Below, in pieces: positions 1-64,000 of a stretch of 64,000 nt of DNA. The notes beneath the pieces were generated by a model. That model was not told the origin of the DNA and searched no databases. It worked only from the letters and a program-made list of their open reading frames with translations. The translations under genes were made by a program, and so were the position numbers. The stretch's first letter is position 1, and each line of letters opens with the position of its first letter. The stretch is from Pelagibius sp. CAU 1746 (GTDB taxonomy: Bacteria > Pseudomonadota > Alphaproteobacteria > Kiloniellales > Kiloniellaceae). The stretch covers positions 2,170,001 to 2,234,000 of the forward strand of contig NZ_JBDOQT010000001.1 of assembly GCF_039839785.1 (NCBI RefSeq). The letters run 5' to 3'.

Positions 1-2
1 GT

Positions 3-89
3 ATCCCGCTGATCGGCGCCAAACAGGAAAAGGCGGCGCCGGCCAAACCCAAGGCTACGGTGGTGATCGTGCCCGGCGCCTTGAACTAA
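3..89 (+). CDS. C-terminal end of a protein cut by the window edge
   Basis: An open frame enters from the left edge and ends at a TAA at 87-89, giving the last 28 residues of a protein. The tail is rich in Lys and Ala (KQEKAAPAKPKA) and ends in a hydrophobic stretch (TVVIVPGALN). Too little is present to name a family. It runs in the same direction as the secreted protein that follows. Confidence 0.45.
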   Translation: MPLIGAKQEKAAPAKPKATVVIVPGALN

Positions 90-258
90 GGGGTGTATGG
101 CGGGCGGCGGAAACGCCCGGCTGAACGAGGGGGAGCGGCCAATGCCGCTCCCCAACATTTTGGTCAAGTGGCCGCGGGCTCGGTTGAACCTCGCGGCCGA
201 TCCATACGACCTACGGGAGAGAAGACGCCTAGGACCGCTTTACCCAGGACCAGAGACC

Positions 259-1782
259 ATGAGAATGATGCCGAATAGGACCCTTTCCCCGCTTTCTCCC
301 GTTCCTGCTGCGCTTCTGGCCGGCCTGGCCGCCGTGCTGGCGTTGAGCGGCCCGGCCCGGGCCGACAGCTACAGCTCGGAAGTGACGCATCTTGCTTCCC
401 CGCGCCTTGAGGTCGAGAGCAACGGCAGCAGCTACCACAGCACCAATCCGCTCGCCAAGCTGGCGGCCGATGTGCATCTGGAGATCGATACCGGTTTCGC
501 CGGCGGGGTGAAGTCCTGGACTGCCTTTCTGGGCCTGGCCCGCGAAGACGGCGTGCGGATGTGGTTCCAGAGTTTCGGCAAATCCAAGTCCTATCCCTGG
601 TACGACCGGCCGAACAGCGTCAATCGCACCGAGCGGCTGGAGCTGCCGGAATACGCCTGGGGGGCTTTCGTGAGGACGCAGTGCAATGAGCTGGCGGGCC
701 GCCTGCGCGCCCAGGGGCTTCCGAACTCCGCGATCTTCGGCCAGGACCGCAAGCTGGTGCTGGGCGTGGTGAGCAGCCTCGACGTCAACAACAGCGGTCC
801 GGGAAGCAACGGCGTGTTCGTCGCTGCTGTCCCTTGGGATAGCCAGAAGAAGGTCGAGGTCGTGTGCAAGAAGTGGCCCGGCGCGGCGATCCCGCAGGCC
901 AGCACCACCCTGGCCGCGCCGCCGTCGAAGGTCGTGAACAAGGGTCTGTCGATTTACGAGCAGTACGGCGTCACCGGGGTCTGCAAGATCCGCCTGGACG
1001 GCTGGATCACCACCGACCAGAAGAACGCGACGGTGAAGTTCCGCTACAAGAACCAGCAGGGCAAGCAGAGCCAGGTGTGGACGGTGAATACCGGCGAGTC
1101 GAGGACCGCGACCTTCAGCCACTGGTACGACATCCAGAACACCGAATGGGCCGAAACCGGTTTCGTGCGCATGGTCGGAGTCAGCCACAACTTCCGTTCG
1201 GAGTGGGCCGAATACACCATGGACTGCACGGAAGGCGGGCCGCAGAGCCTGGCCACGGACCGGTTGGTCTATGCCACGCTGAAGGTGGTGCCGCAGGGCA
1301 AGGTGATGGTGCACGGCCGCATCTGTCCCGAGACGGTGAAGCTGATCGCCGTGCTGGAAGGCCGCGGCAACGCCAGCGGCGAGATGATGTTCTTCGGCAC
1401 CGCCTTCTTCTCGCAGAGGTACGACTTCAGCATCACGCCGGGCCAGAAGGTGTTCCAGGGCGCGGATGCACCGCTCCATTGGAACTCTGTCCCGGCACCG
1501 GGCCATGCCAATCTGCCGCTGACGCTGTCGCGCCAGTTCGGCCTGAAGCTGACCGACCGGCACGGCAGGGTCATCGCCTCGGTGCCGCAACAACCCTTCG
1601 TTTTCGGATGCAGCGCGCCGGCGGTGAACCCTGCGGTGCAGCCGGCGCCGGGCGGCCTGACCGTCGAGCCGCGCCAGCCGGGGGCCGGGGCGGCTGCGCC
1701 CAGGCAACTGCGGGTCCTGCCGCAGGCGCCGCAGCCGCAGCCGGTCCCGCCGCGGCGTCTCCAGCCCCGCGCGCCCGAGTGA
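259..1782 (+). CDS. Secreted protein of unknown function, proline-rich C-terminus
   Basis: The frame is open from 97, but the ATG at 259 is the better start because residues 1-35 then form a signal peptide: basic MRMMPNR, a long Ala/Leu core and an ARA-DS cleavage site. This predicts a mature periplasmic or exported protein of about 470 residues. Six or so Cys are scattered through the middle and may form disulfides. The last 50 residues are rich in Pro, Gln and Arg, resembling a linker or unstructured tail. No enzyme motif was recognised. The upstream 54-codon extension reads as low-complexity untranslated sequence. A membrane-protein gene follows after 43 bp, so the two may be cotranscribed. 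Confidence 0.75.
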   Translation: MRMMPNRTLSPLSPVPAALLAGLAAVLALSGPARADSYSSEVTHLASPRLEVESNGSSYHSTNPLAKLAADVHLEIDTGFAGGVKSWTAFLGLAREDGVRMWFQSFGKSKSYPWYDRPNSVNRTERLELPEYAWGAFVRTQCNELAGRLRAQGLPNSAIFGQDRKLVLGVVSSLDVNNSGPGSNGVFVAAVPWDSQKKVEVVCKKWPGAAIPQASTTLAAPPSKVVNKGLSIYEQYGVTGVCKIRLDGWITTDQKNATVKFRYKNQQGKQSQVWTVNTGESRTATFSHWYDIQNTEWAETGFVRMVGVSHNFRSEWAEYTMDCTEGGPQSLATDRLVYATLKVVPQGKVMVHGRICPETVKLIAVLEGRGNASGEMMFFGTAFFSQRYDFSITPGQKVFQGADAPLHWNSVPAPGHANLPLTLSRQFGLKLTDRHGRVIASVPQQPFVFGCSAPAVNPAVQPAPGGLTVEPRQPGAGAAAPRQLRVLPQAPQPQPVPPRRLQPRAPE

Positions 1783-1825
1783 CGGCCGCGCTGCCGCCAG
1801 GGGAAAGAGGAAAGGACCCAGCGGG

Positions 1826-2185
1826 ATGACCCTGCCCAGCTACGCCGGCTATGCGATCGTGCCTCTGCACCTGCTGGCCGGCGCGCTGTTCTGGCTGATC
1901 CCCGGCCCAGTCTACCACGCGGGCTACTACGCGACCTACGGCGCCATCGCCGTGCTGCTGGCGGCGACGGTGGCCGCCTACGGCTGGCTGGCGGCGGCGC
2001 TGACACCGGGCTTCGGGACGGTCTGGCTGCAGGTCGCCCTGGCCGCCGTCGGGGTCGCGGCGCTGTTCTTCGTCATCGACTTCAGCGACCCCTGGCACGC
2101 CATCGTCTACCTGCCGGTTATGGGGGGCAGCCTGCTGGCCTGCCTGATCACCGCGCACGCGGCGCTGTTCATGGCCAAGCCTTAG
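1826..2185 (+). CDS. Small integral membrane protein, unknown function
   Basis: A 119-residue protein that is almost entirely hydrophobic, with about four predicted membrane helices (roughly residues 8-27, 36-57, 64-85 and 92-115) separated by short polar turns such as the DFSDPWH segment before the last helix. No catalytic motif is visible. The start ATG follows a purine-rich AGAGGAAAGGA stretch that can act as ribosome binding site. It lies 43 bp downstream of the secreted-protein gene and converges with the lipoprotein gene on the other strand. Function unknown. Confidence 0.65.
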   Translation: MTLPSYAGYAIVPLHLLAGALFWLIPGPVYHAGYYATYGAIAVLLAATVAAYGWLAAALTPGFGTVWLQVALAAVGVAALFFVIDFSDPWHAIVYLPVMGGSLLACLITAHAALFMAKP

Positions 2186-2254
2186 GGCAAAGGGGCGGCC
2201 GCCGGACGTTCCGGCCGGGCCGCGGGGTCGCGGGTTGTGGGGAGACCAGGCGGC

Positions 2255-2485
2255 CTACTGAATGGCGGAGTCGCGGCGGATCTGGTCGAGCCGGATTTCG
2301 TACTCCCGCTTGTCGATCTTGCCGTCCTTGTACAGCTTCTCGACCCGGTCACGCTCGTTGTCGAGGTGAACTTCGTAGCCGGTGGCCGTGCCGCCGGCGC
2401 CCAGAGCGCCGCCGACCGCATAGGCGCAGCCGCCGAGCAGAAGTAAGGAGCTTAGGAGGACGCTTACCGCAGCAATCTTCTTCAT
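2255..2485 (-). CDS. Small lipoprotein with a SHOCT-like C-terminal segment
   Basis: A 76-residue protein with a classic lipoprotein signal: MKKIAAVSVLLSSLLLLGGC, where LGGC is the lipobox and Cys20 the lipidated residue. Residues 41-70 (VEKLYKDGKIDKREYEIRLDQI) match the pattern of the SHOCT short oligomerisation domain: hydrophobic helix, xDGKI turn, then E-Y and a second helix. It is therefore predicted to be anchored in the inner or outer membrane with a small self-associating tail. A physiological role cannot be assigned. It is a single gene, convergent with the membrane protein on the left. Confidence 0.8.
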   Translation of the reverse strand: MKKIAAVSVLLSSLLLLGGCAYAVGGALGAGGTATGYEVHLDNERDRVEKLYKDGKIDKREYEIRLDQIRRDSAIQ

Positions 2486-2600
2486 CTTTGTTCCTTTGCT
2501 ACAAAACCGCCTACAAGAGTAACACGAAACCGCCGGATTTATTCCTTGGGGCCGCGAAGTTGCGCCTTGCGCGGGAAGGGGCCTGGCTTATGGCTGTCGA

Positions 2601-2661
2601 TGGTGCCCGCTGCCGGACTCGAACCGGCACGGCCTTGCGGCCCCGAGATTTTAAGTCTCGT
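2601..2661 (-). pseudogene. 3' half of an interrupted tRNA-Leu(UAA) gene
   Basis: Read on the minus strand this segment has the anticodon loop CTTAAAA with stem half TCTCG, a long variable arm (GGGGCCGCAAGGCCGT), the T arm GCCGG-TTCGAGT-CCGGC, acceptor half AGCGGGC and a templated ACCA end. The D arm and 5' acceptor half are missing on this side: upstream sequence changes abruptly to unrelated AT-rich DNA. The missing half sits at 3631-3670. Its acceptor half GCCCGCT is the exact complement of AGCGGGC, and joining the two at the shared 14-bp core gives a perfect 87-nt tRNA-Leu(UAA). Confidence 0.88.
2648..2661. repeat. Direct repeat, left attachment-like site (attL)
   Basis: ATTTTAAGTCTCGT, identical to 3631-3644. 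It covers the anticodon loop and 5' stem of the host tRNA-Leu, the usual crossover region of tyrosine recombinases that integrate into tRNA genes. The two copies bound a 983-bp unit. Confidence 0.8.
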
Positions 2662-2758
2662 CGAAATCTTATTAGAATCAGTTGTTTATGGAGCAATGGT
2701 GAAATCAATTGCTCGCATGGATTTGTGGGGTTCCACAATTCACACGAGTAGGAGTGAC

Positions 2759-3352
2759 TCAACGGGTTTCTTCGTCACTTGATTCTCCTTCTGAATCCTC
2801 CTTGAACAAGTCCAACACGCGCTTCGCGTTTTCGTACGCCTCTTCGCGCTTCTTCTTTTGCTCGATGTATCTTAGGCGGAAGCAGTCCATGATAATTGCC
2901 AGGACCATAAAGTAGTGACCCAAGTTGATGCTTCCTGGGTCTTTGCTCTGGCCTGGCTTTTTGTCTTCCCTAATCAACTCTTGGCCCATTTTGGGAAACA
3001 GTTTGAAGAACTCTAGCTTCTCTTTTGTGCCGACTGCGAACTCGAGGTCGTGGGCGATCTTGTTTCGCATCGCGTTCACATACTTCACGGGCCGCAGCGC
3101 ATCTTCGGGAATCAAATTCATTGCGGCACAGAGTTCTGCTTTTGCCGGAAAGTTTAGACGCTCGATATTGAGCAACGCTGGTCTTGCCAAGGCTTCTCGT
3201 AGAGTTTCGATGAGCACGTGCTCGACATACAAATGGCCTTTGATAATGACATCGGCTTCGGTGTCACCGTCCAGGTGGGCGTGAAGTTTCTTTAGGTCGA
3301 ACGACCATTTACTATTGTCAAAGTCGTCCTGCTCTTCAGGCTTATCGGCCAT
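2759..3352 (-). CDS. HEPN-domain protein, probable toxin-type RNase
   Basis: A 197-residue protein starting MADKPEEQDD. An upstream in-frame ATG at 3400 lies inside the tRNA and gives only a translated tRNA 3' end, so the ATG at 3352 is chosen; a GGAAA sits 9 nt ahead of it. The mid-region is all-helical and contains RNKIAHD (Arg96 to His101), the Rx4H catalytic signature of HEPN ribonucleases. The C-terminal quarter is highly charged (QKKKREEAYENAKR, then an acidic tail). Known HEPN proteins include toxins and anticodon nucleases that cleave RNA during phage infection; the family name is a motif call, the RNase activity is inference. No antitoxin or nucleotidyltransferase partner is next to it. 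The gene lies 19 nt downstream of the tRNA-Leu on the same strand. Confidence 0.72.
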   Translation of the reverse strand: MADKPEEQDDFDNSKWSFDLKKLHAHLDGDTEADVIIKGHLYVEHVLIETLREALARPALLNIERLNFPAKAELCAAMNLIPEDALRPVKYVNAMRNKIAHDLEFAVGTKEKLEFFKLFPKMGQELIREDKKPGQSKDPGSINLGHYFMVLAIIMDCFRLRYIEQKKKREEAYENAKRVLDLFKEDSEGESSDEETR

Positions 3353-3371
3353 TTGGACGTTCCAGCAATGT

Positions 3372-3458
3372 GGTGCGGGCGGCGGGACTTGAACCCGCAA
3401 GGCCTAGTGGCCGGCAAATTTTAAGTCTGCTGCGTTTACCAATTTCGCCACGCCCGCG
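3372..3458 (-). tRNA. tRNA-Leu(UAA), complete copy carried by the element
   Basis: A full 87-nt class II tRNA: acceptor stem GCGGGCG/CGCCCGC followed by templated ACCA, D arm with AATTGG, anticodon stem GCAGA/TTTGC around loop CTTAAAA (anticodon TAA), a long variable arm with GGCC paired across a CACTA loop, and T arm GCGGG-TTCAAGT-CCCGC. Its body differs from the split host tRNA-Leu, so it is not a simple duplication of it. It probably supplies tRNA-Leu(UAA) function in place of the broken gene. A promoter-like sequence lies just upstream. Confidence 0.93.
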
Positions 3459-3474
3459 AAGCAATGGCTTCAAC

Positions 3475-3503
3475 CTATAGGTGGTTGCGGATGTTGCCGC
3501 AAC
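3475..3503 (-). promoter_or_regulatory. Sigma70-type promoter for the element tRNA-Leu
   Basis: On the minus strand TTGCGG (3503-3498) and TATAGG (3480-3475) are separated by 17 nt, a good fit to -35 and -10 boxes. The -10 box ends 16 nt before the tRNA 5' end at 3458, leaving room for a short leader. Transcription from here would run through the tRNA and into the HEPN gene. Confidence 0.5.
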
Positions 3504-3630
3504 ATTCTGCAACATCGCGATCGTTGATCCGCGTGAAGATCAATTCCTTAAGCGGATTGGAGTTTCTCGAAAACCTCCTCTTCCTATCCACACGCGGGAA
3601 ATATCCGCTAACATACTGATTTTCAATTAA

Positions 3631-3644
3631 ATTTTAAGTCTCGT
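3631..3644. repeat. Direct repeat, right attachment-like site (attR)
   Basis: Second copy of ATTTTAAGTCTCGT, identical to 2648-2661. Beyond it toward lower coordinates the sequence is AT-rich element DNA; toward higher coordinates it is the 5' half of the host tRNA-Leu. Confidence 0.8.
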
Positions 3645-3670
3645 ATATCTACCAATTCCATCAAGCGGGC
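3631..3670 (-). pseudogene. 5' half of the interrupted tRNA-Leu(UAA) gene
   Basis: On the minus strand: acceptor half GCCCGCT, D arm with GATGGAATTGGTAGAT, then anticodon stem CGAGA and loop CTTAAAA, after which the tRNA sequence stops and becomes AT-rich. It joins to the 3' half at 2601-2661. As it stands no mature tRNA can be made from this half. Confidence 0.88.
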
Positions 3671-3769
3671 TTGAGCCATCGAACGGGCAGGCCCTTCTTG
3701 TGCCCCATGGCGGCCTCCGGAGGCAAGGGCGGGCGAGGGGCATGTCCGGTCGGGCGGCCGGGTAAGGTC

Positions 3770-4624
3770 TCACGCGGGGGGCTGGAAGGCGGCCTTGAAG
3801 TTCTCGCGCAGCCAGCGGATGGTGGCCTGGATGCGCTGCGATTCCACCGTATCGGGGTGGGCGTGGAGGTGCAGGCTGCGCACGAAGTCCGGCGCGCCCT
3901 CCTGGACGCGGACCAGCCGCTCGTCGTCGGCGGCCAGGCACATGGGCAGCAGGCTCTTGCCGATGCCCTCGCGCACCGCGGAGAGCATGATGCCGGCGTC
4001 GGTCGAGGTCACGCGGACCTTTTCGCCGCGGCTGCGCAGCTTCTTGTGGGCCCGGGCGATGGAGGGCCGCATGGCGTCCTCGTCATGGAAGGCCACCCAG
4101 CCCAGTTCGTCCGGGTCTTTGCCGCGCGCGCAGTAGACCGCATAGGGCACCTCGCCCAGCTTGATGGCGAACTCGCTCTCCTTGGGCTCGACCTCGAACC
4201 ACAGCGACAGCGTGGCCTCGCCGCGGGTCTGGGCGCGCGGGGTGAGGGTCATGATGCGCAGGTCGAGGCGCGGGTTGGCCGCCAGGAAAGGCGCCATGAC
4301 GCTCCGCGCCAGGCGGTCCAGGGTCCAAGCGTTGCCCAGCAGGCGCACGATGCCGACCGGGCCTTCCTCGTCCGGGGTCACGGCGTCCTTCAGGCGGTCG
4401 ATGCTGCGCTCCACCTCCAAGGCCCGGGCGATGGCCGCTTCGCCGGCGTCGGTGAGGGCGAATCCGGTCTTGGAGCGGACGAAGAGGATGACCCCCAGGT
4501 CCGCTTCCAGGGCCGAGAGCCGCCGCCCCGCGGTGGACTGGTCGATCCCCAGGGATTGGGCCGCCTGGGTGAGCGAGCCCATGCGGCTGATGGCAAGTGC
4601 GACTTTCAGGTTATCCCAGTCCAT
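3770..4624 (-). CDS. LysR-family transcriptional regulator
   Basis: A 284-residue LysR-type regulator. The frame extends to 4741 but MDWDNLKVALAISRMGS at 4624 is the typical start of this subgroup. Residues 3-60 form the winged helix-turn-helix (GSLTQAAQSLGIDQSTAGRRLSALEADLG), and the rest is the effector-binding domain that senses a small molecule. The recognition helix carries DQSTAGRRL where most members have TQPAVSRQI. It diverges from the globin gene with about 155 bp between starts, so it may control that gene; this is inferred from position only. Confidence 0.85.
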   Translation of the reverse strand: MDWDNLKVALAISRMGSLTQAAQSLGIDQSTAGRRLSALEADLGVILFVRSKTGFALTDAGEAAIARALEVERSIDRLKDAVTPDEEGPVGIVRLLGNAWTLDRLARSVMAPFLAANPRLDLRIMTLTPRAQTRGEATLSLWFEVEPKESEFAIKLGEVPYAVYCARGKDPDELGWVAFHDEDAMRPSIARAHKKLRSRGEKVRVTSTDAGIMLSAVREGIGKSLLPMCLAADDERLVRVQEGAPDFVRSLHLHAHPDTVESQRIQATIRWLRENFKAAFQPPA

Positions 4625-4779
4625 TCCTGGCCTCCGGGGAACATGCGAAGCTGCATTTTCCTTGTGCGGTTTCGCGGGTTCAAGTCCGCAGCTTGTCTCT
4701 GTATCCCTTTCACGACGCTGTGGCGAGTGACCGCTGGTCACGGCGCAGCAGCGGTTGCAACCCCGGAGACACGCCGCCG

Positions 4780-5214
4780 ATGGCCATGAGCAGTGCGGAA
4801 AGGGAGCTGGTGCAGGGCGGTTTCCGCAAGGTGGCGGACAGAAGCCAGGAAGCGGCGGACCGATTCTACACCCATCTCTTCGAGATCGCGCCGCAGACGC
4901 GCGCGCTTTTTCTCAACGACATGGAACTGCAGGGGGCCCAGTTCATCAGCAAGCTGGGGCTCATCGTTGCCGAGCTTCAGAACTTCGAGGGGCTGCGGCC
5001 GGTTCTGGAGGACCTGGCCCTGCGCCATGTGGCCTACGGCGTGCGCCCGGAGCATTACCCGTCGCTGGGCAAGGCCCTGACGCGGATGCTGGCCGATATC
5101 TTGGAGGACGACTACACGCCGGCGGCCGAAGCGGCCTGGACCAAGGCTTATGGCGAGATATCGCGGGTGATGATCGACAGCGCCTACAGCCACAGCGTTT
5201 CCCTGGGGCCGTGA
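4780..5214 (+). CDS. Single-domain globin, Vitreoscilla haemoglobin type
   Basis: A 144-residue globin. FYTHLF (residues 29-34) holds the B10-type Tyr30; LALRHVAYGVRPEHYPSLG (79-97) is the F-helix region with proximal His83 and the conserved V-x-PExY-x-x-VG-like stretch. Length equals a complete globin fold with no reductase domain. The first ATG after the upstream leader is at 4780, with a second two codons on; either could be used. Such globins bind O2 or detoxify NO. It lies opposite a LysR regulator and is followed by a long untranslated region with hairpins, so it is probably transcribed alone. Confidence 0.88.
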   Translation: MAMSSAERELVQGGFRKVADRSQEAADRFYTHLFEIAPQTRALFLNDMELQGAQFISKLGLIVAELQNFEGLRPVLEDLALRHVAYGVRPEHYPSLGKALTRMLADILEDDYTPAAEAAWTKAYGEISRVMIDSAYSHSVSLGP

Positions 5215-5600
5215 TGAGTCCGCCGGGCGAAGTTTGTTTGAACCGGTGGCGAGGCAGCCGCGACATACGGGAGGACAGGCGGCTCTGCCGCTATCGGTCC
5301 CGCTTGGCGGGGCAGGGATGGCCGCTGCCGCTGCCTGTGCCGCTCTCGCTGTTCCCCTATCCGGGGGCGCCTGGGCGTGATGTAAAGATGACGGGTTGAC
5401 CAGGGCTCTCCCACCCCTTCACCCAGCCCGTCATTCGTCCCGCGGACCGCAGCCTCATCCACCCCTGGGTGCGGTCCGCGGGGCAACCCTCCCGCAGCCT
5501 CCCGGCCGTCTCCGGGCGCCTGCCTTCCCGATCCCGGCTTCTAAGAGGCGCCGTCTTCTCTTATGAAGGAGGAGGGGGCCAGGCGGCGAAAGGAGAAGTC
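5215..5600. other. 386-bp intergenic region with two nested hairpins
   Basis: No gene seen. Two inverted repeats stand side by side: ATGACGGG (5388-5395) with CCCGTCAT (5427-5434), and a 13-bp perfect pair CCCGCGGACCGCA (5439-5451) with TGCGGTCCGCGGG (5470-5482). Neither is followed by a T run. They may be an intergenic palindromic repeat or factor-dependent termination structure after the globin gene. Confidence 0.5.
5439..5482. repeat. 13-bp perfect inverted repeat
   Basis: CCCGCGGACCGCA and its exact reverse complement, separated by 18 nt, forming a strong GC-rich hairpin between the globin and SDR genes. No poly-T follows on either strand. Confidence 0.65.
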
Positions 5601-6401
5601 ATGGTGGGACGTCTCGAGGGAAAAGTGGCCGTGATCGTCGGCGCGGGCTCCTCCGGGCCTGGCTGGGGCAACGGCAAGGCGGCGGCGGTGCTCTTCGCGC
5701 GGGAAGGCGCCAAGGTTTTCTGCGTCGACATTAACGCGGCAGCGGCGGAGGAAACCGCGGAGATCATCCGCGGGGAGGGGGGCGCCGCGGAGGCCTGCCG
5801 CGCCGATGGCGCCGATGCCGGCGATGCCGAGGCAATGGTGGCGCGCTGCCTGGAGGTTTTCGGGCGAATCGACGTATTGGACAACAATGTCGGCATCCTG
5901 GAGGTCGGCGGGCCGGTGGAGACCAGTGAGGAGAGTTGGGACCGGGTCCTCGACGTGAATCTCAAGTCCATGTTCCTGGCCTGCAAACACGTCATCCCGG
6001 TGATGCTGCGGCAAGGCGGCGGCGCGATCGTGAACATCGGTTCCATCGCCGGCATCCGCGACACTGGGGTACCCTATATTTCCTACTCGACGAGCAAAGG
6101 CGCAGTGGTGCCTTTCACGCGATCCATCGCGATGCAGTATGCCGGGCAGGGCATACGCGCCAACGCGGTGCTGCCGGGCCTTATGAACACACCGATGATC
6201 GTGGAGCCCCTGAAGGAGGCCTATGCGCAGGGCGATGTCGAGGAAATGATCCGCAGGCGCGACGCTCAATGCCCGATGGGAAGAATGGGCGATGCCTGGG
6301 ACGTCGCCTACGCCGCCCTGTTCCTCGCCTCCGACGAGGCCAAGTACGTCACGGCGGCGGAGTTGGTGGTCGATGGCGGGATAACCGCCAAGTTCTCGTA
6401 A
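5601..6401 (+). CDS. Short-chain dehydrogenase/reductase (SDR)
   Basis: A 266-residue classical SDR. The ATG at 5601 follows AAGGAGAAG by 4 nt, a good ribosome binding site, and starts directly with the Rossmann strand; the longer upstream frame is not protein-like. Residues 13-25 (VGAGSSGPGWGNG) hold the nucleotide-binding glycines, NNVG is at 95-98, and the catalytic triad is Ser148, Tyr162 and Lys166 (YSTSK). An Asp (Asp43) ends strand beta-2, favouring NAD(H). It uses a hydroxyl or keto substrate that cannot be named. A strong hairpin follows at 6418. Confidence 0.9.
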   Translation: MVGRLEGKVAVIVGAGSSGPGWGNGKAAAVLFAREGAKVFCVDINAAAAEETAEIIRGEGGAAEACRADGADAGDAEAMVARCLEVFGRIDVLDNNVGILEVGGPVETSEESWDRVLDVNLKSMFLACKHVIPVMLRQGGGAIVNIGSIAGIRDTGVPYISYSTSKGAVVPFTRSIAMQYAGQGIRANAVLPGLMNTPMIVEPLKEAYAQGDVEEMIRRRDAQCPMGRMGDAWDVAYAALFLASDEAKYVTAAELVVDGGITAKFS

Positions 6402-6417
6402 GGCCGTAAGACCGGAA

Positions 6418-6448
6418 GGGGCAGCCGGCGATGATCGCTGGCTGCCCC
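6418..6448 (+). terminator. Hairpin terminator after the SDR gene
   Basis: GGGGCAGCC (6418-6426) pairs with GGCTGCCCC (6440-6448), and inside it GCGAT pairs with ATCGC, leaving single mismatches. It starts 17 bp after the SDR stop codon. No clear T run follows. It also lies downstream of the converging chemoreceptor gene and may serve both. Confidence 0.6.
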
Positions 6449-6473
6449 TCCGCTCTCAGGGTGGCTTGTCGCC

Positions 6474-6521
6474 AGGGCCGGTGGATCGCCGTCGGCGATC
6501 CACCGGCCCTGATCTGCTCTA
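6474..6521 (-). repeat. Palindromic repeat, copy A, overlapping the stop of the first chemoreceptor
   Basis: AGGGCCGGTGGATCGCC (6474-6490) and its exact reverse complement (6494-6510) form a 17-bp stem with a 3-nt loop, followed by GATCTGCTCTA (6511-6521). The final CTA is the TAG stop codon of the minus-strand gene. The same unit recurs at 9373-9422 and 12051-12114, each time ending on a stop codon. It is likely both a dispersed repeat and a terminator. Confidence 0.8.
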
Positions 6522-8636
6522 GGCAGCGCGGATGCGGGCGAGGAACTCCTCCACCTTGTGGTTCAGTTCCACCGACTGCTGCGACAGGCCGGTGGCCGCC
6601 TCCAGGGCCTGGCGTGCGGCAATACCGGTCTGCTCCGCCCCTCTGTGAACATCTGTGATGTTCGTGGAGACTTCCTGGGTGCCGGCCGCCGCCTGCTGTG
6701 TGCTGGAGGTGATCTCGGCCACGGCTGCGGTCTGCTCCTCGATGGCCGCGGAAATCGACCCGGCGATCTCGTCGACCTTGACGATGGTCTCCTTGATGCG
6801 GCTGATGGCCTGCACCGCGGAGCCGGTGGTCGACTGGATACCGTCGATCTGCTGTGCGATGTCGCCGGTCGCCCTGGCCGTCTGCTGGGCCAGGTTCTTG
6901 ACCTCTGACGCCACGACCGCGAAGCCCTTGCCGGCTTCTCCGGCGCGGGCCGCCTCGATGGTGGCGTTGAGCGCCAGCAGGTTGGTCTGCTCGGCGATGT
7001 CCGAGATCAGCGTGACCACCTCGCCGATCTTCTGCGCGGCGCTCGCCAGTTCCCGAACCACCGAATCGGTCTGTTCGGCCTCCGTCTTGGCGTCGCTGGT
7101 GCTTCGCGTCGACTCGGTGACCTGGCGGGCGATCTCGTTGATCGAGCTGGCCATCTCCTCGGAAGAGGCGGCCACCGTCTGAACGCTGGCGCTGGCCTGC
7201 TCGGCCGCGGCGGCAACCGCCGTCGACCTTCCGGTGGCCTCTTCGGCCGCATTGGACAGGTCCTGCGCGGAGGACTTGATCTCCCCGGAAGCGGTGGAGA
7301 CCGAACCGACGACCACTTTCACCGAGGCTTCGAAGTCGTCGGCGAGTTTCATCATCGACTGACGCTTCTCCTCCGCGGCCTTCTTTTCCTGCTCCGCGCG
7401 TTCGGCGGCCATGCGGTCGACCTCCAGCGCGTTCTCCTTGAAGACCTGGACGGCCTTGGCCATGGCGCCGATTTCATCCTTCTGGTGCTGGGACGGGATG
7501 TCGATGGTCTTGTTGCCCTTGGCCAGTTCCACCATGATGGAGGTCATGCGGTTGATCGGGCGGGAGACGCTCATGCCGATCAGCCAGGCAAAGGCGATGC
7601 CGAGAACGATACTGACCACGGAAAGGATGGTGTCGAACGTCTCGGCTGCCTCGATCGCGGCGGAAGCGCGGGGCCCGATCGTGTCCTGACGGTCTTTGAC
7701 CGAGAGCTTGTAGCCCTCGATCGCCTCGGCGACGGACGGGCCGATCTGATCGAGCCGGTCGCTGATGACGGCGTTGCGCTGGTTGATGGCCTGATACACC
7801 TCGCCGAGGGACTTGCGGTAGGTGTCGACCTCCGCGATCACGCTTTGGGCAAGCTGCCGGCGGTGCGGATTCTGCAGGCTGGCCAGCAGGTCGCCGGAAA
7901 GCTCGGCCAGGCGGGCGAGTTCCTCGGTTGTCCGCTGATATGAGGATTCCTGGTTGTCGACCAGGAATTTCGTGGCGTAGAGGCGTGCCAGCAGGAGATT
8001 GCGCAGGACCATGCCGGCCGTGAAGGCGGCCTGGGCATCGCCGTCGTTGTAGGCGCTCTCCATGATCGCCGTCAGGTCCCCTTCGGCCTGCGGCCCGACC
8101 TTGTCCAGAGAATCCTGAACGATCTGGTTCCGCTTGTCGTTCAGGGCGACGACGTTCCCGAAACTGGCGGTGTATTCCTGAATTTGGGCCTTCATGCCCT
8201 CCAGCAGGGCGCGCCGGTCGGGATCTTCGACCAGTTCCAGGGCTTCATCGATCATCGCTTCCGTTTTGGCGGCGAAGTCGATGACGGCCTGCTTGTCCGC
8301 GTCGGACTTCGTGATAACGAAATCCTTCACGTTCATGCGGGTCATCAGCAGGTTCGCCTGCACCCGGCCGATGGCATTGGCTTGGCGGGCGAGGGTCCGG
8401 TATTCGGTGAAGGAGTCGTTGGTCGCGTCGAGCGAGTAAATCGACATGCCGCTCAGAATGCTCAGCAGCAGCAAGATCACGCCGAAACCCGTGAAGACCC
8501 GGGTCGAGATCTTTATGTTGTTGACGAAATTCAGCATCCCGCCGGTGCCTGGGCTCTTGACGTCGGCGCTGACGGCTGCGGTGGGCTCGGACTGCCCATC
8601 CTTGTCAGAGTCCTTTGCGTGCTTCTTGCTCAACAT
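6519..8636 (-). CDS. Methyl-accepting chemotaxis protein with helical sensor domain
   Basis: A 705-residue chemoreceptor. After a polar cytoplasmic start, TM1 lies near residues 49-67 ([19 protein letters not shown]). A long all-helical periplasmic sensor of about 270 residues follows, of the HBM (helical bimodular) type, then TM2 ([17 protein letters not shown]), a HAMP linker ([18 protein letters not shown]), and the coiled-coil signalling domain with the highly conserved hairpin tip [19 protein letters not shown] that contacts CheA and CheW. GAGGAAAG precedes the ATG. It has no CheR-tethering pentapeptide at its C-terminus. A very similar paralogue lies directly upstream. Confidence 0.93.
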
Positions 8637-9372
8637 TTGCGACTTTCCTCTTTCTCATCAGCTATCTTGAGTGTTTCGAACAAGCCGCCACCGGTCCTCT
8701 CGGGATGACCCTCTCCGCGGCATCTTGCGCTTTCTCATGCTCTTCGGGGCCGACCTTGAGGTTGTGCTTCGGGCAAGTATTCGATCAAAGAGATTGCTTG
8801 CTACACGAAATGATTGGCGCCGATGATCATAGCAATGAGCTTTTCTCCCTAAAAAACGATTACCTGGTTTGCGTGTGATCTATCTGGAGTAGTTCTTGTT
8901 CTCTGCGAATTCAGGGGAAAGAGGACCATCTCATTGATTGAAATATGGATATTTGCGAGAAGCACACGTGTTAATGGATTAAGACGTATAGTTTTTTTCT
9001 TTAACCCCGTTTGATTTGCGCCACTATTTATTGAAGTAATAATCGAGAAGACCACTAAGGGTTTTGACGGTTCCGCCGGCTGAGAAGGCGCGCAAGACGG
9101 CTGGGCCGCGACGGTGATTGCCGCAGCCCATGTCTTGCTTGTGGCGGGAAGAAAACCGGGAACTGAAGAACGACCTTGGGCCGGCCGTTTCGCGTGGAGC
9201 CGGGCAGAGCGGACGTCGGTAACAAGGCCGCTCGGAATGCCGAACGCCCGCTCCTGAGAAGCGGCGATCTCTACCGGGCGCCCATCTCAATCGGGCGCGC
9301 CTGTGCGGGGTTTTGCGCGCTGAGGCGCCGGCCGCCGGCAGGTTGCGGCGGCCTGGCCTAGACCGGGTTTAC
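8637..9372. other. About 740-bp intergenic region between the two chemoreceptors
   Basis: The stretch from about 8780 to 9060 is AT-rich and looks like promoter DNA for the first chemoreceptor; the remainder is GC-rich. It holds one CtrA-like box at 8849-8863. Short open frames here (for example 9024-9290 on the minus strand) have no protein-like composition or ribosome binding site and were not called. Confidence 0.5.
8849..8863 (-). promoter_or_regulatory. CtrA-like box upstream of the first chemoreceptor
   Basis: CTAA-N7-TTAC on the plus strand, that is GTAA-TCGTTTT-TTAG read toward the gene, a two-mismatch fit to the CtrA consensus TTAA-N7-TTAA. The core AAACGATTA followed by CCTGG is shared with 11753-11768 upstream of the second chemoreceptor, and both lie 210-225 bp before the start codon. 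CtrA commonly controls chemotaxis genes in alphaproteobacteria; binding here is inference. Confidence 0.4.
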
Positions 9373-9422
9373 AGGGCCGGTGGATCGCCTTCGGCGATTC
9401 CAGCCGACCCTGATCTGCTCTA
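9373..9422 (-). repeat. Palindromic repeat, copy B, overlapping the stop of the second chemoreceptor
   Basis: AGGGCCGGTGGATCGCC is followed by an imperfect complement (GGCGATTCCAGCCGACCCT) and GATCTGCTCTA, whose last three bases are the TAG stop of the minus-strand gene. The mismatches in the second arm show it has drifted relative to copy A while the tail is unchanged. Confidence 0.75.
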
Positions 9423-11543
9423 GGCGGCGCGAATGCTGGAAAGGAACTCCATGACCTTCTGGTTCAGTTCGCCCGAACGCTGGCTCAGCCCGGTGGCGGC
9501 CTCCAGGGCTTGGCGCGCCGCGGTGCCGGTCTGCTCCGCCCGTTTGTGAACATCGGTGATATTCGTGGAGACTTCCTGGGTGCCGGCCGCCGCCTGCTGT
9601 GTGTTGGAGGAAATCTCGGCCACCGCCGCCGTCTGTTCCTCGATCGCCGCGGAGATCGACCCGGCGATTTCGTCGACCTTCACGATCGTGCTTTTGATGC
9701 GGGCGATGGCCTGCACGGCGGAGTCGGTGGTCGTCTGGATGCCGTCGATCTGGCTCGCGATCTCTTCGGTGGCTTTCGCCGTCTGCTGGGCCAGGCTCTT
9801 GACCTCGGACGCCACGACCGCGAAGCCCTTGCCGGCTTCCCCGGCGCGCGCCGCCTCGATGGTGGCGTTCAGGGCCAGCAGGTTGGTCTGCTCGGCGATG
9901 TCCGAGATCAGCGTGACCACCTCGCCGATCTTCTGCGCGGCGCTCGCCAGTTCCCGAACCACCGAATCGGTCTGCTCGGCTTCGGTCTTGGCGTCGCTGG
10001 TGCCTTGCGTCGACTCGTCGACCTGGCGGGCGATTTCGTTGATCGAACTGGCCATCTCCTCGGACGAGGCGGCCACCGTCTGAACGCTGGCGCTGGCCTG
10101 TTCCGCCGCTGCGGCGACCGCGGTGGATTTGTCCGTCGCCTCCTCGGCCGCGTTGGTCAGATCCTGCGCGGAGGACTTGATCTCCCCGGAAGCGGTGGAG
10201 ACCGCGTCGACGACCACTTTCACCGAGGCTTCGAAGTCGTCGGCGAGTTTCAGCATGGACTGGCGCTTTTCTTCGGCCGCTCGTTTGTCCTGCTCTGCGC
10301 GTTCGGCGGCCAGGCGATCGACCTCCAGGGCGTTCTCCTTGAAGATCTGGACGGCCTTGGCCATGGCGCCGATTTCATCCTTCTGGTGCTGGGCGGGAAC
10401 CTCGATGGTCTTGTTCCCTTTCGCCAGTTCCACCATGACCGAGGTCATGCGATTGACCGGGCGCGAAACGCTCAAGCCGATCAGCCAGGCAAAGGCGATG
10501 CCGAGAACGATACTTACGACCGAGAGCCCACTGCCGACGAGGCTCGCCTCGTCGATCGCAGTCGAGGTGCTGTCGCCTATCGCGCCCTGGCGTTCCCGCA
10601 GGGAGAGATTGTATTCGTCGATCTGCTGGGCGATGGCTGGACCAATGCGGTCGAGCTGTTGGCTTACGACGGCGTTGCGCTGTACGACGATGGCGTAAAC
10701 CTGATCGAAGGCGTCGCGGTAGGAGGCGATCTCCTCGATCACCGCCTGGGCCTGCCTGCGGCGATGCAGGTCGGGAAGGCCGGCCATCAGTTCGGCCGTC
10801 GACTGATCCAAGGCGCCAAACTCTTCCATCACCCGCTGGTAAGTGGTTTCCTGATTGTCGACCAGAAAGGTCGCGGAATAGAGGCGCGCCAGCAAGAAAC
10901 CGCGCAGAACGTTGCCCGCCGCGAAGGAGGCTTCCACGTCGCCGTCGTCGAAGACGCTCGCCACCAAGGCGCTCAGGTCTTCCTCGATCTTAGGTCCGAT
11001 CTGGTTCAGCGCGCCGTCGACGATCTCGTTGCTGCGATCGTTCATCTCGGTGATGTTCTGGAAGTGACTGACGTACTCTTCCATCTGCGACTTCATGTTC
11101 GTCAGCAGGGTCCGCCGGTCGGGGGCTTCAACCAGTTCCAGCGCCTGGTCGATCAACGTCGCGGTCTTGCCCGCGTGGTCGAAGACGCCGTTCTTGTCGT
11201 TGTCGGATTTCGTGATGATGAAATCCTTCACGTTCATGCGGGTCATCTGCAGACTCGCCTGAACGTGGCCGATCGCGTTGCCCTGACGCGCCAGAGCACG
11301 GTACTCGGTAAAAGCGTCGTTGGTCGCGTTGAGCGAGTAGACCGACAGCCCGCCCAGTGCCCCCAGCAGCACCAGGATTACGCCGAAGCCGGAGAATACG
11401 CGGGTCGAAATCTTGATGTTGTTGACGAAGCCGAGCGGACCTGCGGACCCTGAAGCCGCCGCGCCGCGCCCGGTGCCGGCGGTTTTGGCGGCGGCAGGCC
11501 GCGCTTCGTTTGCGGAAATGCCAGATTGCTTCTTGCTCAACAT
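9420..11543 (-). CDS. Methyl-accepting chemotaxis protein, tandem paralogue
   Basis: A 707-residue chemoreceptor with the same order as its neighbour: TM1 near residues 52-72, helical periplasmic sensor, TM2 with the same [12 protein letters not shown] segment, HAMP and signalling domain with the [19 protein letters not shown] tip. The signalling halves are almost identical, down to long identical DNA stretches (for example around 9890-9985 versus 6980-7075), whereas the sensors differ substantially. This is what one expects of a duplicated receptor with a diversified ligand domain. GGGGAGCC precedes the ATG. The ligand cannot be predicted. Confidence 0.93.
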
Positions 11544-12050
11544 AGTGAGGCTCCCCCTTTTCCCAAGCCCGAACTGTGCCTCCGACCCGCCGCTGCCGGT
11601 TTTGCCGCGGACGTTCTCCAGACAGGGTTTTCGCCTTCTGCTCCGGAGCGGCGCCTTGGGCTGTGAGCCGGCGAAGTTCCCCGGTGGGCTGGTTGTCTGA
11701 TTCTGGAGAAAATCTATCTATAGAGGCCGCATTGATGACCCACTCTTCTTAAGAAACGATTATCCTGGGCCGTAAAAATCGCGCGGAAGTAGCGGTTGGC
11801 GCCTGTCTCCCAAGAGGGCTCTTCTAAGAGGCTGAAACAAAAGGAATTCACTGCGGCGTTTTCTCTTGTCGGGCGCGAAATGAAACCTGGAAAATCTTCT
11901 CATTAGTTGATGGGCGCCCGAAATTTCGCCATCCGATAAAGAAATCGTGAGTTCAAATTCAATCCGTGAGGGAGATGTAGATCAGATTGCGGGCCTGTCT
12001 TCGGGACGCCGCCCCAGGGCGGGGAAGCGCCCCGATCTACTCCAGAGGTA
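11544..12050. other. About 500-bp intergenic region, promoter side of the second chemoreceptor
   Basis: No gene seen. It contains the second CtrA-like box (11749-11763), AT-rich DNA around 11880-11980, and a GC-rich inverted segment near 12008-12030 (GCCCCAGGGCGGGG) before palindromic repeat copy C. Confidence 0.45.
11749..11763 (-). promoter_or_regulatory. CtrA-like box upstream of the second chemoreceptor
   Basis: TTAA-GAAACGA-TTAT on the plus strand, or ATAA-TCGTTTC-TTAA toward the gene: one mismatch from TTAA-N7-TTAA. It is positioned like the box before the first chemoreceptor, with the same AAACGATTA core. Conservation of this short block in otherwise diverged upstream DNA supports a functional site. 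Confidence 0.5.
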
Positions 12051-12114
12051 TAGAGCAGGTTCACAGGGACGGTGGGTCGCCTTCGGTGCTTCCGGCCGGC
12101 CCTGATCTGCTCTA
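12051..12114 (-). repeat. Palindromic repeat, copy C, overlapping the stop of terC
   Basis: The most complete copy: outer arms TAGAGCAG (12051-12058) and CTGCTCTA (12107-12114) enclose the GGTGGGTCGCC hairpin related to copies A and B. The right end supplies the TAG stop of terC. The outer arms show that the whole unit is about 64 bp and palindromic end to end. Confidence 0.7.
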
Positions 12115-12846
12115 GCCCGCGTTTTCCCCTGTCTTGCGGCGCCGCCTGGTGGCAGCCAGGTTCAACAGCTCGACCATCAGCGAGAAGGCGATGGCGAAGT
12201 AGAGATAGCCGCGCGGCACGTGGAAGTGCAGGGCGTCTGCCACCAGGGCGACGCCGATCAGCAGCAGGAACGACAGCGCCAGCATCTTCGTGGTCGGGTG
12301 GCGTCGGATGAAGCCGCTGATCGGTGTCGCCGCGAACATCATGACCGCGATGGCGATGACCACGGCGGCAACCATGATCGGCAGCTTGTCGGTCATGCCG
12401 ACGGCGGTGATCACCGAGTCGAGCGAGAAGACCAAGTCTATGGCCAGGATCTGGGCAATGGCCATGGCGAAGGAGGCGGACTTGCCGCCGGCGGCGTTCT
12501 CCCCCGCCGGCCCCTCGACCGTGTGATGGATCTCCGACGTGGCCTTGGCCAGCAGGAAGAGGCCGCCGCCCATGAGGATGATGTCGCGCCAGGAAACCGG
12601 CAGGTCGAAGATCTCGAAGATCGGCGCGGTCAGCTTGGTCAGCCAGACCAACCCCGCCAGCAGGGCGATGCGCCCGAACAGCGCCAGGCCGAGTCCCAGG
12701 CGCTGGGCCAACAAGCGGCGGTGCTCGGCCACTCTTTCGGTTATGATCGACAGGAAAATGATGTTGTCGATGCCGAGGACGATTTCCAGGAAGGTCAGGG
12801 TCAGGAGGCTGGCCCAGATATCGGGATCGGCAAGCCATTCGGGCAT
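12112..12846 (-). CDS. terC: TerC-family integral membrane protein
   Basis: A 244-residue membrane protein with about seven helices. The two family signatures are present: EIVLGIDNI (residues 21-29) and DLVFSLDSV in the middle, whose Asp residues lie in the membrane and are thought to bind metal. TerC proteins act in metal ion export (often Mn) during membrane-protein metallation and in tellurite resistance. The open frame extends to 12975 but the ATG at 12846 follows GGAGCCCCTCCC and starts the conserved MPEWLADPDIW. The frame is broken by a hydrophilic loop with AGENAAGGKSA. It diverges from zntB, another metal transporter, over about 110 bp. Confidence 0.85.
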   Translation of the reverse strand: MPEWLADPDIWASLLTLTFLEIVLGIDNIIFLSIITERVAEHRRLLAQRLGLGLALFGRIALLAGLVWLTKLTAPIFEIFDLPVSWRDIILMGGGLFLLAKATSEIHHTVEGPAGENAAGGKSASFAMAIAQILAIDLVFSLDSVITAVGMTDKLPIMVAAVVIAIAVMMFAATPISGFIRRHPTTKMLALSFLLLIGVALVADALHFHVPRGYLYFAIAFSLMVELLNLAATRRRRKTGENAG

Positions 12847-12959
12847 GGGAGGGGCTCCATCTTTCGCGTCGGCGGGGATGGTAACAGCCGGCTGGACGGA
12901 AGGAAGGCCTTTCTGGGCGCGAAGCGCTGCGTGGAAGGTGGGACAACAAGGGAGGCGGC

Positions 12960-13940
12960 ATGAGCGACGGATCAAGCGGCGACTGGAGTTTCATCAGCGT
13001 CTTCGACGGCCGGGGCGGGGCCCGGCGGGAGTCGGCCGGCGCTTACGATCACGCCACCGACGAGGTCTGCTGGGCGCACCTGCAGCGCACCTCCGCCTCG
13101 GCAACGCGTTGGCTGGCCCAAGAACGCGGCATTCCGCCCCTGGTCCGCCAGGCATTGACCGCCGAGGAGACGCGGCCGCGCTGCACGCCGCTGGAAGGCG
13201 GACTGCTGCTGATCCTGCGCGGCGTCAACCTAAATCCGGATTCCGATCCGGAGGACATGGTCTCGATCCGTATCTGGACCGACGGCCGCCAGCTTCTTAC
13301 CGTCTGGCTGCGCCGCCTGCTGGCGGTGACCGACATCGACGAAATGCTGGACCAGGGGCGCGGCCCGAAGAATGTCGGCGAGTTCCTCGCGCTGCTGGCG
13401 GACCGCTTGGCGGCGCGCATGGAACCGGTCATCGCCGAGATCGACGACCGGATCGATGCCCTGGAAGACGAAGTGCTGGAGAGCTCCAGCCCGGAATTGC
13501 GCGAGCGCCTGGCGAACGTGCGCCGGCAGGCCATCCTGCTGCGCCGCTACTTCGCCCCGCAGCGCGAGGCGCTGCTGCGTCTGGCGGGCGACCAGGAGGC
13601 GACGCCCTGGCTGGACCAGCGCGAGCGGCATCTGCTGCGCGAGGCCGCGGACCGCATCACTCGCTATGTGGAAGACCTGGACGCCGGTCGCGAGCGGGCA
13701 TCCGTCGTCCACGATCAGTTGGCGAACCGCATCTCCGACGAGATGAACCGCGGCATGTACGTCCTCTCGGTGATCGCCGCGGTCTTTCTGCCGCTGGGCT
13801 TCATCACCGGACTTCTGGGGATCAACGTCGGCGGCATTCCCGGCGTCGAATCGTCTTGGGCTTTCGCCGCGGTCTGCCTGCTGCTCGCCGTCATTGCGGG
13901 GCTGGAGATCTGGCTGCTGCGCCGGCTGAAGTGGATCTAG
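12960..13940 (+). CDS. zntB: CorA-family zinc transporter ZntB
   Basis: A 326-residue CorA-type channel. A soluble alpha/beta domain (1-160) and a long helical stalk rich in Arg, Glu and Leu (160-260) lead to two C-terminal membrane helices joined by the signature GINVGGIPG (about residues 287-295). The GxNVGGIPG variant of GMN marks the ZntB subgroup, which moves zinc (H+-coupled uptake or efflux depending on the report) rather than Mg. It is divergently placed to terC. Its stop codon overlaps that of the small convergent gene at 13937. Confidence 0.9.
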   Translation: MSDGSSGDWSFISVFDGRGGARRESAGAYDHATDEVCWAHLQRTSASATRWLAQERGIPPLVRQALTAEETRPRCTPLEGGLLLILRGVNLNPDSDPEDMVSIRIWTDGRQLLTVWLRRLLAVTDIDEMLDQGRGPKNVGEFLALLADRLAARMEPVIAEIDDRIDALEDEVLESSSPELRERLANVRRQAILLRRYFAPQREALLRLAGDQEATPWLDQRERHLLREAADRITRYVEDLDAGRERASVVHDQLANRISDEMNRGMYVLSVIAAVFLPLGFITGLLGINVGGIPGVESSWAFAAVCLLLAVIAGLEIWLLRRLKWI

Positions 13941-14143
13941 TTGGCGGCCAAGGCGCCGCTGCGGGTGGCCGCATGGTCCATAAGGCCGTCGGCGTGACGC
14001 ATCATCTCTTCCATGGACAGGCTCCGCAGAGGGTCTTCGCCCGTCTCGGGCTCGGCCGGCCCGAAGATCTCGAGGTCGAGCAGGAACCACAGCGGCGCCA
14101 CGAGAAGCAACGCCAGTAAGACGACCAGAAGACGATCCGACAT
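13937..14143 (-). CDS. Small single-pass membrane protein, unknown function
   Basis: A 68-residue protein, start MSDRLLVVLLALLLVAPLW, giving one N-terminal membrane helix or uncleaved signal (residues 5-22) followed by an acidic soluble tail with LRSLSMEEMMRHAD. The longer upstream frame has no protein character. Its TAG stop overlaps the zntB stop by two bases on the opposite strand. No family recognised. Confidence 0.5.
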   Translation of the reverse strand: MSDRLLVVLLALLLVAPLWFLLDLEIFGPAEPETGEDPLRSLSMEEMMRHADGLMDHAATRSGALAAN

Positions 14144-14271
14144 GAAAGGGCCCCGCTGCTGTCCAGCATCTCCCGGCTTGCGGATGCTGTTGATCGCAGC
14201 CTGCCGGGTCGCGGGTGACAGCGGTGTGTCAAGAAACGGGCGGCGATCAGGCCCGGTCGCAGGGAGAAGCT

Positions 14272-15390
14272 TCAGTCCTCGCCAGGCGCGGGCACGCCGC
14301 GGCGGCCGATCAGGCGTGCCGGCAGCAGCCGGAAGACCAGCGGCGTGCACACCACGATGAGGAAGATCCGCACGATGTGATGGGTCGCCACCAGCGCCGC
14401 ATCGATCGACAGGGCCAGGGCGATGAGGCTCATCTCGGCGACGCCGCCCGGGGCATAGGCCAGGAAGATGCCGATGGTGGGCAGGCCGGTGACCGGGTGC
14501 AGCGCCACGGCGAAGAGCAGTCCTCCGGCCACCAGAATGACGGTGCTGCCGATCGAGGCCAGGATCGTGTGCCCGACCAGCTTCATGCTCACGCCGGCGA
14601 AGCGGCAACCGATTGTGGTGCCGACCACGACCTGCGCGGCGGCGACCAGTTCGGTCGGCGGCTTGGCTTCGGTAAGGCCGCTCATGTGGAAGGCGGCGGA
14701 AAGAAACATGGGGCCGAGGACGGCGGCGGCCGGCAGGCGCGCCAACCGGGCCAGCATGAAGCCGGCAACGCCGCAGAAGGTGAGAACCAGCATGTCGAAG
14801 AGCTGGGCGTCGACCAGCGGGATGCCGGCACTGGTCCGCGGGCCCGGAGTGTAGCCGAAGGTGATCTGCATCAGGAAGGGCAGGGCCAGCACCACCAGCA
14901 GGATGCGCGAAGTATGGGTGAGGGAGATGACCCTCTCGTCACCGCCATTCTGGGCGCCGGCCAACACCATTTCGGAGAGGCCGCCCGGCGCTGCCGAGAA
15001 ATACGCGGTGATCGGATCGTAGCCGGCGACTTTGCGCAGGAAGAGGGCGACCGCTCCTGTCGCCAGCGCGGTGTAGGCGGCAAGACCGATCAGCGAGATG
15101 GTCCAATCCCCCAGCCGGTCGAGGATTTCCGGTGCGAAGCCGCTGCCCAGCATCACCCCCAGGACCGCCATCATGGCGAGGCGGAAGAGGACGGGCAGCG
15201 CGACCGGCAGGCCGGCCATGGCGGCCACGGTGGTGCTGAGCATGGCGCCCAGCATCCAGGCCAGCGGCACCTGAAAGTAATCGGCGACCCAGCCGCCGCT
15301 GGCGCCGATCGCCAGCGCCAGCAAAATTTTGTGGAGCGGCGGCCAGCTCCGCGTCGGCTTCGTGATCGGTCGGGCCTGCTTCGCCATCAT
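14272..15390 (-). CDS. AbrB-family (ammonia monooxygenase-like) membrane protein
   Basis: A 372-residue protein with roughly ten membrane helices built as two repeats; the paired motifs AYFSAAPGGLSEM (about 129-141) and AYAPGGVAEMS (about 318-328) are the duplicated signature of the AbrB/YgbJ-type permease family. In public databases it is often called ammonia monooxygenase by mistake; it is a putative transporter of unknown substrate. The start overlaps the preceding frame in a TCATCAT arrangement, so it is translationally coupled with the truncated gene and the HAD and argE genes upstream. Confidence 0.82.
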   Translation of the reverse strand: MMAKQARPITKPTRSWPPLHKILLALAIGASGGWVADYFQVPLAWMLGAMLSTTVAAMAGLPVALPVLFRLAMMAVLGVMLGSGFAPEILDRLGDWTISLIGLAAYTALATGAVALFLRKVAGYDPITAYFSAAPGGLSEMVLAGAQNGGDERVISLTHTSRILLVVLALPFLMQITFGYTPGPRTSAGIPLVDAQLFDMLVLTFCGVAGFMLARLARLPAAAVLGPMFLSAAFHMSGLTEAKPPTELVAAAQVVVGTTIGCRFAGVSMKLVGHTILASIGSTVILVAGGLLFAVALHPVTGLPTIGIFLAYAPGGVAEMSLIALALSIDAALVATHHIVRIFLIVVCTPLVFRLLPARLIGRRGVPAPGED

Positions 15391-15791
15391 CCGACCTCCC
15401 GGCCGAGGCGCACCGCGGTGGCGCCGGCTTGAGGATGGGCCACCGGCATGACGAGGATGCAGTTGTCGTAAGGCGTGACCACCGGCGCGCCGCGATCGAG
15501 GGCGATGACCGTGCCCGCCTGAGCCAGCACGTCCATGCCGCGGAAGGGCCGCACGAAAGTGAAGTCGTTGCTGGCCGCGGTGACGCGATCCGTTACCTCG
15601 ATGACGCGTTGCGGCGCCGGGGTGCAGTCGATGCCGTGGCCGGCGACGCCGAAATCGAAACTGTGGACGTAATCCGGCGTGACGTGGCCCGGGCCGGGAA
15701 GATTGGAGCTGTCGTCACCGCGGCGCCAGCCGGAGATGTCCGGTGGCGTAAGGTCGAAGGCGGGTGGCGGCAGGGTATCCATGCGGTGCAT
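15387..15791 (-). pseudogene. Internally deleted succinylglutamate desuccinylase/aspartoacylase-family gene
   Basis: The 134-residue frame joins two ends of a family whose members are normally about 300-330 residues. Residues 5-50 (FDLTPPDISGW...YVHSFDFGVAGHG) match the N-terminus leading to the zinc site, and residues 75-134 (FTFVRPFRGMDVLAQAGTVIA...TPYDNCILVMP) match the C-terminal beta domain. The HGNE-type zinc motif, the second His ligand and the catalytic core between them are absent. The reading frame is maintained, so a short protein could be made, but it cannot be the usual enzyme. It is sandwiched in an operon between the HAD and AbrB genes. The family call is from recall of these end motifs. 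Confidence 0.6.
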
Positions 15792-15795
15792 CAGC

Positions 15796-16455
15796 TCAAT
15801 GGGCCGGGCTGGGGACGGGCAGTCCGAGCGCCGCAAGGTCGCGAGCCAGTTGCGCGGGCGAATGGAAGTGCAGCGCCTGCCAGCCGGCATTGCGGGCGGC
15901 CTCGGCGTTGTCGGCACGGTCGTCGATGAAAAGCGTGCGCGACGGCCGCAGCCCGAAGCGCCGGATCAGCAACTCGTAGATGCGGCGATCGGGCTTCTTG
16001 ATACCCTCGCTGCCGGAGATGACGAACCCGGCGAAGCGCTCGAAGAAGGAGAAGCGCCGGCGGGTCGGCGGAAAAATCTCGGCCGAGAAATTGGACAGCA
16101 CGAACAGCGGCAGGCCGTGGCGGTGCAGGCGTTCCAAGATGGTGACGCTGCCGTCGATCGGGCCGGCGATCATCTCGGAGAAGCGTGCGTAGTAGCTCTC
16201 GATCAGCGGACGCTTGTCGGGATGCTCGCGGCTCAGCTCTTCGGTGATCTCCGCCGTCGGGCGGCCCACGTCCACCTGTTCGTTCCAGCTCTGGGTGCAG
16301 ACCTCCGACAGGAACCGCTCCATGGCCTCGGCGTCGTCGAAAAGCTTGCGGTAGAGGTGCCGGGGATCCCAGTCGATCAGCACGCCGCCGACATCGAAGA
16401 CGACAGCCTCGACGGGCTCCCGTGCGACGCTGTCTCCGGCCGCGCTCTCAACCAC
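15796..16455 (-). CDS. HAD-superfamily hydrolase
   Basis: A 219-residue HAD phosphatase of the YihX-like type. Motif I is FDVGGVLID (Asp21 nucleophile, with Gly at the usual second Asp position, as in many FDVGGVL proteins), motif II VLSNFS (Ser), motif III Lys in GIKKPDRRIY, and motif IV FIDDRADN. A helical cap lies between motifs I and II. The substrate is a small phosphate ester that cannot be predicted. Its start overlaps the argE stop by 8 bp, so the two are cotranscribed. Confidence 0.85.
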   Translation of the reverse strand: MVESAAGDSVAREPVEAVVFDVGGVLIDWDPRHLYRKLFDDAEAMERFLSEVCTQSWNEQVDVGRPTAEITEELSREHPDKRPLIESYYARFSEMIAGPIDGSVTILERLHRHGLPLFVLSNFSAEIFPPTRRRFSFFERFAGFVISGSEGIKKPDRRIYELLIRRFGLRPSRTLFIDDRADNAEAARNAGWQALHFHSPAQLARDLAALGLPVPSPAH

Positions 16456-17635
16456 GCAGGCGTTCCTCCAGACGGTCCATGAAACGCTCGCAGAGGGCCA
16501 CTTGCTCCAGGGTGACGAATTCGTCCGGTTTGTGCGCCTGGTCGATGGAGCCGGGCCCGCAGACCACCGTCGGAATGCCGCGCTGATCGAAGAGGCCGGC
16601 CTCGGTGCCGAAAGCGACCTTGCCGGTGTCGTTGCCCCCGGAAAGCGCCTTGGCCAGTTCCACCACCTCCGCGTCCGGCGCGAGATCGAGGCCGGGGAAG
16701 CTGGAGAGCTCCTCCCAGGAGAAGCCCGTGGCCGGATCGATCTTCCGCATCGCCGGAGCGACGGTTTCCTCGGCGAAGCGCTTCACCTCGCCCAGCAGGG
16801 TCTCGGGGTCGTCCTGCGGCAGGTAGCGGAACTCGAACTCGAAGCGGCAGTGGCCGGGCACGATGTTGAGCTGCGTGCCGCCCTCGATGGTGCCGGTGTG
16901 GATGGTGGTATGAGGCACGTCGAAGTCGGCGTCGAAGGGGCCATCCGCGGCCTTGCGGTCGGCCATGTCGGCCAGGTAACCGACGACTCGCGCGGCGGCG
17001 ACGACGGCGTTCACGCCGTAGGGGGCGAGCGAGGAGTGGGCCTCCTTGCCGCGCACGCGGCAGCAGACCGAGCGCTTGCCTTTGTGGCCTGTGACCACCT
17101 TCATGTCCGTCGGCTCTCCCACCACGCACATGGCCGGCTTGACCGGCTGGCTCGCCAGGAAGTCCAGCAGGCTGGGCACGCCCTTGCAGCCGACTTCCTC
17201 GTCGTAGGAGAAGCAGAGGTGGACCGGGGTCTGCAGCCCGGCTTCCAGGAAGCGCGGCGCATGGGCCAGGGCCACGGCGATGAAGGACTTCATGTCGCAG
17301 GTGCCGCGCCCGAAAAGGCGGCCGTCGCCTTCGCTGACCCGCCAGGGGTCGCGGGTCCAATCCTGATCGTCGATAGGCACCACGTCGGTGTGGCCGGACA
17401 GCGCGATACCGGGCCGGTCGGCGGGTCCCAAGGTGGCGTAGAGGTTGGCCTTCCGTCCCTCGGCGTCATGCACCAGGCTGGCCGTGACCCCAAGGTCGGC
17501 CAGGTAGTCGCGCACGTAGTGTATCAGCTCCAGATTGGAGTTGCGGCTCGTGGTGTCGAACGCGATGAGACGTTCGATCATGGCGCGGGTTTCGGGCCTG
17601 ATGGCCGGGTTGTCGGCTTTCAGGGGATCGGACAC
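16448..17635 (-). CDS. argE: Acetylornithine deacetylase (M20 family)
   Basis: A 395-residue M20 metallopeptidase-fold enzyme that removes acetyl from N-acetylornithine in arginine synthesis. Zinc-site motifs are visible: SGHTDVVP (His and the supporting Asp), GRGTCDMK (bridging Asp), SYDEEVGCKG (Glu-Glu pair, general base and ligand), VGEPT, and FGTEAGLF near the end. The start is taken as the GTG at 17635, with GGAG about 14 nt upstream; no ATG occurs before the first conserved helix except one at 17581, which would trim 18 residues. It heads the HAD/truncated aspartoacylase/AbrB operon. Confidence 0.85.
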   Translation of the reverse strand: MSDPLKADNPAIRPETRAMIERLIAFDTTSRNSNLELIHYVRDYLADLGVTASLVHDAEGRKANLYATLGPADRPGIALSGHTDVVPIDDQDWTRDPWRVSEGDGRLFGRGTCDMKSFIAVALAHAPRFLEAGLQTPVHLCFSYDEEVGCKGVPSLLDFLASQPVKPAMCVVGEPTDMKVVTGHKGKRSVCCRVRGKEAHSSLAPYGVNAVVAAARVVGYLADMADRKAADGPFDADFDVPHTTIHTGTIEGGTQLNIVPGHCRFEFEFRYLPQDDPETLLGEVKRFAEETVAPAMRKIDPATGFSWEELSSFPGLDLAPDAEVVELAKALSGGNDTGKVAFGTEAGLFDQRGIPTVVCGPGSIDQAHKPDEFVTLEQVALCERFMDRLEERLRG

Positions 17636-17703
17636 GCTAAAAATAACTCCAGGCGTAGGGCCCGAGGGCCCGGGAGGGAACTCTGATGAACGCAGAGCTG
17701 TTT

Positions 17704-18633
17704 CTATGATGACAGAGGGACGGGATCGGCGCCAGTCCTCTCGGCTTCCTCCATCAACCACTCGCGGAACAGACGCACCCGGCGGCGCTCGGCGAGGGCT
17801 GGCGGTGAGACCACGTAGTAAACGAACCTGGAGGGGACGACCGGCCCGAAGGGCATGACGATGCGGCCGCTTTCCAGGTCCGCGGCGGCCAGCCAACGGT
17901 GCCCGAGGGCGACCCCCTGACCGGCGGCCGCGGCCTCGATCACCATGGAAGAGTCGCTGAAGCCCGGGCCGCGGCGCCAGTCGATCCCCTCGATCCCCGC
18001 CGCCTGCAGCCAGCTCCGCCAGTCCGGACTCTCGTCGTGGCGCGAGACCTCGTCGTGCAGCAGGGTGTGGTGGCGCAGGTCGTGAGGCGACTTCAGCGGG
18101 TGCGCCCCGGCCAGCAGCTTGGGACTGCAGATCGGAAAGACTTCGTCGCTCAACAGCAGGTCGCTGCGCAGGCCCGGATAATTTCCCGGACCGTAGCGGA
18201 TTCCCATCTCGAACACGCCGTCGGCGAAATCGACCAGGGTGTTGTTGGCCGAAACCATGACGTCGATGTCCGGATGGCGTTCGCGGAAGCGCGACAGGCG
18301 CGGCAGCAGCCACTTGGCCGCGAAGGACGGCACGACGCTGATGTGCAGGGCGCCGCTGTCCTCATGCTGGTGCAGGCGCCGGGTGCCCTCGGCGATGGAG
18401 TCGAAAGCGTCGCGCAGCACCGGCAGGTAGCGCTGTCCGGCCTCGGTCAGCACCAGGCGTCGGTTGAGGCGGCGGAAGAGTTGCAGGCCGAGATGCTCCT
18501 CCAGGGTCTTCACCTGGTGGCTGATGGCCGCCTGAGTGACGTGCAGCTCACCGGCAGCCTTGGTGAAGGAAAGGCGGCGCGCCGCGGCCTCGAAGGCACG
18601 CAGGGCGTTCAAAGGCGGGAGTTTTCTGGCCAT
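17704..18633 (-). CDS. LysR-family regulator, GcvA type
   Basis: A 309-residue regulator that begins MARKLPPLNALRAFEAAARRLSF, the hallmark of the GcvA subgroup. Residues 8-66 hold the helix-turn-helix (SFTKAAGELHVTQAAISHQVKTLE). The effector domain follows with the group-typical SFAAKWLLPRLSRF and PGLRSDLLLSDEVFPICSP stretches. A perfect LysR-type inverted repeat lies 3 bp upstream of the start codon, suggesting autoregulation. It diverges from the DUF1127 gene. A target cannot be deduced; argE is adjacent downstream in the same direction. Confidence 0.9.
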   Translation of the reverse strand: MARKLPPLNALRAFEAAARRLSFTKAAGELHVTQAAISHQVKTLEEHLGLQLFRRLNRRLVLTEAGQRYLPVLRDAFDSIAEGTRRLHQHEDSGALHISVVPSFAAKWLLPRLSRFRERHPDIDVMVSANNTLVDFADGVFEMGIRYGPGNYPGLRSDLLLSDEVFPICSPKLLAGAHPLKSPHDLRHHTLLHDEVSRHDESPDWRSWLQAAGIEGIDWRRGPGFSDSSMVIEAAAAGQGVALGHRWLAAADLESGRIVMPFGPVVPSRFVYYVVSPPALAERRRVRLFREWLMEEAERTGADPVPLSS

Positions 18634-18635
18634 TC

Positions 18636-18660
18636 TTCGAATTAGAAAATCTTATTCGAA
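18636..18660 (-). promoter_or_regulatory. LysR-type operator next to the GcvA-like gene
   Basis: TTCGAAT (18636-18642) and ATTCGAA (18654-18660) are perfect inverted repeats separated by 11 nt, the T-N11-A architecture of LysR sites. A third partial half (TTCGAATTATGAAAT) continues to the right. The site ends 3 bp from the start codon, so binding would block transcription or translation of the regulator gene. Confidence 0.6.
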
Positions 18661-18790
18661 TTATGAAATATCATCGTTTGTCGGATTCAGCAATTCGCAA
18701 TATCTCTGACCCTAAGACATTGCCGCAAAGCGAAAATATTCGCCAGTTCCGGCACGCCCCTGTAAGGGGGGTCACATAAGGAGTACTGAC

Positions 18791-19039
18791 ATGCAACAGA
18801 CAGCTTTCCGCAAGACGCCGCAGGGTTTGCCGGCCGCTTTGGCGCTCGCCGGGGGACTGGCCGGGGCTCTGTTGCGGGTTCCGGCGTGCCTCTTTGCCGT
18901 CATGGTTTGCTGGCAACACCAGGCTGAAGAGCGTGCCCGCCTGCGCAAGCTCACGGATATCCAGTTGCACGACATCGGCCTGACCCGCATCGAGGTCGAG
19001 GTCATGGCGCGCAAGCCCGTCTGGTCGCGCTGCGTCTGA
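18791..19039 (+). CDS. DUF1127 protein
   Basis: An 82-residue protein whose C-terminal 40 residues (ERARLRKLTDIQLHDIGLTRIEVE...KPVWSR) are the DUF1127 signature, an arginine-rich helical motif common in alphaproteobacteria. Some DUF1127 proteins bind RNA or modulate phosphate and carbon metabolism. The N-terminal half has a hydrophobic stretch (residues 14-42) unlike the shortest family members. AAGGAG stands 7 nt before the ATG. It is divergent from the GcvA-like regulator. Confidence 0.85.
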   Translation: MQQTAFRKTPQGLPAALALAGGLAGALLRVPACLFAVMVCWQHQAEERARLRKLTDIQLHDIGLTRIEVEVMARKPVWSRCV

Positions 19040-19175
19040 GGCCGTTCACCGGCACTCCCCCGGACCCCTGCTGCACCGAAGGAACCTTCCCTCGGCGGTC
19101 TCGTCGCCCGGACGCTTCGCCCCCTGAAGCTTCCGGATGCTTCGAGCCGCCGATTTTTTTGCCGGGAGGGGCGCT

Positions 19176-19943
19176 TCAGGGCTGGAACTGTTCCTTGATG
19201 ATCCGTTCCTCGAGATTGTGCTCGGGGTCGAACAGCAGATTGAGGTCGACGCTCTGGTCCTCGCGTACGGTGACGCGCAGCACGTCGCGGACCTCGGTGA
19301 AATCCGCGGTGGCACTGACCGGCCGCTTGGCGGCCTCGTGGACCTCGAAGATCACTTCGGCGCGGGCCGGCAGCAGGGCGCCGCGCCAGCGCCGGGGCCG
19401 GAAGGCGCTGATCGGGGTCAGGGCCAGCAACTGGGCGCCGATGGGCACGATGGGACCATGCGCGGAGAGGTTATAGGCGGTGCTGCCCGCCGGCGTCGCC
19501 AGCAGGACGCCGTCGCAGACCAGTTCCTCCATACGCATCACCCCGTCGATGGAGATGCCGACCTTGGCGGCCTGCCGGCTTTCGCGCAGCAGGGAGACCT
19601 CGTTGATGGCCAAAGCCTCGCTGGTCTTGCCGTCTACCGTGTCGGCGCTCATGCGCAAGGGGTGCAGGGTAACCGGCTGGGCCGCGGCGACGCGGTCGGC
19701 CAAGCCGTCTTCGGTGAACTGATTCATCAGGAAGCCGATGGTGCCGCAGTTCATGCCGTAGATGGGCACCGCCCGCTCCATGAAGCGGTGCAGGGTCTCC
19801 AGCATGAAACCGTCACCGCCCAGGGCGACGATGACCTCCGCCTTATCCACGTCGGCGGTCTCGTAGCGCGCTTCCAGGCGTGCCTTGGCCTCCGCGGCTT
19901 CGGGGGTATCGCTGGCGACCAGCGCGAAACTTCGACGACTCAT
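19176..19943 (-). CDS. nadK: NAD kinase
   Basis: A 255-residue NAD kinase, which phosphorylates NAD to NADP. The catalytic GGDG motif is at residues 42-45 (VALGGDGFM), preceded by a Rossmann-like strand; the NAD-contacting segment [11 protein letters not shown] and the glycine-rich [22 protein letters not shown] follow, then the C-terminal beta region. The upstream frame to 20114 is Arg/Pro-rich and not conserved; the ATG at 19941-19943 starts the protein. Cytoplasmic, essential housekeeping enzyme. Confidence 0.92.
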
Positions 19944-20206
19944 GGCGCTGCGGGCCCTTGGTCCTGTGCGTTCTCGGCCCGCCCGCAGGTCACGGCCAAT
20001 CGATCGAATTCGGCGCGACTCGGCGAAAGCCGGACCGCGCGGCGAGTATAGCGCCCTCGCTGCCCGGCGCCAGGGCCGGCTACGAGGCGGCGGCGGGGGC
20101 AAGCGTCTTGCCAAACGCGGGGGCCTGCCGCAGGCTGCTCCGCAGTCCGGCCTGCGGGCCGGGCCACCATAGGGATGACAGGTATTAGGCGACGGGGGAG
20201 TTTGGC

Positions 20207-20695
20207 ATGGGAAACTGGTATCGGCGGGTGCTGCCGGCGCTGGCGGCGGTTGTTGTTTTCAGCCTGGCGGCCGGGGCCCTGGCGGAAGACCGCCATGAGG
20301 GCTTCTATTATCCGGAACTGACCTCCTCGGAGGTCTACAAGGCGCGCTCCTTCACCAGCCCGGAGGCCTCGCGCAAGGCACGGATCGCCTTCGTCACCGG
20401 CATCACCAACGAGCAGAACAAGGCGCCCTATCCGCCGCAAGCGGCCATCTTCGCCAAAGGTTCCGACGCCGAGAAGCTGATCATCGTGGCGCTGGAGGAC
20501 GGGCGTATCGATACCATTTACCGTGCCCGCGCGATCTTCGCGCAGATGACCGCGGTGGCGCGGTTGCTGCCGGTCTTCGCCCAGTTGGGCGTGGAAGACT
20601 TCTTCACCTTCTTCGACCTGGCGAAGATGCTCGGCTTCCAGCAGATCACCATCTCCAACGGCCGCGATTTCGCCCACCAGATCGAAATTCAGTAA
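20207..20695 (+). CDS. Exported conserved protein, unknown function
   Basis: A 162-residue protein with a signal peptide ([28 protein letters not shown], cleavage near residue 26). The mature part contains [32 protein letters not shown] and [16 protein letters not shown], a conserved set in alphaproteobacteria whose members are sometimes labelled as molybdopterin-guanine dinucleotide synthesis proteins. That label is not supported by any MobA motif here, and the real role is unknown. A weak GGAG lies before the ATG. Confidence 0.75.
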
Positions 20696-20719
20696 CCGTC
20701 ACGCCGTAGGGCCAGGGGG

Positions 20720-21583
20720 TTACCGCACCTCTGCGTGCAGTTGGCCGGGCAAGGCGGCGAGCCAGTCTATGACCGCCGCCACCCGTGGCAGCTTGCGCAG
20801 GTCCGGATGTACCAGCAGCCAGAGGCCGCGGTGCAGCACCGGCGTTTCCGACACCCGCTGCAAGGCCGGATCGCCGGCCGCCATGAAGTCCGGCAGCACG
20901 CCGCGGCCGAGGCCGGAGCGCACTGCCTGCGCCAGCCCCTCGGCATCGTTGATGCGCAGCCGCGAGAGATCCTCCGGCGCGACATGGTCGGCCACCCAGC
21001 GCGCCTGCGGATAGTGCAGAAAGCGCTCTTCGTAGGTGACCCAGGGCAGGGCCTCCGGCGACGTTCCCTTGGCGGCGTAGATCGAGAAGGAGAGGGCGCC
21101 GATCCGGCGGCAGAGGCCGCTGCCGCTCTCCGGCCGGGCGAAGCGCAGGGCGACGTCGGTCTCGCGCCGGCTGAGGCTGAGGTTGCGCGAGTCGGCGTTG
21201 GCGTCGATGGCCAGCGCCGGATGGCGCCGCAGCAGCGCCGGCACACGCGGCACGATGAGCTGATTCACCAGAATGGGCACGGCGGTGATGCGCACGCGTC
21301 CGATGACCGTTTCCCCCGACTCCCCGGCGGCGGCTTCCAGGGCGAGCGCCGAAGCCTCCATGCGCTCGGCGGCGCCGCGCGCCGTCTCGCCCAGCGCGGT
21401 GAGGGTGAGGCGGCCCCGCTCGCGCAGGAAGAGGCGTCCCCGCAGGGCGGCTTCCACCGCGTCCAGGCGCCGGCTGACGGTGGTCTGGTCGATGCCCAGG
21501 CTCTGCGCCGCCGCCGAGAGGCTGCCGCCGCGTGCCAGCGCCAGCACCACCCGCAGGTCGGCCCAGTTCAGCGGGATCGTCAT
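20720..21583 (-). CDS. LysR-family transcriptional regulator
   Basis: A 287-residue regulator, MTIPLNWADLRVVLALARGGSL, with helix-turn-helix GSLSAAAQSLGIDQTTVSRRLDAVEAAL (residues 20-47) and an effector-binding domain. It belongs to the same DQ(S/T)T subgroup as the regulator at 3770. It diverges from the TauE/SafE gene with about 130 bp between starts, so it is a candidate controller of that exporter; inference from position. Confidence 0.87.
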   Translation of the reverse strand: MTIPLNWADLRVVLALARGGSLSAAAQSLGIDQTTVSRRLDAVEAALRGRLFLRERGRLTLTALGETARGAAERMEASALALEAAAGESGETVIGRVRITAVPILVNQLIVPRVPALLRRHPALAIDANADSRNLSLSRRETDVALRFARPESGSGLCRRIGALSFSIYAAKGTSPEALPWVTYEERFLHYPQARWVADHVAPEDLSRLRINDAEGLAQAVRSGLGRGVLPDFMAAGDPALQRVSETPVLHRGLWLLVHPDLRKLPRVAAVIDWLAALPGQLHAEVR

Positions 21584-21715
21584 CGCTGCAAACTTGCAGC
21601 AAGAAACTGCATCAATTTCAATTGGATCTGCATATTCGCAGGAGTATCACAGCCGGATGCCGCGCACCAGATGGCGGCGCGACGGCGGAGATGTAACGGG
21701 CAAGGGCGGTGGACG

Positions 21716-22477
21716 ATGGGGCAGGGGGTATGGGCTTGGCTGGTCGAGGGGCACTATCTCTGGCTGGCCGGCCCGGCAGTCCTGGCGGGCCTGGTGCGGG
21801 GCTTCTCCGGCTTCGGCGCGGCGATGATCTTCGTCCCCCTGGCGGGCATGCTGGAGGCCCCGACCGTCGCCGTCCCGCTGCTCTTCCTTGTCGACAGCTT
21901 GGCCACCCTGCACATCACGCTCGGTGCCTTCCGGCGCTGCACCTGGGCGGAAGTGCTGCCGCTCCTGCTGGGCGCCACCCTGACGGTCCCCTTGGGGGTG
22001 GCGCTGCTGGTCTCCGCCGATCCGCTGATCATGCGCTGGGCAATCTCGCTGACGATCCTGGCCGCCGTCCTGGCGCTGGCCGCCGGCTGGCGGCTGCGGC
22101 GTCGCCTGCCTTTCCTGGGCACGGCGGCGGTGGGCGCGGTGGCGGGCGTGACGGGCGGTGCGGCCAGTCTCTCCGGGCCGCCGCTGGTGCTGTTCTGGCT
22201 GGGCGGGCAATCGGACGCGGCCCAGGTGCGCGCCAACATCTACGCCATCTTCGGCCTGCTCGGGCTGGTGACCGGCCTGACTCTATGGCTGAACGGCCTG
22301 TTGACCTTGGCGGTGCTGCGCCAGGCGCTGATCCTGCTGCCGGCCTACGTGCTGGCCATCCTTGCCGGGGCGCGGCTGTTCCCCCATGCCAGCGAGGGTT
22401 TCTATCGCAAAGTCGCGCTCGGCCTCTGCGGCCTGGCGGCGCTGGGCGCGCTGCCGTTGTGGGAAGAGCTGACATGA
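21716..22477 (+). CDS. TauE/SafE-family sulfite/anion permease
   Basis: A 253-residue membrane protein with about eight helices. The duplicated family signatures are AGLVRGFSGFGAAMIFVPL (about 22-40) and VGAVAGVTGGAASLSGPPLVLFWL (about 137-160). Members export sulfite, sulfoacetate or other organic anions. The long open frame extends far upstream, antisense to the LysR gene, but MGQGVWAWLVEGHY at 21716 is the real N-terminus. Likely regulated by the divergent LysR gene. Confidence 0.85.
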   Translation: MGQGVWAWLVEGHYLWLAGPAVLAGLVRGFSGFGAAMIFVPLAGMLEAPTVAVPLLFLVDSLATLHITLGAFRRCTWAEVLPLLLGATLTVPLGVALLVSADPLIMRWAISLTILAAVLALAAGWRLRRRLPFLGTAAVGAVAGVTGGAASLSGPPLVLFWLGGQSDAAQVRANIYAIFGLLGLVTGLTLWLNGLLTLAVLRQALILLPAYVLAILAGARLFPHASEGFYRKVALGLCGLAALGALPLWEELT

Positions 22478-22525
22478 GCGGATAAGGGGTCGCTCTGCGC
22501 TGCTTCTTCGGCTATTGAAGCCTTC

Positions 22526-22975
22526 ATGACCAATCCTGAGATTCGCCGCGCCACCGCAGAGGACGTTCCGGCCATTGTCGACTTCTTGGCCGACGATGAA
22601 TTGGGCAAGACCCGCGAGGCGCCCGGCGACCCCTGCTATGCCGAGACCTTTGCGGCCATCGCTGCCGATCCCAACCAGTTCCTGGCGGTGGTCGACGATG
22701 GCGGTGCGGTGGTCGGTTGCCTGCAACTCACCTTCATTCCCGGCCTGTCGTTGAAGGCCATGTGGCGCGGCCAGATCGAGAGCGTGCGCATCGCTTCGTC
22801 ACGCCGCGGACAGGGTCTCGGACATGTCATGATCGATTGGGCCGTCGCGGAATGCCGGCGGCGCGGCTGCGGGCTGGTGCAACTCACCATGAACAAGTCC
22901 CGCACCGACAGCCACCGTTTCTATGAGTCCCTCGGCTTCGAGGCGACTCACGAAGGCTTCAAGCTGGTTTTTTGA
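22526..22975 (+). CDS. GNAT-family N-acetyltransferase
   Basis: A 149-residue GNAT enzyme. The acetyl-CoA loop is RRGQGLGHVMI (about residues 93-103), and the C-terminal signature is SHRFYESLGFEATHEGFKL. Early residues IRRATAEDVPAIVDFL form the first strand and helix. It transfers an acetyl group from acetyl-CoA to an unknown amine. It lies 48 bp after the TauE gene and converges with moaA. Confidence 0.85.
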   Translation: MTNPEIRRATAEDVPAIVDFLADDELGKTREAPGDPCYAETFAAIAADPNQFLAVVDDGGAVVGCLQLTFIPGLSLKAMWRGQIESVRIASSRRGQGLGHVMIDWAVAECRRRGCGLVQLTMNKSRTDSHRFYESLGFEATHEGFKLVF

Positions 22976-22985
22976 GGAAGCGGGC

Positions 22986-23984
22986 TCAGCCGCCGGTGAC
23001 GCTCATGTGGCGCGAGACGGCCGGCTGCTTGCGGCGGCGGTCGATGATGAAGTCGTGGCCCTTGGGCTTGCGGCCGATGGCCTCCATGATCGCCTGTTCC
23101 AGCGGCCCGTCGTCTTCGGCCATGCGCAGAGGTTCGCGCAGATCGGCTGCGTCCTCCTGGCCCAGACACATGTAGAGCGTGCCGGTGCAGGTGAGGCGCA
23201 CGCGATTGCAGCTTTCACAGAAATTATGGGTCATCGGCGTGATGAATCCCAGCCGCCCGCCGGTCTCCTTCACGCGGCAGTAGCGCGCCGGGCCGCCGGT
23301 GCGGTAGTCGATCTCCTCCAGCGTCCACTTCTCCGCCAGTTGCGCGCGGAGCATGGAGAGCGGCCAGTACTGGTCGATGCGCTGCTCGCCGATATCGCCC
23401 ATGGGCATGACCTCGATGAAGGTGAGGTCGAAGCCCTCGTCGCCGCACCACTGGACGAGGCGGTCGACCTCGTCGTCGTTGACGTCTTTCAGCGCCACCG
23501 CGTTGATCTTTACCGCCAGGCCGGCGTCCTTGGCAGCTTCCAGGCCGGCCATGACCTTGTCCAGCTTGCCCCAACGGGTGATGGCGGCGAACTTGTCGGG
23601 ATCGAGCGTATCGAGCGAGACGTTGACGCGCCGGACGCCGAGGTCGGCGAGTTCGTGAGCGAAACGGCTGAGCTGACTGCCGTTGGTGGTGAGCGTCAGC
23701 TCTTCCAGGGCGCCGCTTTCCAGGTGGCGGGAGAGGGAGTGGAAGAGCTTCATGATGTCGCGCCGTACCAGCGGCTCGCCGCCGGTCATGCGCAGCTTCT
23801 TCACGCCCTGGCGCACGAAGGCGCTGCAGACGCGGTCGAGTTCCTCCAGCGTCAGAATCTCCGCCTTCGGCAGGAACGTCATGTCTTCCGCCATGCAGTA
23901 GTTGCAGCGGAAGTCGCAGCGGTCCGTCACCGAAATGCGCAGATAGGTGATCGCCCTGCCGTAGGGATCGATCATCTCGGCCAT
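22986..23984 (-). CDS. moaA: GTP 3',8-cyclase MoaA (molybdenum cofactor synthesis)
   Basis: A 332-residue radical SAM enzyme that starts molybdenum cofactor synthesis from GTP. The first cluster is bound by CDFRCNYC (CxxxCxxC, residues 22-29), the SAM site includes TGGEPL, and the second, substrate-binding cluster is in [20 protein letters not shown] (C-x2-C-x13-C pattern). The catalytic C-terminal Gly-Gly is present (SVTGG end). It supplies cofactor for enzymes matured with the mobA and fdhD products found at 39.6-41.2 kb. Confidence 0.95.
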
Positions 23985-24214
23985 CAGGAGTCTCCCAACC
24001 CAATTTCAGCCCCCGTATCGCGGCGGGGCCGTCCGTTCTTGTGCCTAGCTATATAGGATGCCGGCCAGTATAGGAACAGCCCCGGCCCAATTCGCCCCTA
24101 ACTTTTCTGGGGCCTATGGCGTCGAAAACCCCAGACTTTCCGGGGTTTTGCGGGGGGCGGGGCGCGGCTTTCTCCTGTTGCCGCCGAGACGGCGGCGCAC
24201 TAGCCTTGCATGCC

Positions 24215-24526
24215 ATGACGGACTCGTCCCAAGGGGTCTCATTTCTGGACCGCCCAGCCGCCCGGCTGGTCGCGGTGGGGGTCGCTTTATCAATGATGGC
24301 GGCCCTGGCCTTCATGCACCGCGACGACCTTTTTCCGCCGGAACAGGCGGTTGCCGCTCCCGACGACCCGGTAGCGCTCTGTTTCGCCGAACGGGCGAAG
24401 GACATCGACAACATGCTGGCCGAAGGGACCATCAACGCCCAGCAGGCCGGGTTGTTCAAAGGCCGCGCCGAAGCGCTGTGCCAGGCCCAGCTTGGCGGCG
24501 GCGGCCCTCCGGCCCCGCCGCAGTAG
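24215..24526 (+). CDS. Small membrane-anchored protein, unknown function
   Basis: A 103-residue protein beginning MTDSSQGVSFLDRPAARL, with one hydrophobic segment (about 18-34, VAVGVALSMMAALAFM) that anchors a periplasmic tail. The tail has two Cys (in ALCFAERAKDIDNMLAEGTINAQQAGLFKGRAEALCQ) that could form a disulfide across a helical hairpin. The Pro/Gly-rich end follows. The earlier frame start at 24116 is less protein-like. No family recognised. Confidence 0.55.
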   Translation: MTDSSQGVSFLDRPAARLVAVGVALSMMAALAFMHRDDLFPPEQAVAAPDDPVALCFAERAKDIDNMLAEGTINAQQAGLFKGRAEALCQAQLGGGGPPAPPQ

Positions 24527-24549
24527 GCGGGGCCAGGCTGGCCTAGGCT

Positions 24550-25137
24550 CTAAAGAACGCCTGTCAGGATTGCCAGCCCAAAGAGGCTGAGCATGGCCCC
24601 GCCGAGCCGTGTGGCACGAGGGGCGGCCGCACCGGCCAGCTTGCCGAGGGCGTATCCGGCACCGGCACCGGCGGCGTGCAGCAGGGCCGTTGCCGCCAGG
24701 AAGCCGAAACCGTAAGCGAGGCCGGAGGCCGCCAGCGGCATCTCGGCCCCGTGGGCGTGGCCGTGGAACACGGCGAAGCCACCGGCCAGGGCCATGGCGA
24801 GGGCCAAGGGCACGCCGCTGCCGAAAGCCAGTGCGGCTCCGATCACGATGACCGACAGGGCGATCCCGGCTTCGACGAAGGGAAGGCCGGCGCCGGCAAG
24901 GCCGAGAACGCCGCCCAGCGCCATCATGACGACGAAAGCGGCCGGCACCAGCCAGAAGGCGCGCCCGCCGATGACGAAGCCCAGCAGCCCGACACCGACC
25001 ATGGCGAGGATGTGATCCAGGCCGCCGACCGGGTGCAGGAACCCGTGGGCCAGGCCGGAAGCCGCGCCGATGCCGGTATGGGCCTCCGCTGCCGAAGTGA
25101 CTAGGAGTGCGATCGTGAAGACAGAAAGAAAGCGCAA
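24550..25137 (-). CDS. HupE/UreJ-family metal transporter, cobalamin-riboswitch controlled
   Basis: A 195-residue membrane protein with a signal-like N-terminus ending AEA, followed by HTGIGAASGLAHGFLHPVGGLDHILAMVGVG, the HupE/UreJ signature with metal-binding His and Asp, and a second His cluster FHGHAHGAEM. These proteins move nickel or cobalt. No ATG precedes the mature region; TTG at 25135-25137 with AAGGAG 6 nt upstream is a convincing start. A cobalamin riboswitch lies directly upstream, so cobalt uptake for B12 synthesis is the likely role. Confidence 0.85.
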   Translation of the reverse strand: MRFLSVFTIALLVTSAAEAHTGIGAASGLAHGFLHPVGGLDHILAMVGVGLLGFVIGGRAFWLVPAAFVVMMALGGVLGLAGAGLPFVEAGIALSVIVIGAALAFGSGVPLALAMALAGGFAVFHGHAHGAEMPLAASGLAYGFGFLAATALLHAAGAGAGYALGKLAGAAAPRATRLGGAMLSLFGLAILTGVL

Positions 25138-25183
25138 TTTTTGCTCCTTCCGGGGCCCGCCGCCCCAAGTTGGTTGAACAGGG

Positions 25184-25350
25184 TGACGGCCGGTCTCCTG
25201 GCTTGGAGCTCCTCCGGCGTTCGCCTTCCCGGCGCGCGGCGCCAGTGGCTTGTGGAACGCGGAGATCACACTCCTTACAGTCGCGGGGGCGGCGTCGGCT
25301 TCGCACCGACTTCCCGTTTCACTTCCCTTGGCGGGGAAGCACCGTCGCGG
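25184..25350 (-). promoter_or_regulatory. Cobalamin (B12) riboswitch
   Basis: Read on the minus strand the aptamer landmarks appear in order: GGGAAGTCGGTGCGAAGCCGAC, CCCCGCGACTGTAAGG, GCCACTGG, CGGGAAGGCGAACGCC and the terminal AAGCCAGGAGACCGGCC. This is the standard B12-box layout. It ends about 45 nt before the TTG start of the HupE-type gene, leaving the ribosome binding site under its control. High adenosylcobalamin would be expected to shut off expression. Confidence 0.93.
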
Positions 25351-25412
25351 ACAGCTTGGCGGCAAGCGGAAGAGAAGGCAACAATCGTTTACGTCCGAGG
25401 TAGTGGAACCTG

Positions 25413-25682
25413 CTACTTGCGGGACATTGCAACGGGCCGGTAGATCGCCCCCGGACGGATCAAACTTGTCGCCGATATGCCATCTTCGGGGTTTGACATG
25501 CGCAGGCGGTACCCTTTTTCCAGCCAGGACAGAATTTCGCTTCTGTCGCTCAGCCAGACATAATCCGATTCGAAGCGCGTCATCGAAACTGCGTAACGCC
25601 CATCATTGTGCAGATGCGGATAGAGGAACTTGCCGCTGTGAGGTCCACGGCTCACGAACGCGAATAGTTCGAAGCTTTTCAC
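25413..25682 (-). CDS. Small hypothetical protein
   Basis: An 89-residue frame from a GTG (25680-25682) with sequence KSFELFAFVSRGPHSGKFLYPHLHNDGRYAVSMTRFESDYVWLSDRSEILSWLEKGYRLRMSN, which has normal protein composition with a strand/helix rhythm. An ATG at 25784 would add 34 residues that look unlike protein (basic, proline-rich), so the internal GTG is preferred, though its ribosome binding site is weak. The gene stands between the riboswitch and the NlpC gene and has somewhat lower GC than its neighbours. Family unknown. Confidence 0.5.
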   Translation of the reverse strand: MKSFELFAFVSRGPHSGKFLYPHLHNDGRYAVSMTRFESDYVWLSDRSEILSWLEKGYRLRMSNPEDGISATSLIRPGAIYRPVAMSRK

Positions 25683-25916
25683 TGTCTTTTCCCATTTGCC
25701 CGTCAATGACTGGAGTCTCCTGCCAGATTTGATGCACCCGGACGGCACCAGAGGATAGCGGGCCTGAGTACGAGTCGGGCCCATCCGACGCCTATAACCA
25801 CTAGCTATTGGGGAAGCGATAGGAATCGACTGAAGTGGTAGGATGCCTGCCCATCTCCAGGCGGCCCTCTGAGGGGCGAGGATTGGCGCCGCTGATTTTC
25901 GCGTAATAAAAGTGGG

Positions 25917-26777
25917 CTAGGGCATTATCCGCCGCACGCCGGTGAAGCCCTTGCCGCCGGTTTCTTCCAGCACCCGCTTTTCCAGCGCTTGCAGGCGCTC
26001 GATGGCCACCGTCATGGTGAAACCGTTGGCGTGCACGATGTGCTCCGCATCGAGCATGATGGCGACGTGGCCGGGCGAGAAGACGAGGTCGCCGCGCTCC
26101 AGCGTCACCTCCTGCGGCAGGCCGTTGAGCGCTTCGCCCGCCGTGGCCGCCTGCTGGTAGGAGTCGCGGCGCAGGTTGACGCCGGCGCAGGCCAGAGAGA
26201 GCTGCACCAGGGTCGAGCAGTCGAGGCCGATGGAACTGCGCCCGCCCCAGAGATAGGGCGTGCCGAGGAACTCCAGGGCCGTGGCCACGAAGTCGGGGCT
26301 GCTCTCGGTCAGCGGCTGCAGGTGTTTGCTGTAGAGCCAGCCGCCGCCGGCGATCTCGCTGTAGCCGTTCTTCTCGCCGACGACCTGGACGGGACTGGCG
26401 ATGGAAAGACAGTCCAGCGCCGGCGTTTTCAGGTTCGGCTCGGGATAGAGGAAGCTGCGCAGGGCGCGCAGGCGGTGGGTCGGCTGTTCGACCGCCGGGC
26501 CCAGGGCGGCGCTCTCCAGGTAGCCGACGTAGCCGTCGGTCTCGCTCTGCACCCAGGTCCAGCCGCCGGCCTCGTCGAAAACCCGCACACGCTCGCCGAA
26601 GAGAAGCTGGGTATCGAGCCCGGAGGACGCATCGGGCGCGCGGCGCAGGTCGACGATGCCGCGAGCGATCCCCGCCGGGCGGCCCTCGACGTAGCGCGGC
26701 GCCGCCACCCGGTCCTTCAGGCGGGCGTCGGCAAGGTCGTCGCGAAAGGCGTTCAGACGGGGGTCGAGATCGCTCAT
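25917..26777 (-). CDS. NlpC/P60-family cell-wall hydrolase with SH3 domains
   Basis: A 286-residue C40 peptidase. Residues 25-90 and 95-155 resemble bacterial SH3-like binding domains (VDLRRAPD..., GWTWVQSETDGYVGYL; ...GYSEIAGGGWLYSKHL). The catalytic domain starts about 165: YLWGGRSSIGLDCSTLVQ holds the nucleophile Cys, GDLVFSPGHVAIML the His, and HIVHANG the third polar residue. Such enzymes cut gamma-D-Glu to diamino-acid bonds in murein peptides. No signal peptide is visible, so it may act on imported peptides or be exported another way. Confidence 0.88.
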   Translation of the reverse strand: MSDLDPRLNAFRDDLADARLKDRVAAPRYVEGRPAGIARGIVDLRRAPDASSGLDTQLLFGERVRVFDEAGGWTWVQSETDGYVGYLESAALGPAVEQPTHRLRALRSFLYPEPNLKTPALDCLSIASPVQVVGEKNGYSEIAGGGWLYSKHLQPLTESSPDFVATALEFLGTPYLWGGRSSIGLDCSTLVQLSLACAGVNLRRDSYQQAATAGEALNGLPQEVTLERGDLVFSPGHVAIMLDAEHIVHANGFTMTVAIERLQALEKRVLEETGGKGFTGVRRIMP

Positions 26778-26866
26778 GGCAGCCGCAGCTTAGTTCAGCC
26801 GGGCGAGTCTAGGCGAGGGGAAGTTAAGCCCTGCTGAAGACGGCGGGCGCGATTAACCCACGAACA

Positions 26867-27610
26867 TCAGGGCCCCTTCAACATCAACGCGACGGCGCTG
26901 GCTGCCGCGATGACGAGGACGCCGGTCCGAAAGGCGGCGGGATTGCTGATCCTGAAGAAGCGGGTGGAGAGAAAGTAGCCGAGGAAGAAGCCCGGCAGAA
27001 GCGCCACTCCGAGGATCGTCTCGCGCAGGCCGAAATGGCCGGCGCTGGCCAGGGCGGCGATGGTGGCGATGTAGGCGACGAAGAAGACCGAGGCGATCAT
27101 GGCGCGCGCCTTGTCCGGCGCGCTGCGCTGGTAGAGCAGCGCCAGCGGCGGGCCGTGAATGCCCGAGAGCACGCCCATGACCCCGGCGACGGTGCCGACG
27201 CCGATCAGGTTCCTGGTGGTGAAGGGCAGGTGCAGGCCGGTGAGGCTGATGGCGACGGCGGCGAGGATGACGGCGCCGAAGACCGGCGCCATGTTGTCCA
27301 GGTCGATGAAGATCAGCAGCAGCGCGCCCAGGGCCGCGCCCGCCACCACGCCGCCGCCGATGCGGGTGAGCTCCGGCTTTTCGATGGCACTGCGGCCTGC
27401 CGAGGTCATGAAGAGGGCGAGAAAGAGCGCGACGAAGACGCTGGGCCCAGGCACGAAGGCGAGGTCGATCAGGGCCAGCAGCGGGATGGCGATGAGGGCG
27501 AAGCCGATGCCGGTGGCCGCCTGCACCGCCGTCGCGCCGAGCACGATGAGATTGGCCGCCAGGAGCTGCACCATGTGCAGGCCGTTGAAGGCGGCCTCGA
27601 GCTCAGCCAC
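26867..27610 (-). CDS. TauE/SafE-family permease
   Basis: A 247-residue membrane protein with about eight helices. QAATGIGFALIAIPLLALI (about 30-48) and GTVAGVMGVLSGIHGPPLALLYQ (about 137-159) are the paired family signatures. Substrate unknown, generally organosulfur anions. It follows the ferredoxin gene by 26 bp and may be cotranscribed with it. It is only distantly similar to the permease at 21716. Confidence 0.85.
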   Translation of the reverse strand: MAELEAAFNGLHMVQLLAANLIVLGATAVQAATGIGFALIAIPLLALIDLAFVPGPSVFVALFLALFMTSAGRSAIEKPELTRIGGGVVAGAALGALLLIFIDLDNMAPVFGAVILAAVAISLTGLHLPFTTRNLIGVGTVAGVMGVLSGIHGPPLALLYQRSAPDKARAMIASVFFVAYIATIAALASAGHFGLRETILGVALLPGFFLGYFLSTRFFRISNPAAFRTGVLVIAAASAVALMLKGP

Positions 27611-27636
27611 CTCCGGCGCCGCGGCAGGACGCGGCG

Positions 27637-29712
27637 TCAGGCATCCGACCCGTTACCGGGCTTGCCGTTCACCTTCGCCGCGGCCTGTTCGGCTTCGCGT
27701 TCGCGGATGTAGTCTTCGGTGGTGCGCATGCGCGGCCGCTCGCCTGCCTGGAAGGGGTTGTCGGCGCTTTCGAACTGCGTGGTGATGCGGCAGTCCTCGC
27801 ACATCTTGATGCGCTCGATCTGTCCGGACTCCTGGAACATCGAATGCTTGCCCGCAAGCTGATCGGCGATGCGCTCGATGGATTTGCGCACGCCGAAAGG
27901 TTTGCCGCAGCGGATGCACTCGAAGGGCTCTTCCTCGTTCAGGGTGACCGCGCTCATGGCCTCCCCCGTGAAGTTGAGGCGCGGCTCCAGGGTGATGACC
28001 TGCTCCGGGCAGGTCACCTTGCAGAGGCCGCATTGCACGCAGGCGTCCTCCTGGAAGCCCAGCCAGGGCCGGGTCTCGTCGTCGAGCAGCGCCGAGGCGG
28101 GGCAGGCGGAGACACAGGCCAGGCAGAGCGTGCAGCCCTCGGTGTCGACCTTGACCCGGCCGAAGGGCGCGCCGGGCGCCAGCGCCAGCGCATCGACCGG
28201 CGCCGGCGCCTTCTCGTGCAGGTGGCGCAGGGCCAGGAAGGCGCGGCTGCGCTTGCCGCCGACCGGCAGGAAGCTGCCGGCCTCGATGGCCGTCTCCGGT
28301 GCGGTGAGGCCGTAGAGCGCGGCTTCCACCGCGTCGGGGTCCATGTCGTCGATGACGTGCAAGCGTCCGCCGCCGTAACCGAGGCCGCCGAGCACGCTTT
28401 CCGTCAGGCCGATCTGTCCGGCCAGGCCGCTCATCTCGCCGCGCTTCTTCGGATCTGCAAGGATCACCACCTGGTCCGCGCCGTAGGCGAAGGCTGCCGC
28501 CAGGAAGTCGATGCCGACCTGGGTCACTTCGTTCAGCGGGAAGGGCAACACGTGGGCCGGCAGGCCGCGGCCGAGCCGCGCCATGAGGCCGATCATCTCG
28601 CTGCCGTAGGCGCCGTCATGCAGCAGCAGGGTGGCGCGCTTGCCGCCCGCGGCGCGGTAGGCTGTGAGCAGTTCGCGCAGGCGCTGGAAGAGGCTGTCGC
28701 CGGCGGGAAGCTGGTAGGTGGCGGCACCCGTGGGGCAGACGGAGGAGCAGGAACCGCAGCCGGCGCAGACCAGAGGGTCGATGTCGACGGTGTCGCCGGC
28801 GGAGGTGATGGCGCCGGTCGGGCAGACGTCCAGGCAGCGGGTGCAGCCGGTCTTGCGGCTGCGCGAGTGGGCGCAGATCTCCGGCCGGTACTTCACGTAG
28901 CGCGGCTTGTCGTACTCGCCCACCATGTCGGCGATGTCGAAGAGCGCATGCTGCACCGCCGCGGGGTCGCCGGGGTCCGGGCGCAGGTAGCCGTCCCGTT
29001 TCTCCGCCGCTGGGAACAGCGGCGTGCCGCCGGTGAGGTCGAGGATCAGGTCGCATTCGGAAAAAGCGTTGTTCTTGGGCGCGTCGAACTCCAGCCTGCC
29101 GCGCCCGGACGGGATCGCCGGGGCGTAGTCGTTCACCGTAATGCCGAAGCTGCCGAGGTGGCCCTTGGCCTGCACGACGGACCCCTTGAAGATCGGCACG
29201 TCCATGACCTGCGGCGGAATGATCTCGCCGGGCTCGCTGAGCAGCACGGTCACGTCCAGACGGCCGGCGAGCTGCTTGGCGGCCTCGATGGCCTGCTCGT
29301 CATGGCCGTAGACCAGGCAAACGCCCTGGGAGGCGAGTGGGACCATGGGCGTCGGCTCGGCCTCGACCATGGCGGCGGCCAGCAGGGCGGCGATCTTCGG
29401 CGTCGCGGCCTTGGCCTCCACCGCCCAGCCCGCGGTCTCGCGGATGTTGACGAAGTCGACCTCGGCCTGCGGGTTGTTTTCGGCGGCGATCTCGCCGAAC
29501 AGCGGCGCTTCCTGGGTGCAGGCGACCACCACGGGCTGCTGGCCCAGGATCGCGCGCTGGAAATTGCCGAGCTGGGCCCGGCAGAGTTGCGTGTTGATCT
29601 CGGCTTTGCCTTCCGCGCCGACGGCCTGGCAGGCGCGGGTCAGGGCTGCGTCGTCCAGCGGCATCGTGGAATCGCAGTTGCAGACGAGGACGCGCTTGCC
29701 GCGCATCTCCAT
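27637..29712 (-). CDS. Large multi-cluster 4Fe-4S ferredoxin protein
   Basis: A 691-residue cytoplasmic iron-sulfur protein. The N-terminal part has VCNCDST and conserved Cys in NTQLCRAQLG and VACTQEA. Two adjacent ferredoxin motifs occupy about residues 260-325 (CAHSRSRKTGCTRCLDVCPTGAI; CAGCGSCSSVCPTGA). Two more are near 510-570 (CTLCLACVSACPASAL; CVQCGLCKVTCPEQV), and a last pair of CxxC motifs (CIRCGKP; CEDCR) near 605-650 looks zinc- or cluster-binding. In alphaproteobacteria this protein usually lies near formate dehydrogenase maturation genes, so it probably carries electrons for that system; fdhD and mobA are 10 kb away here. Start ATG at 29712 with GGAG ahead. Confidence 0.88.
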   Translation of the reverse strand: MEMRGKRVLVCNCDSTMPLDDAALTRACQAVGAEGKAEINTQLCRAQLGNFQRAILGQQPVVVACTQEAPLFGEIAAENNPQAEVDFVNIRETAGWAVEAKAATPKIAALLAAAMVEAEPTPMVPLASQGVCLVYGHDEQAIEAAKQLAGRLDVTVLLSEPGEIIPPQVMDVPIFKGSVVQAKGHLGSFGITVNDYAPAIPSGRGRLEFDAPKNNAFSECDLILDLTGGTPLFPAAEKRDGYLRPDPGDPAAVQHALFDIADMVGEYDKPRYVKYRPEICAHSRSRKTGCTRCLDVCPTGAITSAGDTVDIDPLVCAGCGSCSSVCPTGAATYQLPAGDSLFQRLRELLTAYRAAGGKRATLLLHDGAYGSEMIGLMARLGRGLPAHVLPFPLNEVTQVGIDFLAAAFAYGADQVVILADPKKRGEMSGLAGQIGLTESVLGGLGYGGGRLHVIDDMDPDAVEAALYGLTAPETAIEAGSFLPVGGKRSRAFLALRHLHEKAPAPVDALALAPGAPFGRVKVDTEGCTLCLACVSACPASALLDDETRPWLGFQEDACVQCGLCKVTCPEQVITLEPRLNFTGEAMSAVTLNEEEPFECIRCGKPFGVRKSIERIADQLAGKHSMFQESGQIERIKMCEDCRITTQFESADNPFQAGERPRMRTTEDYIREREAEQAAAKVNGKPGNGSDA

Positions 29713-29978
29713 GGATTTACTCTCCGTTGCCTCGAACACAGGGTTTTCCGGCTGGGCCCGCCCGATGGGCCCGTCCGGTCTCCGCCGCTTCGTTGTCGTT
29801 CTACGGCATACCAAGGGCAACGCGGCCGGCTGGACTGTTTTCCGCACCACTTGGCATGGCCCTTCGTCGGCATACTAGCGGGCCGGGGATGGTCAAGACG
29901 ACCTTATTTTTCTTGCGGAGATTGCGCGGGAAACGCGGCGCCATGGACCTCCATGGAACCCTTGGATTACCATGGGGC

Positions 29979-30929
29979 ATGGAAGAAAACGCCGCGACCA
30001 ACCGCGCCGGGATGGGATCGCCTTTCGGCTTCGCCCCCGCCGAGGACGTGCCGATCCCCTATCGCCGGCGCATCCGCGACTACTACCAGGCACTGGGCTA
30101 CGGCGCGCCTTATGAGTGGGCGCATCTGGCCGAGGTGGCCTTTCATCCTCTCAGCAAACCGCTCAGCCAATGCCGCGTCGCCCTCGTGGTGACGGCGGCG
30201 CCCTTCCAGCCGGACAAGGGCGACCAGGGGCCGGGGGCGCCCTACAACGCGGCAGCCAAGTTCTACAGCGTCTATTCCGGCGACACCGCGAAGGACCACG
30301 ACCTGCGCAACGTCCATGTCGCCGTCGACCGCGATCACCACGCCCAGGGCGACCAGGGCTGCTACTTCCCCCTGGCGGCGCTGCGCCGCGCGGCAGCGAA
30401 GGGGCGTATCGGATCGCTGGCGCCGCGCTTTCACGGCCTGCCCACCAACCGCAGCCATCGCGTAACCCTCGGCACTGACTGCCCGGAAGTGGTGGCGCGA
30501 TGCCGCGCCGACAAAGCGGACGCCGTGATCCTGGTGCCCAACTGCCCGGTCTGCCATCAGAGCGTCAGCCTCGCCGCCGACCAGTTGGAGGCGGCGGGCA
30601 TCGCCACCGTGGTACTCGGCTGCGCCAAGGACATCGTCGAATACGTCGGCGTGCCGCGCTTCCTCTTCTCCGACTTCCCGCTGGGCAACGCCGCCGGGCG
30701 GCCGCACGACCCGAAGTCCCAGGACTTCACCCTGGAACTGGCCTTCAAGCTGCTGGAAGGCGCGCCGGCGGCGCGCACCACCCTGCAGTCGCCGCTGCGC
30801 TGGAGCGACAGCGCCGCCTGGAAGCAGGACTACATGAACCTCGACCGCCTGAGCCCAGAGGAGATCGCGCGCCGCCGCGCCGAGTTCGACCGGCAGAAGG
30901 CGGTGGCGAGGGATCTGCGCGGAGGGTGA
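29979..30929 (+). CDS. Glycine/sarcosine/betaine reductase selenoprotein B-like protein
   Basis: A 316-residue protein of the GrdB/PrdB-related group. DDVPF-like N-terminal sequence is YRRRIRDYYQALGYGAPYEWAHLAEVAFHPLSKPL. The redox-type motif is VPNCPVCHQSVSLAADQLEAAG (around 185-206), where Cys stands at the position that is selenocysteine in true reductases, and it ends GVPRFLFSDFPLGNAAGRPHD. The in-frame ATG at 29979 is used; another at 29943 would add 12 residues. It is divergent from the ferredoxin gene. Many such Cys homologues occur in aerobes and their reaction is unknown. Confidence 0.75.
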   Translation: MEENAATNRAGMGSPFGFAPAEDVPIPYRRRIRDYYQALGYGAPYEWAHLAEVAFHPLSKPLSQCRVALVVTAAPFQPDKGDQGPGAPYNAAAKFYSVYSGDTAKDHDLRNVHVAVDRDHHAQGDQGCYFPLAALRRAAAKGRIGSLAPRFHGLPTNRSHRVTLGTDCPEVVARCRADKADAVILVPNCPVCHQSVSLAADQLEAAGIATVVLGCAKDIVEYVGVPRFLFSDFPLGNAAGRPHDPKSQDFTLELAFKLLEGAPAARTTLQSPLRWSDSAAWKQDYMNLDRLSPEEIARRRAEFDRQKAVARDLRGG

Positions 30930-31073
30930 GAAGGTCGGGAGTGTTCGCGGGTGACAGCTCCGGGTATTCGCGGTGCTGTGGCTGCCATCAACTGCAGGCG
31001 AAACTACTCGCGCACATCATTCGATTGTGCAGCATTGGACTTCTGCTATGCGCCAAGAGCGGTCAATCAGAAA

Positions 31074-31391
31074 TCAAACTGGTTCATTTGGTGATTCCAG
31101 AGTTCTCAACTCCGAAAGCGTACAGACACCATTACCGCCATCTAGGTATCGGATCCCAACAATCACCTCACCATCTACCTCTTCAGCCTGAATGGCGATA
31201 ACAGGCGTTTTTTCGTTCCTATCGGATATCTGCAAAGCCCAGAACGGCAACCCGATGTTGACAGGCTTGCTCCCAGACGGGACGACGAATACAGCTCGCC
31301 CGTCTTGAACATCCTTCTCAGTTGCGGCTCGGCCCGCGATATGTGGCAGACTTTGCCACTTGGTAACGTCAATTTTCCCCCACAGGTCCAT
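31074..31391 (-). CDS. Small hypothetical protein
   Basis: A 105-residue soluble protein, start MDLWGKIDVTKWQSL. It has alternating strands (AVFVVPSGSKPVNIGLPFWALQISD, VIAIQAEEVDGEVIVGIRYLDGGNGVCTLSEL) suggesting a beta-rich fold. Composition is less GC-rich than neighbouring genes, hinting at transfer. It lies alone between the GrdB-like gene and the exporter operon, close to a gene remnant. Family unknown. Confidence 0.6.
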   Translation of the reverse strand: MDLWGKIDVTKWQSLPHIAGRAATEKDVQDGRAVFVVPSGSKPVNIGLPFWALQISDRNEKTPVIAIQAEEVDGEVIVGIRYLDGGNGVCTLSELRTLESPNEPV

Positions 31392-31471
31392 CAAGTCACT
31401 CCCGGCTGTCCTGCCGAGACCAGCTTAGTCATGAATAAGCTAAATGTCCGCCTTGACTCACCAGCCGAACT

Positions 31472-31570
31472 TCAGCCGCCCGGCGCAAACCACAGCGTGT
31501 CCATGTGGTAGCGGCCGAAGTATGCACAGGGCTCGTAGATGTAGTCGGCCTTGGCCGGCAGGTTGCGCGA
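31472..31570 (-). pseudogene. Remnant: last 30 codons of a peptide-binding protein gene
   Basis: On the minus strand the segment encodes RNLPAKADYIYEPCAYFGRY then HMDTLWFAPGG and a stop, closely matching the C-terminus of the intact gene at 37580 (RNLPDKADYLYEPGAYFGRY, RMDTLWFAGE). About nine of ten bases agree over some 90 bp. Upstream of this the similarity ends abruptly and no frame continues, so this is a decayed second copy. Confidence 0.8.
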
Positions 31571-31685
31571 GCCGGATAGCCGACCCGAGGGGAGACCGCT
31601 CAACGGAGCGAGATCTCTCCAGCAGGACTACCCCGCCGGGAGACAGGCCATGCCGGAATGATCTGCGGCATTGACATCTCTCACC

Positions 31686-31725
31686 GCCATCCTTAGTTAG
31701 TGATTAATCACTAACTAAGGATGGC
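31686..31725. promoter_or_regulatory. 40-bp perfect palindrome, probable TetR operator
   Basis: GCCATCCTTAGTTAGTGATT (31686-31705) is followed at once by its exact reverse complement. The core TTAGTTAGTGATTAATCACTAACTAA resembles operators bound by TetR-type regulators of efflux genes. It covers the ribosome binding site (TAAGG) and ends inside the first codons of the TetR gene, so binding would shut the operon. Such a long uninterrupted palindrome could accommodate two dimers. Confidence 0.85.
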
Positions 31726-31726
31726 T

Positions 31727-32353
31727 ATGCGCATTCGAAAAGCAGCAAAGGCCCGCAAGGCCGAGATCATCGATGCCGCCCTCCACCTTGCCGACGAACT
31801 CGGCCCCGAGCGGCTGACCACCGAGGCCGTCGCGAAGGCCGTGGGACTGACACAGCCGGGGGTTTTCCGGCATTTTCCCAGAAAACAGGATCTGTGGGAG
31901 GCGGTCGCCGCGCATGTCGGCGCGATGGTAGAGGCGCGCTGGGCGAAGGCGCGGAACCCCGCGGCGTCGCCGCTCGACCAAATCCGTGCGTTGATCGCCG
32001 CGCAGTTACGGCTGATCCAGTCGACGCCCGCGATCCCGGCCATCCTGTTCTCGCGAGAACTGCACACCAAGAACAAGGGGCTGCGCGCAGCCTTCTTCGG
32101 TCTCATGAGCCGTTTCCATGGGGTCATCGCCGAGCAGGCCGGGCGCGCGAAGGCAGAGGGTGAGCTGCGCGACGATCTGGACCCGGATGATCTGGCTTTC
32201 CTCCTCATCGGTCTGGTGCAGGGCCTCGCGGTGAGATGGTCGATCAGCGGACGCGGCTTCGATCTGTCGCGGGAGGGCGCACGGCTTCTCGAAGTCCAGT
32301 TGAGCGGACTCGCGAAAGAGAAGGCCGCAGGGCGCGGGGAGACCCGGCCATGA
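31727..32353 (+). CDS. TetR-family repressor of the exporter operon
   Basis: A 208-residue regulator. Residues 10-55 are the TetR DNA-binding domain (AEIIDAALHLADELG, then TTEAVAKAVGLTQPGVFRHFPRKQDLW), followed by an all-helical ligand-binding domain. The ATG at 31727 is preferred over 31721 because it has AAGG at 6-7 nt. The gene opens a four-gene operon and its stop overlaps the next start (ATGA). Autoregulation through the palindrome at 31686-31725 is likely. Confidence 0.9.
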   Translation: MRIRKAAKARKAEIIDAALHLADELGPERLTTEAVAKAVGLTQPGVFRHFPRKQDLWEAVAAHVGAMVEARWAKARNPAASPLDQIRALIAAQLRLIQSTPAIPAILFSRELHTKNKGLRAAFFGLMSRFHGVIAEQAGRAKAEGELRDDLDPDDLAFLLIGLVQGLAVRWSISGRGFDLSREGARLLEVQLSGLAKEKAAGRGETRP

Positions 32354-33513
32354 AGAGAGGCATCGTCCGCTCCCTCATGGCGCTGCTCGTGCTTGCGGCG
32401 CTGGGCCTGGCCGTCTTTCTGTTCGTCTACCTGCGTCCCCTGCAGGTCGAGGTGTCGCTTCCCGCCGAAAACGTTCCGGTAGAGGTCTTCGGCCTGGGCA
32501 CGGTCGAAGCACGCATTCTGTCGAAAGTCGGGTTCGAGACCGGGGCAGCGCTCGCTGCGCTGAATGCCGATCACGGCGACCGGGTGAAAAAGGGTGATGT
32601 TCTGGCGCGCCTGCAGAGCACCGAGCAGGAAGCGCGCGTGGCCAAAGCCAGAGCCGGGATCGCGAATGCCGAAGCCGCGGTAAGGATGGCGGAGGCCGCC
32701 GTGGGCAAGGCCCGCGCGGTCCTGACCCAGAAGAAGCAGGCGAACAGACGCAAGCAGGCGCTCGTAGCCCGCCAGACCGTTTCCGTCGAGGTGGCCGAGG
32801 AAGCGCAGATGGAGGAAGACGTGGCCGCCGCCGAACTCGCGGTCGCGGTCAGTGATGTCGAGGTGACCAAGGCCGCCCTCGACGATGCGAAGGCCCAATA
32901 CGAGCTTGAACGGGTGCTGCTCGACAAGCACGTACTGATCGCGCCTTATGACGCGGTGGTGGTGGAACGCCACAAAGAGCTCGGCGCGGTGCTGGCCGCG
33001 GGCGAAACGCTCTTTACCCTGGTCGCTGCGGAGACGGTATGGGTGCTCGCCTACGTCGACGAGGCGCGGGCGGGCGGGCTCCGCCTGGACCAGCCTGCCG
33101 AAGTGCGCCTGCGGTCGCTGCCCCGGCAGACCTTTAGAGGCCATGTCGCGCGCATCGCCATCGAAAGCGATCGTGTCAGCGAGGAGCGCCGCGTCTACAT
33201 CGCCTGCGACCTCTGTCCGCAGAGCTTCCATCTCGGCGAGCAGGCCGAGGTCTTCATCAGGACCGCGACGCTGGACAATCCGCTGCTGGTGCCGGAAGCG
33301 GCCGTCGACGGCTTCGACGGACTGCAAGGATCCGTCTGGACGGTCGAGGACGGCGAACTGCGGCGGCGAAACGTGACCTTCGGCGAGAGAACGCTCGATT
33401 CCCGGCTGGAGATCGTCGACGGTCTGCCCGGGGCCGTTCCCGTCGTCCGCGTCCTGCGCCCCGGCTTGCGTGAAGGCCGGGCGGCGGCGGTGAAGCAGGG
33501 TGGGGCACCATGA
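32350..33513 (+). CDS. HlyD-type periplasmic adaptor subunit
   Basis: A 387-residue membrane-fusion protein: one N-terminal anchor (residues 8-28, LMALLVLAALGLAVFLFVYL), a lipoyl-like domain (GFETGAALAALNADHGDRVKKGDVLARL), a long coiled-coil hairpin rich in Ala, Glu and Lys (about 90-190), the second lipoyl half (LIAPYDAVVVERHKELGAVLAAGETLF) and a beta barrel. It links the inner-membrane ABC exporter to an outer-membrane channel. Start and stop overlap both neighbours, so expression is coupled. Confidence 0.9.
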   Translation: MKRGIVRSLMALLVLAALGLAVFLFVYLRPLQVEVSLPAENVPVEVFGLGTVEARILSKVGFETGAALAALNADHGDRVKKGDVLARLQSTEQEARVAKARAGIANAEAAVRMAEAAVGKARAVLTQKKQANRRKQALVARQTVSVEVAEEAQMEEDVAAAELAVAVSDVEVTKAALDDAKAQYELERVLLDKHVLIAPYDAVVVERHKELGAVLAAGETLFTLVAAETVWVLAYVDEARAGGLRLDQPAEVRLRSLPRQTFRGHVARIAIESDRVSEERRVYIACDLCPQSFHLGEQAEVFIRTATLDNPLLVPEAAVDGFDGLQGSVWTVEDGELRRRNVTFGERTLDSRLEIVDGLPGAVPVVRVLRPGLREGRAAAVKQGGAP

Positions 33514-34643
33514 ACCTGGCTTACCGGGATATCCGGCACAACCTCGGCCGCTTCCTGCTGACCTGCTTCGGGCTCAGCCTCCTGCTGGGAGTGGTCCTGT
33601 CCATGATCGGTATCTACCGCGGCCTGGTCGAAGACGCCCTGACGTTGGTGCGCACCCCCGGGGTCGATGTCTGGGTGGTGGAGTCCGGCACACGCGGACC
33701 TTTCGCCGAGTCCTCCCGCATTCCCGGCGACACGCGCGAAGCGATCGCCCGCCTCCAGGGCGTCGCGGCGGCCGGCAGCGTAACCTACCAGTCGGTCGAG
33801 ACGTCCTATGAAGGAAACAAGCTGCGGCTTTATGTGGTCGGCTACGAGCTTGGCCGCCCCGGCGGACCGGATCGCATCGCCGCGGGGCGCACCATCGCTC
33901 GGAGCCGTTACGAGATGGTGGCCGACAAGCGCACGCGGCTGGCGCTTGGCGACCGGGTTCCGCTGGGCCGCGACACCTTTACCGTCGTCGGCTTGACGGA
34001 GGGACAGGTCTCCTCCGGCGGCGATCCGGTCGTTTACCTCACGCTGAGGGATTCCCAGGAATTGCAGTTCGAGCTGGCTCCGCCCGCCGCGCGCCGCGCA
34101 CTCGCCCGGGGCGCCGGGGCCGGCGATACGGATACCATCAACGCGGTCGTCGCCCGCGTCTCACCGAACGTGCCGGCGGACAGCGTGGCCGCCACGGCGC
34201 GCCGGTGGAAGCATCTGGCCGCCATGACGCAGGCTGGGCAGGAAAACATACTGACCAGTTCGGTCGTGGAGCGGGCGCGCAAGCAGATCGGCCTGTTCAC
34301 GGCGATCCTTCTCGTGGTCTCCGCCGTCATCATTGCGTTGATCCTCTATACGATGACCATGGATAAGATCCGGGAGATCGCCACCCTGAAGCTGATCGGC
34401 GCGCCGGACCGGACAATCATCGGCCTGGTTCTGCAGCAGGCGCTGGCGATGGGTGTCATCGGCTTCGGCTTGGGGGCGCTCCTGATCGCAACCATCAAGG
34501 ACTTCTTTCCGCGCCGTGTCGTGCTGCAGCCGGAGGACGGACTGGCGCTCGCCGCAGTGGTCATTCTGGTCTGCATCCTCTCAAGCGGTCTCGGCGTACG
34601 GTTTGCCCTCAAGGTCGATCCGGCGACGGCGCTGGGAGGTTGA
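33510..34643 (+). CDS. FtsX/MacB-type ABC exporter permease
   Basis: A 377-residue permease with one N-terminal helix (about 18-38), a periplasmic MacB-like domain (40-235, with a GVDVWVVESGTRGPF start) and three C-terminal helices with the FtsX core (ILLVVSAVIIALILYTMTMDKIREIATLKLIGAPDRTI). Unlike classic transporters these machines use ATP to drive periplasmic movements and export lipids, drugs or peptides. It overlaps the adaptor gene by 4 bp and is followed at once by its ATPase. Confidence 0.88.
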   Translation: MNLAYRDIRHNLGRFLLTCFGLSLLLGVVLSMIGIYRGLVEDALTLVRTPGVDVWVVESGTRGPFAESSRIPGDTREAIARLQGVAAAGSVTYQSVETSYEGNKLRLYVVGYELGRPGGPDRIAAGRTIARSRYEMVADKRTRLALGDRVPLGRDTFTVVGLTEGQVSSGGDPVVYLTLRDSQELQFELAPPAARRALARGAGAGDTDTINAVVARVSPNVPADSVAATARRWKHLAAMTQAGQENILTSSVVERARKQIGLFTAILLVVSAVIIALILYTMTMDKIREIATLKLIGAPDRTIIGLVLQQALAMGVIGFGLGALLIATIKDFFPRRVVLQPEDGLALAAVVILVCILSSGLGVRFALKVDPATALGG

Positions 34644-34645
34644 TC

Positions 34646-35386
34646 GTGAGTGCGAGGTCCCGAAAAGTACCTCTCGTCCAAGTGAGCGATATCTCGAAGC
34701 ACTTCGGGGAAGGCGAAACCCGCGTCGATGCCCTGCGCGACGTGAGTCTGGAGGTCTATCCGGGGGAGGTGGTTGCGCTGCTCGGCCCCAGCGGGTCCGG
34801 CAAGACGACGCTGCTGAACGTCATTGGCTGTATCCTGGAACCGAACCGCGGCCGGATGGCGCTGGACGGCGAAACGGTCTACGACGGGCGTTGGCTGCGT
34901 TCCGACTTGCGCCGGCTGCGTTTGGAGAAGGTTGGCTTCATCTTTCAGTTCCACAACCTCCTGCCCTTTCTCAACAGTGCCGACAACGTGGCGGTGGTGC
35001 TCAATCTGGCGGGGTTCGACGCGGTCGAGGCCAGGAAGCGCGCAACCGAACTTCTTGACTATCTGGACGTCGGGCACCGCAAGGAGGCAATGCCCTCCAA
35101 GCTGTCCGGAGGCGAGGCCCAGAGAGTCGCGATCGCCCGGGCGCTCGCCAACCGGCCCCGGATCATACTGGCCGACGAGCCTACCGCGGCGCTGGATTCG
35201 CAGCGTGCGGGGATCGTCATGGACCTGTTGCGGAAAGTGGCGGCCGAACAGGACGCCGCGATCCTGGCCGTCACGCATGACGAAAAGATATTCGATCGCT
35301 TCGACCGCCTGTTCCATCTGAGAGACGGCCGGCTGGAAACCGCGATGGAGTACGACGCCGGGCGGTCGAGCCAAGTTGACGCCTGA
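34646..35386 (+). CDS. ABC exporter ATPase, LolD/MacB type
   Basis: A 246-residue ATPase. Walker A is GPSGSGKTTLL (about 48-58), the Q-loop is FIFQFHNLLPFLN, the signature LSGGEAQRVAIARAL, Walker B IILADEPTAALD and the switch His in VTHDEKIF. The start is the GTG at 34646, six nt after GGAGG; the TTG at 34640 would overlap that site. It pairs with the FtsX-like permease and HlyD adaptor as a three-part exporter of unknown cargo. Confidence 0.9.
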   Translation: MSARSRKVPLVQVSDISKHFGEGETRVDALRDVSLEVYPGEVVALLGPSGSGKTTLLNVIGCILEPNRGRMALDGETVYDGRWLRSDLRRLRLEKVGFIFQFHNLLPFLNSADNVAVVLNLAGFDAVEARKRATELLDYLDVGHRKEAMPSKLSGGEAQRVAIARALANRPRIILADEPTAALDSQRAGIVMDLLRKVAAEQDAAILAVTHDEKIFDRFDRLFHLRDGRLETAMEYDAGRSSQVDA

Positions 35387-35476
35387 CGCGTGGCGACGTT
35401 TCTTGGGCGGTTTACCGCCGGCCTCGTTCATCTCCGCGCAGCGGAAGCCGCGGTTTCCGGTTTCCGATGTGCTTTC

Positions 35477-35653
35477 TTACTTCGGGAAGGGGGCGCCCCA
35501 CACGCTCTGGACCGGCGGGGATGCTTCCGCGCCGGGGCCGGCCGAGAGCTTGGCACCGCATTTCGGGCAGTTGCTGACGTGCCCAGCCGGCTTGGGGTAC
35601 TCAGCTGCGCACTCCGGACAGGTCTGCTTCGCGTTGCTGCGTGAGGTGATCAT
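35477..35653 (-). CDS. 58-residue double zinc-ribbon protein
   Basis: A short frame, MITSRSNAKQTCPECAAEYP, with two CxxC pairs: TCPECA (residues 11-16) and NCPKCG (29-34). The four Cys with 14-residue spacing form a zinc ribbon. AAGGAA lies 7 nt before the ATG. The tail is Pro/Gly-rich. It is the last of a run of very small minus-strand genes. Such ribbons often bind nucleic acid or protein, but no function can be assigned. Confidence 0.7.
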   Translation of the reverse strand: MITSRSNAKQTCPECAAEYPKPAGHVSNCPKCGAKLSAGPGAEASPPVQSVWGAPFPK

Positions 35654-35709
35654 TTCTTCGGTTCCTTAGATGGCCGAAAGGCTCCGCGAGAGGCGGCTCC
35701 GGGAACGCT

Positions 35710-35928
35710 TCACCGCGCCGCGAGATCTTCTATGACCCGCACGACGGATCGCGGATGCCCCGTCGAATCGACCTCCGCTTCGCCCCTCTGGGCGAGTGTG
35801 TGGTAGGTGGCGAGCGGCAGCATCACAGCTATCTGCGTGACCTTGCCCTGTGGCGGCGCGTACCATGCGGCCCCCGCGACCATGGCCGCCATGAGGATCA
35901 TTACCGAAAGGGGGCGTGACATTCGCAT
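35710..35928 (-). CDS. Small exported or membrane-anchored protein
   Basis: A 72-residue protein, MRMSRPLSVMILMAAMVAGAAWY, with one N-terminal hydrophobic segment (8-23) that may be an uncleaved signal, then a short soluble part (QGKVTQIAVMLPLATYHTLAQRGEAEV) ending with RSVVRVIEDLAAR. GGAGAG precedes by 11 nt; an upstream ATG at 35949 is also possible. It follows the 89-residue gene by 17 bp. Family unknown. Confidence 0.55.
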   Translation of the reverse strand: MRMSRPLSVMILMAAMVAGAAWYAPPQGKVTQIAVMLPLATYHTLAQRGEAEVDSTGHPRSVVRVIEDLAAR

Positions 35929-35945
35929 TCGTGAATTCTCTCCAA

Positions 35946-36215
35946 TCAATCGTGGGCTCCATTGCAGTCGCGCCGCAACGCCTGGTCCAGCTCCTCCGGA
36001 TCGACGGTCATCGCCCGCGTCAGGTGAGGAAGCCCGGATTCCGCCTGCAGGCGGAGCACCGTCGAGATGCGGCGGTAGGCGGCATAGGACAGGCCGCCAA
36101 TAAGTTCTTCTTCGGTTTCCACAAGGTAGTCGCCGGCAGGCAGCACCTCATCGAGCCCTGCAAGAACGAAAGGCCGTTGGAAGGTAACCGTCTTCTCGAT
36201 GATGCGGGTGGTCAT
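35946..36215 (-). CDS. Small conserved protein, unknown function
   Basis: An 89-residue soluble protein: TRIIEKTVTFQRPFVLAGLDEVLPAGDYLVETEEELIGGLSYAAYRRISTVLRL. The pattern of a strand pair, then PAGDYxVETEEE, a conserved YxxYRR and a terminal DPEELDQAL is common in rhizobial and rhodospirillalean small proteins. The function of that family is not known to me. It is in the same small-gene run as its neighbours. Confidence 0.75.
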   Translation of the reverse strand: MTTRIIEKTVTFQRPFVLAGLDEVLPAGDYLVETEEELIGGLSYAAYRRISTVLRLQAESGLPHLTRAMTVDPEELDQALRRDCNGAHD

Positions 36216-36277
36216 CGATTGTGCGTCACATGCGCCGGCGAGGGTGGCGGAGGGGGCAGCCCCCTCCGGTCCGCTGC

Positions 36278-36424
36278 CTAGGACTTGGGCGTCGGCGCGG
36301 CTTCCGTGGGCTTCTGCGTGGGCTGAGCCGCCGGGTTCTCGGCGGGAGTGGCTTCCTTGGGATTCTCGGTACTGCCGGTTTTGCCCGCTGCGTCCTGATC
36401 GGAGGAGAATTTCTTAAACGACAT
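36278..36424 (-). CDS. 48-residue polar low-complexity protein
   Basis: A short frame, MSFKKFSSDQDAAGKTGSTE, then a Pro/Glu/Ala/Thr-rich tail without hydrophobic residues, ending TEAAPTPKS. Similar MSFKKFSxxQ proteins are widely seen in alphaproteobacteria and are probably disordered. It sits at the head of the run of tiny minus-strand genes and next to an AT-rich promoter-like stretch. Confidence 0.6.
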   Translation of the reverse strand: MSFKKFSSDQDAAGKTGSTENPKEATPAENPAAQPTQKPTEAAPTPKS

Positions 36425-36958
36425 GTGAAGCGCCTTTCGTGATGCCGGCAGTGATTTGCCGTTAGGTATTATGTGGATATAACGAGACGTAATTTCAATG
36501 AGTAGGCAAAATATTATTATAACAAGTATAGTGATAATCTGTTTTTAGCTAATGTAATATTGAATAATTTCTTGGATTTTCCTCAATTACCAGCGTGTGT
36601 ATTTTTAGTAACATTGCGCGGTAGGCGCCGGTCTATGCTCCGGCCCTGGCAGAGTAAGCTGTGGTGGTCTCCTGCCTGCCGTGTCTGGAAGGTCGCGAAG
36701 CGAATCTCTTCTGGGCGCTGCTTGACGGCGGGCATTTGTAACTGTGACGAGGCGTCGAGCCGGAGGGACAGTCGCGGGCCCTTGGCTGCGCCCGGGAGGG
36801 GAACGATGCAACTGCTATAGGGTTAGGCGGCTCACTTATCGGTGGCGCCGGCGGGCCGCAAGGCGGCTCTCGTCTCCAAATCTGCCGGCCATGGGTGCGC
36901 CGGGGGCTGCGCTCAAGTGGAAGTGTCGAAGCAAGGCAGCCTGTTCGTTGAGGTAGCG
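36425..36958. other. 534-bp intergenic region with an AT-rich stretch
   Basis: No gene seen. From about 36460 to 36600 the DNA is strongly AT-rich (ATATTATTATAACAAG and similar), in sharp contrast to its surroundings, and is the likely promoter for the small minus-strand genes. The right part (36620-36950) is GC-rich with no convincing frame ahead of the ExoD-type gene. Confidence 0.5.
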
Positions 36959-37528
36959 ATGCGCGTTCCGACGTCGATCATTCTGGAAGGCCTGCTGCGT
37001 GACGCCCCGAGCGACGTGACGCTGGAGTGGATCGTCGCGAATTTGAAGGAGCGTTCCTTTGGCATCGTGATGTTGTTGATCGCTCTTGTGGGTCTGGTGC
37101 CGGGACTTTCGCCCGTCGTCGGCATCCTGCTTGCAATTCCGGCCGTTCAGATGATCCTGGGACGCAACGAACCCCTTCTTCCCCGCCGGCTTGCCGCGCG
37201 CCGCATCTCGCAGATCCGGCTCCGGCGCATCCTTAGGCGCCTGATTCCTGTGGTTAAGCGCTTGGAGCGGATCATTCGACCGCGATGGGCCATGCCGTTC
37301 GAGACGACCAAGCGGGCTGTCGGATTCGTCATCCTTCTGCTGGGCGCGACTCTTCTTGTCCCGGTTCCCCTGAGCAACATCGTTCCCACCCTCGCAATCA
37401 TGCTGCTCGCTTTTGCGTTCCTGGAGGAAGACGGTCTCCTGCTGTGCGTCGCCCTGACCGCCGCGGCGGTCTCGTTTGCGGTCACCGCCGCCGCGATCTG
37501 GGGAACCATAGAGGCCAGTAGACTCTGA
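36959..37528 (+). CDS. ExoD-family membrane protein
   Basis: A 189-residue membrane protein. The N-terminus RVPTSIILEGLLRDAPSDVTLEWIVANLKERSFGIVMLLIALVGLVPG is the ExoD signature, followed by more helices to about residue 185. ExoD proteins are required for normal exopolysaccharide in rhizobia, by an unknown mechanism. The ATG at 36959 with GAGG 8 nt ahead is preferred to upstream starts. Not in an operon with its neighbours. Confidence 0.8.
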   Translation: MRVPTSIILEGLLRDAPSDVTLEWIVANLKERSFGIVMLLIALVGLVPGLSPVVGILLAIPAVQMILGRNEPLLPRRLAARRISQIRLRRILRRLIPVVKRLERIIRPRWAMPFETTKRAVGFVILLLGATLLVPVPLSNIVPTLAIMLLAFAFLEEDGLLLCVALTAAAVSFAVTAAAIWGTIEASRL

Positions 37529-37579
37529 CGACCGGAATCTGCCCGCCGAAGGCGCCGTCACTTGTGCCCGTTTGCCCGG

Positions 37580-39499
37580 CTATTCCCCGGCGAACCACAG
37601 AGTGTCCATGCGGTAGCGGCCGAAGTAGGCGCCGGGCTCGTAGAGGTAGTCGGCCTTGTCCGGCAGGTTGCGCAAGCGCGGGTCGGCGGCGACCGGCTGC
37701 TGCACGGAGCCCAGCAGGCCGATGGTGAAGACCTGGTCGGCGTGGATCTCCAGCATCTGCTGCCAGATACTGGCGCGCGTGGCCTGGTCGGTGGCGAGAC
37801 GCCAGTCCTCGAAGAGCGCCAGCAGCCGGCGTGCCGCCGGCAGCCCCGGGGCTTCCCCGGCGCTGCCGCCGGACTCGTAGTGCAGTCCCCAGAGCGGCCA
37901 GTTGTTCTGCTTCTCGCTGGTGGGTGCCAGTTCCTCCGGCGACATGGCCGGTCTCGCCAGGCCGTTGGCCAGGCCGTAGAAGACGCTCATCAGCGTGGCG
38001 CCGCTGCCGATGCGCTGGCGCGCGGCCTGGCGCGGCTGGCTGCGCACCAGGACGGCGATGCCGATCTTGGCCCACTGGGCCTTGATCAGCTCCAGGGCGT
38101 CGGTCTCGGCCGGGTCGACCTCGGCGGTCTCGATCACCAGCTCGGCGCGCCGGCCGTCGGGCAGATGGCGGATGCCGTCGGGGTCCTTCCAGATCATGCC
38201 CAGGGAGTCGAGCAGTTCGTTGGCCCGCTCCGGGTCGTAAGCCGCCCAGGCCCTGCGGCCGTCTTCCTTGTAGAGCGGCGAGCCCGGCAGCAGGGTGTTG
38301 GCGCCGGGCAGGGCGGTGCCCTGGTAGAGCACTTGGTTCAGCTCCTTGCGGTCGATGCCCAGCGACAGCGCCCGGCGGAAGCGGGCTTCGCGCAGCACGT
38401 CGCGCCAGCCGGGCGACGCGGCGTTGAGGTTGGGATAGAGCGCCAGCTGCGAGCCGCGCCCGATGGGCCAGAGGTGGAGCCTCAGCCGGCCCTCCTTCTC
38501 CGCCTGCTTCAACACCGCGCCGTCCTGGAAGGTCAGACCGCGGGCCTGCAGGCCGACCTCGCCGGCGGCGGTCTTGGCGGGAATGAGGCGCGGTTCCGTG
38601 CGGTCCAGGATCACCTCGTCGATGTAGGGCAGTTGGCGGCCCTCGCCGTCGACCCGGTGGAAATAGGGATTGCGCCTGGCGACGAAACGCTCGGCCGGCG
38701 GCATCGAGGTGTTGACCCAGGGCTGCAGCGTGGGAAGCTCCGGGTTGTCGAAGAAGAACATCCGGTCCTTGCGGCGGAACAGTTCGGCCCAGGACGCGAG
38801 GCCGATGGCTGCGGCCTGGCGGTTCAGCTCTTCCGCCGGCGCGTGCCGGGCGTGGAACCGCTTCAGGTAGTGGGCCGGCCGGTAGATGAACAGCGGCGAG
38901 GCGGCGGCCAGGGTCGGCAGGAAGCGCGGATTGGGCGCCGGCCAGGAAAACCTTACCTGCGTGGCGTCGACGACCTCCACCTTGGGCGGCTGACCGCCGG
39001 CCAGCAGTTCCGGCGGCAGACCGCGCGGCGAGACCTCGGCGTTGCTGGCCACGTCCTCCCACCAGAAGCGGATGTCCTCCGTCGTGAAGGGTGTGCCGTC
39101 GGACCAGCGATGACCCTCGCGCAGGGTGAGGGTAAAGACCTTCTCGTCCTGCACCTGGACGTCGTGCAGGATGTCCGGCACCAGCTCCAACTCCTCGTTC
39201 CAGACCACCAGGCGGGCGTAGCCGAAGAGCGCCAGGTCGCGGGCGTCGCGTCCGCCGCGCGCCAGCATGACGAGGCTGCCGCCGTAGCGCCCGCTCCGCC
39301 AATCCTCGCGCTCCGGCAGGTCGCGGCGCGGCGCGGCGGGCAGGCGTTCGGCCAGCGGCGGCAGGTCGCCGGCGGCCAGGCCAAAGCGCAGGGCCGGCGG
39401 CTCGGGAGCCGGCGCGGGGGCAGGGGTCTGCTGGGCGGCGGCGGGCAGCGCAAGCGCGCCGCCGAGGCCGAGAACGAAGACAAGGGTCTGGAATCGCAT
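37580..39499 (-). CDS. Peptide/nickel-type ABC substrate-binding protein
   Basis: A 639-residue solute-binding family 5 protein. Signal peptide MRFQTLVFVLGLGGALALPAAAQQ, then the family landmarks FTLTLREGHRWSDGTPFTTEDIRFWWEDV (about 130-158) and a Pro-rich linker near the start. It binds peptides or similar ligands in the periplasm and hands them to a permease. No permease genes flank it, so it acts with a transporter encoded elsewhere. A decayed copy of its 3' end is at 31472-31570. Confidence 0.87.
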   Translation of the reverse strand: MRFQTLVFVLGLGGALALPAAAQQTPAPAPAPEPPALRFGLAAGDLPPLAERLPAAPRRDLPEREDWRSGRYGGSLVMLARGGRDARDLALFGYARLVVWNEELELVPDILHDVQVQDEKVFTLTLREGHRWSDGTPFTTEDIRFWWEDVASNAEVSPRGLPPELLAGGQPPKVEVVDATQVRFSWPAPNPRFLPTLAAASPLFIYRPAHYLKRFHARHAPAEELNRQAAAIGLASWAELFRRKDRMFFFDNPELPTLQPWVNTSMPPAERFVARRNPYFHRVDGEGRQLPYIDEVILDRTEPRLIPAKTAAGEVGLQARGLTFQDGAVLKQAEKEGRLRLHLWPIGRGSQLALYPNLNAASPGWRDVLREARFRRALSLGIDRKELNQVLYQGTALPGANTLLPGSPLYKEDGRRAWAAYDPERANELLDSLGMIWKDPDGIRHLPDGRRAELVIETAEVDPAETDALELIKAQWAKIGIAVLVRSQPRQAARQRIGSGATLMSVFYGLANGLARPAMSPEELAPTSEKQNNWPLWGLHYESGGSAGEAPGLPAARRLLALFEDWRLATDQATRASIWQQMLEIHADQVFTIGLLGSVQQPVAADPRLRNLPDKADYLYEPGAYFGRYRMDTLWFAGE

Positions 39500-39614
39500 G
39501 GCCTTCTTATAGCTTTTCGCCGCTCCGGGACCAAATGAAGTCTCCGGCCCCACGGGTTGCCCGGGAAGGGGCCGCACCCTTGCGGGCGCCGGTTCCGGGC
39601 TTCATATTTCCCTC

Positions 39615-40571
39615 ATGAGCAAGCAAGACGACGATAGGCCGGCCCCGCGCCGGCTCCGCAAGGGCCAGGCCAAGGCCGGCGAGGCCGCCCTGGCCGAATT
39701 CGAGCTGCGTCCCGACCCCGACGATCCGCGCCTCACCGAGCGCGTCGAGGGCGTCGATCAGGACGGCAAGGCGGTGGAGACCGCCGTGGTGGTGGAGCGT
39801 CCGCTGACCCTGTTCCTCAACGGGCAGGAGATCGTCACCATGATGACCATCGGCGACTATCCCGACTATCTCGCCGTCGGCTACCTGCTCAATCAGAACA
39901 TGCTGCGCCCCGACGACGTGATCGAGGGCATCGACTACGACGAGGAACTGGAGGTCGTGGTCGTGCGCACCGAGCGCGAGACCGACTACGAGGAAAAGCT
40001 GAAGAAGAAGGTGCGCACCTCCGGCTGCGCGCAGGGCACGGTCTTCGGCGATCTCATGGAGAAGTTCGAGACGGTGAAGCTGCCGCGGGACGCGGTGCTC
40101 AAGACGTCCTGGCTGGCCAGCCTCTCGAAGAAGATCAACGCCGCGCCCAGCCTCTACCTGGAGGCCGGGGCGATCCACGGCTGCGTGCTGTGCCAGGGCG
40201 ACCGCCCGCTGCTCTACATGGAGGACGTCGGCCGCCATAACGCCGTCGACAAGATCGCCGGCTACATGCTGCTGCACAACGTCAGTCCCGAGGACAAGAT
40301 CTTCTACACCACCGGCCGCCTGACCTCGGAGATGGTGATCAAGACCGTGCAGATGGGCATCCCCATCCTGGTCTCGCGCTCCGGCTTCACCGCCTGGGGC
40401 GTCGACCTGGCCAGGCAGGCGGGCCTCACTCTGGTGGGCCGCGCCAAGGGTAAGCGCTTCGTCGCCCTCGCTGGGATCGAACGCCTGGTCTTCGACCACG
40501 ACCCGGAGTCTCTGGAAGACGAAGACCCGCGCCACCAGCGCAAGTCCGGCCGCGCCGATGACGCGGCGTGA
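39615..40571 (+). CDS. fdhD: FdhD, formate dehydrogenase sulfur carrier
   Basis: A 318-residue protein that transfers sulfur from a desulfurase to the molybdenum cofactor of formate dehydrogenase. It has the N-terminal core ERPLTLFLNGQEIVTMMTIGDYPDYLAVGYLLNQ, the redox/sulfur-transfer Cys in TSGCAQGT and HGCVLC, and GRHNAVDKIAGY near the cofactor site. It precedes mobA by 12 bp in the same direction, so cofactor finishing and insertion are co-expressed. No formate dehydrogenase subunit is in the window. Confidence 0.92.
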   Translation: MSKQDDDRPAPRRLRKGQAKAGEAALAEFELRPDPDDPRLTERVEGVDQDGKAVETAVVVERPLTLFLNGQEIVTMMTIGDYPDYLAVGYLLNQNMLRPDDVIEGIDYDEELEVVVVRTERETDYEEKLKKKVRTSGCAQGTVFGDLMEKFETVKLPRDAVLKTSWLASLSKKINAAPSLYLEAGAIHGCVLCQGDRPLLYMEDVGRHNAVDKIAGYMLLHNVSPEDKIFYTTGRLTSEMVIKTVQMGIPILVSRSGFTAWGVDLARQAGLTLVGRAKGKRFVALAGIERLVFDHDPESLEDEDPRHQRKSGRADDAA

Positions 40572-40583
40572 GTCGGTTCAGCG

Positions 40584-41213
40584 ATGACAGATAAGCGTAA
40601 CGTCGCCGGCGTGCTGCTGGCGGGCGGATTGTCGCGGCGCATGGGCGGCGGCGACAAATGCCTGCGCGACCTGGGCGGCCGGCCGATCCTGGCGCGCATC
40701 ATCGAGCGCGCGGCCCCGCAGGTGGGCGAACTGGTGCTGAACGCCAACGGCGACCCGGCGCGCTTCGCGGACTTCGGCCTGCCGGTCGCCGCCGACGTGG
40801 TGGAGGGCTACGCCGGGCCGTTGGCCGGGGTGCTGACCGGCCTCGACTGGGCGGCGGAAAACGCGCCCGGCGCGGAATGGCTGGCGAGCTTCGCCTGTGA
40901 CGCGCCCTTCTTCCCGGAAAATATGGTGGAGAAGATGCTGGCGGCCATCGGTGCGGAAGGCGCGGACCTGGCCTGCGCCGTCACCCACGGCCGCAGCCAC
41001 CCGGTCTTCGGCCTCTGGCCCCTCAGCCTGCGCGAGGACCTGCGCAGAGCGATGGTCGAGGAGGAAATTCGCAAGGTCGACCTCTGGACCGCGCGCTACA
41101 GGCTGGTCGAGATAGGTTTCCCGGACATGGAGACCTCCGCCGGCCCCCTCGACCCCTTCTTCAACACCAACCGTCCGGAAGACCTGGACGAGGCGGCAAG
41201 GCACCTGGGGTAG
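40584..41213 (+). CDS. mobA: Molybdenum cofactor guanylyltransferase MobA
   Basis: A 209-residue nucleotidyltransferase that adds GMP to molybdopterin to form MGD for bis-MGD enzymes such as formate dehydrogenase. The N-terminal LAGGLSRRMGGGDKCL is the GTP-binding loop with the catalytic Lys, then DVVEGYAGPLAGVLTGLDWA and the metal-binding FACDAPFFP. Its stop codon is only 9 bp from the left end of the inserted element at 41222. Confidence 0.93.
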   Translation: MTDKRNVAGVLLAGGLSRRMGGGDKCLRDLGGRPILARIIERAAPQVGELVLNANGDPARFADFGLPVAADVVEGYAGPLAGVLTGLDWAAENAPGAEWLASFACDAPFFPENMVEKMLAAIGAEGADLACAVTHGRSHPVFGLWPLSLREDLRRAMVEEEIRKVDLWTARYRLVEIGFPDMETSAGPLDPFFNTNRPEDLDEAARHLG

Positions 41214-41221
41214 GGGGCCTG

Positions 41222-41237
41222 TGTGGCGTCTCACATA
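41222..41237 (+). repeat. Left terminal inverted repeat of the Gabija-carrying element
   Basis: TGTGGCGTCTCACATA, the exact reverse complement of 44340-44355. A second copy of the inner part (TCTCACATAAG) follows at 41249-41259. TGT at the outer edge is typical of transposon ends. Confidence 0.85.
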
Positions 41238-41324
41238 AAGACGCAGAATCTCACATAAGTCCGTTGAGTGACGCCAGCCAGACAACCAAGGCATCGTGAT
41301 TTTGCCGCCAGAAATTCGCAGCGC

Positions 41325-42464
41325 CTATGTATACAGAGAGAAACCAGCAGGAAGCTCTGCTTCATCAATATTTGCTACAACCGCGACGCTGTACCGCGCA
41401 CGCGTGAGGGCAACATAGAGCTTCGCACGCGTCTGCGGCTTGAGTTTCTGATCGGGATTTAACAGCCATCGGAGCATATCTTGAGTTGGAAGTATGATTC
41501 CCCGGTCAAATCCAAGGCCTTTTGATTCTCCGAAATTCATGGCCGGAAATCGTCGATCGATCCCCTTAGCGGTGACGTTGTCGCGCAACTGAATTGGTCG
41601 GAAGGCCTCCATGTAGCGGCCATAGTCTATCGGCCTGACTATGAAGACGCCTGACCCATCTACCTCGATGTCGCGACATGCATCACACGTGCAGGCAGTG
41701 CTCGGTCTCAAGTCTGGGTATAGCTTGGAGGCAAGGCTGCATATCTCGCCGCAGTTACGATGCGAGACGTTCAAACTGACATCGTCTATTTCAACGGCAA
41801 CCTTTTTTGGTAGCTCTTTTCTCAGGAACTGGACCAGCTTTCCATCCGCGTACTTCTTGTGTTTGGACTCATTGTGAGTCAGGTACGTCACTTGCCGTGG
41901 ATCACCGACAAGTAGTATTCGAGAGGCGCTTCTGAAAAGCAGTACGAGGATGTCGAGATCGTAGCCAGCAAGGTCTTGCACCTCATCGACAAAAATGTGT
42001 CCAAAGATTCTACTGATGCGATCTATCACATCTCCGCCCGAGGCCTTGTTACAGCGCACGACCAGCTTGGCCAACTTGTCAGAATAAATCTGGTGGTGGC
42101 TATCAAAAAAGTGATCCTCGAACTCATCCTCACGCCAACGCACCGGTTTGCCCATACTATTATAGTAGCGCACAGCAGACGGGCCCGAGACGAGTAACAT
42201 TCCTCTTACAGGAAACTCAAAAAGTCCACCTTGAAAAGGTTTTACGCCATGATTGATGAGGAATGTGAACCACGTCATCACCACGATGTTTGGGGGGATG
42301 TGACCATTGATCTCAAGTATCTTCTGTTTGATTTCCGCTTCGTTTGACTGAGTGTATGTTGTGATCAGGACATTGTCGTCCTTCACCTTGAGTGCCTCGC
42401 GAACCAGATAAGTAGTCTTTCCCGAACCTGCGGCTGCGATGACAACTTTGTTCGACGCCGTCAT
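41325..42464 (-). CDS. UvrD-like helicase, GajB-like
   Basis: A 379-residue superfamily 1 helicase. Motif I is AAAGSGKTTYLV (residues 10-21), Ia TYTQSNEAEIKQKI, II FVDEVQDL, III ILLVGDPRQVTYL, IV near VSHRNCGEICSLA, V KGLGFDRGIIL and VI KLYVALTRARYSVAVV; all essential motifs are present although it is shorter than a normal GajB. A CDACRDI pair of Cys lies mid-protein. The start overlaps the nuclease stop by 3 bp (ATGA). With the adjacent OLD nuclease it matches the Gabija defence architecture. Confidence 0.85.
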   Translation of the reverse strand: MTASNKVVIAAAGSGKTTYLVREALKVKDDNVLITTYTQSNEAEIKQKILEINGHIPPNIVVMTWFTFLINHGVKPFQGGLFEFPVRGMLLVSGPSAVRYYNSMGKPVRWREDEFEDHFFDSHHQIYSDKLAKLVVRCNKASGGDVIDRISRIFGHIFVDEVQDLAGYDLDILVLLFRSASRILLVGDPRQVTYLTHNESKHKKYADGKLVQFLRKELPKKVAVEIDDVSLNVSHRNCGEICSLASKLYPDLRPSTACTCDACRDIEVDGSGVFIVRPIDYGRYMEAFRPIQLRDNVTAKGIDRRFPAMNFGESKGLGFDRGIILPTQDMLRWLLNPDQKLKPQTRAKLYVALTRARYSVAVVANIDEAELPAGFSLYT

Positions 42465-44095
42465 ATGGCAATGGCTTTTGTAATGTAGGTCGGATACTTG
42501 ATCTTCGTTTCGGCGCCGAAGATCGCCAATGCGCATTCAGTCTTGTTGTTGCGCATGTAAGTGTGCAGGTCGTCATCCGACTTCGTGCCTGATTTAAATA
42601 TACCGTCCAATGTTTCGCGACCATTCTCCTTTAAAAGCTTTGGTTCCAGCGTGTTGTAGTTAAAAGGTTTTTCTCGGACCTGCAGGTTGCCTTTGTCGAT
42701 CGTCTCGTCGTAGCAGATGGTGATATAGGAAGTATCTCTGTAGTCGGCATACTTCTTGTCTAATGCCTCGATATCACCATCGTTGTCCGTCACGACCGCA
42801 ACAGGCACCTCGAGCTGTTTTGCGAGTTCTAGAAAACGGAGAAACGAAGTGCCGACCGATATGACATCAATTCCATCCTCAATCGGCAGTCGGCCGTTGT
42901 GCGCGTCCTTGTATGCACGTTGGACAATCAACTCATCAGAATCACCTTCAACCAAGATCGCTTTGGTCGCGAGAACGAGCCGCAATGTGTCGTATCCAGC
43001 AAGTTTCTTGAAGAAGTCATTTGATCTTAGCTCGACGACACGAGCAATTTTGGATTGCCGCAGCAGCAATAGGTTTTGAAGTCCCAACTTGTTGGCGACA
43101 AAGCTGCTGTGCGTCGAGATGATCACCTGTTTGTCGTTATTGTCATCAGTCAAGTCGCGGATCAACTGGTTGAGACGGGAATGTGAAAGGTGATTCTCTG
43201 GCTCCTCGATCAGGAGGACCGTTGCTTCAGCACTTTTCTTCGTACTTAACGCCAGTTTTGTCTTGATGATGCATTGCTCGCCCTTGCCAATGAAGTGGAA
43301 TGGAATGCTGTCGATATATGTCATCAAGCTGTTTTCCCAGGCGTTCTGAGAGGACAAATCGACTGAGATGCTCACGGCTTTGTCGCTGATTTTTGCAGCG
43401 CTCGTGATTTTTTCGTTGATGGCAATGAGATTCTTATCGGCCATAAAAGCTTCGCGCAGCTGCCTGTGTGCTTGGGATATCGATGCTCGCTCGTTTTCTT
43501 CTAGGCTTTCCCTGATAATGCGAGAGATATAAATGTCCGACCCACTCTGGAGGCGAGAGCTCGCCGAGTCGATCAATGCAGATTTTACTGGGATGTTGCG
43601 CGGGGTGATCCCCTGTCGCGCAAAGGAGACCATCTTCACAGTATAATATTCTATTGGAATTGAGCGGAGTTGGCCGGCCTTCACCAGTTCAGCGTAAGGG
43701 CCGGCGTGGTTATGCTCGTCGAACTGAATCTGATAGGCAACGCCACTGGCTTTTGTGCGATCCGAATTGCCATCTCCCTGGAGAAGGGCGAGTTCCTTGC
43801 TTTCGCCGGAAAAGTAGACCTCGATCAGTATCTCTGGGGGAGGCAGAGGACTTGGTGTATCGAGGCTCGCGACATATGCTCGCTCGACGGAACGGTTGAA
43901 AATATAGCTGGAGAGGTCGTTTCGAATGTACCGACCGTTCAGTATGCCGGTCAGCGCCAAATGAATTGCCTCTAGTATTGTTGATTTTCCAGACTCGTTG
44001 TTGCCGACAAAAATATTTATTCCGTCATTCAAAGAGACTTCAAATGTATCGGAATAGCATTTGAAGTTCTTGATTTTTACTTTTCTAATCTTCAT
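42461..44095 (-). CDS. OLD-family ATPase/TOPRIM nuclease, GajA-like
   Basis: A 544-residue protein. Residues 1-370 form an ABC-type ATPase: Walker A GNNESGKST (31-39), Walker B VLLIEEPENHLS and IISTHSSF. The C-terminal TOPRIM nuclease begins ILVEGDSDELIVQRA (Glu metal ligand) and continues with VAVVTDNDGD (paired Asp). Class 2 OLD enzymes next to a UvrD-like helicase define Gabija, where GajA is a nuclease unleashed when phage lowers the nucleotide pool. The ATG at 44093-44095 starts MKIRKVKIKNFKCYS; the longer frame is not conserved. Confidence 0.88.
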   Translation of the reverse strand: MKIRKVKIKNFKCYSDTFEVSLNDGINIFVGNNESGKSTILEAIHLALTGILNGRYIRNDLSSYIFNRSVERAYVASLDTPSPLPPPEILIEVYFSGESKELALLQGDGNSDRTKASGVAYQIQFDEHNHAGPYAELVKAGQLRSIPIEYYTVKMVSFARQGITPRNIPVKSALIDSASSRLQSGSDIYISRIIRESLEENERASISQAHRQLREAFMADKNLIAINEKITSAAKISDKAVSISVDLSSQNAWENSLMTYIDSIPFHFIGKGEQCIIKTKLALSTKKSAEATVLLIEEPENHLSHSRLNQLIRDLTDDNNDKQVIISTHSSFVANKLGLQNLLLLRQSKIARVVELRSNDFFKKLAGYDTLRLVLATKAILVEGDSDELIVQRAYKDAHNGRLPIEDGIDVISVGTSFLRFLELAKQLEVPVAVVTDNDGDIEALDKKYADYRDTSYITICYDETIDKGNLQVREKPFNYNTLEPKLLKENGRETLDGIFKSGTKSDDDLHTYMRNNKTECALAIFGAETKIKYPTYITKAIAI

Positions 44096-44339
44096 TGTTG
44101 CTGTCCAGAACTCGCCTAAAAGTCGCCGTGGGTCAAAGGATTTCACCAAATATGATACAGTGAAGGGCGCTGAAGCGGAACATGGGGCAACAGAACTCGC
44201 CGGCTGCCACTGCCAGGCGAAAGTTGCTTATGTGAGACTGAAGGGGCGCAAAGCTCGCATATGTGAGACAGCGGTACCGTTTTATGTGAGACGATCTCTG
44301 ACTAAGTTCCTGAAATTACGCTGAACTCGATGTCTCCTA

Positions 44340-44355
44340 TATGTGAGACGCCACA
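44340..44355 (-). repeat. Right terminal inverted repeat of the Gabija-carrying element
   Basis: TATGTGAGACGCCACA, perfect reverse complement of 41222-41237. Three further ATGTGAGAC motifs precede it within 110 bp, likely transposase binding sites. Confidence 0.85.
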
Positions 44356-44489
44356 TCTGTGACGGGCGGAGGAGGTCCGCCATCTGTTTCTTAGCGGTCT
44401 CTTCTCGATGCCCGGCGTGACAGACGCTTTGACCCGCTGCGGCACTGGTTACACTGCAGCCCGACCTGACATCTGCGAGGGTGCGCCGC

Positions 44490-45560
44490 TCAGCCGAGAG
44501 GAAGGGTGCTCTCGGCCGTCCAGGTCAAAATGACGGCGGCGCCTTCCTCGATGGGAGGACTGCCGGTGTTTTGGGCGAAGACCTTGAGGGGACCGCCTTG
44601 CCAGTCCAGCAGGTAGGAGATGCTGTTGCCGGCGAAGATTCGCTTGGCGACGCGGGCGGACAAGCGGTTGTCTCCATCGGCGGCCTCGGCCGGGCCCGAG
44701 GCGTCAAGGGGGCTAAGGCTGATGCGCTCCGGGCGCACGGCACAGGCGGCGGTCCCCTCCGCCGTGACCGGCAGTGCGCTGCGGCAGCGCAGCCGGGTCC
44801 CGTCTTCCAACTGCAGGCAGCCGTTGGCACGTCGACCACGGAAGATGTTGGCGTCGCCCAGGAAGGTCGCGGCGAACTCGCTGACCGGATTGTCGTAAAG
44901 TTCGGCCGGCGGGCCTTCCTGTTCCAGGCGGCCGTCCCGCAGGATGCCGATCCGGTCGCTCATGGTGAGCGCTTCTTCCTGGTCGTGGGTGACGAAGATC
45001 GTGGTGATGCCGACCTCGCGCTGGATGCGCTTCAACTCCACCTGCATGCCGACGCGCAGGGCTTTGTCGAGGGCGCTCAGCGGTTCGTCCAACAGCAGCA
45101 CGCGGGGCCGGGTGACGATGGCCCGGGCAAGGGCCACGCGCTGGCGCTGGCCGCCCGAGAGTTGGTGGGGGCGGCGCCCGCCCAGTCCGCCGAGCTGCAC
45201 GAGATCCAGCGCCTCGGAAACGCGCCGCGACATCTCGGCTTTCGGAATGCCGCGCACGCTAAGACCAAAGGCGACATTGCCGGCGACGCTCATGTTGGGG
45301 AACAGCGCATAGTTCTGGAACACCATGCCGATACGGCGGTCCTGCACCGGGGCGCCCACGACGTCGGCGCCGCCGATGGCGATGCTGCCGCTGTCGGGAG
45401 AGTCGAAGCCGGCGATAATCCGCAAGAGGGTCGTCTTACCGCTGCCCGAGGGGCCGAGCAGGCCGTAGAATCCGCCGTCGGGAAAGTCGATGGAGACGTC
45501 CTGCAGTACGGCATGATTGCCGTAGAAGCGCGAAACGTCGCGGACGGTGACTTCGGCCAT
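44490..45560 (-). CDS. Polyamine-type ABC importer ATPase
   Basis: A 356-residue ATPase. Walker A GPSGSGKTTLL (about 36-46), Q-loop MVFQNYALFPNMSV, signature [15 protein letters not shown], Walker B VLLLDEPLSALDK, switch THDQEEALTM. The 110-residue C-terminal TOBE-like domain (CAVRPERISL...) is typical of PotA-type ATPases that regulate uptake. It is the last gene of the operon that begins with the GntR regulator; its start and the permease stop share one base. Confidence 0.9.
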   Translation of the reverse strand: MAEVTVRDVSRFYGNHAVLQDVSIDFPDGGFYGLLGPSGSGKTTLLRIIAGFDSPDSGSIAIGGADVVGAPVQDRRIGMVFQNYALFPNMSVAGNVAFGLSVRGIPKAEMSRRVSEALDLVQLGGLGGRRPHQLSGGQRQRVALARAIVTRPRVLLLDEPLSALDKALRVGMQVELKRIQREVGITTIFVTHDQEEALTMSDRIGILRDGRLEQEGPPAELYDNPVSEFAATFLGDANIFRGRRANGCLQLEDGTRLRCRSALPVTAEGTAACAVRPERISLSPLDASGPAEAADGDNRLSARVAKRIFAGNSISYLLDWQGGPLKVFAQNTGSPPIEEGAAVILTWTAESTLPLG

Positions 45561-46348
45561 TACTTTTCACCTCCGAAGCGGAAGAAGCGGGCGATCAGCA
45601 GCATCAGGGTCATGGACAGCACGATGATGATGGTGGAGACGGCGTTGATCTCCGGCGTGAAGCCCTTGCGGATCGCGGCATAGATCTGCACCGGCAGGGT
45701 GGTTTGGCCGGGCGCCGAGAGGAAATAGGATACGACGAACTGGTCGAAGGACACGGCGAAGGCGAAGAGGGCGCCGGCGATGACGCCCGGAGCGATCCAC
45801 GGCAGGGTGACGCGGCGGGTCGCTTGCCACTGGCTGGCGCCCAGGGAGAGGGCGGCTTCCTCGAGCTCCGGCGAAAAGGTCCGCAGCCGGGCGGAGACCA
45901 CCACGATGACGTAGGGCAGCGCCAGGGCGACATGGCCCAGCAGGATCGCGTGCAGGCCGCGTCCGATGCCGACGGCAAAGAAGAAAATCAGCATGGCCGT
46001 GCCGGTGATCAGCCAGGGAATAGCGATGGGCGGAAACAGCAGGGCTTGCAGCAGTTTCTTGCCGCGGAACTGATAGCGGTGCAATGCCAGGGCCGCTGCG
46101 GTTCCGAGCGTCGTGGCGACCGCCGTGGTGATAGCGGCGATGTAGAGGCTGTTCCAGGCGGCGGAGATGAGCGACCTGTTTCCGGCCAGTGCCGAGAACC
46201 AGTCCGTCGACCAGTCGATGGGCAGCTGGTAGAACGGCGAGGCATTGAACGACATCACCGCCATGATCAGGATCGGCAGATAAAGGAAGGTGAGCACGAG
46301 GCCGACGTAGGCGCGGCCGAGGCCGTGCAGAATGCGGGTCGGGGTCAT
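45560..46348 (-). CDS. Polyamine-type ABC importer permease (PotC-like)
   Basis: A 262-residue permease with six helices and the cytoplasmic loop EEAALSLGASQWQATRRVTLPWIAPGVIAGALFAF (EAA motif) that docks with the ATPase. MTPTRILHGLGRAYVGLVLTFLYLPILIMAVMSFN is a PotC-like N-terminus. It overlaps the other permease gene by 4 bp. Confidence 0.9.
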   Translation of the reverse strand: MTPTRILHGLGRAYVGLVLTFLYLPILIMAVMSFNASPFYQLPIDWSTDWFSALAGNRSLISAAWNSLYIAAITTAVATTLGTAAALALHRYQFRGKKLLQALLFPPIAIPWLITGTAMLIFFFAVGIGRGLHAILLGHVALALPYVIVVVSARLRTFSPELEEAALSLGASQWQATRRVTLPWIAPGVIAGALFAFAVSFDQFVVSYFLSAPGQTTLPVQIYAAIRKGFTPEINAVSTIIIVLSMTLMLLIARFFRFGGEK

Positions 46349-47217
46349 GCGCCATGCCTCCGCAGGACCGGCGCCGCGAGGGCAAGAACCGCCAGCACGA
46401 CGGCCAGCAGGATGAAGGAGAGTGCGGCGCCCAGAGGCCAGTTGAACACGGCGACGAACTGATCCTCGATCACCGTGCCGTAGAAGGTGCCGCTGCGCCC
46501 GCCCAGGATGCGCGGCTCCATGAAGGAGCCGACGACGGGCACGAAGATCAGCACAGCCCCTGCGGCCAGTCCCGGCATGGCCAGCGGTACGATCAGGCGT
46601 CGCAGCACGGTAAGGCGCGAGGCGCCCAGCGAGCACGCGGCCTCGATCAGCGAGTCGTCGATTGCCTGCAGGGTGAGATAGCAGGTCAGCACCATGTAGG
46701 GCAGGTAGGAGTGCACCAGGCCGATGACCACGGCCGGGTAGGAATACATCAGGTCGATGGAGACCTCGAAGGGCAGCACGGCATTCAGCGTCAGGTCGAC
46801 CACGCCGCCGCTGCGCAGGAAGACGGCCCAGGAGAAGACACGCACCAGGCCGTTACTCCAGAACGGCAGAATGACCAGCAGGAATACCGCCTCGCGGCTG
46901 CGGCCCTTCAGCACCTTCGCCAGCACATAGGCGCAGGGAAACCCGATGATGGTGCAGTAGAGCGTTACCTCCAGACCCAGGCGCAGAGAGCGCAGCAGCA
47001 GCCGGCCGTAGAGATCGGTCCGAAAGAAGGCCGCATAGTGTTCCAGCGTTGCGGACCACTCGCGTCCCGCCATCGGCAGGTCGGTCACGAAGCTGAAGAA
47101 GACCATTGCCGACAACGGCAGGAAGACGGCCACCGTCAGCCAGAGATAGGCAGGCAGCAGCAGAGGGAGCGCGGGTCTCAACTGCCCGCGCCCCGCCGAT
47201 GGTAGACTCTTCGCCAC
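46345..47217 (-). CDS. Polyamine-type ABC importer permease (PotB-like)
   Basis: A 290-residue permease, six helices, with the EAA loop IEAACSLGASRLTVLRRLIVPLAMPGLAAG about 200-229 and FWSNGLVRVFSWAVFLRSGG between helices. It forms the second half of the channel with the PotC-like subunit. Its start lies 31 bp after the binding-protein stop. Confidence 0.9.
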   Translation of the reverse strand: MAKSLPSAGRGQLRPALPLLLPAYLWLTVAVFLPLSAMVFFSFVTDLPMAGREWSATLEHYAAFFRTDLYGRLLLRSLRLGLEVTLYCTIIGFPCAYVLAKVLKGRSREAVFLLVILPFWSNGLVRVFSWAVFLRSGGVVDLTLNAVLPFEVSIDLMYSYPAVVIGLVHSYLPYMVLTCYLTLQAIDDSLIEAACSLGASRLTVLRRLIVPLAMPGLAAGAVLIFVPVVGSFMEPRILGGRSGTFYGTVIEDQFVAVFNWPLGAALSFILLAVVLAVLALAAPVLRRHGA

Positions 47218-47248
47218 CGCGGTTCGACCCCTGCCGTGCCGGTCTGCC

Positions 47249-48322
47249 TTACTGGTTCGCCGCCTTCAGCTCCTGCCAGAGCTGCAGATACATCTCGCGG
47301 TTTTCGTCGGACACAGGCTTCTGGAAGACGACGCGCTCTGCGACCGCCGGGTCACCCAGGACCGCCCGATTGAACGCAGACTCGTCCAGCCCGGCGACGG
47401 CCTTCCGGTTGGCGGAGACCGGCGCGCCGACCTTGTTGACCCACTCGACGTAGAACTCGGGCGAGATCATGTAGTCGATGAAGGCGAGGGCGGCGTCGAC
47501 GTTCTTGGAGCCGGCGGGGATGGAGAGGCCGTCCAGCCAGCCGACGGCGCCTTCCTTGGGGATGACGAAGCTGACCGGCAGATTGAAGTTCACCTTGGCG
47601 CGCGAGGCGGCGCCGCTCCAGTAGGTGCCCACGTCGATCTGACCGGCGGCCACCATCTGGTTCCAGTCGTTCTCCGAACTCCAGAAGGTCCTGATCTGCG
47701 GCATCAGCGAGGCCAGCTTCTCTTTGACCGCATCCAGATCTTTTATGTCGTTGATGTCCTGTCCCGTCGCGATGGCGCCGAACTGCACCGCCTCCAGGGC
47801 GTCGTCGCGCAGCACGACCTTGCCCTTGTGCGCCGGATCCCACATCACCTCGATGCTGTCGGGCATCTGGTCGAAGGCCTTGTCGTTGATCGCCAGGGAA
47901 GTGAGGCCCCACACCCAGGGCACGCCGTAGGTCTTGCCGCCGGAGTTCAGCAGTTCGGACTGCGCCATTTCCGGGGTCAGGTCGGCGGCATTGGCAATCT
48001 TGTCCCTGTCGATCGGCTGGATCAGGCCCTCCTCCAGGGCCTGGCTGGTGAAGGCGGCGTTGATCATCACCACGTCGTAGGTGCCGGGGTTGGTGCGCAG
48101 CTTGGTGAGCATCTCCTGCTCGGAGTTGAAGTAGTCGTGCACCACGGCGTAGCCGGTCTTTGCCTCGAAAGCCTCCGTAGCCCAGCTTTCGTCGGTGCCG
48201 TAGCCCTTCCAGTTCAGGACACGGATTTCCTCGGCCTGCGCCATGCCGGCGGAGAAGGTGGCCAGCAGCGTGGCGGCCAGCAGGCCGCGTCCGATGGCGT
48301 GGTTCTTTATCTTGGTGCTCAT
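47249..48322 (-). CDS. Spermidine/putrescine-type periplasmic binding protein
   Basis: A 357-residue binding protein. Signal peptide MSTKIKNHAIGRGLLAATLLATFSAGMAQA, then EEIRVLNWKGYGTDESW, the typical PotD/PotF start. Later segments include GKTYGVPWVWGLTSLAIND and WLDGLSIPAGSKNVDAALAFIDYMISPEF. Ligands of this group are polyamines, opines or amino-sugar compounds; the operon partners make a polyamine less likely here. AAAGGAA precedes the start. Confidence 0.9.
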   Translation of the reverse strand: MSTKIKNHAIGRGLLAATLLATFSAGMAQAEEIRVLNWKGYGTDESWATEAFEAKTGYAVVHDYFNSEQEMLTKLRTNPGTYDVVMINAAFTSQALEEGLIQPIDRDKIANAADLTPEMAQSELLNSGGKTYGVPWVWGLTSLAINDKAFDQMPDSIEVMWDPAHKGKVVLRDDALEAVQFGAIATGQDINDIKDLDAVKEKLASLMPQIRTFWSSENDWNQMVAAGQIDVGTYWSGAASRAKVNFNLPVSFVIPKEGAVGWLDGLSIPAGSKNVDAALAFIDYMISPEFYVEWVNKVGAPVSANRKAVAGLDESAFNRAVLGDPAVAERVVFQKPVSDENREMYLQLWQELKAANQ

Positions 48323-48341
48323 TCCCTGTTCCTTTCTGGTA

Positions 48342-49322
48342 TCAGGCGTTTCCGGCTTTCTCGTCGCTCCGATCGTTCTGGCGCTTTGCCAGGAAGAGAT
48401 CGATTTCTTGTGCAGTCGGCGCGCTGGCGCCGCCGGCGCGGGTGACGGCGATCGCTGCCGCCGCGTTGGCCCGCAGGGCGGCGGTTTCCGGCGCGTGACC
48501 CTGCGCCAGGCAAGCGATGAACACGCCGAGATGAGTATCCCCGGCGCCGTTGGTGTCGATGGTATCGACGGCGAAGGCGGGGAGGTGCGATGGCGCCTTG
48601 CCGCGGAGTTGCAGATGGCACCCGGCCGCGCCCGCACGCAGAAGGACCCCTTGCGCCCGCGGAGAGAGCCGCTCGAGCAGGGCGGTGGCCTGCCGGGAGG
48701 GTTGCTCCTCGCCTGTCAGCACCTGGGCTTCAACGAGATTGGCGCTTACCCAGGTCGCGCGGAGCAATACCCGCTCACAAAGATCGGGCGGGATCGCCGC
48801 GACAACCGGTGCGGGGTCGAAGATCACCGGCGGGTCCGGCGGCAGAGCCTGGAGCCAGTCCGACAGGACATTGCGGCTGTCCGCGTAGCTGAGGGTGTAG
48901 CCCGACAGAGCGATCCAGTCAGTCGGGCGGACTTGAATGGCCGTGAGTGCTGCCGGGTCGAGCCGACCTTCGGCGCCGGGCCAGGAGACGAAGCTGCGCT
49001 CGCCGGAGTCGTCCACCATCACAACGCAGTTGCCGCTGTCGACCGTCCGATTGGCGGGCTGCAGCACCTCGATTTCCAGGTCACGGAGGGCCGCCCGCAG
49101 GAGGGCGCCATCGGGGCCGCTGCCGTGGCCGCCGCCATAGGCGACCGCCAGGCCGCTGCGCCGTGCCGCAGTCATCTGGTTGACGCCGCCGCCGGGCAGG
49201 CGGGCGTACGTCGCGGCGACTGCCTCGCCGCCGCGCGGCGGCAACTCGGCAACGCGGTAGACATAGTCCACCACGGCGCCGCCCATGTGCAGCATACGCG
49301 CGAGGGCCGGACTGCCGGTCAT
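48342..49322 (-). CDS. PfkB-family sugar or nucleoside kinase
   Basis: A 326-residue ribokinase-fold enzyme: N-terminal GGAVVDYVYRVAELPPRGGE and ARLPGGGVNQMTAARRSG for substrate binding, and the catalytic DTIDTNGAGDTHLGVF (about 270-285; usual DTTGAGD, here DTNGAGD) with the base Asp. It phosphorylates a sugar or nucleoside. Adjacent to an ADP-ribosylglycohydrolase, a ribose-type substrate released by that enzyme is an attractive guess. Confidence 0.88.
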   Translation of the reverse strand: MTGSPALARMLHMGGAVVDYVYRVAELPPRGGEAVAATYARLPGGGVNQMTAARRSGLAVAYGGGHGSGPDGALLRAALRDLEIEVLQPANRTVDSGNCVVMVDDSGERSFVSWPGAEGRLDPAALTAIQVRPTDWIALSGYTLSYADSRNVLSDWLQALPPDPPVIFDPAPVVAAIPPDLCERVLLRATWVSANLVEAQVLTGEEQPSRQATALLERLSPRAQGVLLRAGAAGCHLQLRGKAPSHLPAFAVDTIDTNGAGDTHLGVFIACLAQGHAPETAALRANAAAAIAVTRAGGASAPTAQEIDLFLAKRQNDRSDEKAGNA

Positions 49323-49335
49323 CTGCGGCTTCCTG

Positions 49336-50400
49336 TCATGACGCGCTTTTCAGGCGGACGTCATTCTGCCGCCGTTCCACCAGGGCTTCAGCCAGCTTGC
49401 GGGCGGCGGCCAGGTCGAAGCCGCGCAGCGCAGCGACATTGTCGCCGGGCAGGGCGGAGAATCCGGCGCGGGCACCCGCCATCGTAGCTGCGATGGCGCC
49501 GATGGTGTCCGTATCGCCCCCCAGGTTGGCGGCCAGGACTGCGGCCTGCCAAGCGTCGCCCTGTGCCATTGCCAGCACGGCGAAAGCCGCCGGGACAGAC
49601 TCTTGAGAGGCGACGCTGGTGCCGATCAGGTCGATGACCTGTTGGAGCGCGGCGGTGCGGTCACGATTGGCGGCAAGCTCCACCGCCCAGCCGATCCGCT
49701 CGGAGATATCCGCGCCGGCAACCCAGTGGCCGTGGTCCTTGGCCTCGGCAGCGGCACGCCCGGCGAGCGTCGTCGCGGCGCGCCAGTCGCCGCCGTCCAG
49801 GCCGCAGCTGACCGCGGCCGCCACCGCTGCGGCGGCTGCGATGGCGAGACCGGTGCTGTGGGTAGCGCGGCAGGTCTCCGCGACCTTGTCGATCAAGGAA
49901 CCGAGGGGCTCCGGGGGCATCAGGAGTCCGACCGGTGCGATCCGCATCGCCGCGCCGTTGGTGTCGCCGTGGCGCCCGGCCTCGGCCGCCGGGGCGCCGG
50001 CGCGGATGGCGTCGATGGCGCGCTTGGTCGAAGGACCAAGCAAGTCGTAGCTGCCACGGGACCGCACGTCGTCTTCCCAGCCAATCAGGGCCTCGACCCA
50101 CTTCAGGTCGTCGAAGTGAGAGCCGGAGGCGAGCAGGATTTCGGCCAGCAGCAATGTCTGCTCGGTGTCGTCCGTCACGGCGCCGGCGGGCAGGCCGCGC
50201 GATACCGGGTGATCCTCACTTGGGGCCAGGAAGCCCGTCACCCTCCCGTAAGTCGCCCTGATCTGCGCTGGGGAGAGCGTCTGGGTTGGCATGCCCAAGG
50301 CGTCGCCCAGCGCCCCGCCCACCAGAGCGCCCAGGGCACGGTCGTGGAGGTCGCGGATGTGAAGGTCTCTGCTGGCGATTTTCACGGGGCGGTCGGGCAT
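49336..50400 (-). CDS. ADP-ribosylglycohydrolase-family protein
   Basis: A 354-residue all-helical hydrolase. The metal sites are TDDTEQTLL (about residues 77-85) and GGDTDTIGAIAATMAG (about 294-309), with GALGDALGMP near the start; these Asp/Thr clusters bind two Mg or Mn ions and cleave N-glycosidic ADP-ribose or similar bonds. The start region is long (about 20 residues before the first helix). Its location in an import operon suggests it cuts an imported glycoside rather than a protein modification. Confidence 0.9.
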   Translation of the reverse strand: MPDRPVKIASRDLHIRDLHDRALGALVGGALGDALGMPTQTLSPAQIRATYGRVTGFLAPSEDHPVSRGLPAGAVTDDTEQTLLLAEILLASGSHFDDLKWVEALIGWEDDVRSRGSYDLLGPSTKRAIDAIRAGAPAAEAGRHGDTNGAAMRIAPVGLLMPPEPLGSLIDKVAETCRATHSTGLAIAAAAAVAAAVSCGLDGGDWRAATTLAGRAAAEAKDHGHWVAGADISERIGWAVELAANRDRTAALQQVIDLIGTSVASQESVPAAFAVLAMAQGDAWQAAVLAANLGGDTDTIGAIAATMAGARAGFSALPGDNVAALRGFDLAAARKLAEALVERRQNDVRLKSAS

Positions 50401-50404
50401 GGGG

Positions 50405-51136
50405 TCAGAATTCCAGGTGCAGGGCGAAGAAGTCCGGGTCGAGCAGGCTGACCACCTGCTCGATAGGGCGGCCGTCGGCGGCGCGCACCAGGCGACGCGT
50501 GCGCAGGAAGGCGGCCCCGGTCTCGGCGCCCAGCAGCGTGGCTTCGTCGTCGTTCAGACGATGCACTTCCGCCCACTCCTGGCCGTGGTCCGGTACCAGC
50601 CCCGCCGCACGCATGGTTTTGCTGAGGGAACCTTCCTGCAGGCCGCCGCGGGGCAGATCCTTGAGGGCAGGAAGCCAGGGCAGGCGGCTGAATTCGACCG
50701 AGATCGCGCGGCCGTCTGCGGTGCCCTCCGCACGCGCCAGGCTGCGCAGGCGGTCGACGGCGATGAAGGCGGGATTGTCGATCTCCAGTTCGGCGGCCAG
50801 GGCGGGGTCGTCGATGACCTCGATACGCAGGATGCGGGTTTCCAGGTCGGCCCCGGCGTCGGCCAGGGCGCGTGACCAGCCGATTGCATCATTGATGGTC
50901 TTGCCGTTAAAGGTGACGAAGGACCCGACGCCCATGCGGGTCACGATCAGCCCCTTGCTGGACAACTCCTCCAGGCTCTTGCGCACCGTGGTGCGGCTGA
51001 CCGAGAAGCGCCGGCCCAGTTGCTGCTCGCTCTCCAGGCGCTCTCCATAGGCCAAGCGACCGGAGCGGATGTCCGCTTCCAGGGTGGACGCGATGCGCTC
51101 CGGTTTCGCGGCGGCGACGGTGCCCTTGCGCGCCAT
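50405..51136 (-). CDS. GntR-family regulator, UTRA effector domain
   Basis: A 243-residue regulator of the HutC subgroup. Residues 10-75 are the GntR winged helix (IRSGRLAYGERLESEQQLGRRFSVSRTTVRKSLEELSSKGLI), and the rest a UTRA ligand-binding domain with TRRLVRAADGRPIEQVVSLLDPDFF near the end. Its gene is the first of the operon that encodes the ADP-ribosylglycohydrolase, kinase and importer. A GTCTATACC-type operator is just upstream. The ligand is likely an intermediate of that pathway. Confidence 0.9.
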   Translation of the reverse strand: MARKGTVAAAKPERIASTLEADIRSGRLAYGERLESEQQLGRRFSVSRTTVRKSLEELSSKGLIVTRMGVGSFVTFNGKTINDAIGWSRALADAGADLETRILRIEVIDDPALAAELEIDNPAFIAVDRLRSLARAEGTADGRAISVEFSRLPWLPALKDLPRGGLQEGSLSKTMRAAGLVPDHGQEWAEVHRLNDDEATLLGAETGAAFLRTRRLVRAADGRPIEQVVSLLDPDFFALHLEF

Positions 51137-51147
51137 TGGTGCTTCCC

Positions 51148-51180
51148 GCAAAATACTTGTCTATACCTGTCTATTTTTGC
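51148..51180. promoter_or_regulatory. Probable GntR operator
   Basis: CTTGTCTATACCTGTCTAT (51156-51174) contains two GTCTA direct repeats 10 bp apart in a TGTCTATACxTGTCTA arrangement, flanked by GCAAAA and TTTTTGC inverted arms. GTCTATAC is the common half-site of HutC-type regulators. It lies 12-44 bp upstream of the GntR start, suggesting autoregulation of the whole operon. Confidence 0.55.
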
Positions 51181-51323
51181 TCTAAGAGGGCGCCCCGTCA
51201 AGGGGGTGGTGCCTTCCTACGCTGAATTCCTCCTTGCCGGCGTCTCTAGGAGAGGCCCATTCGGATGGATTGCGGGGCGTGGCTGCAGCCCGCTGCCGGT
51301 TCCCTCTCACGTCGTGGCATCGG

Positions 51324-52712
51324 CTAAGAGGGCCCCTGCAGTGCAACAGAGGTGCGGGCATCACTGATCCACTGCGAAATCTTTCCGATTCCGTCATTTG
51401 CGGCCCCGTCGAGGGCCGCGTCCAGGCTGGAGATCGGCGTGCGTGGATCCAGGATGGAAAGGCCGTCTTCCGTCTTCCGCTGTCTTTCGGCTTTGCTGGC
51501 CGGCCGCTGCGGGCTGCCTCTCACTGCCGAGGCCGTACCAACGCGCGTTGAACCGTCGACTAACCGGAGCTGTACCTCGTGGCGCGCATCCGCGCTGATG
51601 CCGATTTCCACCTTGTCGACGAGGGAGAGGATATCGCGGGCATTTCGGATGGTGTCGTCGTCAAAGTGGTCGATGCTGGGGGCGCCGCGGCAGATCGTCA
51701 GGGCCACGGCATAGGCGGCGCTGAACTGGGCGGCGACCCGGGGGTGCTCCCCGGGGATGAAGGGGGCACCAACAAGTTCGAAGGCCTTTTGCGGTAGACG
51801 TATCTCAATCTTCTCGACCGCATCCGGCGAGACCGATGCCGCCTGCACCAAGTCGAGGGTGGCGTCGATACTTCCATGCGTGGAGTAGCAGCAGGGATAC
51901 AGCTTGATCGAAGACTCGGTGACCGAGAACCTTTTTCCCAACTCTGACAGGGCGACGGAAGAGGAAGCCTTCCTGTCCGCAAACAAGGTGGCCGCCCCGA
52001 AGTCGCCGAAGACAAAGGCAGAAGGTCCCTCAATTCCACTACGCGCGAGGAGAGCGGCGCGCATCGCCGTTTCGGCCACCAGGCCACAGAGAACGTTCTT
52101 GCCGTTGACCCTGTCCTTTATAGCCTGGCGGCTGACACCGATGGTAGAGGCGGCAATTCCCATGGCTGAATGAATGCCGGCGACGTCGAGGCCCAGAAGG
52201 CGTGCGGCGCCGCCAGCGGCACCTATAGCCGCCGTGCTGGTTGGCATCCAGCCGTTGTGCATCGCGCCAACGATGGATTCGCTGACTCTGGCGGCGACGT
52301 CAAACGACGCAACCGTTGCCGATATGAATTCCCGCCAGGAATCGCCGCCGGCCGTTCGGCCCTCGACTTCGCCAGCCGCAAGCAGCACTGGATAGAGTAC
52401 CGCGCTGGCGTGCAGGATGCTTGGGAAGTGGACGTCGTCCCATTCGTACCAGTGCGCGAACACCCCGTTGATGAAGCTGGCAGTGGTGGCCGCGGTCCGT
52501 CGACCGGTGCCCGGTAAGGCACAGGGGCCGTCGGCTTCTGCACTCCAGGTGTCACGAAGGGACCGGCAGAGGTCGCTCCTTAGAGACGCGACGATGTCGA
52601 CGACAGTGTCGTGCAGCAGCATTTTCGCGGCGTCGATCGCCTCGTCAGGGATGCTGTCGTAGCGCAGTCCCGCGATGTGCTGAGCCAGTTCCCGTTCAGT
52701 GCTGAGTGACAT
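51324..52712 (-). CDS. MmgE/PrpD-family protein
   Basis: A 462-residue all-helical plus alpha/beta enzyme of the 2-methylcitrate dehydratase/cis-aconitate decarboxylase family. Family landmarks: LRYDSIPDEAIDAAKMLLHDTVVDIVAS at the start, FINGVFAHWYEWDDVHFPSILHASAVLYPVLLAAGE, and KLYPCCYSTHGSIDATLDL near residue 287. Members dehydrate, decarboxylate or isomerise carboxylic acids; the substrate is unknown. It is divergent from the first M19 gene and upstream of the GntR gene. Confidence 0.85.
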   Translation of the reverse strand: MSLSTERELAQHIAGLRYDSIPDEAIDAAKMLLHDTVVDIVASLRSDLCRSLRDTWSAEADGPCALPGTGRRTAATTASFINGVFAHWYEWDDVHFPSILHASAVLYPVLLAAGEVEGRTAGGDSWREFISATVASFDVAARVSESIVGAMHNGWMPTSTAAIGAAGGAARLLGLDVAGIHSAMGIAASTIGVSRQAIKDRVNGKNVLCGLVAETAMRAALLARSGIEGPSAFVFGDFGAATLFADRKASSSVALSELGKRFSVTESSIKLYPCCYSTHGSIDATLDLVQAASVSPDAVEKIEIRLPQKAFELVGAPFIPGEHPRVAAQFSAAYAVALTICRGAPSIDHFDDDTIRNARDILSLVDKVEIGISADARHEVQLRLVDGSTRVGTASAVRGSPQRPASKAERQRKTEDGLSILDPRTPISSLDAALDGAANDGIGKISQWISDARTSVALQGPS

Positions 52713-53171
52713 CAGGAGCGCTCCTCACTTTCTGATCAACCGGTCCACCCGGGCAGGCGGAATGACGGAAGGTCGCCATTGGGCGAACCGTCGTCGTGAA
52801 CGCAACCGGTCAGGCGGGCCGGCGCGATCATTTCAGCGCCGGTGACACGACCCGACGATCACTTCTACCGGCTGTAGAAGTGCGGCGCATTCTCCATCAG
52901 GGAAGTTTATCGGCGCCATAAGCGGGACGCATGTTCGGGTTCAAGCCACTGTATTCACAGGACAAGCCGATGGCGATTTTTGTGGTTCTCCTGCCGCAGC
53001 CGAGTGCCATGACGAAGGCGCGACGTTGACTTCTCCGTAAGGCGACGGCTATCGACGAGGGACGTCGAGGTTTTCAGTTTGCGATTTGCAGAGGGAGACG
53101 CTTTCACTCATGCCGGTGTCCGTGAAGCTAGGCTCGAACCCCGAACTCGCCTGCCTGCAAGGTGCGGCAAG
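52713..53171. promoter_or_regulatory. Divergent control region with a 9-bp inverted repeat
   Basis: About 460 bp between the MmgE/PrpD gene and the M19 gene with no gene seen. CACTTCTAC (52860-52868) and GTAGAAGTG (52874-52882) form a perfect inverted repeat with a 5-nt spacer, a candidate operator for the locus or a small hairpin. Confidence 0.5.
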
Positions 53172-54188
53172 ATGAGCAACAGAACCAAGTCCGGTCTTGG
53201 CGAACGGGCACGCGGCCTGCTGTCCGATACGATCGTTTGCGATACGACGCTGCCCTGGGGTCCCGACTATCAGAACCAGGACACCATCCTGCCGAGAATG
53301 AAAGACGGCGGTGCGTCCTTCATATCGCTGACCGTTGGCATCGACCGCATGAGCCGGACAGAGACGGTCAAGCATATTGCGGCTCAGCGCAAGAGACTGA
53401 TGCGCGACTGGGGGGACTCCTGTCACCTCGTTGAATCGGTCGATGACATCTATGTGGCCCGAGAGGCGGGCAAGCTTGCCGTCGGCTTCCACTTCCAGGG
53501 CAGCAACCCCCTGGACGGGGACATCAACATGGTCGAGCTCTACTACCAGCTCGGCGTTCGCCACATGCTCTTCGCCTACAACCAGAGGAACAGAGCGGCA
53601 GATGGCTGTCACGAACTAAGCGATGGCGGATTGAGCCGCTTCGGCGTGAGCCTGGTGGAAGAGATGAACCGGGTCGGTATGATCGTCGACGCGACCCACT
53701 GCGGATACCGCTCCAGCATGGAGATGATGGAGATGAGCTCGGCGCCGGCCGTTTTCTCCCACTCCAATGCGCGCAACATCTGCCCCCATGCCCGGAATTT
53801 GCGCGACGACCAGATCAAGGCCTGCGCGGCCACCGGCGGATTCATCGGTATCAACGGGGTGGGGCATTTTCTCTCGGACGACATGGTGGCCACGCCAGAA
53901 GCCTGGATCAGGCATGTCGACTACATCGCCGAACTTATCGGGCCCGAGCACATAGCGATCGGCCTGGACCACGTCTACTACCTGGAACAGCAGCACGCGC
54001 GTCGGCGCTCCAGTCCGGATACCTATCCAGAGGGCTACCCGCCGCCGGACTGGCCAGGTTCCTATTTGGGGCCGGATGACTATGTACGGTTGGTCGAGAA
54101 GCTCATCGAGCGCGGCTATAGCGAATCCGAGATACGCGCGATCATGGGCGAGAACTTCCTCCGCGTCGCCCGCGAGGTTTGGAAATAG
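53172..54188 (+). CDS. M19 (membrane dipeptidase-like) protein, first copy
   Basis: A 338-residue TIM-barrel amidohydrolase-like protein. Conserved late ligands are DATHCG and FSHSNARN, and IAIGLDHVYY carries the C-terminal Asp. The N-terminal metal motif DGHND reads CDTTLPW, and the bridging Glu (GVEGG) is a Gln in FHFQGSNP. So only part of the di-zinc site is present and true dipeptidase activity is doubtful. ATG at 53172; upstream frame not conserved. It forms an operon with the second copy and the ABC importer. Confidence 0.8.
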   Translation: MSNRTKSGLGERARGLLSDTIVCDTTLPWGPDYQNQDTILPRMKDGGASFISLTVGIDRMSRTETVKHIAAQRKRLMRDWGDSCHLVESVDDIYVAREAGKLAVGFHFQGSNPLDGDINMVELYYQLGVRHMLFAYNQRNRAADGCHELSDGGLSRFGVSLVEEMNRVGMIVDATHCGYRSSMEMMEMSSAPAVFSHSNARNICPHARNLRDDQIKACAATGGFIGINGVGHFLSDDMVATPEAWIRHVDYIAELIGPEHIAIGLDHVYYLEQQHARRRSSPDTYPEGYPPPDWPGSYLGPDDYVRLVEKLIERGYSESEIRAIMGENFLRVAREVWK

Positions 54189-54205
54189 CGGGCGGTGGGG
54201 GCGAG

Positions 54206-55216
54206 ATGACCGACTTGACCATTTCCGACAAGGCCAGAGAGATCTACTCGCGGGCGCTGATCTGCGATCTCACCCTGCCATGGGGAAACTGGGAAGAGGG
54301 CAAGGAGGAAACCCTCCCCCGTTATCGGGATAGCGGGTTCGGCTTCGTCAGCCTCACCGTCGGGTTGGATCGCATGGGCTTCGAGGAAACCCTGCAGTGG
54401 GTGGCAAGGGAGCGGGCGAGGCTACGTTCGTGGTCGCACTGGATCCGCTTCGCCGAGACGGTGGCGGACATCCGGGAGGCACGACGCCAGGGAAAGCTCG
54501 CGGTTGGTTTCCATTTCCAGGGGACCAATCCGCTTGACCAGGATCTCAACATGATCTCCCTCTATTATCGTCTGGGCGTGCGTCACATGCTGCTGGCCTA
54601 CAACCAGAAAAATGCGATGGCGGACGGCTGTCATGAACGCACAGACGAAGGGCTCAGCCGGCTCGGCCGGCGCGCCGTTGCGGAGATAGAGCGCTGCGGC
54701 ATGCTCCTGGACTGCACGCATACGGGCTATCGCTCCAGTATGGAGGCGATCGAAATGTCCACGCAGCCGGTCATGTTCTCGCATTCCAACGCAAAGGCCG
54801 TGTGCGACCATGCCCGGAACATTCACGACGATCAAATCAAGGCCTGCGCGCGGACCGGCGGCCTTGTCGGTGTTACGGGCGTAGGGCACTTCCTGGCGGA
54901 TGACATGGTTGCGACGCCGGCCGCGCTCGTCGCGCATATCGATCATATCGCCGATCTCGTCGGGACCGATCACATCGGGATCGGTATCGATCACGTCTAC
55001 TACCAATCGTACAAGGCCCGGCAGCGCGCGGCAGCGCCGAATTCCTACCCGTCAGGCTACCCGCAGGCCGGGCGGGCGGGATCGTACCTGGCACCGGAGC
55101 AACTTATCGAGATGGTGGAGTTGCTGTTGCGGCGCGGATACGACGAGGTCGACCTCGACAAGATACTTGGCGGGAACTTCCTGCGCGTGGCCGAGCGGGT
55201 GTGGGACCGGTTATGA
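54206..55216 (+). CDS. M19 (membrane dipeptidase-like) protein, second copy
   Basis: A 336-residue paralogue, roughly half identical to the first copy. Same changes: N-terminal CDLTLPWGNW in place of the HxD motif, GFHFQGTNPLDQ with Gln for Glu; conserved LDCTHTGYRS and FSHSNAK remain, and GIGIDHVYY near the end. The start at 54206 has GGGGGCG just before it. The gene lies 17 bp after the first copy, and 49 bp before the ABC binding-protein gene. Confidence 0.8.
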   Translation: MTDLTISDKAREIYSRALICDLTLPWGNWEEGKEETLPRYRDSGFGFVSLTVGLDRMGFEETLQWVARERARLRSWSHWIRFAETVADIREARRQGKLAVGFHFQGTNPLDQDLNMISLYYRLGVRHMLLAYNQKNAMADGCHERTDEGLSRLGRRAVAEIERCGMLLDCTHTGYRSSMEAIEMSTQPVMFSHSNAKAVCDHARNIHDDQIKACARTGGLVGVTGVGHFLADDMVATPAALVAHIDHIADLVGTDHIGIGIDHVYYQSYKARQRAAAPNSYPSGYPQAGRAGSYLAPEQLIEMVELLLRRGYDEVDLDKILGGNFLRVAERVWDRL

Positions 55217-55265
55217 CACGGGGCCGGAAATTCCAGTTGCAGAATACAAGAGGAGAACAGGGAAA

Positions 55266-56846
55266 ATGATCAAGAGATTATTGGCGGCGGCTTGTGTGGC
55301 CGTGACGGCCGCCTTTGCGACCGTCGGTGCAGAGGCGGACGAACTGGTCATCGGGGCCCGTGCGGACCCGGCGATCGATCCACATTTCCAGTGGTTGACC
55401 ACCAATGTGGCGTACTCCCAGCACATCTTCGATCCTTTGGTGAAGAAGGACGCGAACGCGCAATGGGTGCCGGGGCTCGCCGTCGAATGGAAACCCATCG
55501 ACGACCTGACGTGGGAAATGTCGCTGCGTAAAGGGGTCAAGTTTCACGACGGGACGCCCTTCACGGCAGACGATGTTATTTTCTCGTTCGATCGTCTTTC
55601 CAACGTGCCGAACAATCCGAATCCCTACGGGGCCAATGTGCGGTCGGTGAAGAACCTCGAGAAGATCGACGACCACACGATAAGGATTCATACCACACAG
55701 ACTGACCCGCTGATGTTGGGGCCGCTCAGCAATATCTTCATCGTCTCCAAGAAGGCCGCGGAGAACGCGACGACCGACGACTTCCGCAAAGGCACCGCCG
55801 CCATCGGGACCGGACCGTATAAGTTCGTTGAGTATACGCCAGGCGCGGAGCTGGTGCTGGAACGGAATGAGAATTACTGGGGTGAGGTGGAGCCCTGGAG
55901 CGAGGTAACCTTCAAGATCATTCCGAATGACCAGGCGCGCGTCGCCGCTTTGCTGAGTGGTGACATCGATGTCATCGATTTCCCGCCGCCGACCGAGGTC
56001 AAGGCCATTGAAAACCATGCAGATACCCTGGTATTCAAACGGCCGTCGGATCGTGTCATCTACCTGATCCCGGACGTGGGACGGGAGGATTCTCCCTTCG
56101 TGACCGGAAAGGACGGATCTAAGATCAGGAACCCGATGATGGATCGGCGTGTCCGTCTTGCCATGTCCTTGGCGCTCAATCGCGATGCCATCGTCTCTCG
56201 CGTGATGGACGGTCTGGCGGAGAAGGCCAATCAGTTCGTCCCGAAGGGGTTTATCGGGTTCAATCCGGAGCTTCCGGAGCTGGAATACGATCCGGAGAAG
56301 GCGCGTGCCTTGCTGGCGGAAGCCGGGTACCCCGACGGCTTCGGTCTGACGATTCACTGTTCCAACAACCGCTACGTGAACGACGCCAAACTCTGTGAAG
56401 TGGTGGGGCAGATGCTCACCCGCATCGGGCTCGACATGAAGGTCGAGACCATGCCCAAGAACGTCTTCTTTCCGAAGATCGCCACTTACAAGAAGGTACA
56501 CTTCAGTTTCATCCTCGTCGGCTGGGGGAATGCCTCGACGGGAACGGCGGGACCGTTCCTGACCAGCATCTTCCACACGCCCGATCGCGAAAGGCGTATG
56601 GGGCATGGCAATCGCGCGCACTTCCATGATCCGAGCTATGACGAGATGACCGAAGCCGCCGTCCGCGAGCTGGATCCGGATCTGCGTGAGAAGAAGATGC
56701 AGAACGCGATGGCGTACATCGTGGATAAGATGATCGGCATCCCCTTGCATACCCAGTTCGTTGTCATCGGTACGCGAAAGGGGTTGGTCGCGACGCCCCG
56801 TGTCGACGAAACGACAACGGCCATGTCAATCCGCAGGCAGGACTGA
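55266..56846 (+). CDS. Oligopeptide-type ABC substrate-binding protein
   Basis: A 526-residue solute-binding family 5 protein with signal peptide MIKRLLAAACVAVTAAFATVGAEA. Family landmarks are TWEMSLRKGVKFHDGTPFTADDVIFSFDRL (about 77-106) and GTGPYKFVEYTPGAELVLERNENYWG. AGAGGAGAA precedes the ATG. It captures peptides or a similar ligand for the permeases that follow. Confidence 0.92.
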   Translation: MIKRLLAAACVAVTAAFATVGAEADELVIGARADPAIDPHFQWLTTNVAYSQHIFDPLVKKDANAQWVPGLAVEWKPIDDLTWEMSLRKGVKFHDGTPFTADDVIFSFDRLSNVPNNPNPYGANVRSVKNLEKIDDHTIRIHTTQTDPLMLGPLSNIFIVSKKAAENATTDDFRKGTAAIGTGPYKFVEYTPGAELVLERNENYWGEVEPWSEVTFKIIPNDQARVAALLSGDIDVIDFPPPTEVKAIENHADTLVFKRPSDRVIYLIPDVGREDSPFVTGKDGSKIRNPMMDRRVRLAMSLALNRDAIVSRVMDGLAEKANQFVPKGFIGFNPELPELEYDPEKARALLAEAGYPDGFGLTIHCSNNRYVNDAKLCEVVGQMLTRIGLDMKVETMPKNVFFPKIATYKKVHFSFILVGWGNASTGTAGPFLTSIFHTPDRERRMGHGNRAHFHDPSYDEMTEAAVRELDPDLREKKMQNAMAYIVDKMIGIPLHTQFVVIGTRKGLVATPRVDETTTAMSIRRQD

Positions 56847-56921
56847 CATCCCGATGCTTCTAATCGGCCCTGTGCGGGGGCGCGGTTTGCGCGCTCGCAC
56901 AGGACTGAGTCACCTAGGGGG

Positions 56922-57908
56922 ATGGATCGCTTCGTGACCGTGTTCATTATTCGCCGGCTGATGCAGAGCACCGTTGTCATGCTGGTCATGTCGATGATCG
57001 TTTTCATCGGGGTGTACATGATCGGAAACCCGGTCGACATCCTGATCAACCCCGAGGCGACCGCAGAAGAGATCCGCGAGGTCGTGCGCAGCCTCGGACT
57101 GGATCAGCCTATCTGGTATCAGTACGGACGTTTCCTCTACAACGCGCTGCAAGGCGACCTGGGAGAGTCCTTCGTCTTCGGAAGCCCGGCCATCGATCTG
57201 ATCTTCCAACGGATGCCGGCAACGCTGGAGCTGGCAAGCGCGGCGATGCTGATTGCTGTCGTCATCGGCATTCCGCTTGGCATGTGGGCCGGTTTGCGGC
57301 CGACCGCCCTGACCTCTCGTGGAATTATGGCGGGGTCTATTCTTGGGTTCAGTCTGCCGACCTTTTGGATCGGGTTGATGATGATCTTGTTCTTCGGAGT
57401 AACCTTGAACTGGCTGCCGACAGGCGGGCGGGGGGAGACCGGAGAGCTTATCGGGATCGAGTTTAGCTTTCTCACCCTCGATGGCCTATCGCATCTACTG
57501 CTGCCGGCGACTAATCTGGCGCTCTTCAAGCTGGCGCTGGTGATTCGCTTGACTCGCGCCGGCACCGCGGAAGTGATTCATCAGGATTACATAAAGTTCG
57601 CGAAAGCGAAGGGCCTTTCCAAGCAACGCATTCTCTTCGTTCACGTCCTCAAGAATATCTTGATTCCGGTCATCACGGTGCTCGGGCTGGAGTTCGGGAA
57701 TATCGTTGCCTTCGCGGTCGTCACGGAAACCGTTTTTGCCTGGCCGGGCATGGGCAAGCTGATCATCGACTCGATGGAGGTTCTCGACCGGCCGGTCATT
57801 GTCGCCTACCTCATTGTCGTGGTGTTCATGTTCATCCTCATCAACCTGGTTGTCGACATTCTATACTCCGTGCTCGACCCGAGGGTCCGTCTGCGAGAGG
57901 TACGCTGA
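56922..57908 (+). CDS. Oligopeptide-type ABC permease (DppB-like)
   Basis: A 328-residue permease with six helices. The N-terminal FIIRRLMQSTVVMLVMSMIVFIGVYMIGNPVDI and the GDLGESFVFGSPAIDLI stretch are typical DppB/OppB; the EAA-type loop is KFAKAKGLSKQRILFVHVLKNILIPV (about 224-249). ATPase docking occurs there. Confidence 0.92.
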   Translation: MDRFVTVFIIRRLMQSTVVMLVMSMIVFIGVYMIGNPVDILINPEATAEEIREVVRSLGLDQPIWYQYGRFLYNALQGDLGESFVFGSPAIDLIFQRMPATLELASAAMLIAVVIGIPLGMWAGLRPTALTSRGIMAGSILGFSLPTFWIGLMMILFFGVTLNWLPTGGRGETGELIGIEFSFLTLDGLSHLLLPATNLALFKLALVIRLTRAGTAEVIHQDYIKFAKAKGLSKQRILFVHVLKNILIPVITVLGLEFGNIVAFAVVTETVFAWPGMGKLIIDSMEVLDRPVIVAYLIVVVFMFILINLVVDILYSVLDPRVRLREVR

Positions 57909-57911
57909 GCC

Positions 57912-58844
57912 ATGTCCGATACCAGTAAGACGGCGCCCCGTACCGTTGGGGTTCCTGTTGCCATGACGCGGTTTTCCCAAGCCGGGCGACTTGCGGCCCA
58001 TTTCTGTGCAAGCCCGCTCGCCGTGGTGAGCCTCGCAGGGGTCTTCGCGATCCTGCTTTGCGCCGCATTCGCCCCCTGGATCTCGCCTACGAACCCGTAC
58101 GATCTCGCCACCGTAGATGTACTGAACTCGCGGCTCGCGCCGGGGGAAACCAGCTTTATGGGCGATTTCACGTTCGTGCTGGGCAGCGATGGCTTGGGCC
58201 GGGACATCCTCAGCGCCATCTTCTATGGGCTGAGAACCAGCCTGATGGTCGGGATCACCAGCGGTGTCATCGGATTCTGCTTGGGCAGCGGAATCGGCCT
58301 GGTGAGCGCGTACTTCGGCGGCCGCGTCGATGCCTTCGTCATGCGTATCGTCGATCTTCAGTTGAGCTTTCCGACGATCCTCATCGCCCTTATTCTCATG
58401 GCGACGTTGGGACGGGGAGTGGACAAGATCATCCTGGCCCTGGTCATCGCTCAGTGGGCCTATTTCGCCAGGGCGATCCGCAGTGCGGCCTTGGTGGAGC
58501 GGGCGAAGGAGTACATCGAGGCCGCAGAGTGCCTGAACCTGGGTCGCGGCCGGATCATCTTCCAGCACCTGCTCCCGAACTGTCTGCCGCCGCTGATCGT
58601 CATCGGCACGGTTCAGGTGGCTCATGCAATCGCGCTGGAAGCGACGCTATCGTTCCTCGGAGTGGGCTTGCCGGTGACAGAACCATCGCTCGGCCTGTTG
58701 ATCGCCAATGGCTTCCAGTATGTGCTGAGCGGAGCCTACTGGATCAGCGTTTACCCCGGCATCGCACTTCTGCTGACGATCGTGTGCATCAACCTCGTCG
58801 GGGACAGGCTGCGTGATGTGCTTAATCCGCGGCTCAGTCGCTAG
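57912..58844 (+). CDS. Oligopeptide-type ABC permease (DppC-like)
   Basis: A 310-residue permease. The N-terminal half has AGVFAILLCAAFAPWISPTNPYDL and FVLGSDGLGRDILSAIFYGLRTSLMVG, both DppC/OppC landmarks; the EAA loop is EYIEAAECLNLGRGRIIFQHLLPN. Follows the DppB-like gene by 3 bp. Confidence 0.92.
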   Translation: MSDTSKTAPRTVGVPVAMTRFSQAGRLAAHFCASPLAVVSLAGVFAILLCAAFAPWISPTNPYDLATVDVLNSRLAPGETSFMGDFTFVLGSDGLGRDILSAIFYGLRTSLMVGITSGVIGFCLGSGIGLVSAYFGGRVDAFVMRIVDLQLSFPTILIALILMATLGRGVDKIILALVIAQWAYFARAIRSAALVERAKEYIEAAECLNLGRGRIIFQHLLPNCLPPLIVIGTVQVAHAIALEATLSFLGVGLPVTEPSLGLLIANGFQYVLSGAYWISVYPGIALLLTIVCINLVGDRLRDVLNPRLSR

Positions 58845-58855
58845 GAGGCCTTATC

Positions 58856-59845
58856 GTGTCCGACCAAGCGAGTTGCCCCACCCTGAGGGTCGAAGAGCTG
58901 CAGACCCACTTCTTCACCCAGGTCGGTGTCGCCCGAGCCGTAGACGGTGTCAGCTTCTCCATCGATCGGGGAGAGATTGTCGGCCTCGTCGGTGAATCAG
59001 GTTCGGGAAAGTCGGTGATGGGGTTTTCCATCATAGGACTCGTCGACCATCCGGGCCGGATTGTCGGCGGGCGGATTCTGTTCAAGGGTGATGACCTGAG
59101 ACAGGCCGACGATGCGTATATCAGGAGTCTGAGAGGAAATCGTATCGCGATGATCTTTCAGGATCCCATGATGACGCTGAACCCCGTCCTGCGGATCGAT
59201 ACGCAGATGGTGGAGGCGGTTCTGGCGCATTCCAACATCTCTAGAGAGGCCGCGTTGGAGCTGTCACGGGATACCCTGGGGCAGGTCGGCATTCCTTCGC
59301 CCGACGAGCGGATGAGAGCCTATCCGCACCAGTTCTCCGGCGGGATGCGTCAGCGGGTCGCCATTGCCATAGCGCTGTTGCACAAGCCGGATCTGTTGAT
59401 CGCGGATGAGCCGACAACGGCGCTGGATGTCACGATTCAGGCGCAGATCCTCCACGAGGCTCGCAAGCTGTGTCAGGAAAGGGGAACGGCGTTGCTGTGG
59501 ATAACGCACGACTTAGCGGTCGTCTCCGGGCTTGCGGACAAGATCTGTGTCATGTACGCGGGAAAGATCGTCGAAAGCGGTAGGGTCGAAGATGTCCTTA
59601 ACCGGCCTCTGCATCCCTACACCCGCGGCCTCATTCAATCCGTACCGAGTCGCAATCGTCGAGGACAGCCTCTCGAGCAGGTCCCCGGGATGACCCCTTC
59701 GCTGTTCTCTTTGCCGGCGGGCTGTTCATTCCGGCCACGCTGCGGCTATGCCGATGACGCTTGCCTCACTGCGCCAGAATTGAAAGAGGCCGCCGCCAGT
59801 CGACAAGTCCGCTGTCTACACTACGATAAGGTGGACTTGCCATGA
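58856..59845 (+). CDS. Oligopeptide-type ABC ATPase (DppD-like)
   Basis: A 329-residue ATPase. Walker [12 protein letters not shown] (about 42-52), Q-loop [12 protein letters not shown], signature [16 protein letters not shown], Walker [13 protein letters not shown], switch ITHDLAVV; the C-terminal Cys-rich segment ([16 protein letters not shown]) is the oligopeptide-type cluster-like domain. GTG start with AGGAGG 8 nt ahead. Confidence 0.92.
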
Positions 59846-60834
59846 CTGCCCCGCTGATCGAACTGCACGGTGTCTCGAAGAGGTTTGTCAGGTCATTGGA
59901 CTTGGCCGAGCGGGTGGCGGCGCGGCTGGGTGTGTCCGTCACAGAGGAGACGGTGCACGCCGTCGACCTGGTCGACCTTGCCGTTGGAAAGGGAGAGGTT
60001 GTCGGCCTGGTGGGTGAGTCCGGTTGCGGGAAGTCCACGCTGGGCCGAATTGTAGCCGGCATCGCGGAGGCGACGGAGGGCACGGTTTCCTATCAAGGCA
60101 CGCCGGCCTCGGGGCTGCCGGCGGCGGAGTTGGCCGCCTGGCGGCTGAGAATTCAGATGGTGTTCCAGGATCCTTACGCGTCGCTCAATCCGCGCATGCG
60201 GGTTCGTGAGATTATTGGTCAAGCCCCGCGCGTTCACGGAATCATTGGTCGCGAGGACTTGGAGGATTATGTCGACAATGTCATGATCAACGTGGGCCTG
60301 GATCCGGCTTTCAAGGATCGCTTTCCACATCAGTTCTCAGGGGGGCAGCGTCAGCGTGTCGGGATCGCGCGCGCCCTGGCGGTCAAACCGGAGTTCCTCG
60401 TATGCGATGAGGCCATCGCCGCGCTCGACGTTTCGATTCAGGCGCAGGTGATCAACCTCTTCATGAAACTGCGCCAGGAATTGAACCTGACCTACCTCTT
60501 CATCAGTCACGACCTCGGGGTGGTTGAACACCTCTCCGATCGGGTTTGCATCATGTACCTGGGCCGTATTGTCGAAAGCGCACCGACAGAGCAGTTGTTC
60601 AAGGCGCCGAATCATCCCTATACGAGGGCGCTGCTGGAAGAGGTGCCACGGCTCGATACGCGGCGGCGCGACTACATGCCGATCAAAGGGGAAATCCCGT
60701 CACCTCTGGCGCCGCCGACGGGTTGCCACTTTCATCCACGCTGCCCGCACGCGACTGAGCGCTGCCGGCAGGAGAAACCGCTGCTGACGGAAATCGCGCC
60801 AGGACGGTATTCGGCCTGTCATCTCAATGGCTGA
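59842..60834 (+). CDS. Oligopeptide-type ABC ATPase (DppF-like)
   Basis: A 330-residue ATPase: Walker [12 protein letters not shown] (about 58-68), Q-loop [16 protein letters not shown], signature [15 protein letters not shown], Walker [13 protein letters not shown] (Ile-Ala in place of Pro-Thr), switch ISHDLGVV. The C-terminal domain again carries the Cys motif ([15 protein letters not shown]). Overlaps the preceding ATPase by 4 bp. Confidence 0.92.
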
Positions 60835-60857
60835 TGCCGGCCGATGTCGGAGAAGCG

Positions 60858-61886
60858 CTAAGCCAGTCCAACAGAGAAGCCGGAGGAAGCGGTCTCTTGC
60901 GGGTCTTTTTCTGCAACGGGGAAATATCCTGGTACCTCCACAAAGTCCTCGATCCAGGGAAACTGCATGAAGAGCGAAGGCAGCAAGTCCTCTGCGATGA
61001 CGGCGCGGCAGCATGTACTGAGGGTGTCCGGCAACTTGTCGAACTGACCATGTCGGGAAAGCAGCACGATCCGACGATAGAACTTCGGGCCGCGCGGCCG
61101 AATGACCTTGATCTGGTCCAGGAGATGCGGTGCGTTCAGCAGAAATGTCGGAGTCAGGTAACCCCAGCAGCCGCCGCCGGCGATGAGTTGAAGCTGAGCC
61201 AGGGGGCTGTCGCTCTCGATCCAGAGGGGCAGACGCAGGCGCAGGCGATTGAGATGCTGCTCGACGGAGCGGCCGGCCGTGGAGGCGAGAGAATAGCGTA
61301 CGAAACGCAACGCCCGGGAGACTTCTTTCAGATCATGGACATCTTTATTGTAGGTGCGGGGGAACACCTTGAGGTACGGCTCCCTGAGAATCAGGCTCTG
61401 ATCGACAAAGACCTGCGATGTCGCTTGTCCCTCCGCCACAATTGCCACATCGCAGCGGCCGGTTGAGAAGTCCTGCTCCCGATCCGGTGTCAGGCCGGCG
61501 AAGAACTGCCAACGGCTGACGGCGTTCTCCATACGCCCGGCGAGCCGCGGAGCGAGGATTCCAGAAAGACTGTCAATGATAGCAACACTCAGACGATGGC
61601 TGAGAAACTGGTTCTGCCCGTTGAATTCGGCCGCAACCTTGGTCGAGCGGGCGAGAAGATCCTGTGCTGCGTCGTACAGCTTGTCGCCGGCCATGGTCAG
61701 CCTTAGCGGGCGGGTCTGCCGGTCCAGGAGGGCGACTCCCAGACGCTCCTCGAGGTTCTTGATGATCTGGGAGACCGCTGGCTGGGTGAGACCTAGGACC
61801 TGGGCCGCGCCTGTCATGCTGTTTGCGCGCGCAACGGCGACAAATGTCTCTAACTCCCTGAACTCGAACGAGATGACACCATCCAT
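60858..61886 (-). CDS. LysR-family regulator of the importer locus
   Basis: A 342-residue LysR-type regulator, slightly long for the family because of a 35-residue C-terminal tail. Residues 7-66 hold the helix-turn-helix (SMTGAAQVLGLTQPAVSQIIKNLEERLG). It converges with the importer and lies in line with the amidohydrolase and M19 genes, whose controller it may be. Confidence 0.87.
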   Translation of the reverse strand: MDGVISFEFRELETFVAVARANSMTGAAQVLGLTQPAVSQIIKNLEERLGVALLDRQTRPLRLTMAGDKLYDAAQDLLARSTKVAAEFNGQNQFLSHRLSVAIIDSLSGILAPRLAGRMENAVSRWQFFAGLTPDREQDFSTGRCDVAIVAEGQATSQVFVDQSLILREPYLKVFPRTYNKDVHDLKEVSRALRFVRYSLASTAGRSVEQHLNRLRLRLPLWIESDSPLAQLQLIAGGGCWGYLTPTFLLNAPHLLDQIKVIRPRGPKFYRRIVLLSRHGQFDKLPDTLSTCCRAVIAEDLLPSLFMQFPWIEDFVEVPGYFPVAEKDPQETASSGFSVGLA

Positions 61887-61975
61887 CGTATCCGCCCCCT
61901 GTACAGACCCCTAAGATAGATGTGCTTCAGCGTTTCCCTGAGGCTGCCAGGCAACCCTGCTTGGTCTTCTTTAAG

Positions 61976-62764
61976 CTATTCGACTAAGAGAGCCGCCTCT
62001 GCACAAGTGAGGAAACGAGTCCGGTTGCGGCCTCGCATATGAGTGAGGCAACGGTCCAGCATCTTCAGGCGGCCGGGGTGCCCGATAAGCTGGACATGCA
62101 GCGTCAGGTGAAAAAAGGCGCCCGGCCAGTCGTAAGTCGCGTCGAATTCCTCCATCCAGACGCTCTCCGCCTCCGCTGCAGGCCGGATGCGCCGCTGCAC
62201 GTCGCCGCCGTAGAGAAAGAAAGGTGCGTCTGCGAGATGCCACTGAACCGGCAGTTCGACAACCGGGGTAGGAAGCCCGTCTCTGAAGTGACGATAAGGG
62301 CGAATCCGGTCCTGGAAGTTGCAAGACACCGTCACACCCTCTTCCAGGATGTAATCAAGTGTGTGCTTTGACCATTCCCAGGAGGCTGAGCGCCACGCCG
62401 TGGGCCGGACGCCGCCGTTGCGCTCGACCGCTTCGATGCCGCGCGCGATCTCCTGTCGTTCTTCCGCTGGTGTCAGACCCAGGACCGAACGGTGGCTGTA
62501 GGTGTGACTGCCCAGTTCGTGTCCGCGACGGCGAATCTCCGCAAGCGCTTCGGGATAGGTATCGGCCGTAATCCCCGGTATGAAGAAGGTCGCCTTGATT
62601 CCGTGATGGTCGAGCAACTCGAGGACGGGTTTAAGCCCTTCCTTGATGGCGAAGGCCCCGTTCGAGAGGAGTACCGGCCGGTAGGCATCGGCCGGCAGCT
62701 TGCCGGTCCAGATGGCTTCGGCATCAAGGCAGATGCCGATCACAACGGGGAACTGATCACTCAT
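61976..62764 (-). CDS. Polysaccharide deacetylase-type amidohydrolase
   Basis: A 262-residue NodB-fold enzyme. The catalytic/metal residues lie in VVIGICLDAEAIW (LDAEA replaces TFDD), ELGSHTYSHRSV (HxxxH zinc ligands), and WRSASWEWS. This is the PuuE/HpPgdA-like subgroup that acts on amides, ureides or peptidoglycan rather than chitin. The start with AAGGAAAA before ATG at 62764 is chosen over 62797. Confidence 0.82.
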   Translation of the reverse strand: MSDQFPVVIGICLDAEAIWTGKLPADAYRPVLLSNGAFAIKEGLKPVLELLDHHGIKATFFIPGITADTYPEALAEIRRRGHELGSHTYSHRSVLGLTPAEERQEIARGIEAVERNGGVRPTAWRSASWEWSKHTLDYILEEGVTVSCNFQDRIRPYRHFRDGLPTPVVELPVQWHLADAPFFLYGGDVQRRIRPAAEAESVWMEEFDATYDWPGAFFHLTLHVQLIGHPGRLKMLDRCLTHMRGRNRTRFLTCAEAALLVE

Positions 62765-62903
62765 GGCATTTTCCTTGCTGAGCAGCGCGTTGCTCATGCT
62801 GTGGTCGGGCGGGCCGGGTGGCCGTTTTTCCTAAGTGCGCGAATGTTGGTGGTCTGCTGCGTTATCGGGTTCACCGTCCAGGGAGTCCACGCGCGACCGT
62901 CAA

Positions 62904-63926
62904 TCAGCCCACAAAGGTCCGGAAATTCCGCAGCCAGTTGCCCCCCAGGATCGCCGCGACTTGCTGTTCGCTGTACCCCCGGTCGATGAGACCTTGCGTG
63001 AAGTTCGGCAGCTCGAGAATCGTAGACAGTCCTTTCGGATAGGTCTGCGTCAGGAACTCGTCGACGGTACCGAAGATGTCCGGCCGATAGGTGCGCCACC
63101 GGCGAGAAGCGGGCATGATGTGCCCATCGGCCCGGTAGGCCTCGGTGAAGTCGAGACCCAGCCCGATATGGTCGCATCCGATGAGATCGCGATAGTAGTC
63201 GCAGTGGTCCAGCATGTGATCAATCTCGGGATCCTTGGCGCGGACCGACTTCGGCAGGCCGCAGATACCGATGACGCCGCCCTTGGCAGCGATCGCCTTG
63301 GCGGTTTCGTCCTTGGTGTTCCGGTCGTTGGCATTGATGGAATAGGCGTTCGAGTGTGTGCAGACCGGGGCGCGAGACAGTTCAGTGGCCTCGGCGCGGG
63401 TTGCATGGCCGCAGTGCGAAAGGTCCAGAATCAAAGGGAGGCGGTTGACGATCTCTATAGCTTCCTTCCCCAGGAAGCTGACGCCGGCATCGCGGGTTTC
63501 ACCGCAACCGTCAGCCAGCAGGGTCGCGCCGGTGTAGGCGAGGCCGAAGTAGCGCATGCCGAGCCGGTGCATGATCGGGATGCGATCCAGCTTATCCTCG
63601 ACCATGACAGAGCCCTGGGTGCCGATGATGATGGCAAGCTTCCCGTCGGCTTGCGCCTTTTCGATGTCAGCGGAGGTCGTGGCGAGGGTAAGCAGGCCGC
63701 TCTTCTCGACTTTCTCCAGGCCGCTTTCGATGTTGGCGATCATCGTCGCCCAGTCGGTTTCGGCCCCGAAGGTGATGTTGCAGGCATTCACGCCGGCCTG
63801 CAGGCAACGCTCGGCATACTCATCGTCAAGGACATAGAACAGCGACAGGCAGTCGAAGACGAAGTGATCCCTGGTAAAGGCGATGGCTTCCGAACTGGCC
63901 CGGAGGTCTGGTTGGGGCTTACTCAT
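62904..63926 (-). CDS. M19 (membrane dipeptidase-like) protein, third copy
   Basis: A 340-residue, more distant paralogue of the two plus-strand M19 genes. N-terminal FDCLSLFYVLDDEY replaces the HxD motif and GTQGSVMVED has Gln in place of the bridging Glu; DLSHCGHATRAEA and CTHSNAYSIN keep the two His ligands, and IGLGLDFTEAY the C-terminal Asp. It lies upstream of the amidohydrolase gene in the same direction. RBS CAAGGAGCAG about 10 nt upstream. Confidence 0.85.
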   Translation of the reverse strand: MSKPQPDLRASSEAIAFTRDHFVFDCLSLFYVLDDEYAERCLQAGVNACNITFGAETDWATMIANIESGLEKVEKSGLLTLATTSADIEKAQADGKLAIIIGTQGSVMVEDKLDRIPIMHRLGMRYFGLAYTGATLLADGCGETRDAGVSFLGKEAIEIVNRLPLILDLSHCGHATRAEATELSRAPVCTHSNAYSINANDRNTKDETAKAIAAKGGVIGICGLPKSVRAKDPEIDHMLDHCDYYRDLIGCDHIGLGLDFTEAYRADGHIMPASRRWRTYRPDIFGTVDEFLTQTYPKGLSTILELPNFTQGLIDRGYSEQQVAAILGGNWLRNFRTFVG

Positions 63927-63951
63927 GTAACTGCTCCTTGTCCTATCAAGC

Positions 63952-64000
63952 TTAGTGGCTGGGGGCGGCGAATTGATCGAAGAACAGCGGATCGACCGGC
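63952..64000 (-). CDS. C-terminal end of a gene cut by the window edge
   Basis: Minus-strand frame entering from the right edge, ending at TAA (63952-63954), with last residues PVDPLFFDQFAAPSH. Only 15 codons, so no family can be named. It lies 25 bp upstream of the third M19 gene and probably belongs to the same operon. Confidence 0.4.
   Translation of the reverse strand, partial: PVDPLFFDQFAAPSH

Follow-up and report, generated by a model that had tools for sequence, protein, structure and literature searches.

In the stretch of DNA analysed here (the window, 64,000 nt), we found a tRNA-Leu(UAA) gene that is split at its anticodon loop by an insert, which brings a complete tRNA-Leu(UAA) of its own, followed in line by a single gene of the HEPN type. 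Very probably, this insert of 983 bp is a minimal integrative element, which entered its target site-specifically and substitutes the target tRNA without repairing the target gene.

The host gene lies on the minus strand and consists of a 5′ half at 3670-3631 (5′ strand of the acceptor, D arm, 5′ strand of the anticodon stem and the loop) and a 3′ half at 2661-2601, which runs from the anticodon loop to the CCA ending at 2601. Both halves end with a copy of one exact 14-bp direct repeat. Its plus-strand sequence is ATTTTAAGTCTCGT (copy 1 at 2648-2661, copy 2 at 3631-3644), and it covers the anticodon stem-loop and is the presumed recombination core. A script found no further copy on either strand of the 64,000-nt window. 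Joined with the repeats overlapped, the halves form an 87-nt gene. The spacing is 983 bp from repeat to repeat, with an element body of 969 bp between the repeats (2662-3630, minus strand), and the GC content of the insert is 49% vs. 65% in the flanks. Using ARAGORN and Rfam, only one tRNA was detected in the window, namely the complete tRNA-Leu(UAA) of the insert (3457-3371, minus strand; Rfam match RF00005, 61.5 bits, 3374-3457), which lies on the same strand as the host gene and differs from it in sequence. An ORF of 197 aa (3352-2759, minus strand) starts with ATG 18 nt past the CCA of this tRNA, and the second-longest ORF of the insert (119 aa) lies antisense inside it. No integrase-sized ORF was found in the insert; according to the ORF list, none of its ORFs except the HEPN-type gene exceeds 119 aa. 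An earlier note on this DNA had described the split gene, the 14-bp repeats, the 983-bp spacing and a different intact tRNA inside, with the host gene left broken and a substitute supplied; all of this was confirmed from the sequence.

This arrangement is that of tRNA-dependent integration, as a short core lies within the host tRNA gene, both junctions are broken without any reconstruction, and the element has its own complete tRNA-Leu(UAA). It is not that of a temperate phage encoding a tyrosine integrase, nor that of a canonical genomic island, whose attachment site restores the tRNA gene.

The left arm of the element (3458-3630, minus strand) contains TGAAAATCAG near its end and, immediately ahead of the tRNA, four GTTGC/GCAAC repeats. 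Within it, a nested imperfect palindrome of GTTGC repeats is located at 3483-3515, which could represent recombinase arm sites or an operator. The right arm (2662-2758, minus strand) shows an inverted match to the left arm that is not significant, as 165 of 1000 shuffles reach its score. The promoter which the earlier note had assigned to the element tRNA was not recovered, since a scan of 2560-3760 for promoters of the sigma-70 type found none; a weak TTGCGG-17-TATAGG upstream of the tRNA was recognized by eye only. Elsewhere in the window, Rfam detected a cobalamin riboswitch (25171-25361, minus strand; RF00174, 122.6 bits).

Congeners were searched for the uninterrupted gene, a check which the earlier note had suggested. 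A complete tRNA-Leu(UAA) gene was present in 7/7 congeners, and the joined flanks of the window align through the junction in all seven. The nearest congener (G404) is syntenic on both sides of the site, and its alignment with the joined flanks covers 517 nt at 81.5% with three gaps; in the other six, the junction-spanning alignment reaches 65-80% over about 180-317 nt. In one congener (G401), one contig opens with a complete tRNA and a second contains a displaced 3′ half, both next to the syntenic flank. Apparently, the anticodon-loop site was used in this strain by an element of the ordinary kind, which restores the tRNA and rebuilt the gene (loci L083, 8852-8906, and L084, 86-172); the element itself is not assembled across. 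Because the gene of G401 was apparently rebuilt, six of the seven congeners look like plain empty sites. Judged from the sequences, the splitting of tRNA-Leu(UAA) by an insert is more than chance. A further genome (G424, contig C52, about position 2880; L184) contains a 3′ half of tRNA-Leu(UAA) whose anticodon loop is preceded by foreign DNA, the end of another element at the same site, which may be of the repairing or the substituting kind.

Next to the question of the site stands the question of how much the cell depends on the substitute. The genome of the window is 98.6% complete on five contigs, and all 46 tRNA genes detected by Rfam could be typed. Leucine anticodons CAA, CAG, GAG, and UAG are present in the genome, UAA in the element only. 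The other tRNA-Leu(UAA) for which the earlier note had proposed to search was thus not found among the 46 detected genes. tRNA-Ile(GAU) and tRNA-Ala(UGC), which usually reside in rRNA operons, are missing from this list as well; the assembly may therefore have gaps, and a second UAA gene is unlikely. ARAGORN reported one extra tRNA-Leu (AAG, with an odd anticodon position; L206), which is outside the 46 Rfam matches and not a UAA tRNA. TTA accounts for 17 of 16,210 codons and occurs in 10 of the 40 long ORFs of the window, which were chosen mechanically, longest first, and some of which may be false. If only ORFs of high third-position GC are counted, a selection that disfavours TTA, three of 13,083 codons in 2 of 35 ORFs remain.

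These numbers bear on a tentative alternative, which the earlier note had put forward, namely that the element tRNA is an addiction device, which mainly kills cells losing the element. The element tRNA being the only tRNA-Leu(UAA) found in the genome and the presence of TTA in a quarter of the long ORFs (10/40) would fit such a role, as would the report that, for tRNA-Lys(TTT), mycobacteria do not survive integration when the phage tRNA is missing (PMC10865867, in excerpt). However, TTA is rare (17/16,210), Streptomyces coelicolor is described as growing without its sole UUA-reading tRNA (PMC2000904, in excerpt), and precise excision would rebuild the host tRNA gene. Moreover, compensation for the damage caused by integration suffices to explain the tRNA.

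The DNA of the element was searched against 385 genomes of the class. Outside the genome of the window, the matches listed fall in or beside the tRNA only, and the best hit, G557, has the same arrangement. Four genomes of the order of G557 were searched (G557, G730, G652, G797), all belonging to one genus and to another family than the genome of the window. In G557 and G730, tRNA-Leu(UAA) is split by elements with a core-to-core length of 1,109 bp and 1,219 bp, respectively, each with a complete tRNA-Leu(UAA) inside and with ORFs starting 13 or 15 nt past the CCA. No second tRNA-Leu(UAA) was present among the long tRNAs listed for these two genomes. G652 of the same genus has a whole tRNA-Leu(UAA). 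All three small elements are oriented in the direction of the host gene, and their build is alike with mutually unrelated cargo. The layout of HEPN gene and tRNA, whose recurrence elsewhere the earlier note had asked about, was accordingly found in tRNA-Leu(UAA) of G557 and G730 with other HEPN families.

The arms of the three elements share a repeat. GTTGC/GCAAC occurs four, nine, and seven times in the arms of the window's element, G557, and G730, compared with mononucleotide-shuffle means of 0.49, 0.83, and 0.74; these counts are reached by 9, 0, and 0 of 5000 shuffles, respectively. Across the whole loci, the densities are 2.2, 3.7, and 2.3 per kb. In the window's element, all four copies are upstream of the tRNA. 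In addition, TGAAAATCAG occurs in the left arm both in the window's element and in G557, and the inverted match between the arms has a score reached by 0 of 1000 shuffles in G557 and by 2 of 1000 in G730. Possibly, the GTTGC repeats and TGAAAATCAG of the left arm are sites for a recombinase or a regulator. Among themselves, the element tRNAs have a similarity of 83-90%, but G247 has an ordinary tRNA-Leu(UAA) that is nearly as similar to them (80-87%). An argument for common descent based on the tRNAs was, therefore, dropped, and common descent rests on layout and repeats. A cleavage-resistant element tRNA with an altered anticodon loop was also considered and found no support, the loop CTTAAAA being identical in host and element tRNAs.

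Pattern searches indicate that the element family is rare. The exact left arm following the core was found in 42 stretches of the species-genome collection, none of which lies, by eye, in the anticodon loop of a tRNA-Leu, and in two stretches of IMG/VR, neither of them at such a position. ARAGORN detected no tRNA in five of the 42 stretches and in both IMG/VR stretches. A GTTGC repeat followed by a tRNA-Leu was found in 2 of 385 genomes of the class (the window's genome, G000, and G730), with G557 falling 2 nt outside the allowed gap, in 1 of 61 genomes of the order (the window's genome itself) and in 6 of 398 genomes of the phylum, five of which show an ordinary intact tRNA-Leu and no halves in their loci. 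The same pattern occurs in three stretches of IMG/VR, none being of the element kind, and neither the element tRNAs nor the cargo of G557 had a match in IMG/VR. In phage and plasmid collections, the best 20 of 135, 20 of 1302, and 40 of 1294 matches all fall within the tRNA stretch of the query. The family is known from 3 of the 385 class genomes, two of them identified by the repeat pattern and G557 by the DNA search, and others may be missed.

Larger elements that substitute a tRNA were found in the same genus as G557. On the minus strand of contig C37 of G797 (L172), the 5′ half of the host tRNA-Leu(UAA) is followed by a gene for a tyrosine-integrase-like protein of 393 aa, whose SAM-like domain scores above its cut-off and whose catalytic domain scores below, and then by an intron-bearing tRNA-Leu(UAA). 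The contig ends before a 3′ half of the host gene is seen. The intron is of group I (RF00028, 42.8 bits vs. a cut-off of 50, E-value of 1.4e-9) and was visible in E-value mode but missed at the gathering threshold. This locus appears to be an element of the substituting kind whose own tRNA contains an intron. In G730, tRNA-Leu(CAA) is also split at the anticodon loop, with its 5′ half at C1:77632-77665 and its 3′ half about 40.6 kb further on (C1, about 77632-118330). The insert of about 40.6 kb, which we take to be a prophage, contains an integrase and, at the end with the 3′ half, a foreign complete tRNA-Leu(CAA).

Such larger elements would provide a source for a remnant, i.e., the window's element might have arisen from a larger tRNA-dependent prophage or island by deletions, which left its two ends, the tRNA under selection, and one defence gene. 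The element of the window, without an integrase-sized ORF, agrees with this scenario. However, three small elements are alike in size and layout (a tRNA, a gap of 13-18 nt, one HEPN gene, and GTTGC repeats) and have unrelated cargo, which is hard to reconcile with independent decay. We thus consider an origin as a remnant rather unlikely. Group I introns occur in the anticodon loop of tRNA-Leu(UAA), and the insertion point in the window is in this loop as well, so the insert could be thought of as an intron from which the host tRNA is spliced. Rfam found neither a group I catalytic core nor any other intron in the window at the gathering threshold, a threshold that also misses the intron of G797. 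Stronger objections are the 14-bp repeats, the complete tRNA inside, and the AbiV or DUF4145 proteins in the cargo place elsewhere, none of which is an intron feature, and splicing is accordingly a highly improbable explanation. An assembly artefact is hardly credible either, as the locus, known from a single assembly, lies within a contig of 3.56 Mb and two further genomes show the same build with another sequence.

Protein databases were searched for homologs of the cargo protein. Used alone, the 197-aa protein of the window had no match in Pfam, NCBIfam, PADLOC, or PDB, but matched a PHROG of unknown function (7.6e-5). Five relatives, two of them from plasmids, could be aligned with it, and R96, N97, and H101 are invariant in all six sequences. 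R96 and H101 form an Rx4H motif and, hence, correspond to the Rx4-6H motif of HEPN RNases. A profile of the six sequences (A1) matched the PDB entries 9oij (‘HepS’, 6.9e-10) and 9oik (‘HepS-H105A’, 1.1e-7), and the alignment with 9oij covers the motif. HepS is presumably an anti-phage HEPN nuclease; its name was not found among the literature matches listed. Six relatives were scanned against Pfam, three of which match HEPN families (DUF4145, RiboL-PSP, HepT-like) at 4e-4 to 5e-4, i.e., below the cut-off, and three of which have no match. A single-sequence AlphaFold2 model of the protein consists of helices only. Its confidence is low (mean pLDDT 48.7, pTM 0.30), and it therefore speaks neither for nor against a HEPN fold. 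Based on profile and motif, the protein is predicted to be of the HEPN type and HepS-like. No relative was found in 57 other relatives' genomes, and no close relative in the stretches retrieved from the species-genome collection (114 pattern stretches) and IMG/VR (16). Weak homologs occur in 5 of 397 other genomes, and no tRNA was found beside them in their loci of 1.7-3.4 kb.

The cargo of G557 is AbiV (Pfam HEPN_AbiV, 2.6e-13; PADLOC AbiV, 9.2e-9), and that of G730 is a DUF4145 protein (2.7e-7), also matching PADLOC PD-T7-4 (3.2e-11). AbiV and DUF4145 are both placed within the HEPN superfamily, AbiV usually being described without the motif histidine (PMC3710099, in excerpt). Thus, the cargo of all three small elements matches HEPN families that are associated with phage defence and differ from element to element (HepS by profile, AbiV, PD-T7-4/DUF4145); the sample is small, and one of the three was the starting point of the search. 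The window's protein may act as a single-gene anti-phage effector that cuts RNA.

We propose the following mechanism for the integrative element. A tyrosine recombinase, provided in trans by a prophage or a larger element that also targets this loop, or since lost, would act on the core, and a circular form of the element would recombine with the tRNA core in the anticodon loop. The attachment site of the element presumably shares only the core with its target, and the host gene would, for this reason, stay broken. The element tRNA would then take over the decoding of UUA and compensate for the damage of integration, which would explain why the insertion is tolerated. Probably, the HEPN gene is read from the same transcript as the element tRNA, and, as all three elements lie in the direction of the host gene, transcription might also start from the host tRNA promoter. 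The HEPN protein would cut RNA when triggered by a phage. Loss of the element other than by precise excision would presumably leave UUA without a tRNA and create a retention pressure of uncertain strength, which depends on the cell's need for UUA. Neither a recombinase inside the element nor an excised form was seen. No partner integrase was identified among 26 Phage_integrase matches in G000, G557, G730, G797, and G652, with 16 of the 26 loci scanned for nearby tRNAs.

A more speculative suggestion, to which we attach little probability, is that tRNA and HEPN nuclease are functional partners. The cassettes would swap the only UUA tRNA of the host and express the nuclease from the same transcript, with the element's tRNA as its target, trigger, or restraint, and different HEPN proteins would have been plugged into the same tRNA-led frame.

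Substitution of a tRNA by an integrating element has been described before. In the tRNA-dependent lysogeny of actinobacteriophages, the core is short, the tRNA is not rebuilt, and a phage tRNA of the same isotype complements the loss; phage Gaia uses tRNA-Leu(CAA) in this way, and a Lactobacillus prophage is cited as a possible case outside the Actinobacteria (PMC10865867, in excerpt). However, these are full phages with an integrase, whereas the window's element has about 1 kb, no integrase, and no recognised phage gene; moreover, its HEPN gene directly follows the tRNA, its target is tRNA-Leu(UAA), and its host belongs to the Alphaproteobacteria. In Sinorhizobium meliloti, prophages and islands replace the inactivated host tRNA by an isoacceptor of their own, which, as in the window, substitutes for the inactivated tRNA and which resembles tRNAs of other Alphaproteobacteria. 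In contrast to the window's element, those integrated site-specifically carry a tyrosine integrase, and the phage-related sequences span 3.24-88.98 kb (PMC11476347, in excerpt). The excerpts of PMC12429752 give no such substitution features for phiLM21-like prophages. Canonical islands in tRNA genes (Islander; PMC4383910, in excerpt) also enter site-specifically at the anticodon loop and have direct repeats, but their attachment site restores the gene, while the host gene of the window stays broken. Finally, HepS (PDB 9oij and 9oik, by their titles), AbiV, and PD-T7-4 (PADLOC models) are matched by the three element cargos; here, in difference to those systems, a tRNA gene is located just upstream, inside an element splitting a tRNA gene. 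In the excerpts of the literature matches listed, we found no element of one kilobase that lacks an integrase and combines a tRNA with a single defence gene. The earlier note had proposed a previously unnamed type of element, which is only partly right, as the principle of substitution is already published for phages and for S. meliloti; what is new is its realization in one kilobase, with a single gene and no integrase.

If this reading is true, tRNA substitution is used not only by temperate phages, from which it is known, but also by minimal defence cassettes without a recombinase of their own, each consisting of one tRNA and one putative anti-phage gene within a kilobase. The foreign origin of some tRNA genes would then have a simple explanation, and single-gene defence systems could be sought in a new place, namely directly after a tRNA that lies within a split tRNA gene. 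Furthermore, it would raise the testable question of whether HEPN nucleases and the tRNA accompanying them work together.
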